Assembly (NCBI GenBank): GCA_947627165.1
Contig: CANQUZ010000002.1
Coordinates: 1 to 46,663 of the forward strand
Source of the DNA: an uncultured Roseburia sp.
GTDB lineage: Bacteria > Bacillota > Clostridia > Lachnospirales > Lachnospiraceae
Length of the DNA stretch: 46,663 nucleotides
Reading direction: 5' to 3'
The notes below the pieces were generated by a model. That model saw nothing but the letters and a program-made list of their open reading frames with translations. It was not told the origin of the DNA and did not search any database. This document shows positions 1 to 46,663 of the stretch, piece after piece (position 1 is the stretch's first letter; each line of letters begins with the position of its first letter). The position numbers and the translations under genes were made by a program.

Positions 1-74
1 AGCAGAACGCCCGTTCATGAGCAATTTTGAAGCCCGTAGTGCGGGATTGCGAATGGCGTGGGCTGAACTGTTAC
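1..74 (-). mobile_element. MITE-like palindromic element, copy 1 (truncated by window edge)
   Basis: 74/74 identity to the reverse complement of the start of the element at 24364-24509; ends in GGCTGAACTGTTAC terminal repeat. Confidence 0.85.
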
Positions 75-77
75 TTA

Positions 78-111
78 CAGTCAGCGGTATCCGGATGGAT
101 ACCGTTGACTG
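78..111. repeat. Inverted repeat/hairpin overlapping the -35 of the first operon
   Basis: CAGTCAGCGGTATCC-GGAT-GGATACCGTTGACTG, 15-bp arms with one mismatch. Confidence 0.7.
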
Positions 112-133
112 CAATTAGGGGATATGCTAAAAT
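105..133 (+). promoter_or_regulatory. Predicted sigma-A promoter TTGACT-17-TAAAAT for module 1
   Basis: Consensus-like boxes with 17-bp spacing upstream of 171. Confidence 0.55.
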
Positions 134-170
134 GACGGAGAACTTTAAACAAAGGTAATTGGAGAATCGT

Positions 171-947
171 ATGATAAAATATGTAAAAAACTTTATCCAA
201 TATCAATTTTTACTGAACGAATTAGTCAAAAAGGGCATTAAGCTGAAATATCGGCGTTCCTATCTGGGCATCATCTGGTCATTGTTAGAACCGCTTCTGA
301 CCATGATTGTCCTTTCGATTGTCTTTGGGACTCTGTTTGGAAATCATACCAGAGAGTTTCCGGTCTATATCTTAACAGGCAGGCTGTTGTATTCCTTTTT
401 TTCGGCTTCCACAAAAGAGGCGGTGCGTTCCATCCGGAAAAATGCCGCTATGATAAAAAAAGTGTATGTTCCGAAATATTTGTATACGCTGTCAAGCATT
501 CTTTTTAACTATGTCATTTTTTTGATCTCCCTGGTGGTGTTGGTAGGCGTTGCGCTTGTGCTGGGGGTATATCCTACCCTGTATTTGCTGCAGGCAGTGG
601 TTGCTCTTCTTTTGATACTGGTGCTTTCCTGTGGCTGCGGCATGATTCTGGCCACTATCGGCGTGTTTTTCAGGGACATGGAATATCTATGGTCGGTAGC
701 GTTAATGCTGATTATGTATACCTGCGCGATTTTTTATTACCCCGAAAGGCTTCTGAAAAGCGGATGGTACTGGATTTTGCAGTACAATCCCCTCTATTGC
801 ATCATAGATATTTTCCGTTCGGCAGTATTTGGGGAGATGATGAATCTGCAAAATTTCATTTATGCAGCCGTATTCAGTTTCCTTTCGCTGCTGATTGGAA
901 TTGTCTGCTTTAAGAAAAAGCAGGATGAGTTTATATTGCATATTTAA
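171..947 (+). CDS. ABC-2 type polysaccharide/teichoic acid exporter permease (TagG/Wzm family)
   Basis: Multi-TM protein with KYRRSYLGIIWSLLEPLLTM motif; followed by TagH-type ATPase; RBS ggag before ATG at 171. Confidence 0.88.
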   Translation: MIKYVKNFIQYQFLLNELVKKGIKLKYRRSYLGIIWSLLEPLLTMIVLSIVFGTLFGNHTREFPVYILTGRLLYSFFSASTKEAVRSIRKNAAMIKKVYVPKYLYTLSSILFNYVIFLISLVVLVGVALVLGVYPTLYLLQAVVALLLILVLSCGCGMILATIGVFFRDMEYLWSVALMLIMYTCAIFYYPERLLKSGWYWILQYNPLYCIIDIFRSAVFGEMMNLQNFIYAAVFSFLSLLIGIVCFKKKQDEFILHI

Positions 948-965
948 AGAAAGCAGGGGTACAGT

Positions 966-1703
966 ATGGCAAATACGGCGATTGAAGTGGAACATTTAAG
1001 CATGAAATTTAACTTGAGCAAAGAGAAAGTGGACAGCCTGAAAGAATATATTATCAAGTCCCTCAAGAGAGAAATCCAGTATAACGAGTTTTGGGCGCTG
1101 CAGGATGTGTCCTTTCAGATAGAGAAGGGGGATCGGGTAGGCATCTTGGGCTTAAACGGGGCGGGGAAAAGCACCCTGCTAAAAATCATTGCCGGGGTAT
1201 TCAGACCGACCGAGGGAACTGTAAAAAAACATGGGAAGGTAGTTCCCCTGTTGGAGCTGGGGGCAGGATTTGACCCTCAGTACACAGGCAGGGAAAATAT
1301 TTTTCTCTACGGGGCGATGCTGGGATATTCCAAAAGTTTCTTGGAGGAGAAGTATCAGGAAATCGTAAAATTCTCGGAACTGGGCGAGTTTATCGATGTG
1401 CCGTTAAAAAATTATTCCTCAGGCATGAAGTCCAGGCTGGGATTTTCCATTGCCACTGTCGTGACTCCGGAAATCCTGATTCTCGACGAAGTCTTATCCG
1501 TAGGCGATGCCAAGTTCCGCAAAAAAAGCGAGAAAAAGATACAAAGTATGTTTGATTCAGGCGTAACCGTTTTATTTGTCTCCCACTCGTTGGAGCAGGT
1601 AAGGCGTCTCTGCAACAAGGCGTTGATTCTGGAAAAGGGAAGATTGACCGCCTATGGGAGCATGGAAGAAGTGACGGCGGAGTATGAGGCAAAGATTGGG
1701 TAA
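966..1703 (+). CDS. ABC transporter ATP-binding protein (TagH/Wzt-type polysaccharide exporter)
   Basis: Walker A GLNGAGKST, signature YSSGMKSRLGFS, Walker B ILILDEVLSVGD. Confidence 0.92.
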   Translation: MANTAIEVEHLSMKFNLSKEKVDSLKEYIIKSLKREIQYNEFWALQDVSFQIEKGDRVGILGLNGAGKSTLLKIIAGVFRPTEGTVKKHGKVVPLLELGAGFDPQYTGRENIFLYGAMLGYSKSFLEEKYQEIVKFSELGEFIDVPLKNYSSGMKSRLGFSIATVVTPEILILDEVLSVGDAKFRKKSEKKIQSMFDSGVTVLFVSHSLEQVRRLCNKALILEKGRLTAYGSMEEVTAEYEAKIG

Positions 1704-1726
1704 TCGGCCTGGTAAATGGGGGGACC

Positions 1727-2932
1727 ATGGAGCATAGTTTACTGCAAAAATTACAGCGTATTAAAGGGAAAGATCTTTTCAACATCATCCTGTTTCTCCT
1801 TGCCTTCCCGATTGCATTGATCTATCGGTGTTTCCGCAGGGATCTGTGGCTAATCTGTGACAACGAGAATGAGGCGAGAGACAATGGGTACTGGCTGTTC
1901 CGCTATCTTGCGGAGCGCCATCCTGAGCAGGACGCAGTGTATGCCATCAATAAAAAATCCCCGGACTATGCGAGGGTGCAACATCTGGGCAAGGTGGTGC
2001 AGTACGGGAGTTTTCTGCACTGGATTTACTATTTGGCCGCGTCAAAAAACATCAGTTCCCAGAAAGGCGGAAAACCCAATGCGGCTGTCTGCTATTTGCT
2101 GGAAGTTTATGGGATATTAAAAAATACAAGGATTTTTTTGCAGCATGGGATTACGAAGGATGACGTGGAATTTTTACATTACGAGCATACCAAAATGAGA
2201 ATGTTTGTCTGCGCAGTGGAGCGGGAATGCCGCTATGTGGAAGAGAAATTCGGTTATCCGGATGGGTGGGTAAAAAATCTCGGCTTCTGCAGATTTGATA
2301 ACCTGTTTGACACCAGCGGGGGAAATCGCCAGATTTTAGTGATGCCGACCTGGCGCAGTTGGATTGCCCTGCCGACTTCCGAATCCTACAAAAAAGAAGA
2401 CATTTCTCAGTTTACCAATACGCTTTACTACCAGTATTGGAACGGATTTTTGAACCATCCCCAGTTATGGCGTCTGCTGGAAGAAAAAGATATCCGTCTT
2501 ATTTTTTATCCCCACAGGGAAATGCAGCGTTACTTATCCTATTTTGACTTGAAATCAGACCGGATCACATTTGCAAAATGGCCGGAATATGATGTGCAGG
2601 AATTGCTGAAAGAATCCAACCTTCTGATTACGGACTACTCAAGCATTGCCATGGACTTTGCCTATTTAAAGAAACCCTTGTTTTACTATCAGTTTGATTA
2701 TGAAATGTTTCGCAGGGGGCATTATGCGGAAGGATATTTCAGTTATCAGGAGGACGGTTTTGGAAAGGTCTGCGATACGGCGGAGGAGCTCCTGCAACAG
2801 GTGCGGGAGGCGGCGGAGAACGGTTTCCGGCTTGAAGAGACGTACCAAAGGCGCATAGAAGCATTTTACACGCGCATTGACCGCGATAATTGCAGGCGTA
2901 ATTATGAGGCGATAAAGGAAATCAAACCATGA
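1727..2932 (+). CDS. CDP-glycerol:polyglycerophosphate glycerophosphotransferase family protein
   Basis: QHGITKDD, MPTWRSW, YPHREMQ, LLITDYSSIAMDFAYLKKPLFYYQFD motifs of the TagB/TagF family. Confidence 0.88.
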   Translation: MEHSLLQKLQRIKGKDLFNIILFLLAFPIALIYRCFRRDLWLICDNENEARDNGYWLFRYLAERHPEQDAVYAINKKSPDYARVQHLGKVVQYGSFLHWIYYLAASKNISSQKGGKPNAAVCYLLEVYGILKNTRIFLQHGITKDDVEFLHYEHTKMRMFVCAVERECRYVEEKFGYPDGWVKNLGFCRFDNLFDTSGGNRQILVMPTWRSWIALPTSESYKKEDISQFTNTLYYQYWNGFLNHPQLWRLLEEKDIRLIFYPHREMQRYLSYFDLKSDRITFAKWPEYDVQELLKESNLLITDYSSIAMDFAYLKKPLFYYQFDYEMFRRGHYAEGYFSYQEDGFGKVCDTAEELLQQVREAAENGFRLEETYQRRIEAFYTRIDRDNCRRNYEAIKEIKP

Positions 2933-4599
2933 GGAAGAAACCAATCATCACGGCGGACAATATACTAAGTCTGGCAAGAGAAAAGAAAATAGAAGGAAAA
3001 ATACTGCGGGCGAAAGTGGTAAAAAACCGGCTGTATTATCGGATACGCGTGCCTTATGAAAAGAACTGGGATATCCGATATAAATATTTAAAGATGGCAT
3101 ATGCCACAAAGAGAGAGGCGGACGCGGCGCAATATCTCTTTCCCTTTGCAAAAGAGCGCATCGGGAAACATAGCTGCGTGCTGGAGAGCTGCATCTGTCT
3201 GGATGATATCGCATTTAAGCCCTTGAACTGGAACTTTTCGGCAGTGATTGGGCAGGGGGAGGAAGAGGCGGAGCTTCTTTTGGCAAACAGGAGCTATCTG
3301 AACTATGCAAAGTATTGTTCTTTGTTTTTTTCAAACGAGTACCGGTTTCCAGACGGAACCTTCGTCTACCCTTATGTGGACTGGAATCGAAACATTGCCC
3401 TGCAGTATCGGAAACGGGGGGAATATGACGATTACCGCTTTCAGTTGAAAGAGCGTATGGCAGCGCTTCGTTTGGCGTTCACTTATCCCTTTCTGAAAAG
3501 AAAGCGCATCTGTCTGGTATTTGAAAAATATTCCCAGATGGCGCAGGATAACGCGTACTATTTTTTTAAATACTGTATGGAACATCACGAAGAACAGCGC
3601 ATGAAATGCAAGATTTATTATGTGATTACCAAAGATTCGCCGGATCGGGAAAAATTAGAACCTTACAAAAACAACGTGATTGATTTTATGAGCATCCGCC
3701 ATATCACCTACGCATTGGCGGCGAAATTATTGATTAGCACCGATGCGAAAGCGCATATTTATCCAGTCAGGCGCAAGGGAGGCGTGCTGCACGTATTTAT
3801 TCGGCGAAGAAAACTCGTATTTCTTCAGCATGGAGTTACCGCTATGAAGAAAGTGGATTTTTTCTATGGAAAAGGGAGATCCGGCGAATGCGATATGTTC
3901 TGCGTTACGTCGGATTTTGAACAAAAGGTCGTCACAGATTACTTTGGTTACAGAAAAGAGCAAGTGCCGATTACAGGTTTTGCGCGGTGGGATGTGTTGG
4001 AAGACAAATCAGAAGGGAACAGAGAAATCCTGATTATGCCTACCTGGAGAAATTGGCTTGAGAATCTTGATCCTGAAACATTTCGGGAGAGTTCCTATTA
4101 TAAAGCCTATCAGCAGTTATTGCAGAACCATGCGTTTTATGAAATGCTTGAAACCTATGATTTAAAGAGTGTGTTTTATCTGCATCCCAAGTTTAAGGAC
4201 TATGTGAGGGAATTTGCCGTGGATAGCCCGAGAATACGCCTGATAGCTTTTGGGGAAGAACCTTTGAATGAAATCATGATGCGGTGCCGTATGCTGGTGA
4301 CGGATTATTCCAGCGTGGCTTGGGATATGTTCTACCAGAGGAAGCCGGTGATATTTTACCAATTTGATTTGGACGATTATCTGGAAGCGCATGGCAGTTA
4401 TCTGGATTTGAAAAAAGATTTATTCGGGCCAACAGCGGAGACGGCGGAGCAGCTGCTTGAGAGGCTGAAAAACTGCGCTAACAGTGAATTTGCGCAGACA
4501 GAGGCGGAGGAAACGCTGCATCAGTATTATTTTAAGTATGCAGACCATGAAAACTGCAGGAGAATTTGCCAGGCAATAGAGGAAAAGTTTCTTGCATAA
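2929..4599 (+). CDS. CDP-glycerol glycerophosphotransferase family protein
   Basis: FLQHGVTAMKK, MPTWRNWL, MLVTDYSSVAWDMFYQRKPVIFYQFD motifs; overlaps previous stop by 4 nt. Confidence 0.88.
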   Translation: MRKKPIITADNILSLAREKKIEGKILRAKVVKNRLYYRIRVPYEKNWDIRYKYLKMAYATKREADAAQYLFPFAKERIGKHSCVLESCICLDDIAFKPLNWNFSAVIGQGEEEAELLLANRSYLNYAKYCSLFFSNEYRFPDGTFVYPYVDWNRNIALQYRKRGEYDDYRFQLKERMAALRLAFTYPFLKRKRICLVFEKYSQMAQDNAYYFFKYCMEHHEEQRMKCKIYYVITKDSPDREKLEPYKNNVIDFMSIRHITYALAAKLLISTDAKAHIYPVRRKGGVLHVFIRRRKLVFLQHGVTAMKKVDFFYGKGRSGECDMFCVTSDFEQKVVTDYFGYRKEQVPITGFARWDVLEDKSEGNREILIMPTWRNWLENLDPETFRESSYYKAYQQLLQNHAFYEMLETYDLKSVFYLHPKFKDYVREFAVDSPRIRLIAFGEEPLNEIMMRCRMLVTDYSSVAWDMFYQRKPVIFYQFDLDDYLEAHGSYLDLKKDLFGPTAETAEQLLERLKNCANSEFAQTEAEETLHQYYFKYADHENCRRICQAIEEKFLA

Positions 4600-4622
4600 A
4601 TTACGATAGGCAGAGGTGTCAG

Positions 4623-6539
4623 ATGAGTAAAATTATCATAACAATAGATGGGAATTGTGTTCGGATAGAAAATAAGCGTCCGCGTTTTGCAGAATATAAC
4701 ATAGAGCAGATTCTTTTGGATGATTTGGAAGAGAATAAAATCTATAAATCCACAGTGCCGCTGTCCAAGGATGCGGACAGGGACAGGATCCTGTATTTTG
4801 AAAAGTGCGGAGAAACCGTTGTGGGAGAGGAGCGGAAGGACCTTTATTTCCTTGCCTATGGGGACGGGGGTTCTCTGAAATATGCAAAAGGTTTTCCGGA
4901 AGATCTGCTGAAAAAGCTAGTTGCATTCAAAAACAAGATTTTAAAACTGCATCTGGGGAAAGAACGCCTGGTGTTGTGGATTACAGGGTACATTGTTAAC
5001 AAATACAAAAATATAGAGATTGAATCCCAGCATATTACGGTGTCGGAGAAGATAGAGAAGCGTGTGGATTTTAAAATGACTGCCGCAGTCCTGGGAAAAA
5101 TAAAGAGAATGTTCCCGTTTTATATCAGGCGGGTTTCCCTGCCAATCGCTTCCCTGTTTGAGAATGCGGAAACCATTGATAATGTTGTGTGGCTGGAACT
5201 GAAAATGATGGGGCGAAACGTCCCTTATGGGCTCTCAAAACGCAAGCTGGGCGTGCGGAGCTCCAGAAATTATTTTGCCCCCATTGCAAGGAAAATAAGA
5301 GATGGGTTCATGTTGTTTGTCCGAAGAAATGGGAAGGGGAATATCGTTCTGGTGACAAGACGCCTGGAGGAGTATGAAAAGACGTTCCAGTATCGTTTTT
5401 GGGAGAGTGTGCCGGTTTCCTGGATCTTATATCAGAGTGGGAAGTTTGTGCGAAAAGTATCCAAAAAGCCGGTGAACATTTATTTTGAAAAAGAGAGCAT
5501 GAAAGCGGAGGAGGGGGCGTTTGAAGTTTTCGACCTGGCCTGCGGCGAACATTCTTCTAAGAACTATTTTATTATCGGAGAAACGTCAGACGATTATGAG
5601 CGTTTGAAAGGACATAAGAACGTTGTAAAAAAATATTCACCGAAGTATTATTGGCTGTTATACCGGGCGGACAGTGCAATTACTACGGAAGCCCCGGCTC
5701 ATGCAAACATTCTGCGAAGCGGCAACAAATATATCCGTTTGCGGAATATCCAGATGCAGTTTATCTTTCTGCAGCATGGAGTAACTTATATGAAATGCCA
5801 TGGCAATACATCGGCGTTTATCCGGGGAAAAGAAGCCGAACCGCAGTATATCTTCGTGGGGAGCAAAAAAGAGAGGGATATTGTATCCGATATGCTTCGT
5901 TTGCCGGAAGAGAGGATTTTTATTACGGGGCTGCCGATATTCAGCACAATAAAGTATCGTCATATCACCCAGGAATCCGAGGACTATGCAGCAATCATGC
6001 TGACATTTAAACCGTATGAGGAGCGTTTGGATGATTTTGAAAATTCGGCGTACTACCGCACGATTTTGGATTTGTATGCGATTTTGAAAAAATATCTTCC
6101 AGAGGATAAAATTCTTTTGGCGGCGCATCCCAGAATCTATTATCTTTTAGAAACTACGTCTCTCAAAGAGCGGATATGGACGGGACCGGTCAGCAGTATG
6201 CTGGAAAAAGCGAAGCTTCTTATCACGGATTATTCATCTGTGGCGTACAACAGTTTTTACCAGGGAGCGGGCGTCCTCTTTTACCAGGAGGATCTGGCGG
6301 AATATGAAGCTATCTGCGGAACCCTGATCCCGAATGAGGATGAATATATTGGAATGAGGGCGTTTAACCTGGAGATGTTTGAAGAAAAAATAAAACAAGT
6401 GATACAGGATGGAAAGATACAGCTCCAGGAGGCGAGGACGAAAGAACAGGAAAAAATTTATAAGGGTATCAATTCTTTCTGCGACGGTAAAAATGTGGAA
6501 CGTATTTATCAGACGCTGAAAGATAAAAATATGATATAA
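4623..6539 (+). CDS. CDP-glycerol glycerophosphotransferase family protein (divergent third copy)
   Basis: FLQHGVTYMK and LLITDYSSVAYNSFYQGAGVLFYQED motifs; ATG at 4623 with upstream gagg. Confidence 0.8.
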   Translation: MSKIIITIDGNCVRIENKRPRFAEYNIEQILLDDLEENKIYKSTVPLSKDADRDRILYFEKCGETVVGEERKDLYFLAYGDGGSLKYAKGFPEDLLKKLVAFKNKILKLHLGKERLVLWITGYIVNKYKNIEIESQHITVSEKIEKRVDFKMTAAVLGKIKRMFPFYIRRVSLPIASLFENAETIDNVVWLELKMMGRNVPYGLSKRKLGVRSSRNYFAPIARKIRDGFMLFVRRNGKGNIVLVTRRLEEYEKTFQYRFWESVPVSWILYQSGKFVRKVSKKPVNIYFEKESMKAEEGAFEVFDLACGEHSSKNYFIIGETSDDYERLKGHKNVVKKYSPKYYWLLYRADSAITTEAPAHANILRSGNKYIRLRNIQMQFIFLQHGVTYMKCHGNTSAFIRGKEAEPQYIFVGSKKERDIVSDMLRLPEERIFITGLPIFSTIKYRHITQESEDYAAIMLTFKPYEERLDDFENSAYYRTILDLYAILKKYLPEDKILLAAHPRIYYLLETTSLKERIWTGPVSSMLEKAKLLITDYSSVAYNSFYQGAGVLFYQEDLAEYEAICGTLIPNEDEYIGMRAFNLEMFEEKIKQVIQDGKIQLQEARTKEQEKIYKGINSFCDGKNVERIYQTLKDKNMI

Positions 6540-6540
6540 T
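6535..6540 (+). promoter_or_regulatory. Possible extended -10 (TGaTATAAT) for the beta-helix gene
   Basis: TGATATAAT overlapping the previous stop codon; no good -35 visible. Confidence 0.35.
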
Positions 6541-6600
6541 GGTAATCAGAGAAACATTGATCCAAATGTGGAAATGGTATCTGAGAAAGGAGAGGGAAGT

Positions 6601-9600
6601 ATGAAAAAAAGAGTGGCGGCAATACTGACTGCCTGCGCATTGGCAGGAAACAGTATTATGGCAGCGGCAGCGGAACTTCCTGCCGCTAAGAGCATGGAAG
6701 TATCCGGACAGGCGGAGGAAACCGTGGCTGCGGAGAGCATTGATTCGACAGAACTGGTTTTGGAAGCGGAGGAAATGGAGACGGCCTCTCCGGAAAAAGA
6801 GGAGTTTCCGGAAGAAACGGAATCAACGGAACTTTTTTTGGCAACCGAGGAAGTGGAGACAGAAGAAGTAATTACAGCAACAGAGGAAGTAGAACCGAAA
6901 GAAGTAATTGCGGCAACGGAGGAAGTAGAACCGGAAGAAGTGGTTGCGGCAACGGAGGAAATGGAATCGGAAGAAGTGATTGCGGAACCGGAGAAAGTGG
7001 AACCGGAAGAAGTGATTGCGGAAACAGAGGAAGTGGAAACAGAAGCATCTGCTGAAACAAAGGAGCCAGAGGGCTCTTCCCGGACAGAAGAGATTGGGGA
7101 AACGGATGAAGAGCACGGGGATTTAGAGGAAGAACATTCTTTTAAACAGGCAGATAGTACTGCCGTGACGGTTTCCAATGCTGCAGAATTTTTGAATGCA
7201 GTAAAGGAAGCGAAACAGAAAGCGACCAGGGAAAACCCCTATACCATAACGCTGGCGGCGGGAACCTATCCGCTTGATACCAGGCTGGTAATTTCTGGAA
7301 ATATTACCCTGGACTTATCGAAAGCAACCATTGCCTACAGTAATGCGGATCAGCGGAAATATGCTTTTTACATTGGCAATGCCAGCGCCCAGGAAGAGAA
7401 CATTACTGTTATCGGAGGAACCTTCCAAGGCGGCGGGATCCAGCTGTATAATGCGTCAAATGTTTCTGTCAGCGGCTGCAGTATCAAAAATCCTGTGGAA
7501 AACGGAATTTACATACAGGGAAACTGTTCTTTGGCGCAGTTAAAAGAGATTACTGTATCCGGAGGAGAGGGCGGCATTTATATGAACCAGAGTTCCGTAG
7601 CCGGCGATATTGCGAATTGCAGGATTTCCGATGTGTCTGGATGCGGAATCAGAATCAATAATTCCAATGCGGCCGGCATAAAGGACAACCACATTTCCGG
7701 TGGAAGCAAGGCGAACGGAATTTATGTACAGGGGGGCTCTACCCTTTCCGGCGGAATTGAGAAAAACAGTGTGTCCGGGTGCGAAATCAGCATTTATTTA
7801 AATGCGGCTACGGCGGGAAACATTGCGGATAATACCGTATCCGGAGGAGTGGACAGCATTTACATCAATGGAAAGTCCCATGTCGGCACTATAAAAGGCA
7901 ACACGGTATCTGGAAAGAAATGCGGTATTTTTCTTGGCGATTCTGAGGCGGGCTCCATTGAAAACTGCACAATTACGGCAGCAGAAGAATATGGAATCCG
8001 TTTGAACGGCTCTAAGGCATCCGCTATTAAAAATAACGTTATTCTTGGAGGCGGCACGGAAGGTGCAAATGGCATTTATGTGCAGGACAGCTCTAAGGCT
8101 GCAGGCGGAATAACCAATAATGAAATAAGCGGCTGCGGAGAGGGAATTTATGTCACGCAGTCCAGTTTGGGGGCAGTGACTGGAAACTCCATAAAAGACA
8201 GCAAAAAATATGGAATGTATTTCTTTACAGGAACCACCATTAATGGAAATATAGAAGGTAATCGCATCGATGCTGTGGGAGATACATCAAAGAACACAGA
8301 GTATAATGAGAAGACTTGCGGAATCCAGTTATATACGGCAACCTTGAAAGGCGAGATTAAGGGAAATACGGTTCAGAATGCCAGAGGGATAGGTATTCTT
8401 GTTACCGGCCCCACAGAAAAAAAAGCAGGTTCCGTGGTAACCGGCAACATTGATGGGAATACTGTCACAAATTGCCTGGGAGATGGAATCGGAGTTTACC
8501 ATGCCTCTCATTGCGGTGAGATTATTAATAACCAGCTTGACACCATCGGCGGAAATCATAATGGAAACGAGGGAGATTATGGAATTATCGTGGACAGTAT
8601 GATGAAAGCGGATACCTATAGCGGAAGAATTGCCTACAATACAGTAAAAAACGTAACTTATGCGGCGATTGCAATTTATTCAGGGCCATCGGCAAGCACA
8701 AGCACAATTTATCAGGACACGGCCCATGTCAAGGGAAATATTGAACACAATACAGTAATAAACAGCGGAACCTATACGCCGCCTGGAAATAAGTGGGAGA
8801 ATGTAGTAAAGAAAGGATGTCTGTCCGGTATTTATGTGGATACCCACGCAAGGGTATATGGAGATATCTGCCATAATACAGTGGAAAAGATAGGGGAGCA
8901 CGGAATCTATATCCATCTGCTTTCTTATGTAGAAAATATTTATAACAACCATGTTTCAGAAACAAAAGAAGCGGGAATAGAAATTTTTAATTCCACCGTA
9001 TTCGGTAATGTTTACAATAATACCATCAAAAATGCTGGCACAAATGGAATTGCCGGAGGCGACAAAGGCATTGTAAAGGGGAAAGTTCACAACAACACCA
9101 TTCAGAATGCAGGGGAGTGCGGTATTTATTTAGAGGAAAGCAACTTTGCAACGATATCGAACAATAAGATTACAGGGGCAAAAAAACACGGAATCTATAC
9201 ACGGAACAAGTCGAGGGCGAACAATATCCTTTCTAATAAGATAAGCTTTAACAATGCGAAGGATGGCTATGGCATCGGCATCAGCGAGGACTGCATTACA
9301 AAGAAAATCCAGAAAAATACTATTTCCGGAAAAGGCACTTACGGCATACGGGTTATGTGCGCGAAAAATAATATTGAGATCAGTTCCAATACGATTACGA
9401 CGAATAATGCGGCAAAGCAGCAGTACAGCCCGATCTATTTAAAGGGAAATAAATCGTATACGTTCACGGTGAAGAACAACAAAGTTACGGGAAATAAGAG
9501 CAATTATGGGATTCGTATTCTTGAAGGAAAATCAACCGTGATGGGAAATACAGTGAAGAAGTGTACGTATCCGATTTATATTGTTTCTAACAAATATAAT

Positions 9601-9960
9601 TCTACGGTAAAAGGAAATACTTTATCTGGAAATCAGTCCAATACGGTCAAGACGCAGACGAAAAAAGTTGACACGGCGGCAGTGAAAATTTCTTCTGTGA
9701 AAAAGCTCCGTGGGAACAAGGTAAAAGTAACCTGGAAACGATCAAAAACCGTTCAGAATTATGTCCTTTATCAGGCTGCTTCCAAAAAAGGAAGCTTCAA
9801 AAAGGTAAAGGATGTAAAGGCGGGATCTTATCAGATCTCAGGGCTGAAGAAAGGAAAAATGTATTACTTTAAAGTGCAGGGATATCAGAAAGACGGAAAG
9901 ATTACCGTTTATACGGATGCTGGAAAAGAGCCTAATGGAGTAAAATCAATAAAACTGTAA
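6601..9960 (+). CDS. Secreted right-handed parallel beta-helix (PbH1) repeat protein with Glu-rich linker and C-terminal fibronectin III-like domain
   Basis: Signal peptide MKKRVAAILTACALAGNSIMAAAAE; EEVEPEEVIA-type repeats; many GIYxxxxS...xNxVSG / xxNNTI repeats; C-terminal KVTWKRSKTVQNYVLYQ...YFKVQGY. Confidence 0.85.
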   Translation: MKKRVAAILTACALAGNSIMAAAAELPAAKSMEVSGQAEETVAAESIDSTELVLEAEEMETASPEKEEFPEETESTELFLATEEVETEEVITATEEVEPKEVIAATEEVEPEEVVAATEEMESEEVIAEPEKVEPEEVIAETEEVETEASAETKEPEGSSRTEEIGETDEEHGDLEEEHSFKQADSTAVTVSNAAEFLNAVKEAKQKATRENPYTITLAAGTYPLDTRLVISGNITLDLSKATIAYSNADQRKYAFYIGNASAQEENITVIGGTFQGGGIQLYNASNVSVSGCSIKNPVENGIYIQGNCSLAQLKEITVSGGEGGIYMNQSSVAGDIANCRISDVSGCGIRINNSNAAGIKDNHISGGSKANGIYVQGGSTLSGGIEKNSVSGCEISIYLNAATAGNIADNTVSGGVDSIYINGKSHVGTIKGNTVSGKKCGIFLGDSEAGSIENCTITAAEEYGIRLNGSKASAIKNNVILGGGTEGANGIYVQDSSKAAGGITNNEISGCGEGIYVTQSSLGAVTGNSIKDSKKYGMYFFTGTTINGNIEGNRIDAVGDTSKNTEYNEKTCGIQLYTATLKGEIKGNTVQNARGIGILVTGPTEKKAGSVVTGNIDGNTVTNCLGDGIGVYHASHCGEIINNQLDTIGGNHNGNEGDYGIIVDSMMKADTYSGRIAYNTVKNVTYAAIAIYSGPSASTSTIYQDTAHVKGNIEHNTVINSGTYTPPGNKWENVVKKGCLSGIYVDTHARVYGDICHNTVEKIGEHGIYIHLLSYVENIYNNHVSETKEAGIEIFNSTVFGNVYNNTIKNAGTNGIAGGDKGIVKGKVHNNTIQNAGECGIYLEESNFATISNNKITGAKKHGIYTRNKSRANNILSNKISFNNAKDGYGIGISEDCITKKIQKNTISGKGTYGIRVMCAKNNIEISSNTITTNNAAKQQYSPIYLKGNKSYTFTVKNNKVTGNKSNYGIRILEGKSTVMGNTVKKCTYPIYIVSNKYNSTVKGNTLSGNQSNTVKTQTKKVDTAAVKISSVKKLRGNKVKVTWKRSKTVQNYVLYQAASKKGSFKKVKDVKAGSYQISGLKKGKMYYFKVQGYQKDGKITVYTDAGKEPNGVKSIKL
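6831..7060 (+). repeat. Degenerate in-frame acidic repeat (ATEEVEPEEV-like)
   Basis: Recurrent gcaac(a/g)gaggaa(g/a)t(a/g)gaa.cggaagaagt units; translation repeats EEVEPEEVIA. Confidence 0.8.
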
Positions 9961-9999
9961 GCATTCTAAAATGCGTATCCCCAATCTTGGTATATGTTT

Positions 10000-10034
10000 C
10001 TTGCACTCTGCCTGAGAAATGGGCGGAGTGTAAG
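10000..10034. repeat. Intergenic hairpin without U-tract
   Basis: CTTGCACTCTGCC-tgagaaatg-GGCGGAGTGTAAG, 13-bp stem with GU pairs. Confidence 0.5.
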
Positions 10035-10094
10035 AATCGACAGGAGATATAGTGAAAAATCACACTGATGTGCTGATTGTTTCAAGAATTTGTG

Positions 10095-10135
10095 CCGGAG
10101 CATTTTCGCGTCGTCCCGTCGCGAAAACGCTCCGG
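10095..10135 (+). promoter_or_regulatory. Leader hairpin immediately upstream of membrane GT gene
   Basis: CCGGAGCATTTTCGCG-tcgtcccgt-CGCGAAAACGCTCCGG, 16-bp stem with one mismatch, 13 nt before ATG at 10149. Confidence 0.65.
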
Positions 10136-10148
10136 AATGGAGATTAGT

Positions 10149-12359
10149 ATGCTGAAAAAAATAAAAATAGGCTTGTCAGGCGCGGGGTGCATCTTTTGCG
10201 TGGCAGCCTATATCACAGGGATGACGCCCTATGGGAAGGTATCCGATATTCTGATGATATCCGCCCTGGCCTGTATCATTTTAGGGGATATTGTTTTTAT
10301 GGCGTTGCCGCCTAAAGAGAATGAAATAAGAAACAGAAAGCAGTTGTTTATGGTGCAGCTGCTTTTTGCCGTGTTGGCGGTATCCTACCTTTCTTACCAT
10401 AAAACGGACGTGCTAAAGCAGCCGGTTTCCCTTTTGGCGGCGGCGCTGTCTGTCGTTTGGCTGCTTTGCGGAGTCATCGGTTTGCTCCGGCTTCGCGCAG
10501 GCTCTTCTCCCAACAAAAAAGAAAACAGGAAAGAGAACTTGGCAATCGCTGCCCTCTGCGGCGTATTCCTTCTTTTTTCCTGGTCGGAAATCATAAGCAT
10601 TTCCCAGTGGGACAGCACTTTTTATATTAATAGCCTCAATCAGTTTGTGGAAGAGTACGATTTGACCTTTAAGACCCTCTTAAGCGGCAGTATGGGCGGG
10701 CATTTGTCCACGGGGTACTCCCTTTTGGCGAGGGCTTTCCATATGCTGTGCCCCCAGGGGAACATAGGCATAAAAATTTTAAACATCCTCCTGGGGTGGG
10801 GCGCTATCTTTTGCTTTTTCCGGATATTGCAGAAGGCGGGGATAGACTGCGGATTTGCCCTGTTGGGAACGCTTATGTTTGCAGTATCGCCCATGTTCTT
10901 AGGGATCATTGGGGTTATTTCGGTAGATTACGCCATGCTGGTTTATTTCTTGTTTTTTTTATACAGCTGGCAGTATGAAACCTCTGTCTTTATGGTGGTA
11001 TCGGGCCTTCTCTTTTTATTTACGAAGGAGACAGCCATCATCTTATACGTTTTCTTCTGGGCGGGCGTTTTTCTTTATCGGGCGTTTACTCTGGAAGGAA
11101 CCGCAAAAGCAGGACTGCGTAAGCTGTTGGGACTCCTTTCTAAAAAAGAGTGGGAAGCGGTCTGCATCCCGGCTGCGCTTTTCCTCGTGACGTTTGGGAT
11201 TTATGCCGGCGAAAACATAGGGTGGCCCGGAATCGTGACGGGAGGAAAACTTCCGGTGAAGTATTTGCTTGCGCTTTTCCTGCTTGCCGTGTTTCTTCTG
11301 GCTGCGGTAAAAGTGTGGATTGACGTATGGTTCTGGGTAAAAAGGCGCGGGCTCTCCCGGCGCACCGACCTGATATGCCGGACGGGGGTGCTATCGCTTC
11401 CCCTGTTGGCGGGAATGGCGGGGGCGTCACTGCTGTGGAAGGTAAAACCGTGGGTGGTAAAAAAACTGCTGATTCACGGGTCGAAGGATATTAACCGAAT
11501 CGGCATTGGAAAAGACCATATCGAAGCTATTTTAAAACAGGCATACATCCTGCATTTTTCCTGGATTTTGCTGATTGCCGCAGCGGCGGGGGCTATCTTT
11601 TTCATCAGGAGATGGAAGAACTACACGAAAAGGGAGCGGGAGCTTATCACAGCCGTTGCTTTTTCTGATATCGGACTGGTTTCCTTCACCATGTTCTATG
11701 TTACCTACCAAAATCCCCGCTATCTGCAGCTGCATTATGCATTTCTCATCCTCCTTGCGCTCCTGTTCTGGCATCCCATCCTGGAGGGGAAAGCAAGGCG
11801 GCAAAGGCTGATAGGAAATGGCGCGGCGGCGGTTCTTGCCGGCTTATTGCTGTGTGAAACCTATATGTATGCCGATCCTTTCACCAGGCTGGCATTTTAC
11901 AACCGCGACATTGGAAACGGGGTTTTATGCGCAGGAAGCAACGGCAAGGTCAGCGGCGTGTCTTCTTCTTACAGTGACAGATCGGTCAATAGCCGGGTCT
12001 ATGCGTATTATCTGAAAAATTTTGAAAAATTTTTGAAGGATATTGAGTATGATGGGAGCCAGATTCTTCTTTTCCCGGAGAAAAATGACTGGGTGGTATT
12101 GGGAAGAAAAAATATAGGGACGATGGATACAGAATTAAAATGTATCATATCCTATGAGGGAAGCATTGCCGATTCGGTGTTCCACCTGCAGAGCGAAGAG
12201 GAAATGGAAGCCTATAGGAATGGGGAGCGGGAAGTCTATTATGTGGATACGGGCGCGCTTCATTGCAAAATGGATCAATGGATGGAAGAACATTGTTCCG
12301 GGCAGGTCTACCAAACGTTTACCACAGGTTCCTGGAAAACGAAAATCTACAGGCTGTGA
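10149..12359 (+). CDS. Large multi-TM membrane protein, GT39/GT-C-like glycosyltransferase
   Basis: About 10 predicted TM segments; DSTFYINSLNQFVEEYD first loop and RYLQLHYAFLILLALLF, typical of GT-C fold proteins. Confidence 0.55.
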   Translation: MLKKIKIGLSGAGCIFCVAAYITGMTPYGKVSDILMISALACIILGDIVFMALPPKENEIRNRKQLFMVQLLFAVLAVSYLSYHKTDVLKQPVSLLAAALSVVWLLCGVIGLLRLRAGSSPNKKENRKENLAIAALCGVFLLFSWSEIISISQWDSTFYINSLNQFVEEYDLTFKTLLSGSMGGHLSTGYSLLARAFHMLCPQGNIGIKILNILLGWGAIFCFFRILQKAGIDCGFALLGTLMFAVSPMFLGIIGVISVDYAMLVYFLFFLYSWQYETSVFMVVSGLLFLFTKETAIILYVFFWAGVFLYRAFTLEGTAKAGLRKLLGLLSKKEWEAVCIPAALFLVTFGIYAGENIGWPGIVTGGKLPVKYLLALFLLAVFLLAAVKVWIDVWFWVKRRGLSRRTDLICRTGVLSLPLLAGMAGASLLWKVKPWVVKKLLIHGSKDINRIGIGKDHIEAILKQAYILHFSWILLIAAAAGAIFFIRRWKNYTKRERELITAVAFSDIGLVSFTMFYVTYQNPRYLQLHYAFLILLALLFWHPILEGKARRQRLIGNGAAAVLAGLLLCETYMYADPFTRLAFYNRDIGNGVLCAGSNGKVSGVSSSYSDRSVNSRVYAYYLKNFEKFLKDIEYDGSQILLFPEKNDWVVLGRKNIGTMDTELKCIISYEGSIADSVFHLQSEEEMEAYRNGEREVYYVDTGALHCKMDQWMEEHCSGQVYQTFTTGSWKTKIYRL

Positions 12360-12435
12360 GCCGGGGGCTGATTCGGAGAAATCCGCCTGCAAGGACGGGC
12401 TTTCACGCTTGTCGGGGCACGCGACTGGCGAATGT

Positions 12436-12520
12436 GTAACAGTTCAGCCATAAGCAGTCTCGTATGCTCATTCATGCAAGCATGATTCGCCTACGAGGCT
12501 GCTTATGGCTGAACTGTTAC
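12436..12520. mobile_element. MITE-like palindromic element, copy 2 (short form, 85 bp)
   Basis: GTAACAGTTCAGCCATAAGCAG...CTGCTTATGGCTGAACTGTTAC; flanked by perfect 8-bp direct repeat GCGAATGT (12428-12435 and 12521-12528). Confidence 0.9.
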
Positions 12521-12549
12521 GCGAATGTCCGGAATCGCGCGGTTTCAGA

Positions 12550-12578
12550 TTTACTTTATAGGGCAGATAGGCTATAAT
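12550..12578 (+). promoter_or_regulatory. Predicted promoter TTTACT-17-TATAAT for module 2
   Basis: Consensus -10, 17-bp spacer; followed by about 150-nt leader. Confidence 0.6.
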
Positions 12579-12727
12579 GAAGCCAAAATGCGAAATGAGA
12601 CGTTTGCCGACACAACGGCTATTTGCTTGGCTGTTTGCACCAGAGAGAGCAGAGAGCCTTGGTGGGAAATCGCATTTGCGAACTTCCCGTTGCCCTGTCG
12701 CGCAAACACTCCAGAACGGGGGATAAA

Positions 12728-13470
12728 ATGAAAGTTGTAATTTTAGCGGGCGGCTATGGGACTCGGATCAGCGAAGAGAGCCATCTGAAACCAAAGCCCA
12801 TGATAGAAATCGGGGAAAAACCAATTCTTTGGCACATTATGAAGGAATATTCCCATTACGGCATCAATGAATTTATCATCTGCTGCGGATATAAACAGCA
12901 CGTTATCAAAGAGTGGTTTGCGGACTATTACCTCCACAACAGCGACGTGACCTTTGACTTCTCGGCGGATAACCGGATGACCGTCCACAATAATGTGGCG
13001 GAGCCGTGGAAAGTGACCTTAGTGGACACCGGACTTGACACGATGACCGGCGGGCGGATCAAGCGGGTAAAACGCTATGTCGGGGACGAAACCTTTATGA
13101 TGACCTATGGGGATGTGGTATCGGATATCAATATGAAGGAGCTTCTGGCATTCCAGTATCCTTAGAGCAGCGTTTCGGGGTGCTTGACATTGCGGAGGAT
13201 GACAGCGTCATTTCTTTCCGGGAAAAGCATAAGGCCGACGGCAACCGGATTAATGTGGGATATATGGTGTTAGAGCCGGAGATTTTTGACTATATTGAGG
13301 GAGATCATACCGTGTTTGAGAAAGAACCCTTAGAGCGTCTTGCGGCGGAGAGGCAGATCGCGGCATACAAATATGACGGCTTCTGGCAGTGCATGGACAC
13401 AAAGCGGGAGATGGACAAGCTCAACGAGATGTGGGCGGCGGGCAGAGCCCCCTGGAAAGTATGGGATTAG
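12728..13470 (+). pseudogene. ddhA: Glucose-1-phosphate cytidylyltransferase (RfbF/DdhA), frameshifted
   Basis: N-terminal part [38 protein letters not shown] stops at 13163; C-terminal part RFGVLDIAEDDSVISFREK...DGFWQCMDTKREMDKLNEMW resumes in another frame; about 11 residues missing at the junction. Confidence 0.82.
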
Positions 13471-13481
13471 GAGAGGAAACG

Positions 13482-14816
13482 ATGTTTGAAAATATGACAA
13501 AAGAACAGGCGGAAGCGGAGATTTTGGAGAGCGTCCGGGAATATTGCGATAGATTTCACACAAAAAAAGAATATTGCGAGGGGGACAGGATTCCCTATGC
13601 CTCCAGGGTTTACGACCATGAGGAAATGACCAATCTGGTGGACAGCGCTTTAGAGTTCTGGCTGACTGCGGGACGCTATACCGACCAGTTTGAGCGGGAA
13701 TTTGCGCAGTATTTAAACATAAAGTACTGCTCTTTGGTAAATTCCGGTTCCTCCGCCAACCTGCTTGCCTTTATGGCGCTGACTTCTCCGCTGCTTGGAG
13801 AACGCCAGATAAAAAGAGGGGATGAGGTGATTACCGTGGCGGCGGGGTTTCCCACCACCGTGGCGCCGATGATACAGTATGGCGCGGTGCCGGTGTTTGT
13901 GGATATCACCATTCCGGAGTACAATATCGATGTGACGAAGTTAAACGATGCGCTTTCCGATAAGACCAAGGCGGTCATGATTGCCCACACGCTGGGCAAT
14001 CCCTTTGATTTAAAAGCCGTAAAAGCGTTTTGCGAGACAAATCATCTGTGGCTGGTGGAGGACAACTGTGATGCGCTGGGGAGCACTTATGAACTCAATG
14101 GAGAGACAAAGCTGACCGGCACCATAGGGGATATCGGAACCTCCAGCTTTTATCCCCCGCATCATATGACCATGGGAGAGGGCGGAGCGGTTTATACGGA
14201 CTCACCCCTTCTGCATAAAATTATCCGTTCCTTTCGGGACTGGGGAAGAGACTGCGTCTGCCCTTCCGGCAGGGACAACCTCTGCGGTCATCGGTTTGAC
14301 AGGCAGTACGGGGAATTGCCCTTAGGCTACGACCACAAATATGTGTATTCCCATTTCGGCTATAATTTAAAGACGACGGATATGCAGGCGGCGGTAGGAT
14401 GCGCGCAGCTGAAAAAATTTCCTTCTTTTGTGGAACGCCGGATTCACAATTTCAACCGCCTGAGCGCGGCGCTTGCGCCGGTCTCCGACAAATTCATACT
14501 GCCGAAAGCAGCGGAACACGCGAATCCCAGCTGGTTCGGCTTCCTTCTCACCTGCAAAGAAGGCGTGGACAGAAATCAAGTAGTGTCCTATCTTGAGAAG
14601 AAGGGCATTCAGACGAGAATGTTATTTGCCGGGAATCTAACCAAACATCCCTGCTTTGACGAAATGCGGAAAACGGGGAACGGTTACCGGGTAGTGGGAG
14701 ACTTAACGGTGACGGATACCATCATGGAGCGCTCTTTCTGGGTAGGCGTCTATCCGGGAATGACTGATGAAATGGTGGACTATATGGCGAAAACAATCAT
14801 CGAATCGGTACAGTAG
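13482..14816 (+). CDS. ddhC: CDP-4-keto-6-deoxy-D-glucose 3-dehydratase (RfbH/DdhC, PLP-dependent)
   Basis: SGSSANLLAFMAL, DEVITVAAGFPTTVAPMIQYGAVPVFVDI, EDNCDALGSTY, SSFYPPHHMTMGEGGAV (His in place of the PLP Lys, typical of RfbH/ColD-type). Confidence 0.92.
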   Translation: MFENMTKEQAEAEILESVREYCDRFHTKKEYCEGDRIPYASRVYDHEEMTNLVDSALEFWLTAGRYTDQFEREFAQYLNIKYCSLVNSGSSANLLAFMALTSPLLGERQIKRGDEVITVAAGFPTTVAPMIQYGAVPVFVDITIPEYNIDVTKLNDALSDKTKAVMIAHTLGNPFDLKAVKAFCETNHLWLVEDNCDALGSTYELNGETKLTGTIGDIGTSSFYPPHHMTMGEGGAVYTDSPLLHKIIRSFRDWGRDCVCPSGRDNLCGHRFDRQYGELPLGYDHKYVYSHFGYNLKTTDMQAAVGCAQLKKFPSFVERRIHNFNRLSAALAPVSDKFILPKAAEHANPSWFGFLLTCKEGVDRNQVVSYLEKKGIQTRMLFAGNLTKHPCFDEMRKTGNGYRVVGDLTVTDTIMERSFWVGVYPGMTDEMVDYMAKTIIESVQ

Positions 14817-14827
14817 AGGGGTAGCTT

Positions 14828-16657
14828 ATGAGAATCAGAGTGGCGGATTATATCGCGGATGTATTGGTGGAACATGGAATCAGTCATGTGTTTACCGTGA
14901 CCGGCGGCGGCGCGATGCACTTAAATGATGGACTGGGGCACAAAGAGGGGCTTACCTGTATTTATAACCATCATGAGCAGGCGTGCGCCATTGCGGCGGA
15001 AAGTTATGCAAGAATAGAAAACCGGATGGCGGCAGTCTGCGTTACCACAGGTCCGGGGGGCACCAACGCCATTACCGGAGTGTTAGGGGGATGGCTGGAT
15101 TCCATACCGATGCTGGTGCTTTCGGGACAGGTGCGGTATGATACCACAGCCAGAAGCACCGGACTCAACATTCGCGCTTACGGAGATCAGGAATTTGACA
15201 TTGTCAAGATGGTATCCTGTATCACAAAGTATGCCGAAATGGTGACAGATCCGGCGGAAATCCGTTACTGCTTGGAGAAAGCCATCTCTCTGGCGAAATC
15301 GGGCAGGCCTGGGCCGGCGTGGTTAGATATCCCGCTAAATGTACAGGGCGCCTATATCGAAACGGAAATGCTAAGGGGCTATGATGGAGAAGAAGAGACA
15401 GACAAAATCCCGCCGAACGTATCCGATGAAACGGCAAAGGAAATCATAGCCAGAGTCAGGAACGCCGGACGTCCCGTATTAAACGCCGGAAATGGAATCC
15501 GCATTGCGGGTGCGGCGGAATTGTTTCTGAGAGTAGTGGAAAAACTAAATATTCCCGTAGTGACCGGATGGAACAGTATCGATCTTATCTATGACAGCCA
15601 TCCGCTTTATACAGGCAGGGCAGGAATTATGGGGGACCGCGCAGGAAACTGGGCGGTTCAAAACAGTGATTTGCTCCTTTCCATTGGAAGCCGCTTAAGC
15701 ATCCGTCAGGTGGGATACCAGTATCAGAGCTGGGCGAGGGAAGCCTACACGATAATTGAGGATGTGGACAGGGAAGAGTTAAAAAAACCCGACCTTCATG
15801 TGGATATGCCTGTCTGGGCGGACGCTAAAGACCTTCTGGAAGCCTTAGACCGCAATCTGCCGGAACAAGAAACCAGAAGCAGCCAGGAGGAATGGATTGC
15901 CCGCTGCCAGCGTTGGAAACGGGAATATCCGGTGGTGCTAGAACGGCATAAGAACCAGAAAGGACTGGTAAACGTCTATGCTTTCATTGGGGCATTAAGC
16001 GGGATGCTTCCGGAACATCAGATTACCGTAGTGGGAAATGGTTCGGCGTGCGTGGTGGGAAGCCATGGCTATGAAATCAAGCCGGGACAGCGGTTTATCA
16101 TCAATTCCGCCGTAGCCTCCATGGGATATGATCTGCCCGCCGCCATCGGCGCCTGCATTGCCGCAGGCAAGCGGGAGGTTATCTGTATTTCCGGAGACGG
16201 CAGCATTCAGATGAATTTACAGGAACTTCAGACCATCATCCATCACAGGCTGCCCATCAAATTGTTTGTGATTAATAACGGAGGCTATCATTCGATCCGC
16301 CAGACCCAGAAAAATTTCTTTCAGGGGCCTCTCGTGGGAATCGGGGCGGACAGCGGGGATTTAAGCTTCCCCTCCCTGGAAAAATTATCCTATGCCTATG
16401 GCTATCCGTATCAGAGAATCGAACGGAACGAAGATTTGTTCCAGATAAAAGAGACATTGGAGAAAGAGGGACCTTGCATCTGTGAGATCATGGCAGATAT
16501 CGAACAGAAATTTGAGCCGAAATGCGCCAGCAGACGCTTAGAGGACGGAACCATGGTATCTGCTCCGCTGGAAGACCTGGCGCCGTTTCTGTCGCGGGAG
16601 GAATTGCAGGAACAGATGATGATCCCTCTCTGGGAGGAAAGGAGCGCGAAAGAATGA
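14828..16657 (+). CDS. Thiamine-diphosphate-dependent acetolactate-synthase-like enzyme (YerE-like)
   Basis: ThDP enzyme motifs: FTVTGGGAMHLND, HHEQACAIAAESYAR, GPGGTNAITGV, ISGDGSIQMNLQELQTI...NNGGYHSI; located between ddhC and ddhB homologues. Confidence 0.85.
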   Translation: MRIRVADYIADVLVEHGISHVFTVTGGGAMHLNDGLGHKEGLTCIYNHHEQACAIAAESYARIENRMAAVCVTTGPGGTNAITGVLGGWLDSIPMLVLSGQVRYDTTARSTGLNIRAYGDQEFDIVKMVSCITKYAEMVTDPAEIRYCLEKAISLAKSGRPGPAWLDIPLNVQGAYIETEMLRGYDGEEETDKIPPNVSDETAKEIIARVRNAGRPVLNAGNGIRIAGAAELFLRVVEKLNIPVVTGWNSIDLIYDSHPLYTGRAGIMGDRAGNWAVQNSDLLLSIGSRLSIRQVGYQYQSWAREAYTIIEDVDREELKKPDLHVDMPVWADAKDLLEALDRNLPEQETRSSQEEWIARCQRWKREYPVVLERHKNQKGLVNVYAFIGALSGMLPEHQITVVGNGSACVVGSHGYEIKPGQRFIINSAVASMGYDLPAAIGACIAAGKREVICISGDGSIQMNLQELQTIIHHRLPIKLFVINNGGYHSIRQTQKNFFQGPLVGIGADSGDLSFPSLEKLSYAYGYPYQRIERNEDLFQIKETLEKEGPCICEIMADIEQKFEPKCASRRLEDGTMVSAPLEDLAPFLSREELQEQMMIPLWEERSAKE

Positions 16658-17748
16658 CAGATTGGGACTTTTACCGGGGAAAACGGATTTTTCTCACAGG
16701 CCATACCGGATTTAAAGGAAGCTGGATGAGCAGGCTGCTTTTAGAGCTGGGAGCCGAGGTGACAGGGTATGCCCTAGAGCCGCCCACGGAGCCGTCTATG
16801 TTCCGCCTCTGCGGGCTGGAGAAAGAAATGAACTCCATCACGGGGGATATCCGGGATTTGGAAAGCCTGACAAAGGCAGTTAAGGAAACCAAACCGGAAC
16901 TGCTTGTCCACATGGCGGCACAGCCTCTGGTGAGGGAGAGCTATCGGAATCCGGTCTATACCTTTGACGTCAACGTCATGGGCACCGTCCATGTGCTGGA
17001 ATGCGTCAGAACCAATGAGAGTATCCGCTCCTTTTTGAATGTCACCACAGACAAGGTATATGAGAACCGTGAGTGGGAGTGGGGCTATCGGGAGAATGAG
17101 CGGTTAAACGGATATGACCCCTACTCAAATTCCAAATCCTGTTCCGAATTAGTGACAGCCTCCTACCGAAACTCTTTTTTTGGGGCGGAGAGAGAGAGGA
17201 GCATCCCCGTCACGACGGCAAGGGCAGGAAACGTGATTGGCGGAGGGGACTTTGCGGCAGACCGGATTGTGCCGGACTGTTTTCGGGCTGCGGCGGCAGG
17301 GCAAAAGATACAAGTGCGGAATCCCAACTCGATTCGCCCCTATCAGCACGTATTAGAGCCCGTCGCCGCCTATTTGATGATTTTGCAGAAGCAGTATGAA
17401 AATCCCGGACTGGCAGGAAGCTATAATGTGGGGCCGGAGGAAAAGGACTGCTGGAACACCGGCCGCCTGGCAGAAGAATTTTGCAACGATTACAGGCTGT
17501 ATACCGGAAAGGACTTACAGTGGGAAAGCGTGCAGAAAGATGGGCCTCATGAGGCGGATTACCTCAAATTAGACTGTTCCAGGTTAAAACAGACCTTTGG
17601 GTGGAGACCCTGCTGGGACGTGGGAGAGGCGTTGAAAAAAACGGTGGAATGGTACGCCTGTTACCAGTCTGGCGGAGACGTCAATGCCTGCACCGTCAGG
17701 CAGATAACGGAATTTTTAAATGTTTGGAAACAACAGGAAGCGAAATGA
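16654..17748 (+). CDS. ddhB: CDP-glucose 4,6-dehydratase
   Basis: FLTGHTGFKGSWMSRLLLELGAEVTGYALEPPTEPS...AAQPLVRESYRNPVYTFDVNVMGTVHVLE. Confidence 0.92.
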   Translation: MTDWDFYRGKRIFLTGHTGFKGSWMSRLLLELGAEVTGYALEPPTEPSMFRLCGLEKEMNSITGDIRDLESLTKAVKETKPELLVHMAAQPLVRESYRNPVYTFDVNVMGTVHVLECVRTNESIRSFLNVTTDKVYENREWEWGYRENERLNGYDPYSNSKSCSELVTASYRNSFFGAERERSIPVTTARAGNVIGGGDFAADRIVPDCFRAAAAGQKIQVRNPNSIRPYQHVLEPVAAYLMILQKQYENPGLAGSYNVGPEEKDCWNTGRLAEEFCNDYRLYTGKDLQWESVQKDGPHEADYLKLDCSRLKQTFGWRPCWDVGEALKKTVEWYACYQSGGDVNACTVRQITEFLNVWKQQEAK

Positions 17749-18677
17749 TGAAAAAAAGAGTAGTGATAACCGGCCCTACCGGGGCAGTGGGTATGGCGCT
17801 CCTCCAAAAGTGCATCGAAAACGAAGTCGAAGTGCTGGCAATCTGCCGCAAAGATTCGGAGCGAATATCCCATCTTCCCCAGAACCCTCTGGTGTCCATC
17901 CTCGCCTCTGATTTATCCGAGCTTGGCGGCATAGAGCGGCAAGGGGACAAATCCTATGATGTCTTTTATCATCTGGGGTGGATGGGGACGACCGGAGAGG
18001 CGCGGAACGATGCGAAACTGCAGTGTAAAAATATAGAATATACCATAGACGCCGCAGAGTTAGCGGCGCGCCTTGGATGCCATACCTTTATTGGCGCCGG
18101 CTCCCAGGCGGAGTATGGGAGAGTGGAGGGAGCCTTATCGCCGGAAACCCCGGCATTTCCCGAAAACGACTACGGCATGGCGAAACTTGGCGCCGGGCAG
18201 CTGAGCAGGCTGCACTGTGAAAAACTGGGCTTAAGACATATCTGGGTGCGGATTTTAAGCGTTTACGGCCCCTTTGACGGGGAGAATACCATGATTAGCA
18301 GCGCCATAAAAAAATTATTGGACGGACAGCGCGCCGGATTTACGCCGGGGGAGCAGCTTTGGGACTATCTGTACAGCAAAGATGCGGCGGAGGCACTGTG
18401 GCGTCTGGGGGATACAGGCGTCTCAGGCAGGACCTATGTCCTTGGCAGCGGTGAGAAAAGACCGTTGAAAGACTATATCGCGGAGTTGTATCAGGCTGTG
18501 AAAGAAGTGGAAGAAAAAGCGGGAACCCTTGGGATGGGGGATTATGACTATGCAGAAAAACAGGTCATGTGCCTGTGGGCAGATATCAGCGAACTGACGA
18601 AGGACACCGGTTTTCGTCCAACGACATCCTTTGCAGACGGAATCCGCCATACGGTGGAGAGCTTCCGCAGACGTTGA
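17745..18677 (+). CDS. NAD-dependent epimerase/dehydratase-family SDR (YerF-like reductase candidate)
   Basis: VVITGPTGAVGMALLQKC, HTFIGAGSQAEYG, NDYGMAKLGAG (YxxxK), VYGP. Confidence 0.75.
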   Translation: MMKKRVVITGPTGAVGMALLQKCIENEVEVLAICRKDSERISHLPQNPLVSILASDLSELGGIERQGDKSYDVFYHLGWMGTTGEARNDAKLQCKNIEYTIDAAELAARLGCHTFIGAGSQAEYGRVEGALSPETPAFPENDYGMAKLGAGQLSRLHCEKLGLRHIWVRILSVYGPFDGENTMISSAIKKLLDGQRAGFTPGEQLWDYLYSKDAAEALWRLGDTGVSGRTYVLGSGEKRPLKDYIAELYQAVKEVEEKAGTLGMGDYDYAEKQVMCLWADISELTKDTGFRPTTSFADGIRHTVESFRRR

Positions 18678-18702
18678 CGATTCTTTGGTGAAAAGATATA
18701 AT
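18674..18702 (+). promoter_or_regulatory. Predicted internal promoter TTGACG-17-TATAAT
   Basis: Strong boxes with exact 17-bp spacing overlapping the stop of the preceding gene. Confidence 0.65.
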
Positions 18703-18738
18703 TGGGAAGAGTGAGAGATTTTCCAAATCTTTTACTCA

Positions 18739-18809
18739 CAAGTTTGTGTCTGCGCTGCAAGTCGTGACATGATTGGCGCAAACTTGATATACGCTGGAAA
18801 AAGCGCAGA
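18739..18809 (+). promoter_or_regulatory. Candidate pseudoknot-forming 5' leader
   Basis: Interleaved complementary 8-mers CAAGTTTG(18739)/CAAACTTG(18779) and TCTGCGCT(18749)/AGCGCAGA(18802). Confidence 0.35.
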
Positions 18810-18822
18810 AATGAGGAAAACT

Positions 18823-19860
18823 ATGAAAAAGATAAGTATCGTCATACCCTGCTACAATGAGGTGGAAAACGTGGAATTGATGAGTTTTGCAGTCAAAAAC
18901 GTCCTCAACGAAGCGCTGCCGGAGTATGACTATGAGATTTTGTTTATTGACAACTGTTCTACGGACGGGACAAGGGAAAAATTAGAGGGCATATGCGCCA
19001 ACGACAGAAAAATAAAGGCGATTTTTAACGTGACGAATTTTGGGCAGTTTAATTCCCCCTTTTATGCGATGTGCCAGTCCACCGGGGACTGCACCATTTG
19101 TATGTGCTGTGACTTCCAGGACCCTGTGGAACTGATTCCGAAGTTTGTCCATGAATGGGAGAAAGGCCATAAGATTGTCAGCGGCATTAAGACCAGCAGC
19201 AAGGAGAACCGCTTTATTTATTTTTTGCGGACGATGTATTATAAGGTAATCAAAAATATGTCTACGACGCAGATGATTGAACACTTCACCGGGTTTGGGC
19301 TTTATGATAAATCCTTTATTGCCATTTTGCGCCAGTTAGACGACCCCATCCCTTTCATCCGAGGCATTGTGGCGGAGTACGGCCATGGGTTTAACCGGGT
19401 GGAAATCGCATATGAACAGCCGAAGAGGCGGGCGGGAAAAACCCACAACAATTTTTACAGCCTTTACGACGCGGCAATGTTAAGCTTTACCTCCTACACC
19501 AAAGTAGGGCTCAGGCTGGCGACTTTTCTGGGGTTTATTGCAGGGGCGGTCAGCTTGTTCATCGCGCTGTTTTATACGCTATATAAACTTACCCACTGGT
19601 ACACGTTCCAGGCGGGAAATGCGCCGATGGTCATTGGTATCTTTATGCTTGGTTCCTTGCAGCTGTTTTTTATCGGATTATTGGGAGAATATATTTTAAA
19701 TATTAATACCAGAGTGATTCACAGGCCCCTTGTGGTGGAGGAGCGGCGCCTCAATTTTGAAGAAACGGAACTGCAGATAGGGATTGAGCGGAAGGATGGC
19801 TCTGCATCGGAACAAACGGACGGCAAAGGAACATCTGAAACGATGGAAAATGGAAAATAA
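18823..19860 (+). CDS. GT2 family glycosyltransferase with C-terminal TM pair (GtrB/DPM-like)
   Basis: SIVIPCYNEVENVELM, FIDNCSTDGT, two C-terminal TM helices LLGEYILNINTRV. Confidence 0.87.
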   Translation: MKKISIVIPCYNEVENVELMSFAVKNVLNEALPEYDYEILFIDNCSTDGTREKLEGICANDRKIKAIFNVTNFGQFNSPFYAMCQSTGDCTICMCCDFQDPVELIPKFVHEWEKGHKIVSGIKTSSKENRFIYFLRTMYYKVIKNMSTTQMIEHFTGFGLYDKSFIAILRQLDDPIPFIRGIVAEYGHGFNRVEIAYEQPKRRAGKTHNNFYSLYDAAMLSFTSYTKVGLRLATFLGFIAGAVSLFIALFYTLYKLTHWYTFQAGNAPMVIGIFMLGSLQLFFIGLLGEYILNINTRVIHRPLVVEERRLNFEETELQIGIERKDGSASEQTDGKGTSETMENGK

Positions 19861-19903
19861 AAAATGAAAGATTAGAAATTTAGTCGCAGCATGGAGGATA
19901 AGG

Positions 19904-21247
19904 GTGAAAAAGGTTATCACTTACGGATCTTTTGATTTGTTTCATGAAGGACATTATAATTTATTAAAACGGGCGAAGGCGCTGGGAGATTATCTGATCG
20001 TGGGAGTGACCACGGAGCAGTACGACGAATCCAGAGGAAAGCTAAACATTGTGGACTCTCTGGATAAACGTATTGAGAATGTCAGGCGGACGGGGTTTGC
20101 CGATGAGATTATCGTAGAAGATCATCCGGGGCAGAAGGTGGAAGACGTCCAGAAATACGGCATAGACATTTTTACCGTGGGTTCTGACTGGATTGGATGC
20201 TTTGAACATATGAGGGAGTTCTGCGAAGTGGTGTACTTAGAGCGGACGAAAAATATTTCCTCCACCATTATCCGCAGTCAGGGATACCAACTGATCCGGA
20301 TAGGCGTGATTGGCACTGGACGGATTGCCGTGCGCTTTGTCCCGGAAGCAAAATATGTCAGCGGCGTGCTGGTCAACAGTGTTTATAACCCTAATCTGGC
20401 TGGGGCAAAAGATTTTGGGACGAAATTTGAACTGGATGTGGCTACGGACAATCTGGAAGAGTTTTTTGAAAAGATAGACGCCGTCTATGTGGCCTCTCCC
20501 CATGAGACACATTATGAGTATGTGAAAAAAGCGCTGGAGCATGATAAGCACGTCTTGTGCGAGAAGCCGCTTGCCTTTCAAAAAGCCCAGGCGGAGGAAT
20601 TATTTGCCTTGGCCCGCCAGAAAGACCGCATTTTATTGGAAGCAATCAAAACGGCGTATTGTCCCGGATTTGTCCAGATGATGGGAATTGCCAAGAGCGG
20701 GATTATTGGAAAAGTCTGCGATGTGGAAGCCTGCTTTACCCGCCTGACGGATAAAGGGCTCAGAGAGCGGACGGATTTGGAATATGGCGGCGGTTTTACC
20801 GAATTTGGCAGCCATACCCTTCTGCCCATTATGAAATTAATGGGGACAGATTATAAGGAGGTCCGCTTTGACAGCATCAAGGATACCAATGGGCTGGATT
20901 TATACACAAAAGCCTCTTTTGTCTATGAAAATGGGATGGCATTATCGAAGAGCGGAGTCGGCGTAAAATCCGAGGGACAGCTTTTGATTTCCGGCACAAA
21001 TGGTTATATTTTGGCGGAGTCGCCCTGGTGGCTGACGCAGTATTTTGAAGTCCGCTTTGAGGACCCCTCCAAAAAAGAGCGCTATTTTTCTAAATTTTTG
21101 GGACAGGGCCTGCGTTATGAAATCAGTGATTTTGCTTATATGATACATGGACATCAGGGGCGTTCCTACAAATTTACCCAGGAGGAATCCATTGCGATTG
21201 CGGGGGTAATGGAAAAATTTTTGGAAAAGAGGAAACGGGGAGAATGA
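19904..21247 (+). CDS. Fusion: TagD-like cytidylyltransferase + Gfo/Idh/MocA oxidoreductase
   Basis: N-term VITYGSFDLFHEGHYNLLKRAK...VGSDW...RTKNISSTIIR; C-term IRIGVIGTGRIAVRFVPE...VLCEKPLAFQKAQAEELF...EYGGGFTEFGSH. Confidence 0.88.
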   Translation: MKKVITYGSFDLFHEGHYNLLKRAKALGDYLIVGVTTEQYDESRGKLNIVDSLDKRIENVRRTGFADEIIVEDHPGQKVEDVQKYGIDIFTVGSDWIGCFEHMREFCEVVYLERTKNISSTIIRSQGYQLIRIGVIGTGRIAVRFVPEAKYVSGVLVNSVYNPNLAGAKDFGTKFELDVATDNLEEFFEKIDAVYVASPHETHYEYVKKALEHDKHVLCEKPLAFQKAQAEELFALARQKDRILLEAIKTAYCPGFVQMMGIAKSGIIGKVCDVEACFTRLTDKGLRERTDLEYGGGFTEFGSHTLLPIMKLMGTDYKEVRFDSIKDTNGLDLYTKASFVYENGMALSKSGVGVKSEGQLLISGTNGYILAESPWWLTQYFEVRFEDPSKKERYFSKFLGQGLRYEISDFAYMIHGHQGRSYKFTQEESIAIAGVMEKFLEKRKRGE

Positions 21248-23349
21248 GGCAAAAATATTTAGAGGCGGAAGCAGGGATTGCTATCCATCCGGAAAGCGGC
21301 AAAATCGAAAAAGAACAGCCGTTTTATATGGCAAGCCGCATCCTTTACCGCGCCGCTAAGGGCGACAGGCTGGTAGTCAACGACTGGGCGTTTGGTTTAA
21401 AAGTCGCCAGATATGGGTTGGAGATTCCCGAAGACTATATGTATACTTATATGTATGAGGAAGAACAGAATTGGAGCTGTTACAGGGGGAATCTGGAGGA
21501 AACGGACTTTTCAAAAGAAGATTATGTCTTTCCGGAGGACTGCTATTTCCGCATCCTGCTGAGAAAATGGGATGGTAATTGGTGCATTAGGGAGGATGCC
21601 GCGCGAATCAATGAGATTTTATCCTTCCACTCAGTGATTGGGACCGAAGAGGAAGGCGGGGAACAGCAGGAAACGAAGCTGTATTTTTTAGAGGAAACCC
21701 AAAAAACGGCGGAAAGCGTCTGGGAGAAGACAGCGGATGGAAAGGCGTTAGTTTTTTGCTTACTGTCAGATTCCCATTATGTGGTAAACGGCACTTGGGA
21801 CGACACCATTTCCAATTTGAAACGTGTGCATGAGAACATCGGATTTGACGGCATCATTCATCTGGGAGATTTACAGGATGGAATGCTGGAGAAGAAGATG
21901 TGTTATCGGATTGCGTCAAAATGTATCCGGGATATGAGAAATGTCTGCGAACCGGTATATCTTGCCATTGGGAACCATGACACCAACTATTTTAAAGGAA
22001 ATACGGCGTGGCTGACAGAGGAAGAGCAGTATGGGATTTACGGGAGGTTCATGGACCGATATGTTTGCCGTGAGGGAGTAAAAGGCTATTATTATGTAGA
22101 CTACGAGGAGGCAGGACTCCGGATGGTTTTCCTGACCTCCTTTAATCACAGGGAGAAACTGCGCTATGGATTTCCGGAAGAGGAAGTTACCTGGGTAAAG
22201 AAAGTTTTATGGGAAACGCCGAAGGATTTTAAAGTGCTGCTGTTTTCTCATGATGCGCCTCTGGCAAGGCTGGATTACTGGGCGGAGGACATCCGGAACG
22301 GAGCAAGGCTGATGGAGGTGTTAGAGGAGTATCATAATACGCCGGGGCGTTTTATTTTGGGCTATATCCACGGACATACCCATGCGGATTTTGTTTTTCA
22401 GAATGCGGACAGCAGCAGAAAAACGTTTCCCATTATTTCGATTGGGTGCAGTAAGTGCGAATATTTCCCCGATAAAAAGCCGGAAGGCTCCACGCGCTAT
22501 GAGAGGAAGCTCTCCAGTGTGACACAGGACTTATGGGATGTGCTGATTGTAAAACCGGAACAAAGGAAACTGGAGTTTGTACGCTTTGGCGCAGGGGAAG
22601 ACAGGACGGTGTCCCATGGCACTAAGGTGTGGGCGCACCGGGGCGCATCGGGCTATGCGCCGGAAAATACCCTGGAAGCCTTTGCCTTAGCGGCGCAGAT
22701 GCAGGCGGACGGGGTGGAGTTGGACGTTCAGCTCACGAAGGACGGTGAAATTGTGGTGGCGCATGATGAGACCATTAACCGTGTGAGCGATGGTTGCGGC
22801 CGTATCATAGACTACACGCTGGCGGAATTAAAGGGATTTCAGTTTAAAAAGACAAAGCCGGAATACGAGGGAGAATGCCGCATACCAACGCTGAGGGAAG
22901 TCTTTGAACTCCTGAAGGACACCGGATTAACCGTCAATATTGAGCTGAAAACAGGGATTCTGCCTTACGAGGGAATCGAAAAGAAAGTCGTGGAACTGGT
23001 GCATGAAATGGGATATGAGAACCGCGTGCTGTACTCTTCTTTTAACCACCGTTCCGTATTAAAAGTGCGGGAGTATGACCCGCAGGCGAAACTGGCTTTT
23101 TTGTACAGCAATGAACTTGCAAAGGCGGCGGATTACGCGCTGTCTCATGGGGTGTACACGCTGCATCCTTCCGTATCCGGCGCGCAAGAAGAGGAAGAGA
23201 TGCGCCGGTGCTTCCGAAATAATGTGGAAGTCAATGTATGGACAGTCAATGCGGAAGAGCAAATGCATAAATTACATCGTATGGGCGTCAATGCCATCAT
23301 TACCAACTATCCCGATGTGGCAAAGCGCATTTGCCGGGAAGGGGAGTGA
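21244..23349 (+). CDS. Fusion: calcineurin-like metallophosphoesterase + glycerophosphodiester phosphodiesterase (GDPD)
   Basis: MPE motifs LLSDSHY, IHLGDLQDG, AIGNHDTNY, LFSHDAPL, GYIHGHTH; GDPD motifs AHRGASGYAPENTLEAF, VELDVQLTKDGEIVVAHDETI, VNIELKTG, NVWTVN. Confidence 0.88.
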   Translation: MRQKYLEAEAGIAIHPESGKIEKEQPFYMASRILYRAAKGDRLVVNDWAFGLKVARYGLEIPEDYMYTYMYEEEQNWSCYRGNLEETDFSKEDYVFPEDCYFRILLRKWDGNWCIREDAARINEILSFHSVIGTEEEGGEQQETKLYFLEETQKTAESVWEKTADGKALVFCLLSDSHYVVNGTWDDTISNLKRVHENIGFDGIIHLGDLQDGMLEKKMCYRIASKCIRDMRNVCEPVYLAIGNHDTNYFKGNTAWLTEEEQYGIYGRFMDRYVCREGVKGYYYVDYEEAGLRMVFLTSFNHREKLRYGFPEEEVTWVKKVLWETPKDFKVLLFSHDAPLARLDYWAEDIRNGARLMEVLEEYHNTPGRFILGYIHGHTHADFVFQNADSSRKTFPIISIGCSKCEYFPDKKPEGSTRYERKLSSVTQDLWDVLIVKPEQRKLEFVRFGAGEDRTVSHGTKVWAHRGASGYAPENTLEAFALAAQMQADGVELDVQLTKDGEIVVAHDETINRVSDGCGRIIDYTLAELKGFQFKKTKPEYEGECRIPTLREVFELLKDTGLTVNIELKTGILPYEGIEKKVVELVHEMGYENRVLYSSFNHRSVLKVREYDPQAKLAFLYSNELAKAADYALSHGVYTLHPSVSGAQEEEEMRRCFRNNVEVNVWTVNAEEQMHKLHRMGVNAIITNYPDVAKRICREGE

Positions 23350-23352
23350 CCT

Positions 23353-24159
23353 ATGTTAGAATTGGATGAAAAAACCTTAAGAAATCTGCAGATGACGGAA
23401 CTGGAGCTGTTAGAAGAGGTGGACCGCATCTGTAAAAAATGCCATATCCACTATAATATTATTGCGGGGACTCTGCTTGGCGCAGTGCGCCACGGAGGGT
23501 TTATTCCCTGGGACGACGACGCGGACGTAGCGTTGCTGCGCCCGGAATATGAAAAGTTTTGCAAGGCCTGTGAAACGGAGCTGGATACGACCCGGTTTTA
23601 CTTCCAGGATCACCGCCACACTCCGGGATACCGCTGGGGCTATGGAAAGCTGCGGCGCAAGGATACCGTGTTCCTGCGGGAGCATCAGGAGCATATGCCC
23701 TATGAACAGGGCGTTTTCATTGATGTGTTCCCCTTAGATTATGTGCCGGAAAATTACGGGCTGCGCAGAATCCATAATTTTGTATGCTTTCTGTACCGCA
23801 AATTTTTCTGGTCGGAAGTGGGGAGAGTGGCAGATAAGAATCCTTTCATGCGGAGGGTGTATGCCCTCATGAGCAAGGTACCGGAAAAGAAATTAAAAGA
23901 AAGTTTTGACCGTTTTATCCGCCTGACAAACCGGCGTAAAACCAAGTGGGTGCGCATTCTCACGTTTCCTACGCCAAATAAGGCGTATGGCTATCGGACC
24001 AGGTGGTACCAAAATTCCGCCGATATTACCTTTGAGGGCGTTACCTTTTCCGGGATTAAGGATTATGACGGCTACCTGAGCTTCAAGTTTGGGGATTATA
24101 ACACATTGCCTCCGGAAAATCAGCGCAAGGTGCATCCGGTAAGTGATATTCAGGTATGA
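23353..24159 (+). CDS. LicD family phosphotransferase
   Basis: YNIIAGTLLGAVRHGGFIPWDDDADVALLRPEYEKF, FIDVFPLDYVP. Confidence 0.9.
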   Translation: MLELDEKTLRNLQMTELELLEEVDRICKKCHIHYNIIAGTLLGAVRHGGFIPWDDDADVALLRPEYEKFCKACETELDTTRFYFQDHRHTPGYRWGYGKLRRKDTVFLREHQEHMPYEQGVFIDVFPLDYVPENYGLRRIHNFVCFLYRKFFWSEVGRVADKNPFMRRVYALMSKVPEKKLKESFDRFIRLTNRRKTKWVRILTFPTPNKAYGYRTRWYQNSADITFEGVTFSGIKDYDGYLSFKFGDYNTLPPENQRKVHPVSDIQV

Positions 24160-24262
24160 AACAATTCTTGCAGTTTCGTTGTTATGATTTTGATTCGGAA
24201 TAAGAAGAAAAAATAGTGCTTTGGCAGGCATGAAATTTTTATAAGAATACCAGATTCTGGCG

Positions 24263-24292
24263 AAAGAGTTCCCCCTGAGGAACTCTTTTTTT
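24263..24292 (+). terminator. Rho-independent terminator of module 2
   Basis: AAAGAGTTCC-ccctga-GGAACTCTTTTTTT. Confidence 0.85.
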
Positions 24293-24363
24293 AATTATCA
24301 TGAAAGAGGTGAGTGTTGGATAACGAAGCGAGAAGAGAATGGTATCATCTGATTTATTAAAGG

Positions 24364-24509
24364 GTAACAGTTCAGCCCACGCCATTCGCAATCCCGCACT
24401 ACGGGCTTCAAAATTGCTCATGAACGGGCGTTCTGCTCATAAGCAGTCTCGTATGCTCATTCATGCAAGCATGATTCGCCTATGAGACTGCTTATGGCTG
24501 AACTGTTAC
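24364..24509 (+). mobile_element. MITE-like palindromic element, copy 3 (146 bp)
   Basis: GTAACAGTTCAGCC...GGCTGAACTGTTAC; flanks ATTAAAgg / ATTAAAat suggest a degraded 8-bp duplication. Confidence 0.88.
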
Positions 24510-24543
24510 ATTAAAATAACAGACATACAATTTGTTCATTTCA

Positions 24544-24572
24544 TTGCTTGAGATTCTAAAGTATGATAAAAT
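24544..24572 (+). promoter_or_regulatory. Predicted promoter TTGCTT-17-TAAAAT (TGa extended) for the sulfation cassette
   Basis: Boxes and spacing; upstream of cysD. Confidence 0.5.
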
Positions 24573-24676
24573 AAAACGGAAAATTTTGTATAAATATTAT
24601 AGGTTTAAACTATCGTATGTCTGAATTTATTGCTGCAACATAAGGAATAATTGTAATCAAAAATAGGAGAAAACGT

Positions 24677-25570
24677 ATGAATCATTTAGATGAACTTGAA
24701 GCAGAAGCGATTTATATTATGCGGGAAGTGGCAGCCGAGTGTGAAAAGCCAGTCATGTTATATTCCATCGGAAAAGATTCTTCCGTCATGCTGCATCTGG
24801 CAATGAAAGCATTTTATCCGGAGAAGCCGCCTTTTCCGTTTCTTCATGTGAATACCACATGGAAATTTAAAGAAATGATAGAATTTCGTGATAGAATAGC
24901 AGAGGAATTAGGAATAGAAATGCTGGAGTATATCAACGAAGATGGGGTTAAGCAGGGAATCAATCCCTTTGATCATGGCTCTTCCTATACAGATATTATG
25001 AAAACTCAGGCACTAAAACAGGCATTAGACAAATATGGTTTTACCGCTGCCTTTGGCGGAGGAAGAAGGGATGAGGAAAAATCAAGAGCAAAAGAGAGGA
25101 TTTTTTCTTTCCGCAATGAACAGCATACCTGGGATCCCAAAAACCAGCGTCCGGAAATGTGGAAATTATTTAACACGAAAATCAAAAAAGGAGAGAGTAT
25201 CCGTGTATTTCCACTTTCTAACTGGACAGAGTCAGACATCTGGCAGTATATCAGGAGGGAGAACATAAAAATCGTATCCCTTTACTTTGCGAAGGAGCGT
25301 CCGGTAGTGGAGAGAAACGGACAGCTTATTATGGTAGATGACGACCGTATGCGTCTTTTGCCGGGAGAAAAAGTGGAAAATAAAATGGTACGTTTCCGTA
25401 CCTTAGGCTGTTATCCGCTGACGGGAGGTATGGAATCCGCTGCGGTCACCTTAGACGAAATTATTGAAGAGACTTTATCCTCAGTGGAGTCTGAGCGGAC
25501 AAGCCGTATCATTGATTCCGACGGTGGATCTGCCAGCATGGAAAAAAGAAAGCGGGAGGGATATTTTTAG
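24677..25570 (+). CDS. cysD: Sulfate adenylyltransferase subunit 2
   Basis: [23 protein letters not shown] (PP-loop), [22 protein letters not shown]. Confidence 0.95.
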
Positions 25571-25572
25571 AG

Positions 25573-27408
25573 ATGAAAGACGAGCTGCTTAAATTTATCA
25601 CCTGTGGAAGCGTAGATGATGGAAAATCTACATTAATTGGACATATGTTATATGATGCGAAACTGTTATTTGCAGACCAGAAAAAGGCATTGGAACTGGA
25701 TTCAAAGGTTGGTTCAAGAGATGGGAACATTGACTACTCCTTGTTATTAGACGGCCTGATGGCAGAGCGCGAGCAGGGAATCACCATTGATGTGGCATAC
25801 CGCTATTTTACCACGGAAAACCGGAGTTTTATTGTCGCAGATACGCCGGGGCATGAAGAATACACCAGAAATATGGCAGTGGGAGCTTCCTTTGCCTCTC
25901 TTGCTGTGATTTTAGTGGATGCAAGCCAGGGAGTGCTTGTACAGACCAGACGCCATTCGAGAATTTGTTCTCTGATGGGAATCAAGCATTTTGTGTTTGC
26001 TGTCAATAAAATGGATTTGGTGCATTATGACCAACAGAGGTTTGAGAAAATCCAAAAAGATATTAGGATCCTTATGGCAGAGTTTGATTATAAGTCTATG
26101 AAAATGATACCGGTATCTGCCACCGAGGGAGACAATATTACCAAGTACTCCCCTAAGATGCCTTGGTATGATGGAGAAGCACTCTTAACTTATTTGGAAA
26201 ATGTAGATGTGTCCGAGAAAGGGGAGGAAAAGGGTTTTTCTATGCCGGTACAGCGAGTTTGCCGTCCGAATCACAATTTCCGTGGTTTCCAGGGACAGAT
26301 TTCCTCCGGCTCCATTGCCGTTGGGGATACTGTCACAGTCTTACCCAGTGGGGAAAAAGCAAGGGTAAGCAATATTTTAGAGACGGATAGAGAGGTAGAG
26401 GAAAGTTTTAAGGGACACGCTGTCACTATCCAGTTAGATACGGAGATTGATGTATCCCGCGGTTGTGTTTTGAAAAAAGATTACGAACTCTACACCGGTT
26501 CTGCGTTTACCGCCTCCATTCTGTGGATGGATGACAGCAGCTTGGTGGCAGGACGAAATTTCTGGCTGAAACTTGGAACACAGCAGGTACCTGCCACGGT
26601 TATGCGAATCAAATATAAAACGGATGTGAATACTGGCGCAGAAGTTTATGTAGATAATATCTATAAAAATGAAATTGCATTCTGTGAGGTTAGCGTAGGG
26701 AGCAAAATTGTCTTTGACAAATTTGCAAACAATCGGGAATTAGGTTCTTTAATACTGATTGACCGCATCACCAATATGACCTCGGCCTGTGGCGTGGTGG
26801 TAAGACCCTTGGACAGGGGAAGAAGCCTTACCTGGCATAATATGGATATTACAAGAGAACTCCGTGAGCAGCGGTTGAATCAAAAAGCTGTGACCATATG
26901 GATGACAGGGCTTTCCGGAGCAGGAAAATCCACCCTTGCCAATGAGTTGGAAAAGCGTTTGTTTGCCTTGGGAAAACAGACGATGCTTTTAGATGGGGAT
27001 AATGTCCGTATGGGATTGAATAAAAACCTTGGATTTGAGGAAAAAGATAGAATCGAGAACATCCGCAGAATTGCAGAGGTGTCAAAATTGATGAATGATG
27101 CGGGACTGATTGTACTGACGTCCTTTATCTCTCCTTTCCGCCAGGACAGAAGAAATGCAAAGGATATTATTGGAGAGAGATTTGTGGAGGTGTATGTCAG
27201 CACTCCTATAGAGGAATGCGAGAGACGGGATGTCAAAGGTCTCTATAAAGAGGCGAGAGCCGGAAAAATTTCCAATTTTACCGGAGTGTCAAGCCCTTAT
27301 GAGGTGCCGGAATCTCCAGATATTGTGGTGGATACCAGCGCACATAGCTTAGAAGAATGTGTGGATATCGTGCTAAAAGGTTTAGGACCTTACCTGCAAG
27401 AGGCGTAA
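25573..27408 (+). CDS. cysNC: Bifunctional sulfate adenylyltransferase subunit 1 / adenylylsulfate kinase (CysNC/NodQ-like)
   Basis: GTPase motifs TCGSVDDGKSTLIG, DTPGHEEYTRNM, NKMD; APS-kinase domain WMTGLSGAGKSTLANELE...LDGDNVRMGLNKNLGF. Confidence 0.95.
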   Translation: MKDELLKFITCGSVDDGKSTLIGHMLYDAKLLFADQKKALELDSKVGSRDGNIDYSLLLDGLMAEREQGITIDVAYRYFTTENRSFIVADTPGHEEYTRNMAVGASFASLAVILVDASQGVLVQTRRHSRICSLMGIKHFVFAVNKMDLVHYDQQRFEKIQKDIRILMAEFDYKSMKMIPVSATEGDNITKYSPKMPWYDGEALLTYLENVDVSEKGEEKGFSMPVQRVCRPNHNFRGFQGQISSGSIAVGDTVTVLPSGEKARVSNILETDREVEESFKGHAVTIQLDTEIDVSRGCVLKKDYELYTGSAFTASILWMDDSSLVAGRNFWLKLGTQQVPATVMRIKYKTDVNTGAEVYVDNIYKNEIAFCEVSVGSKIVFDKFANNRELGSLILIDRITNMTSACGVVVRPLDRGRSLTWHNMDITRELREQRLNQKAVTIWMTGLSGAGKSTLANELEKRLFALGKQTMLLDGDNVRMGLNKNLGFEEKDRIENIRRIAEVSKLMNDAGLIVLTSFISPFRQDRRNAKDIIGERFVEVYVSTPIEECERRDVKGLYKEARAGKISNFTGVSSPYEVPESPDIVVDTSAHSLEECVDIVLKGLGPYLQEA

Positions 27409-27546
27409 AGGGCGATAGTGGTTTTAAGAGGCGAAAAATTTAGTGGGCTCCCTTTTGGGTAAATAAGTGTATGCGTAAGAGCACTGGATGCCTAGAAGGG
27501 GGCCTATGCCATGTCTAAAAGGAAATAAACTTTCATTCTTAATTTA

Positions 27547-27575
27547 TTGAATGCCTTCTAAACTTATGATAGAAT
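27547..27575 (+). promoter_or_regulatory. Predicted promoter TTGAAT-17-TAGAAT (TGa extended) for the sulfotransferase
   Basis: Boxes and spacing upstream of 27628. Confidence 0.45.
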
Positions 27576-27627
27576 GCACTTAAATATACAAGGTTAGTAG
27601 ATAGTTTGAAAGAATGAGAGGTTGAAA

Positions 27628-28941
27628 ATGAAAACGTTATATTTGCACATTGGGACTCCAAAAACAGGGACGAGTGCCCTGCAAAGTTTTTTCTTGAAGA
27701 ATAGAGAGCGCCTGTATGAAGATGGAATATGGTATCCGGATTTAGCGGCGAGCCTTAAGTGGGAGGAAAAGCTGAAAGTATTCAGTGGAAACGGTATCAA
27801 TTTTAGGGAACTTACAGTAAGTTTAGAGGATATGGAAGCGGAAAAAAAGAAATTTTTTCAAGATATGTTTCAAAAATTTAAAAACTGTGATACAAATATT
27901 TTGCTTTCCGATGAAATTCTCTATCTTCGTAATGAAATAATCTATCAGAATTTAGTAGAGCAAGGCTTTGAGGTTAAAGTAATTGTCTTTTTCAGAAGGC
28001 AGGACCTGTGGGGGGAATCTCATTGGAATCAGATTGTAAAATTGGGACGTTGTGCGGAGAGTTGTTTTGATACCATACAAAAGATAGATATAGATTATTA
28101 TCAAAAATGTAAAAGAATAGCAGATATAGTAGGAAAAGAGAATTTGTTAGTATCTGTATACGGGGAGAATGACATATTTACAAACTTTTTAAATAAATTA
28201 GGCATTCAAGATATCAGTAAATATCAGAAGGATAAATACCAGGCAAATCCATCCTTGTCAGCAAATTTTGTAGAAATAAAACGTATCTTAAATGGTATAC
28301 CAGACAGTGCAATTTTAAATGAAGATGCCAGAGAATTATTGGAGGAGGGCAGACAATATTCCCTGACAGATGAAAGCGTAAGACATGCACCATCTTTTTT
28401 AAGCAGAGAAGAGCGCAAAGTAATTATTCAAAAATACCATGAGAGTAATACCATGTTAGCAAAGGAATTTTTGGACAGAGAGACGCTGTTTGATGAAACC
28501 ATTGAAGATAGTGAAGATAGTGGCATTGATACGAAGACGATTTATCAGGATATGATTAAATATTTCGGTATGTTAGCGGTTCATCAATATAAAGAAATTG
28601 AAAAATTAAAGGACAGTCTATATAAGTTTCAAATCCCGGAACAGTGTGAGGGAAAAAATCTTCTGGTATATGGGATTGACAGACTGGGAAGCAGGTTATA
28701 TCAACAGATTAAGGCAGAGATGAACTGCAAAGAAATCATTGCTGTAGACAGAAAATGGGGAGCTGCGCAGGAAAATTATAAAATTCCGGTGTGCAATCCG
28801 GAGATAATACATTACAGGGAGTTTGATTATGTGCTGATTGCAGTAAGGGATGAAAGGACCTATGAAGCAATCAGGGAATATTTACTCAATAAAAAGAAGG
28901 TGCCAGAGGAAAATATTTTGAGAATGAAGTTAGAAGCATAA
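27628..28941 (+). CDS. PAPS-dependent sulfotransferase-like protein with C-terminal Rossmann-like domain
   Basis: N-terminal 5'-PSB-like P-loop YLHIGTPKTGTSALQSFF; C-term NLLVYGIDRLGSRLYQQI...IIAVDRKWG. Confidence 0.78.
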   Translation: MKTLYLHIGTPKTGTSALQSFFLKNRERLYEDGIWYPDLAASLKWEEKLKVFSGNGINFRELTVSLEDMEAEKKKFFQDMFQKFKNCDTNILLSDEILYLRNEIIYQNLVEQGFEVKVIVFFRRQDLWGESHWNQIVKLGRCAESCFDTIQKIDIDYYQKCKRIADIVGKENLLVSVYGENDIFTNFLNKLGIQDISKYQKDKYQANPSLSANFVEIKRILNGIPDSAILNEDARELLEEGRQYSLTDESVRHAPSFLSREERKVIIQKYHESNTMLAKEFLDRETLFDETIEDSEDSGIDTKTIYQDMIKYFGMLAVHQYKEIEKLKDSLYKFQIPEQCEGKNLLVYGIDRLGSRLYQQIKAEMNCKEIIAVDRKWGAAQENYKIPVCNPEIIHYREFDYVLIAVRDERTYEAIREYLLNKKKVPEENILRMKLEA

Positions 28942-28959
28942 GGTTAAATTGTTTATGAC

Positions 28960-28999
28960 AGCCATTATGGAAGAATTTTCATAGTGGCTTATTTTTATT
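28960..28999 (+). terminator. Rho-independent terminator of sulfation cassette
   Basis: AGCCATTATG-gaagaatttt-CATAGTGGCT followed by TATTTTTATT. Confidence 0.8.
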
Positions 29000-29054
29000 A
29001 GGAAAGGATGTTTTAGAGATAAAAAAGAATCAAGTACAATAACTTGGGAGGAAA

Positions 29055-29218
29055 GTAACAGTTCAGCCATAAGCAGTCTCATAGGCGAATCATGCTTGCA
29101 TGAATGAGCATACGAGACTGCTTATGAGCAGAACGCCCGTTCATGAGCAATCCGCTTACGATAGTAAGCTTTGAAGCACGTAGTGCGGGATTGCGAATGG
29201 CGTGGGCTGAACTGTTAC
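29055..29218 (-). mobile_element. MITE-like palindromic element, copy 4 (164 bp, inverted relative to copy 3)
   Basis: Same TIRs; perfect 8-bp direct repeat GGAGGAAA (29047-29054 and 29219-29226); 18-bp internal insertion relative to copy 3. Confidence 0.92.
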
Positions 29219-29246
29219 GGAGGAAAAAGCTGAAAATACAAATCGC

Positions 29247-29275
29247 TTGAGGAATTTATAGAGATATGATAGTAT
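29247..29275 (+). promoter_or_regulatory. Predicted promoter TTGAGG-17-TAGTAT (TGa extended) for module 4
   Basis: Boxes and spacing. Confidence 0.5.
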
Positions 29276-29338
29276 ATAAAATATGTTATAGGAAACGGGG
29301 CATACTTATCTTAATTGGCGGGTGGAAAAGGAAAAAGA

Positions 29339-30289
29339 ATGAAAAAAGTTTCGTTGATTATACCAATCTATAATGCACAAGAATATTTGAAAGAGTGTTT
29401 AGAGAGTGCTGTGGCGCAGACGTATAAGAATATGGAGATTATATGTATAGATGATGGATCGACAGACGGGTCGGGCGGTATATTAGATTCCTTTGCAGAT
29501 AGATATGACAATATTGTAGCGGTCCATCAAAGTAACAAGGGGGAGAGTGCTGCAAGAAATGTGGGGCTAAGCATAGCGAGTGGAGACTACATTGCATTTA
29601 TGGATTGTGATGACTGGATAGAGAGCCATATGTATGAGACATTAGTAAATATGATAGAAAAAAATAATGTTGATATGGCGGCATCGAGTTGGACAAAAGA
29701 ATTTCCAACGTATACGGTAGAGATGAAAAATAGCGAGGATATTGTACCTGGGGTTATCGGTCAGGAAGAGCTAATGTACTATGTATATCGAAGAGACGCC
29801 TATCAGGGATTTGCCTATATGTGGAATAAATTATATAGGCGTTCTGTGATATATGGGAACGGTGAAAATCCGCTGATGTTTTCAGAAGATTTGCGTTTGG
29901 GCGGGGATGTGTTGTACTTAGCCCGGATACTATTGAATACAAAATCTGCTGTATATACACCGGAGAATTTTTACCATTACCGACAGCGCAAAGTGTCAGG
30001 ATGTCATACGGATGATATCGAAAAACGTATGGACTGGTTAAAGGCTTATGAAGTTGTTATTGATTTGTTTGAGTATGCGAAAGTGAAGGAAGAAATACTA
30101 ATCTGGGTAAAACGTTTTTTGGCATACCATAGCAGTAATGTTGCGGAACTGTCATTTCAACAGGGAAATAGAAGTGCTCTGGTGAGATGTCAGGAAATTA
30201 TGCGGCAGTATGGCAATGATTATAGGATTACAAACGAGATGTACCCGGATAGAGTTGCCAGATATGACAAAATATTAGAATATCAATGA
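29339..30289 (+). CDS. GT2 family glycosyltransferase
   Basis: KVSLIIPIYNAQEYLKECLESAVAQTYKNMEIICIDDGSTDGS...GDYIAFMDCDDW. Confidence 0.92.
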   Translation: MKKVSLIIPIYNAQEYLKECLESAVAQTYKNMEIICIDDGSTDGSGGILDSFADRYDNIVAVHQSNKGESAARNVGLSIASGDYIAFMDCDDWIESHMYETLVNMIEKNNVDMAASSWTKEFPTYTVEMKNSEDIVPGVIGQEELMYYVYRRDAYQGFAYMWNKLYRRSVIYGNGENPLMFSEDLRLGGDVLYLARILLNTKSAVYTPENFYHYRQRKVSGCHTDDIEKRMDWLKAYEVVIDLFEYAKVKEEILIWVKRFLAYHSSNVAELSFQQGNRSALVRCQEIMRQYGNDYRITNEMYPDRVARYDKILEYQ

Positions 30290-30304
30290 TAGGTGGAAAA
30301 CAAT

Positions 30305-31510
30305 ATGAAGTGGAAGAATAAAGGGCATGAATATGACAGTATGTACCAAAAAATAACAGAAAAGAGGGGTTTTTACCTATTTGGAGCAGGAGATTATGGA
30401 TATCAGTTCTTAAATATTATGAAGGATGAGATATCCATTTTGGGATATATAGATAATGCGCCGGAAAAACGGGGCAAAGAGATACATGGATTTTTTTGCT
30501 ATGGATTAGAAGATATCAAGTTAAAAGAAGATGAAGGAATTATCGTTACGATGTCGCAAATCGCCAGAACGCGTCCGGTTCACCAGTTGATGGAGGCCAA
30601 TTATCAGAAGGATAGCGACTTCTTTATTATTGAGGAATTTATATCAGTTTATCATGTTTACAAATATGATAAAGTATATTTTTCAAGCATATCTTTTTTG
30701 CCAAGTACAGTATGTAATCTGAAATGCAGGCACTGTCTTAATTTTAATCCGTTTGCGAAAAAATACTTTGTGCGGGAGTGGGATGAATTAGTAAAGGATA
30801 TAGATTTGTTTTTTTCCTGTGTGGATCATATCATGCTTTTTCATGTGAGCGGCGGAGAGCCAATGCTGTATAGATATACGGCAGATTTGATTGAGTATAT
30901 TGATAGGAAGTATGGGAATCGCATTGATACATTAAGAACTGTTACGAATGGAACGGTAGTTCCTTCGGATGAGGTGTTGGAAAAGTTAAGTACCTGTCGC
31001 TTTGAAGTGATTGTGGATGACTATCGGGAGGCTGTTCCTCAATATAACGAAAATTTTGACCGACTGATAAAAAAATTAGAGGAGTATAAAATAAGATATA
31101 AGATCAATAAGGCAGATTCTTGGATTGACTTAGCTCCGGAGGCAACGGATTTTTCTGATAAAACACAGGAATGGCTGGAGCAGCATAGAACTGAGTGCAG
31201 CCAATCCTGGCAGGAATTGCGGAATGGAAAACTATACAGCTGTAATTATGCTGCCTATGCCACAGTAGCGGGAATTGCCGGTGAGCAGGATTTAGAGGAA
31301 ACGTATGATTTAACAAAACATTCTGCAGATGACAAGAAACAATTAGTAGAATTCCGCTTGGGGCATACGGATAAAGGATATACAAACTTCTGCAAACAAT
31401 GCAGAGGGTTTACAAAGTATAATGATAGCGTTGTGGTTCCGGCGGTGCAGGCGCAGCGGATTGAAAGGGTAAAAGATGAAGAGGCTAGGAATCGTTTGTA
31501 TTTACGATAA
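30305..31510 (+). CDS. Radical SAM protein with N-terminal Rossmann-like domain
   Basis: CNLKCRHC (CxxxCxxC), HVSGGEPML, N-term FYLFGAGDYGYQFL...ILGYIDNAPEKRG; C-terminal Cys residues NFCKQCRGF. Confidence 0.82.
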   Translation: MKWKNKGHEYDSMYQKITEKRGFYLFGAGDYGYQFLNIMKDEISILGYIDNAPEKRGKEIHGFFCYGLEDIKLKEDEGIIVTMSQIARTRPVHQLMEANYQKDSDFFIIEEFISVYHVYKYDKVYFSSISFLPSTVCNLKCRHCLNFNPFAKKYFVREWDELVKDIDLFFSCVDHIMLFHVSGGEPMLYRYTADLIEYIDRKYGNRIDTLRTVTNGTVVPSDEVLEKLSTCRFEVIVDDYREAVPQYNENFDRLIKKLEEYKIRYKINKADSWIDLAPEATDFSDKTQEWLEQHRTECSQSWQELRNGKLYSCNYAAYATVAGIAGEQDLEETYDLTKHSADDKKQLVEFRLGHTDKGYTNFCKQCRGFTKYNDSVVVPAVQAQRIERVKDEEARNRLYLR

Positions 31511-32627
31511 AGAGGGGAAAGTTGACAGATATTTAGAGTATTTGCTGTATGATTTGAAAAAAGTAATTAACGATTTGTATCTTGTAGTGAATGGAAAACT
31601 ATGTGAAAATGATTATAAAAAATTACAAAACATAACGGATAAAATATATGTTAGAGAAAACCGTGGATTTGATGCGGGGGCATATAAAGATGCCATATTG
31701 AATTGGATTGGGCGAGATAGGCTTGTTGAATATGACGAGATGGTTTTGTGCAATGATACCTTTTATGGTCCCTTTGATAGTTTTGAAACAATATTTGATG
31801 AGATGCAGCAGAAAAAGAAAGATTTCTGGGGATTAAAGTTTGTTGAATCAAAGTTTTTAAGTCACTTACAATCATATTTTCTGGTTTTTGAAAAAACTGT
31901 ATTAAAAGATCCGTTTTTTATAGATTATATGGAAAGCCATATTGACGAAGAAACGGAAGATATTTTGGAAGTTTATGCCAGTTTTGAAAATGGATTGTTT
32001 TATGCACTGACAAGCAGGGGATATCAGTATGCAGCATACGGTAATGCATACAACTATGATGTTTATCTCAGTCCTAATTTTTGTGTTCGTGAGGAAAAAC
32101 TTCCTATCATCAAAAAAAAAGCCTTTGCTAAAAAGTATCTCCATAAAGAAAATTTGATGGATGTTTTAAAATATGTGGCAGAGAAGTATGATATTTCCAT
32201 GATAAAAGAAAATGCAGTCAGATTGTATGGATGCGATATTGCATTTGATAAACTGCAAACTTATAAGATATCCAAAGATGATTTGGCTGGTTATGTCATG
32301 GGAGGAACATCCGTGGAAGAAAGGCAGATTCTTGATTTTTGCAGGCCGTTAGATGAAATATATTTCTATGGAACGGGAATGATCGCCAGGAGAACGGGGT
32401 ACATTTTTAGCAATCGCATTCCTATGCTGAAAGGTTATGTTGTCTCGGATGACCAAGAAAACGTGGGAGTGTTTGGAGGACTGCCTGTTTATCATGTAGG
32501 GGAAATAAAGAATACACAAAGCATAGGCATCATTGTGGCATTAAATAGGAATAATTCCGAAAAAGTGAAGGAAAATGTCAAAGCTTTTGAGAATGTACTT
32601 TTCTTATTCTCGGAAATGAATTGTTAA
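31476..32627 (+). CDS. RgpF-like (rhamnan synthesis F family) glycosyltransferase with C-terminal Rossmann-like domain
   Basis: VRENRGFDAGAYKDAI, MVLCNDTFYGPFDSFETIFDEM, QSYFLVFEKTV; C-term IYFYGTGMIARRTGYIF. Confidence 0.78.
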   Translation: MKRLGIVCIYDKEGKVDRYLEYLLYDLKKVINDLYLVVNGKLCENDYKKLQNITDKIYVRENRGFDAGAYKDAILNWIGRDRLVEYDEMVLCNDTFYGPFDSFETIFDEMQQKKKDFWGLKFVESKFLSHLQSYFLVFEKTVLKDPFFIDYMESHIDEETEDILEVYASFENGLFYALTSRGYQYAAYGNAYNYDVYLSPNFCVREEKLPIIKKKAFAKKYLHKENLMDVLKYVAEKYDISMIKENAVRLYGCDIAFDKLQTYKISKDDLAGYVMGGTSVEERQILDFCRPLDEIYFYGTGMIARRTGYIFSNRIPMLKGYVVSDDQENVGVFGGLPVYHVGEIKNTQSIGIIVALNRNNSEKVKENVKAFENVLFLFSEMNC

Positions 32628-32736
32628 AATTGCTAATGTTGGAAAAAGCACTTTAAGGATTTTATGCAATCCGGCAGAATTATGCGATTATAGATAAAGG
32701 CAAGAAAACGTTTGTCATATATAGAGGAGGAAAAGA

Positions 32737-34113
32737 ATGAGAATTGTTATTTTTGGTACAGGCGTATTTTATAAAAATCGTAAAGAGAGCGTATGGAAAG
32801 AAAATGTGGTAGCATTTTTGGACAATGCTCCCGAGAAACAGGGAACCAGATTAGACAATAGAATGATATACGCGCCGGAAAAGGTAAAAGATTTACAATA
32901 TGACTATATTCTTATCATGACAAATCATAAGTTTTTTATTGAAATTAATCATCGATTGTTAGAGTTGGGTATACCGCAACAGAACATACTATCTTATGAC
33001 GAGTTTTTGGATATACAGGATTCAAAGGAAAGTTCCATGCGGATATACTGCCGTGGGACTGCAGATGAGATATGGTCAGGTGAAAAACGGGTACTGTTGC
33101 TTTCACATGAACTCTCTAATTCTGGAGCCCCAATTGTTTTGCTGAATGCGGCTTTAGTTATACAGAAAAATGGCTATAAACCTGTCATTATGTCTCCGAA
33201 AGATGGGCCATTACGCAGTGAGATAATAAATCATGGGATACCGCTTGTTATTGATGCATGGATTAGAAAGAAGAATACATTTCTTTGGAACTGGATGATA
33301 GGATTTGACTTTATCTGGGTAAACACATTGGATTTCAGTTACCTCATTGACGATTTATCGGAATCCGGGGTTCAGGCGGCATGGTGGCTGCATGAAACTG
33401 ATATTTCTTATGAGATTATCGGCATGAATAAAATGCCTAAAGCAGAAAAGATCATACCAACATATGGGGTAGGGGAGCGTGCGATAGGTTCATTTAAAAA
33501 GTACCTCAAAAGGACGGATATACAAAATTTGTTTTATGGGATTCCGGATAAAAGCCAGGAAAAGAAGCTGACATTTGCATTAATTGGTTCAATATCCGAA
33601 AGGAAGGGTCAGGATATTTTTGTAGATGCAATCGAACTGCTGACGGAAGAACAAAAAGAAAAAGCAGCTTTTAAGATCATTGGAGAAGCTATCCAACAGC
33701 ATATTTATGATGATATTGTTGTAAGGAGCAGCCAGATACCGTGTTTAGAAATAATGAGGCCTCTGGACCATGATGAGATGATACAGATGTATCAAAACAT
33801 AGATGTAGTGGTATGCCCATCCAGAATGGATCCCATGCCGGTGGTAGTTACAGAGGGATTTATGAAAAAAAAGGTTTGTATTGTTTCTGATATGACGGGG
33901 TCTGCAGGTTTGATCACAGATGGAAAAAATGGTCTCGTATGTGAAGTGAATGCAAAAAGCCTGTCAGAAAAAATAGCGTGGGTGATAGAACATCAAGAGG
34001 AATTAGACAGTATTCGTGATGAGGCGAGAAAATTGTATGAAGAACATTTTTCAATGGATGTTTTTGAAAAGAATATTATGGATATCATATGTGGAAGGGA
34101 AACTAAGGAATGA
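32737..34113 (+). CDS. GT4-type glycosyltransferase with N-terminal Rossmann-like domain
   Basis: N-term IVIFGTGVFY...VAFLDNAPEKQG; GT4 region LIGSISERKGQDIFVDAI, CPSRMDPMPVVVTEGFMKKKVCIVSD. Confidence 0.82.
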   Translation: MRIVIFGTGVFYKNRKESVWKENVVAFLDNAPEKQGTRLDNRMIYAPEKVKDLQYDYILIMTNHKFFIEINHRLLELGIPQQNILSYDEFLDIQDSKESSMRIYCRGTADEIWSGEKRVLLLSHELSNSGAPIVLLNAALVIQKNGYKPVIMSPKDGPLRSEIINHGIPLVIDAWIRKKNTFLWNWMIGFDFIWVNTLDFSYLIDDLSESGVQAAWWLHETDISYEIIGMNKMPKAEKIIPTYGVGERAIGSFKKYLKRTDIQNLFYGIPDKSQEKKLTFALIGSISERKGQDIFVDAIELLTEEQKEKAAFKIIGEAIQQHIYDDIVVRSSQIPCLEIMRPLDHDEMIQMYQNIDVVVCPSRMDPMPVVVTEGFMKKKVCIVSDMTGSAGLITDGKNGLVCEVNAKSLSEKIAWVIEHQEELDSIRDEARKLYEEHFSMDVFEKNIMDIICGRETKE

Positions 34114-35192
34114 AAACTGCATTTGTGAACGCTTTTCCAAATCCTAAAATTGCAGGTGAAAAAGACTGGGTAAAAAAATTAGAGTACTTAGGGGATAATA
34201 CCGGCAATTACGTGTATGTAGAAGAATTAAGAAAACAGATTAATTATGATATTGAGGCATGGCTGGGAGAGCCGGGATTTAAAACAGGTGAATATGATGC
34301 GGGAATCATACCGGTCTCTACTATTTTAAAAGGGGGTGTGGACTGTGCAGAGGTCTGGGCACCTTTAATTAAGGATATTGTGATGCCGATAACATTAGCG
34401 GGAGTGTGTACGCAGTCCTCCGGAGAAAGGCGCACGCCAAAAGAAGTGGCAGAAGTTATTCCAAAGGAACAGATAAAAGCGTTTCAGGAAATTGCAGAGC
34501 AGGCGCATTCGATTGGAATAAGGGGAGCGTTTACGGCGGAGGTGTGTGAGCTGCTGGGCGTGCATAATTATAGAATTATTGGCTGTCCATCTTATTATCA
34601 GTGGTACGATGGAGAGGCTAGGGAGTATCCTACGCCTGAATTGAAAAAGGTAACTTTTACTTTGCAGGCGAGACGAAGCATTAGTGGAAAAGTATATGAC
34701 TTTGGCAGAAGTGTGAATGGCGAGTGGATTTTACAGGAGAGAATCGATGGACCAGAACTAATTTTTGAAAAACGGATGCCAAGTGAAACTTATATTTCTA
34801 ATATGCTAAAAGGAAGCACGGCAAGTAAAGAGGATGTTATGAAATTTGCTGGAAATATGCATATGTTTTTTTCAGTGGAGGAATGGAAATCGTTTTTAAG
34901 GAGTGGTCAGTTTACATTTTCTTTCGGTATGAGATTCCATGGCAATATGATGGCTCATTTGACGGGAATCCCTACACTGTGGATTGCACATGACAGCAGA
35001 ACGAGAGAACTGGTAGAGACCTTGAAATTGCCCCATATATCAGTGGAGGAGTTTAAGACTCTCCATCATGTAGAAGAGCTATTGGAAAAATGCGATTATA
35101 GCGAGATGTATAAGAACTATGGGCACTTGTGCAGAAATTATGTGGAATATTTGGAAGAAAATAACATAAAACACAATTTCCATATTCATTGA
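34110..35192 (+). CDS. Polysaccharide pyruvyl transferase family protein
   Basis: GDNTGNYVYVEEL, IGIRGAFTAEVCELLGVHNYRIIGCPSYY, FSFGMRFHGNMMAHLTGIPTLWIAHDSRTREL. Confidence 0.82.
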   Translation: MKTAFVNAFPNPKIAGEKDWVKKLEYLGDNTGNYVYVEELRKQINYDIEAWLGEPGFKTGEYDAGIIPVSTILKGGVDCAEVWAPLIKDIVMPITLAGVCTQSSGERRTPKEVAEVIPKEQIKAFQEIAEQAHSIGIRGAFTAEVCELLGVHNYRIIGCPSYYQWYDGEAREYPTPELKKVTFTLQARRSISGKVYDFGRSVNGEWILQERIDGPELIFEKRMPSETYISNMLKGSTASKEDVMKFAGNMHMFFSVEEWKSFLRSGQFTFSFGMRFHGNMMAHLTGIPTLWIAHDSRTRELVETLKLPHISVEEFKTLHHVEELLEKCDYSEMYKNYGHLCRNYVEYLEENNIKHNFHIH

Positions 35193-35204
35193 GAGGTAGA
35201 GAAA

Positions 35205-36158
35205 GTGGAACGGCCGTTAGTTAGTGTAATTATGCCAGTATACAATGGAGAGAAATATATTCGTATAGCGTTGGAATCCATTTTAAAGCAGACTTATCAA
35301 AACTTAGAACTGCTTTTGATAGACGATTGTGGAGCAGATAGATCAATGGATATCGTCCATGAGTATGCCCAAAGGGATGAAAGGATTAGGATTTTTTACA
35401 ATGGGCAGAATAGAGGGATAGCATATTCCAGGAATGTAGGTCTGGATAATGCAAAAGGGGCGTACATTGCTATTATGGATGATGATGATTATGCATTTGA
35501 TTATCGTCTGGAAAAACAAGTGCGTTTTTTAGAAAACAATCCGACATACGACGTTGTGGGTGGAAAAGTACAACTGATAGATGAGGGTGGAGAAATAATT
35601 AAACAGGAAACGGCAGTATTGAAAGATTGTAATTATATTGAAACGATGTTTTTGTTTTTTAATATTTTCCATAACAGTGAGGTCATGTTTCGAAGGGAAC
35701 TGATGGAAAGAGCGGAATTGCGATATGAGGATCACCTGTTGGGAATGGAGGATTTCAAATTCTGGGTTAAGGCGTCTAAATATGGTAAAATGACAAATCT
35801 TGAGGATTTGCTTTTGCAGCATAGAATGACGGGAAGCAACGAGACGACTAGAGTAAAAAAAGAGCAGCTTGATATGAGAAGAGAAGTATTTGCACGGATA
35901 CAGAGATATTCCCTTGAGCAGAGCGGTTTCATTTTGACGGAGCAGCAGTTTCGGCTTCTAAGGAAGGTGATGCAGGAAGATGGAAGCGGTTCTGCGGAGA
36001 GTCGGGAAGAATTTTATCTGTTGTATGAGACGCTGCGTGGGATGATTCTCCAAGCGCGAGAGCGGAATATGAATATTACAGAGGCGATGGAATACTGGTT
36101 CAGGGATATTTTTGCGGCAAAGGTTTCATTGATCAGCAGAGAGAATATGTGGGATTAA
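35205..36158 (+). CDS. GT2 family glycosyltransferase
   Basis: LVSVIMPVYNGEKYIRIALESILKQTYQNLELLLIDD...AYIAIMDDDD. Confidence 0.92.
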   Translation: MERPLVSVIMPVYNGEKYIRIALESILKQTYQNLELLLIDDCGADRSMDIVHEYAQRDERIRIFYNGQNRGIAYSRNVGLDNAKGAYIAIMDDDDYAFDYRLEKQVRFLENNPTYDVVGGKVQLIDEGGEIIKQETAVLKDCNYIETMFLFFNIFHNSEVMFRRELMERAELRYEDHLLGMEDFKFWVKASKYGKMTNLEDLLLQHRMTGSNETTRVKKEQLDMRREVFARIQRYSLEQSGFILTEQQFRLLRKVMQEDGSGSAESREEFYLLYETLRGMILQARERNMNITEAMEYWFRDIFAAKVSLISRENMWD

Positions 36159-36190
36159 AAGGAAGCGCTATGGTAGAAAGCGCTTCCTTT
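36158..36190. terminator. Bidirectional terminator between convergent genes
   Basis: AAAGGAAGCGCT-atggtagaa-AGCGCTTCCTTT, 12-bp perfect stem. Confidence 0.75.
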
Positions 36191-36196
36191 ACATAT

Positions 36197-36586
36197 TCAG
36201 AGACGAAAGACAAAATATTTTTGGAGAAGAAAATTTACAGTCATTGCACAAGCAGTTGCAATGACAAAGGATGGTATCTTATTTTGAGTCAGGCTGAATA
36301 CAATGTAGTTGATGAGTGTATTTGTTCCGATGTTGGCGGCAAAACTCAAGTAATACCGAAACAGATATCGGATGTTTGTCTTTTCGGTATTTCGGAAGGT
36401 CCAGCTTTTATTAAGGAAGTACGAAAATACAGAGGAAATAAGCATGGATATACATTTAGCCCAAAGTATATGCAGCTTTGTGGAAAAAATCATATAAAAA
36501 ATAAAATCAATCGTTGTTGAACATACGCCAATTATACAGAATCTTACAGTAGAAGCGTTTGTACAGTTTTTAAAAAAATTTTTCAT
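36197..36586 (-). CDS. GtrA family membrane protein
   Basis: Four TM helices; VRFCIIGVCSTTIDFIFYM, FSYFLNKSWTFRN, NFLLQKYFVFR. Confidence 0.88.
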   Translation of the reverse strand: MKNFFKNCTNASTVRFCIIGVCSTTIDFIFYMIFSTKLHILWAKCISMLISSVFSYFLNKSWTFRNTEKTNIRYLFRYYLSFAANIGTNTLINYIVFSLTQNKIPSFVIATACAMTVNFLLQKYFVFRL

Positions 36587-36605
36587 GACTATACTCCGGG
36601 ATGAT

Positions 36606-38711
36606 TTATGATTGTTTTAAATCTATCAGAATATTACTCCCATCACTATATACATCAAACCACATAGTAGTTTGCGCTAAGGGCAGATTTTTTTGACGTA
36701 AATCATAGTTCTCATCAAAGCTTTGGGAAGCCCAGATGACAGAGTAGTTTTCTGGTAAACCATAGTATTGGTAAAGGCTGTATTCGGACCACACCCATCC
36801 GCCGCTAAGTGTACGTGGGACAAGTTTGTTCAAAAGAATATGTGAGGATGTCTTATTTTTAATGGAAGGAGCTTCTCCAATATCACCAATGATTTGTAAT
36901 TGGTACTGCTGGTCTGGCTGATATCTTTCATTTAAATAGCTGAATACAGCTTGCATTCTCATATTTGTATATTCTTGCTGCAAATAAAGACAGTTCCCAT
37001 ATGCAAATGAAAATGTAAAAAATCCCCATGCTAAAGCTAAACAGGATAGCCTGCTCATGCAAAAGCCTTTTGCTGTAATAAAGATGCATAGAAGACTCAC
37101 AGCGATACAAAACCCGTACATGGAACGAGGAAGATATACGCATTCCTGAAGAACAGGATAAATTCCAAAGCAAAGACTTCCCATAAGCATAATAGTTGTA
37201 ATTGCCATTACAAAAGATGCCTTAATATTTCTTTTGGAATTTAATGAATAGACTATAATGAACAGCACAATAATTATAAAAATAATGATAAGCCATGATT
37301 TAGAGAAATCTTTATAAATTGTGCTGTAAAAGTTTAGTAAATTCCGAAAGAATCCTGGAATAAGATCCCGGACAGGCAGCATATTGCTAGAAACATGGGT
37401 TTGAACGGGCCGCATAATAAAAATTTTGAAAAATGCAAGACCTATTCCATATCCTAAAACGGAGGTGTATACGAGTTTCCATGTTTTTTTTAAATTTTCA
37501 CCGCTGTTCCATTCCATTGATGCCAATAAAACAATAACGATAGGAAACACTGCGGTAGCTGACTGGTAAGTAATGCACATAAGTGCGGTGCAGCATGCGG
37601 TGAGAATAAGGTAAATCAAATTTCTTTTCTTATATAAAAGTAATGGGATGATACATAATAAAATTGAAACACCATGTATGATGCTTTCAATTTTATAACT
37701 GATGTTTTCCATAAAATATGGTGAAACAGCAAAAGGAAGAGCTGCCACTATCATCCAGTTAGAAGTTAATTTTTCCGGAGCAATCGCCCATATGATAATT
37801 GTGACCGCAACTGCCATCAAAAACATGGTCATAATCTGTGGAAGGGGGGAGGTATCACTTACGATATTGCTTGCGCTCATTAACTTGCAGACTGCTTTTG
37901 AGAAAAATCTGTTATAACCATCCCAATCGTTTACTCCTCCACTATAATTTCGTCCGAGGTCGTCTATATAGAGAAAATTTGCCCGGATAATTGCAGTAAT
38001 GGATAATATATAAAAAAAGCTGCACTTTAAAACAAAAAATAGTCCTTTTTTCAGAGATTCATTATTTTTGGAATGTTCTATAAAATAAAAATAATGGCGA
38101 AGAATAGCCTCTGATTTTTCGTGGAACAGGCTTGTTTTATGCAGGGTGAGAATTAGGTAAATAAGCGATAGAAGCACGGTAAGACACAGAGACTCACAGA
38201 AAGTGCTGAATAAGATGCGTGCCTTGTCTCCGTTGACGATAACATCGCCGATTACCATAGACACATTTGGTTTTTCTGCCAAATCCAGACGCAAAAAAAC
38301 TTTGGGATCCAGGCAAAGTCCCGGAAAAAAGACAGTATTCTTTCCGTTGGATAATGTAAGATGTGTCCTATCCCAGTTATTTCCAACCGCAATAATTTCA
38401 GCTGAGATATCGTCCGAATTTATTTCATGAATGTCAATCTCTACTGTTTTTAGATAGATTTTTTTATCAAAAGATAATGTAATAAACGGATCTGCAGAAG
38501 TTGATGTGATTGCTTCGCCGTTTTTTGAGAAATCTTTTAAATTTTTATCTGAAAGGATGTTTTCTACGGAGAAGGAAGTCTGTTGGTACATAGAAAAATT
38601 CAATAGTAAAAACCCCCCTGTGCATATCAGGAAGATGAGGGCTATTGTCAGTATGATTTTTTTGATGTTCAACTTATGATTCATGGCGTGATATTTCCTT
38701 TTCAAGAACAA
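36606..38711 (-). CDS. GtrII-like membrane glycosyltransferase
   Basis: About 12 TM; ANFLYIDDLGRNYSGGVNDWDGYNRFFS loop typical of glucosyltransferase GtrII family. Confidence 0.75.
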   Translation of the reverse strand: MFLKRKYHAMNHKLNIKKIILTIALIFLICTGGFLLLNFSMYQQTSFSVENILSDKNLKDFSKNGEAITSTSADPFITLSFDKKIYLKTVEIDIHEINSDDISAEIIAVGNNWDRTHLTLSNGKNTVFFPGLCLDPKVFLRLDLAEKPNVSMVIGDVIVNGDKARILFSTFCESLCLTVLLSLIYLILTLHKTSLFHEKSEAILRHYFYFIEHSKNNESLKKGLFFVLKCSFFYILSITAIIRANFLYIDDLGRNYSGGVNDWDGYNRFFSKAVCKLMSASNIVSDTSPLPQIMTMFLMAVAVTIIIWAIAPEKLTSNWMIVAALPFAVSPYFMENISYKIESIIHGVSILLCIIPLLLYKKRNLIYLILTACCTALMCITYQSATAVFPIVIVLLASMEWNSGENLKKTWKLVYTSVLGYGIGLAFFKIFIMRPVQTHVSSNMLPVRDLIPGFFRNLLNFYSTIYKDFSKSWLIIIFIIIVLFIIVYSLNSKRNIKASFVMAITTIMLMGSLCFGIYPVLQECVYLPRSMYGFCIAVSLLCIFITAKGFCMSRLSCLALAWGFFTFSFAYGNCLYLQQEYTNMRMQAVFSYLNERYQPDQQYQLQIIGDIGEAPSIKNKTSSHILLNKLVPRTLSGGWVWSEYSLYQYYGLPENYSVIWASQSFDENYDLRQKNLPLAQTTMWFDVYSDGSNILIDLKQS

Positions 38712-38723
38712 TTTTTCTGCAGC

Positions 38724-39452
38724 TTATTGATTTCTTATAAATTCCTCTAGTTCTTCCGGTGTTCCAAGGACATGAACTTTTTGTGCTTCCACCATACTGA
38801 TGGTTATTTTCATTCCTTTTTGAATCATAAAATTATATAGCGGAGCGATATATTTTTCTTTCAGACCGGAAGCTTTGTTTTGAAGATAAAATTCTTTATA
38901 AATATTTTCGTACAATTCACCTGAGGCAAAATAATATGCTCCCAGAGTACAATTATCTGAGATACGCTCTTTTTCCTTTACCTCTATGACATTTCCGTTT
39001 TCATCTAGCCTTGCAAAACTCCAGTGAGTTCCTTCGGCATGGAAACAGGGTATATGGCCATCGCCGCGTAAATCCTGATATAGCATGGAATAGGGTTCAA
39101 CATAGGTATCTATATTATAGATAAGGACGGGCAGAGATTTGTCGCAGAGTTCTAAAGCCATCCATGCTGTGGTAGCCTGGCCGTCTGTTAATTTATCAAG
39201 TTCCAGTAATTCTATATGTTCAATTCCATATTTTTTGCAGTTGTCTTTTATAAAGGATTCGGCACAATCCTCTTTTTTTACCGCAAACACATATTTTTCT
39301 GCATGGTCATTGTAATCAAGGAGACTTTCTAATGACCATTCAAAAAGAGTTTTTCCTTTTGCCTCAATCTGATATTTCGGAACTTTATATCCTGCTTTTT
39401 GAAAGCGTGAACCGAGACCTCCCATTGTGATAATAATGTTAAGGTTTTTCAT
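38724..39452 (-). CDS. Sugar-nucleotidyltransferase-like protein (NTP_transferase fold)
   Basis: NIIITMGGLGSRFQKAGYKVPKYQIEAKGKTLFEWSLESL, YNIDTYVEP. Confidence 0.82.
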   Translation of the reverse strand: MKNLNIIITMGGLGSRFQKAGYKVPKYQIEAKGKTLFEWSLESLLDYNDHAEKYVFAVKKEDCAESFIKDNCKKYGIEHIELLELDKLTDGQATTAWMALELCDKSLPVLIYNIDTYVEPYSMLYQDLRGDGHIPCFHAEGTHWSFARLDENGNVIEVKEKERISDNCTLGAYYFASGELYENIYKEFYLQNKASGLKEKYIAPLYNFMIQKGMKITISMVEAQKVHVLGTPEELEEFIRNQ

Positions 39453-39850
39453 GATTTTCCTCCTATTCTGCTCTCTTCACAAAGAGAGTTTAATTCTTCT
39501 ATTGATTTTGTAAGAAATTCATCCGGTCGGACAGTGCGATCATCTACATAAAAACCATTGTGGCCCGGCCAGGGCTTTCCGAAAAGAATCTCATCATATG
39601 GAATATTCCATTTTTTCAGCCAATCAGATAGGATAGGCGCAGTATTTTTATTAATCAGACCCATATTCCCGTGGTAAGAGTTCATATTTCTTGAGGTAAA
39701 TAAAATAATTCTGGCTCCATTATCATGATAGTAACGAATTTTTTCTACAATTTCTTTGTAGGGAACGAGGTCTTCATAGTTTTCGTTTTTTCCTTTGATA
39801 GGACAGATAGTTCCATCAATATCAAATATAAAATTGTATCCGCTATACAT
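39449..39850 (-). CDS. HAD-family hydrolase
   Basis: FIFDIDGTICPIKG, IILFTSRN, FGKPWPGHNGFYVDDRTV. Confidence 0.83.
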   Translation of the reverse strand: MYSGYNFIFDIDGTICPIKGKNENYEDLVPYKEIVEKIRYYHDNGARIILFTSRNMNSYHGNMGLINKNTAPILSDWLKKWNIPYDEILFGKPWPGHNGFYVDDRTVRPDEFLTKSIEELNSLCEESRIGGKS

Positions 39851-41297
39851 TTTTCTCTATTTCCTCCAATATTTCTATTGCATTTAATATAAAGCCGCAT
39901 ACTTTTTGAGGATAATCAATATGCAGAGGCAGCATGGACAAAAAGAGGGAAACTTCATAGATGCGTACTGTCCAGTAATCAAAACCGTGTTCCTCCAGTT
40001 TCTGGCGGAAGATTTTTTTATATGGTTCTGCATTAAAGGGGATTTTAAGCATACACAAAAGTTTGTCATTAATCTGAATTTCAAACATGGCGTTATTGAA
40101 AAAATCATATCGTCCACAGACAGAATGACTCAACTTTGCAAGGTCATAATAGGGATTGGTCCATAGCTCTTCTTCTTTGAGGGCCCCTTTTGGGTCTATG
40201 AGTTTTAAAGTCTTTGTCGCCCGATTATACATTGTATTTGCAAAACAAGGATCGCCGTGACCTATCACTTCTATCTCCTCATATTTAGCTGTACATTCAA
40301 TTTTTTCTTTTAAACTTAAATACCAGTCAAAAAGTTCCTCAAGGGATTGGACACTGCCATAGCATTCCAGTATTTTTTTGATTTTAGGGTATTCTTGTGT
40401 CTTTTTTAATTCTTCAATCCTATCCCTGACTTTATCTTCATAAAGATTTTTTGAACAGGAAGCATACTTATCCGGAGTTATTTTTCGTGATGCCCTGCAT
40501 GAAAAAAACGCAAAATAAAGATCCATCAGCTGTGAAAATTCCTCTTGATCGAAGGAGTTGTGTATCCACTTAATCGCAACGTCTGTCATATGGAGACGTT
40601 CCATTGCATAACTGGCAAATTCCCCGTCGTCACGGTAATCAAAGGGCATAACAAACCAATGTTTCATATAATCAGGCAGCAGATGATAAAACGTATATTC
40701 ACGCAAAATTTTTTCTTTGTTTTTGGAACTTTTTCGCAAAACGTAATCTGAACCTTTAATGGAATTAAAATATCTGGCGTCAAAGCCGCCTGTCACACAT
40801 TGAATAAATGCACCAATTTCTCCAATATAGCCGATACCATGAATTGTCATGATTGGAAATTTCCTGTTTTCCACAGTCTGTTTCAGGCTGCGTAATTTTA
40901 AATATTCCGAAAGGAAATCACGGTAATTTGCAGCATTTGGAAACATAAGCGCAACAATATTTTTTGTATCTGATACAATCTGAAGATTTTCTTCAATATA
41001 GGGAAGTTTTTTATAGGCAAAAGCAGCCTCTGTTTCATTTAATATAATATGATCTGCACAGCAGTGCAGGACATGGATTGGTTCTCTGATGGATGTTAAT
41101 TCGTCAATCAAATGATCAATGTCGTAAAAAGAATTAATAGAGACGATTTCATCGTCTGGGAAAAAATGTATTTTTTCCATATATGTTTCTTTTAATGTAC
41201 GGCGGCGTACAACAACATCCCCATATCCTCTTTGGCCGATAACTTCTTTGATCAGTTCGTTGGTGGGAATCGTATTGTCATATACAATCAGATTCAT
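39843..41297 (-). CDS. APH/choline-kinase-fold small-molecule kinase candidate
   Basis: VIGHGDPCFANTMYNRATKTLKLIDPKGA (HGDxxxxN...DPKG motif). Confidence 0.72.
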   Translation of the reverse strand: MNLIVYDNTIPTNELIKEVIGQRGYGDVVVRRRTLKETYMEKIHFFPDDEIVSINSFYDIDHLIDELTSIREPIHVLHCCADHIILNETEAAFAYKKLPYIEENLQIVSDTKNIVALMFPNAANYRDFLSEYLKLRSLKQTVENRKFPIMTIHGIGYIGEIGAFIQCVTGGFDARYFNSIKGSDYVLRKSSKNKEKILREYTFYHLLPDYMKHWFVMPFDYRDDGEFASYAMERLHMTDVAIKWIHNSFDQEEFSQLMDLYFAFFSCRASRKITPDKYASCSKNLYEDKVRDRIEELKKTQEYPKIKKILECYGSVQSLEELFDWYLSLKEKIECTAKYEEIEVIGHGDPCFANTMYNRATKTLKLIDPKGALKEEELWTNPYYDLAKLSHSVCGRYDFFNNAMFEIQINDKLLCMLKIPFNAEPYKKIFRQKLEEHGFDYWTVRIYEVSLFLSMLPLHIDYPQKVCGFILNAIEILEEIEKNV

Positions 41298-42118
41298 TTT
41301 CCTGCTCTCCTTTTATTCAACAAAAAAATATAGGTAATCATATAAATACATAAACTAAATATTACATAAAGAGCATTGAAATGATTTCCAGTGCCATGAA
41401 ACAGACTTTCAATATAGTTTCCAATGCTGTCCAAGTCAAAATCATTTATGACTAACAGGCCTCCAATTTCACAGCACCAGGCAAGTAATGAAAGGATAAG
41501 TGTAATTAGGAATTTTCCTTTAATAATTTTGTTTATCTGCATGACTCCTCTATTTATATAGGAGAGCCACATTAAAAGATTAAGCGTCAGGGAAGAATTG
41601 CGGTTAAAAACCAACATATGATTCCAAACTTTATAAAGCTGTGCAAAAATCAACCATAAAAAAATAAGCAATATTAAAAAAAACAGGAAAATTACCCAGA
41701 TATGATTCAAAGTAATATTCCAAATAAAATAGAGTCCTGCAGTCAGTGAAACGAGTGCAAGAGTATCTATAAAACGGTCATAGAGCACGATAATATATCC
41801 ATCAAAATAATTTGCTGATAATTTGCCTAGCCGATATCCTCTATATAATTCTCCCAATTTAAATGGAATAACATTATTTACCGCCGAGGTAATGCAGTAT
41901 TCTTTTAATAATCGTTTGCCGCGTATGCTGTTTTGCTCAAAGCAAATCAAATATAGCCGTATAGCCTTTAGGGTGTTCACAACCAAGGCAATGGTAAATG
42001 TAAAAAAATACATTTGGATAGAATACATACTCAGATAAGATTCCATGAATACTTCAAATATATATTTACCAAATAAAATGGCAGTTAAGACAATGACTAA
42101 AATATCAATGATCACCAT
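41294..42118 (-). CDS. Lysylphosphatidylglycerol synthase TM/flippase-like membrane protein
   Basis: NNVIPFKLGELYRGYRLGK...ILYDRFIDTLALVS, multi-TM. Confidence 0.65.
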   Translation of the reverse strand: MVIIDILVIVLTAILFGKYIFEVFMESYLSMYSIQMYFFTFTIALVVNTLKAIRLYLICFEQNSIRGKRLLKEYCITSAVNNVIPFKLGELYRGYRLGKLSANYFDGYIIVLYDRFIDTLALVSLTAGLYFIWNITLNHIWVIFLFFLILLIFLWLIFAQLYKVWNHMLVFNRNSSLTLNLLMWLSYINRGVMQINKIIKGKFLITLILSLLAWCCEIGGLLVINDFDLDSIGNYIESLFHGTGNHFNALYVIFSLCIYMITYIFLLNKRRAGK

Positions 42119-42123
42119 GGTTT

Positions 42124-42849
42124 TTATTTACCTTTATGCTTTTTTATGGACCTCTTCATTTCTTTGCTATCCTGTAAGGTTCTTTTTATCAGTTTGATCC
42201 TTGCTTTCATCCCAGTATTCCAGGTCGATGTTCCTTCTTGGCGTCTTTTTTGAATTGCAGGAAAACGAATTATTTGATAGTTATTAATTTTTGCCAGATA
42301 ATAAAAATATAGGTCTAAAGAAAATCCATAGGGTGGATTTTCTGCTTTTGATAGCAGATTTTTATGCATCATGGTTGGCTGGGCATTTATGTCCCATAGT
42401 CCGGTGTGTAGATACAATGTTTCAAGACAACTCATTCCTAAGGTAAAAAAACGGTCTGAAAGAGGCCGTTTTTTTCTTAAACCCTTGATGAATAATTTGG
42501 TTCCATACTGATTTTTCTGTAAATGTTGGGCGATTGTCACAAAATAGCCCGGATTAAATTGCAAATCCGCATGTATCCAACCTATATACTCACCTTTGCA
42601 AGCTTTCATCCCTTGCAGTAAGCCGTAGCCATAACCCTTATTAACTGCCACAACTACTTTTTGAATAAAATCAAATTTTTGAATGCATTTATCTATTTCA
42701 GATTCCGTATGATCACAGGAACCATTATTGACCAATATTAGTTCAAAACCGTCTGGAGAAAGCTTCGCATTCACTTTGACAAAATGCGATACCAGATTTT
42801 GGATATTTTTTTCTTCGTTATAGCAAGGCACAACAACTGAATATCTCAT
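42124..42849 (-). CDS. GT2 family glycosyltransferase (DPM1-like)
   Basis: YSVVVPCYNEEKNIQNLVSHF, LVNNGSCDHTE, GYGLLQGMKACKGEYIGWIHADLQF; ATG at 42849 preceded by aaaggga on minus strand. Confidence 0.88.
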   Translation of the reverse strand: MRYSVVVPCYNEEKNIQNLVSHFVKVNAKLSPDGFELILVNNGSCDHTESEIDKCIQKFDFIQKVVVAVNKGYGYGLLQGMKACKGEYIGWIHADLQFNPGYFVTIAQHLQKNQYGTKLFIKGLRKKRPLSDRFFTLGMSCLETLYLHTGLWDINAQPTMMHKNLLSKAENPPYGFSLDLYFYYLAKINNYQIIRFPAIQKRRQEGTSTWNTGMKARIKLIKRTLQDSKEMKRSIKKHKGK

Positions 42850-42943
42850 ACAAAAAATCCCTTTCTGCTGCAAAATTTTGAAATTGCAAAAGCCTTTTTT
42901 GGAAAATGTAAATGATTATTAGCAATTACCAAATGCATTGTAA

Positions 42944-42974
42944 AATAGATAACAATTTGGTAGAAAATGTTATC
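42944..42974 (+). repeat. Left inverted repeat (IRL) of putative invertible segment, 31 bp
   Basis: AATAGATAACAATTTGGTAGAAAATGTTATC; perfect reverse complement of 43691-43721. Confidence 0.97.
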
Positions 42975-43009
42975 AATAATGATATATTGAATTATGGAGG
43001 ATAAATAGA

Positions 43010-43585
43010 ATGGTAACTACGCCAATAAGAGAAAAGAATGATATTGAACTGTTAAAAACACATTTTCTGGAGGCAAACGAGTACAGAAACTACGCATTAT
43101 TTGTGGTTGGAATCAATACGGCGTTACGAATTAGTGATATTTTAGGGCTAAAGTGGAAATCTGTATATGACTTTGAAAGAAAAAAATACCTGAAACATAT
43201 TGATACTATAGAACAAAAAACAAAGAAAAGAACTTGTATTGCAATCAATACAAATTGTATGGAAGCCTTTTCATTATTAATGAAAGAAAGTAATCCCGCC
43301 TCCCCTGATGAATATATATTTTTTTCCAGAAAAAATCGTTATAAACCTTTAAGCCGTAACCGGGCATATCATATCATCAAGAATGCCGCTGCAGAGAATA
43401 AACTTGATGGAAATATAAGCTGCCATTCTTTGCGAAAGACATTTGGATACCATGCTTGGAAATGCGGTACGCCTCCAACGCTGATTATGAATATATATAA
43501 TCATTCTGGACTTGAAATAACCAAACGATATCTATCCATCGATCAGGATGACAAAGATGAGGTATTCAATGCTGTGAATTTATAG
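43010..43585 (+). CDS. Short tyrosine recombinase/integrase (inversion enzyme candidate)
   Basis: Catalytic motifs ALRISDILGLKW, SCHSLRKTFGYH, YNHSGLEITKRYLSID (R...HxxR...H...Y); 191 aa, little or no N-terminal core-binding domain. Confidence 0.92.
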   Translation: MVTTPIREKNDIELLKTHFLEANEYRNYALFVVGINTALRISDILGLKWKSVYDFERKKYLKHIDTIEQKTKKRTCIAINTNCMEAFSLLMKESNPASPDEYIFFSRKNRYKPLSRNRAYHIIKNAAAENKLDGNISCHSLRKTFGYHAWKCGTPPTLIMNIYNHSGLEITKRYLSIDQDDKDEVFNAVNL

Positions 43586-43650
43586 AAAGATCTCTATTTG
43601 AGTGGGATATTCATGCAGAGTTAGATAACAATGATAAAATTACAAGATTC

Positions 43651-43679
43651 TTGCATTATTTCTGTGACTGTGATAATCT
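43651..43679 (+). promoter_or_regulatory. Predicted outward promoter inside invertible segment, TTGCAT-17-TAATCT with TGa extended -10
   Basis: Boxes with exact 17-bp spacing, 11 bp upstream of IRR and pointing out of the segment. Confidence 0.55.
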
Positions 43680-43690
43680 GTTAAAGATAA

Positions 43691-43721
43691 GATAACATTT
43701 TCTACCAAATTGTTATCTATT
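43691..43721 (-). repeat. Right inverted repeat (IRR) of putative invertible segment, 31 bp
   Basis: GATAACATTTTCTACCAAATTGTTATCTATT; perfect reverse complement of IRL. Confidence 0.97.
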
Positions 43722-43751
43722 AAAAGAGGTAAGTTTTTCCTGTAAACTATA

Positions 43752-44978
43752 TTGAAAAATCAGAGATACTCTAAATGTACAATAGCCAAAATGTTGAAAG
43801 GAAAGTATGATGATACGAATGGAAAGTATATCATATATATTTTGCATATGAAAGTTGACAAGATTATCATTGGAGGCGGCTTGTATGGTTTATATGCGGC
43901 AGCTCTCTGCGGAAAAAATGGCCAAAAAGTAATTGTACTGGAGTATGACAGTGAATCATTTATGCGTGCCACCTATATTAATCAGGCACGGGTTCACATG
44001 GGGTACCATTATCCAAGATCATTTTCAACAGCAATAAAATCCGCTCATTATTTTGAACGTTTTAATAAAGATTATGCCGATTGCATTCTGACAGAGTTTG
44101 ACCAGGTATATGCAACATCGGCGGACTTTTCGTGGACAAATGCGGAGCAGTTTAAAAAATTCTGTAAGGACGCGGATATCCGGTGTGATGAGATTTCTCC
44201 AGAGAAATATTTCCAGAAAGGTAAATGTGATGGGGCTTTCCTGACCAGAGAATACACATATGATGCAAAATTGCTTCGGGAGAGGCTGTTGGCAGAAATA
44301 AAGCAATATCCGGGGGTAGAACTGGTATATGATGCGAGAATAAAAAATATGCAGAAAGATGCTGCAGAGTATGCGGTGACCATGGAAGACGGCAGAGAAT
44401 ACAGAAGTTCTTTTGTGTTGAATGCAACCTACGCGTCAGTGAACCAGATTAGCGCGAAACTGGGGTATGAACCCTTTAAAATTAAATATGAGCTTTGCGA
44501 GATTATCCTATGCAAAGCAAGTGATGAGTTGAAAAATGTGGGATTGACAGTTATGGACGGTCCTTTCTTTTCTATCATGCCCTTTGGGAAAACCGGATTT
44601 CATTCTTTGACATCAGTGACTTTTACGCCGCATATGACAAGCTATGAGGATGTTCCGGTATTTTCATGTCAGAAATTGTGCGAACCTGGATATTGCAATC
44701 CGGAACAGCTTGGAAACTGTAATGAATGTAAGGCAAGGCCGGAAACGGCATGGGATTATATGTCAAGTCTTGCCAGAAAATATATGAGAGAAGAATTGCA
44801 GTTTTTTTATGAAAAATCATTGTTTTCCATGAAGCCGATATTAAAGGCATCTGAGATAGATGATTCCAGGCCTACGGTTATTAAGGAATTTTCTAAGAAG
44901 CCTACTTTTATCAGCGTTTTGTCTGGAAAAATTAATACAGTTTATGATTTGGACGAGGTGTTATTAGATGAACAATAA
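43752..44978 (+). CDS. FAD-dependent oxidoreductase (start uncertain; FAD domain begins at ATG 43848)
   Basis: DKIIIGGGLYGLYAAALCGKNGQKVIVLEYD dinucleotide-binding fold; ARVHMGYHYPRS. Confidence 0.8.
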   Translation: MKNQRYSKCTIAKMLKGKYDDTNGKYIIYILHMKVDKIIIGGGLYGLYAAALCGKNGQKVIVLEYDSESFMRATYINQARVHMGYHYPRSFSTAIKSAHYFERFNKDYADCILTEFDQVYATSADFSWTNAEQFKKFCKDADIRCDEISPEKYFQKGKCDGAFLTREYTYDAKLLRERLLAEIKQYPGVELVYDARIKNMQKDAAEYAVTMEDGREYRSSFVLNATYASVNQISAKLGYEPFKIKYELCEIILCKASDELKNVGLTVMDGPFFSIMPFGKTGFHSLTSVTFTPHMTSYEDVPVFSCQKLCEPGYCNPEQLGNCNECKARPETAWDYMSSLARKYMREELQFFYEKSLFSMKPILKASEIDDSRPTVIKEFSKKPTFISVLSGKINTVYDLDEVLLDEQ

Positions 44979-45903
44979 AGAAAGCAATTTCGTTTCGGCT
45001 GTCGTATACCTCCATAAAGGAGAGACGAACGCATATGGTTTTCTTGATATGATGAATTTTGTCCTGAAAGAAAACTTTGAGAAGTACGAAATCATATGTG
45101 TTGATGATGAAGTAGAAGAAAGTGTTATAGAAGATGTAAGAAGATTTAAAAGCGAAAATGAAAATACCATTGTAAGCATTATCCGAATGGGGTTCCAACA
45201 TGGACTAGAGGCGGCGATGAATGCGGGGATTGATTTATCCATTGGAGATTTTGTGTTTGAATTTGACTCCTGCTTTGTGGATTATGAAAAAGAATTGATT
45301 ATGTCTGTTTATTATAAAGCTCTGGAAGGGTTTGATATAGTAGCTGCGACTCCGCCCAGAAGACAAAGCAAACTATCATCGCGGTTTTTTTATAATGTCT
45401 ATAATTACTTTTCGGAAAGTGACAAGAAACTGGCGACTGAAAGATTCCAGGTCATCTCCAGAAGGGCGATTAACCGGGTGTCTTCCTACAGTAAAACAAT
45501 CCCATATAGAAAGGCAGTTTATGCGTCTAGCGGTTTGAAGGTCTATTACATGGATTATAAACCCCTAGAGACATTAGGCACAGGGGTGAAATTTGATGAT
45601 GAGGAAAAAGAGAATACCGCAATAGATGCTTTGGTTCTCTTTACCAATTTGGCATATAGGGTGTCCATGTTGATTTCAATCGTTATGGCATTATTTATGA
45701 TTGCTGCCGGTGCTTATACGGTAGCAGCCTATTTTGGAACGAATAGACCAGTGGAAGGCTGGGCGCCGATTATGGGGCTTGTTGCAGCAGGATTTTTTGC
45801 GACTTTTGTCATATTGACGATTGTGATAAAGTATCTGGATGTGCTATTAAGACTGGTGTTTAAAAAGCAGAAGTATCTGATTTCTTCTATTGAGAAATTA
45901 TAG
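44968..45903 (+). CDS. GT2 family glycosyltransferase with two C-terminal TM helices (GtrB-like)
   Basis: SAVVYLHKGETNAYGFLDMMN, GLEAAMNAGIDLSIGDFVFEFDS, paired C-terminal TM segments. Confidence 0.82.
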   Translation: MNNKESNFVSAVVYLHKGETNAYGFLDMMNFVLKENFEKYEIICVDDEVEESVIEDVRRFKSENENTIVSIIRMGFQHGLEAAMNAGIDLSIGDFVFEFDSCFVDYEKELIMSVYYKALEGFDIVAATPPRRQSKLSSRFFYNVYNYFSESDKKLATERFQVISRRAINRVSSYSKTIPYRKAVYASSGLKVYYMDYKPLETLGTGVKFDDEEKENTAIDALVLFTNLAYRVSMLISIVMALFMIAAGAYTVAAYFGTNRPVEGWAPIMGLVAAGFFATFVILTIVIKYLDVLLRLVFKKQKYLISSIEKL

Positions 45904-45920
45904 ATTTAAGGAGAAGGCAA

Positions 45921-46663
45921 ATGAATTTTATATCTGGTTTGTTAATCAGTATTCTTGTCATAGTGCTTTTTTACGGATATGTGGCGGTATGTTTGAAATT
46001 AAGCGGCGTTGGAGAAATGCTGAAAGAAGTCAGCAGAACGGAATGGTGCCTGTTGCTGCTTTTTTTTGTAGTATCCACCGTGTTTGCGGCTTATGAAATT
46101 GGCAGAGATCGATATATTTATTACTGGGACAGCACGATACACTGGAGACCTGCCGCTGAAATGACGAAAATATTGTTCTCAGATCCACTGGGAACCTTAA
46201 AAAGGGTATGGCATACAATTGGAGTTTCAGATTATAACTGGGTGATGCCGATGCTGTATGTCTTACCGGCAAAGGTGTTTGGAAATTCCTTTGGGACAAT
46301 GCTTGTCACGGTGCATATATTTTATATGTGCCCGGCCTTTTTTGTGCTTAGCGTCTGTGCCAATAAGTTTTTAAAGATGGCTGGCTATGAAAAGACAAGA
46401 ATTTTTATTTATGCTGTGCTGCCATTTTGTATGCCGTTGGTGGAATACGTTTTCCTACAGGGTTTTTTTGATCCGCCGGTATTGATGCTCTCTGCGCTTT
46501 TGCTGGTACTTGCCGGTGAATTTTCGTACAGCCGGATGGATTGGAGACGGTCTACGTTAATGGCGGTGGGTATATTGATGATTGTCATATTTCGGAGACA
46601 CTGGGCCTATTGGGTAGTCGGTTACATTTTTTTTCTGGCAGTTGGGATGCTGTTCCAGTTAAA
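45921..46663 (+). CDS. Multi-TM membrane protein, GT-C-like (truncated by window end; absent from ORF track)
   Basis: RBS aaggagaag before ATG 45921; open to window end; MNFISGLLISILVIVLFYGYVAVCLK...YYWDSTIHWRPAAEMTK. Confidence 0.75.
   Translation, partial: MNFISGLLISILVIVLFYGYVAVCLKLSGVGEMLKEVSRTEWCLLLLFFVVSTVFAAYEIGRDRYIYYWDSTIHWRPAAEMTKILFSDPLGTLKRVWHTIGVSDYNWVMPMLYVLPAKVFGNSFGTMLVTVHIFYMCPAFFVLSVCANKFLKMAGYEKTRIFIYAVLPFCMPLVEYVFLQGFFDPPVLMLSALLLVLAGEFSYSRMDWRRSTLMAVGILMIVIFRRHWAYWVVGYIFFLAVGMLFQL

Follow-up and report, generated by a model that had tools for sequence, protein, structure and literature searches.

Does a short DNA segment lying between two divergently transcribed operons decide, by its orientation, which of them is expressed? 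The segment occurs near the right end of the window, by which we mean the whole 46,663-nucleotide stretch of DNA from an uncultured Roseburia sp. that was analysed (assembly GCA_947627165.1, contig CANQUZ010000002.1). We consider it probable (roughly 0.78) that positions 42944-43721 form a self-contained invertible promoter cassette that chooses one of two divergent surface-glycan operons. In the proposed mechanism, the recombinase encoded at 43010-43585 would act on near-palindromic 31-bp repeats and invert the 716 bp between them. As assembled, the single promoter at 43651-43679 would drive the right operon (FAD oxidoreductase, glycosyltransferase), and after inversion it would read through the left repeat into a gtr-like glycan operon on the left.

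The probable invertible segment and its flanking operons

The cassette contains the following features.
42944-42974, plus strand: IRL, the left-hand 31-bp inverted repeat
42961-42988, plus strand: candidate recombinase promoter, TAGAAA-16-TATATT with TG, a consensus match only
43010-43585, plus strand: 191-aa tyrosine recombinase that comprises the catalytic domain alone (Phage_integrase, PF00589, E 6e-26)
43651-43679, plus strand: outward-facing promoter, TTGCAT-17-TGaTAATCT, from direct reading and a matrix test with relatives
43691-43721, minus strand: IRR, the right repeat copy, equal to the reverse complement of IRL

IRL and IRR form a perfect inverted pair (31 bp, 100% complementary), and the repeat is present in these two copies, with no others, in the genome assembly (309 contigs, 82% complete). 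IRL is itself near-palindromic (GATAACA-n13-TGTTATC, 20/27 positions) and is the likely crossover site for the recombinase. Inversion of the segment in silico regenerated both repeats exactly. The repeats, the segment and the promoter, which are the structural premises of the preliminary description, were all borne out by direct reading of the sequence. The outer repeat arm, TAGATAACAAT, has a third exact copy at 43622-43632 on the plus strand, 18 nt 5' of the -35 element, which makes three copies in the window against 0.05 expected; this copy is possibly an extra half-site for recombinase binding. In one related cassette (L041), ATAGATAACAATTTG stands upstream of the cassette's own promoter, despite different repeats.

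Residues R40, K70, H139, R142, H165 and Y174, which we take to be the tyrosine-recombinase active site, are invariant across 79 homologues and are all present in the window's recombinase. Its active site is intact, and the enzyme presumably acts on the 31-bp repeats. The candidate promoter of its gene would be rebuilt after inversion because the -35 element sits within IRL. Several assignments to known recombinases were tried and rejected: scores were 42.4 and 40.7 bits against cut-offs of 221 and 222 for the FimB/FimE DNA invertases (PRK09870/PRK09871) and 45-68 bits against cut-offs of 220-335 for the Xer recombinases (XerC/XerD/XerA), and a Hin-type system was set aside since the segment encodes a tyrosine, not a serine, recombinase. 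Relatives with solved structures were not found at E 1e-5, a plasmid search gave no match, and the recombinases in phage records were all of <60% identity.

The operons on the two sides of the cassette comprise the following genes.
43848-44978, plus strand: right operon gene 1, FAD-dependent oxidoreductase (PF01266; ORF listed from TTG 43752)
44968-45903, plus strand: right operon gene 2, family 2 glycosyltransferase (PF00535)
45921-46661, plus strand: right operon gene 3, membrane protein that runs off the window (no Pfam match)
42124-42873, minus strand: left operon gene 1, family 2 glycosyltransferase, its ATG likely at 42849
41294-42118, minus strand: LPG_synthase_TM-like membrane protein (PF03706)
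39843-41297, minus strand: 484-aa protein (no Pfam match)
39449-39850, minus strand: HAD phosphatase like capsule EcbF/BcbF (TIGR01689, E 6.5e-40, below cut-off)
38724-39452, minus strand: sugar nucleotidyltransferase-like protein (weak match)
36606-38711, minus strand: GtrII-type glucosyltransferase (PF14264, E 1e-41)
36197-36586, minus strand: GtrA-type membrane protein (PF04138, E 9e-22)

In its gene content the left operon is reminiscent of gtr glucosylation operons. On the right, the preliminary description had the promoter reading rightwards into 43752, the TTG from which the ORF is listed; the direction holds, and the gene more likely starts at ATG 43848 (protein start MKVDKIIIGGG, an FAD-binding N-terminus). 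Seven further genomes of the genus also have the pair of FAD oxidoreductase and glycosyltransferase, with no adjoining cassette in the stretches retrieved, and the pair therefore appears to be an independent module. A strong terminator-like hairpin with A7/T7 flanks occurs at 42445-42475, within the coding sequence of the left glycosyltransferase; its plus-strand fold outperformed those of 199 of 200 shuffled sequences.

The inner promoter and its counterparts in related cassettes

Direct reading placed TTGCAT at 43651-43656, a 17-nt spacer after it, TG at 43671-43672 and TAATCT at 43674-43679. IRR begins at 43691, and the 11 nt between (43680-43690) agree with the distance given earlier. Transcription is predicted to start near 43686. 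Against the textbook sigma-70 consensus the site matches 3/6 positions in each hexamer (6/12 in total), and for that reason it is unlisted in a simple consensus scan. The scan returned 19 sites, with 13.3 ± 3.7 expected from shuffles, and in DNA this AT-rich the consensus by itself therefore proves little. A generic scan favoured an overlapping TGt-GATAAT at 43669-43677 over the TAATCT register; we chose TTGCAT-17-TGaTAATCT because eight related cassettes show TTGnAn-17-TGnTAnnnT at this place. Outward and inward strands tie in the generic sigma-A scan of the window, and a minus-strand site at 43684-43655 (10/12) overlaps the inner promoter and is not kept in relatives.

Of 63 genomes of the genus, 27 (the window's included) encode homologues of the recombinase, as do 31 of 397 genomes sampled from the family and named Lachnospiraceae contigs; after duplicate removal the set comprised 80 cassettes. 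Clear inverted repeats flank 52 of the 80; they are usually 20-35 bp long and show the same near-palindromic structure within each repeat. In the tree, the window and 12 others form a group separate from a 65-row group, with support (91/82) that falls short of the strict threshold. L033, the nearest homologue at 69% identity, comes from a sequence that stops where the recombinase ends. Eight cassettes of the window's group carry TTGnAn-17-TGnTAnnnT 3' of the recombinase stop (e.g., L036 and L041 have TTGAAA-17-TGcTATTCT, and L118 and L040 have TTGAAT-17-TGcTATTCT; one of the eight starts TGGACA), and in 8/8 the outward strand is a better sigma-A match than the inward strand.

A promoter matrix was built from these eight cassettes with the window left out. 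The window's site had the top score in its 105-nt region, was equalled by 10 of 2000 dinucleotide shuffles of that region and ranked third among 93,270 positions on both strands of the window, a signal that is in part generic promoter likeness, as the eight sites were chosen as sigma-A-like matches with their final register set by eye. Such likeness is allowed for because the shuffles were scored with the same matrix. FliA is present in the window's organism; a sigma-28 reading of the promoter was nevertheless rejected, there being no TAAA-n-CCGATA at the right place in the 3' region. From its sequence, the inner promoter of the window reads as a housekeeping-type (sigma-A) promoter that faces out through IRR.

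The relatives also lend independent support to the preliminary interpretation: they share the cassette, the promoter's position and direction and, in most close relatives, divergent glycan operons on both sides. Both neighbours point away from the cassette in 8 of the 11 window-group cassettes for which both are known (25% expected, P ~0.001), and the neighbours are mostly glycan genes. In L036, paralogous GT8 genes stand on each side of the cassette, which together with the divergent neighbour pairs favours an either/or selector. In L040, the intact cassette adjoins a second, partial and inverted one (3078-5177) with a 58-aa recombinase remnant, and >400 bp of flank is duplicated in this pair.

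Orientation, natural inversion and alternative readings

The computed inversion moves the promoter to the minus strand at 43014-42986, where it faces the left operon, and the earlier expectation that the opposite orientation would serve that operon is supported. The leader would measure ~130 nt to ATG 42849 when inverted and ~160 nt to ATG 43848 as assembled. Judged from the sequence, our best prediction for the assembled orientation is that the right operon is ON. We infer that the promoter at 43651-43679 is active and that both operons depend mainly on it.

Members of the family truly flip, because one locus was recovered in two orientations. Over 8.5 kb, L035 and L036 share 99.9% identity, and their sole difference is an inverted segment between the repeats: both flanks are exchanged relative to a 0.85-kb segment, with breakpoints at the repeats. 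The window's own copy probably flips as well. The two sequences were deposited under different genera, a discrepancy that probably reflects mis-binning or recent transfer. An 857-bp contig (L068) corresponds exactly to a single cassette, with ends of 37 bp, beginning and ending at the repeats; it may be an assembler leftover of the kind produced when a sample contains both orientations.

Beyond the repeats, each operon has one candidate for a fixed promoter of its own.
42915-42944, minus strand: left-operon candidate, TTTACA-18-AATAAT (10/12; not above chance)
43783-43811, plus strand: right-operon candidate, TAGCCA-17-TATGAT (9/12; not above chance)

The left candidate named in the preliminary description exists, although TTTACA-18-AATAAT is a better reading of it than TTTACA-17-TAATAA, and it scarcely rises above chance. 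The accompanying caution, that the left operon might be boosted and not strictly switched, is reasonable and holds just as well for the right operon. Weak fixed promoters are thus possible on each side. The inner promoter might then matter to one operon, as an ON/OFF switch or a booster, with the other using a fixed outside promoter. We hold this to be possible but doubtful: the two weak matches and the many cassettes of the csrA group (described below) that seem to serve one side only speak for it, but outside matches of this quality are scarcely commoner than in shuffles, and in close relatives divergent glycan genes flank both sides.

A relic that no longer flips, its promoter fixed before the right operon, would fit the single assembled orientation and a repeat with no other copies in the genome; it is improbable, however, as decay would lead to diverged repeats, and here they are 100% identical and the recombinase keeps all of its catalytic residues. 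That the promoter is a chance string, with both operons relying on read-through from the recombinase gene or on outside promoters, accords with its textbook score and its absence from the consensus scan but is unlikely in the face of the matrix test and the conserved position.

An orientation-dependent selector of two operons would differ in its construction from the closest known switches. In the Hin/fljBA system of Salmonella, the invertase gene and an outward promoter lie within the invertible segment and expression depends on orientation. There, as in the window, invertase and promoter travel together; however, Hin is a serine recombinase that switches one operon ON or OFF, whereas the window's enzyme is a tyrosine recombinase and its cassette is predicted to serve two. 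FimB and FimE of the Escherichia coli fim switch are tyrosine recombinases of ~200 aa, consisting of the catalytic domain, that flip a promoter. The window's recombinase is similarly short, but its gene is inside the segment, whereas fimB and fimE lie outside the switch.

Among gut bacteria, invertible promoters ('invertons') are known, for example, from the capsule promoters of Bacteroides (PMC11892184, PMC8748976). They share with the window inverted repeats, a tyrosine recombinase, a promoter in the flipped DNA and surface-glycan targets; the window differs in having the recombinase gene inside the flipped segment, in serving two divergent operons and in a promoter of Bacillota sigma-A type in place of the Bacteroides motif. 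In the passages of PMC11892184 consulted, invertases are located near invertons, and an architecture of the window's type is not mentioned. In Clostridioides difficile, one recombinase, RecV, flips the flagellar switch although it is encoded elsewhere in the genome (PMC5386303, PMC9286219). This too is phase variation in Bacillota through site-specific inversion, but cassettes of the window's family each encode their own recombinase. The kind of device, an invertible promoter, is known; its self-contained tyrosine-recombinase form is unusual and is well supported by the comparison. It would represent a compact phase switch for gut commensals beyond Bacteroides, in which one promoter and one enzyme serve two alternative surface-glycan operons.

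A sigma-28 and csrA version in relatives

At the promoter position, TAAAGTATTT-n-CCGATAtA was found in 46 of the 67 cassettes outside the window's group and in 0 of the 13 within it. This sequence fits the sigma-28 (flagellar) consensus, which is TAAA-N15-CCGATAT in general and TAAA-N16-17-MCGATAa in Butyrivibrio (PMC3720852). In four cassettes (L022, L023, L025 and L030) the sigma-28 promoter is at the opposite, recombinase-upstream end and still faces outward. The promoter of L078 is likewise outward at the upstream end of the recombinase.

The gene csrA (PF02599) adjoins 53/67 cassettes outside the window's group and 0/13 within it; csrA-type cassettes occur among L045-L059, L081-L087 and L092-L129 (e.g., L122, L102 and L113). 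Nearly every genome of the genus has one typical copy of CsrA (~90 bits); a second class, divergent and scoring mostly 50-65 bits, occurs in many of them and lies mostly beside cassettes. Where a cassette has both a sigma-28 promoter and csrA, the promoter is aimed away from csrA in 42 of 44 cases, which suggests a rare csrA-ON state. Of the 63 genomes of the genus, 60 have a FliA match above cut-off, the window's among them, and the rare state would depend on the motility sigma factor.

We lean, by a little over even odds, toward a self-flipping family that spans the Lachnospiraceae and includes both sigma-A glycan selectors and a sigma-28 csrA version, whose flip would silence flagellin or other targets post-transcriptionally in a motile cell. 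The family would link DNA inversion with the flagellar sigma factor and a CsrA paralogue, and so connect stochastic switching with motility control. Descriptions of a sigma-28/csrA cassette, or of this three-way link, were not found in the literature searched, whose coverage excluded most subscription papers. Within the csrA type, L102 and L113 differ in that the recombinase is reversed relative to a similar csrA flank.
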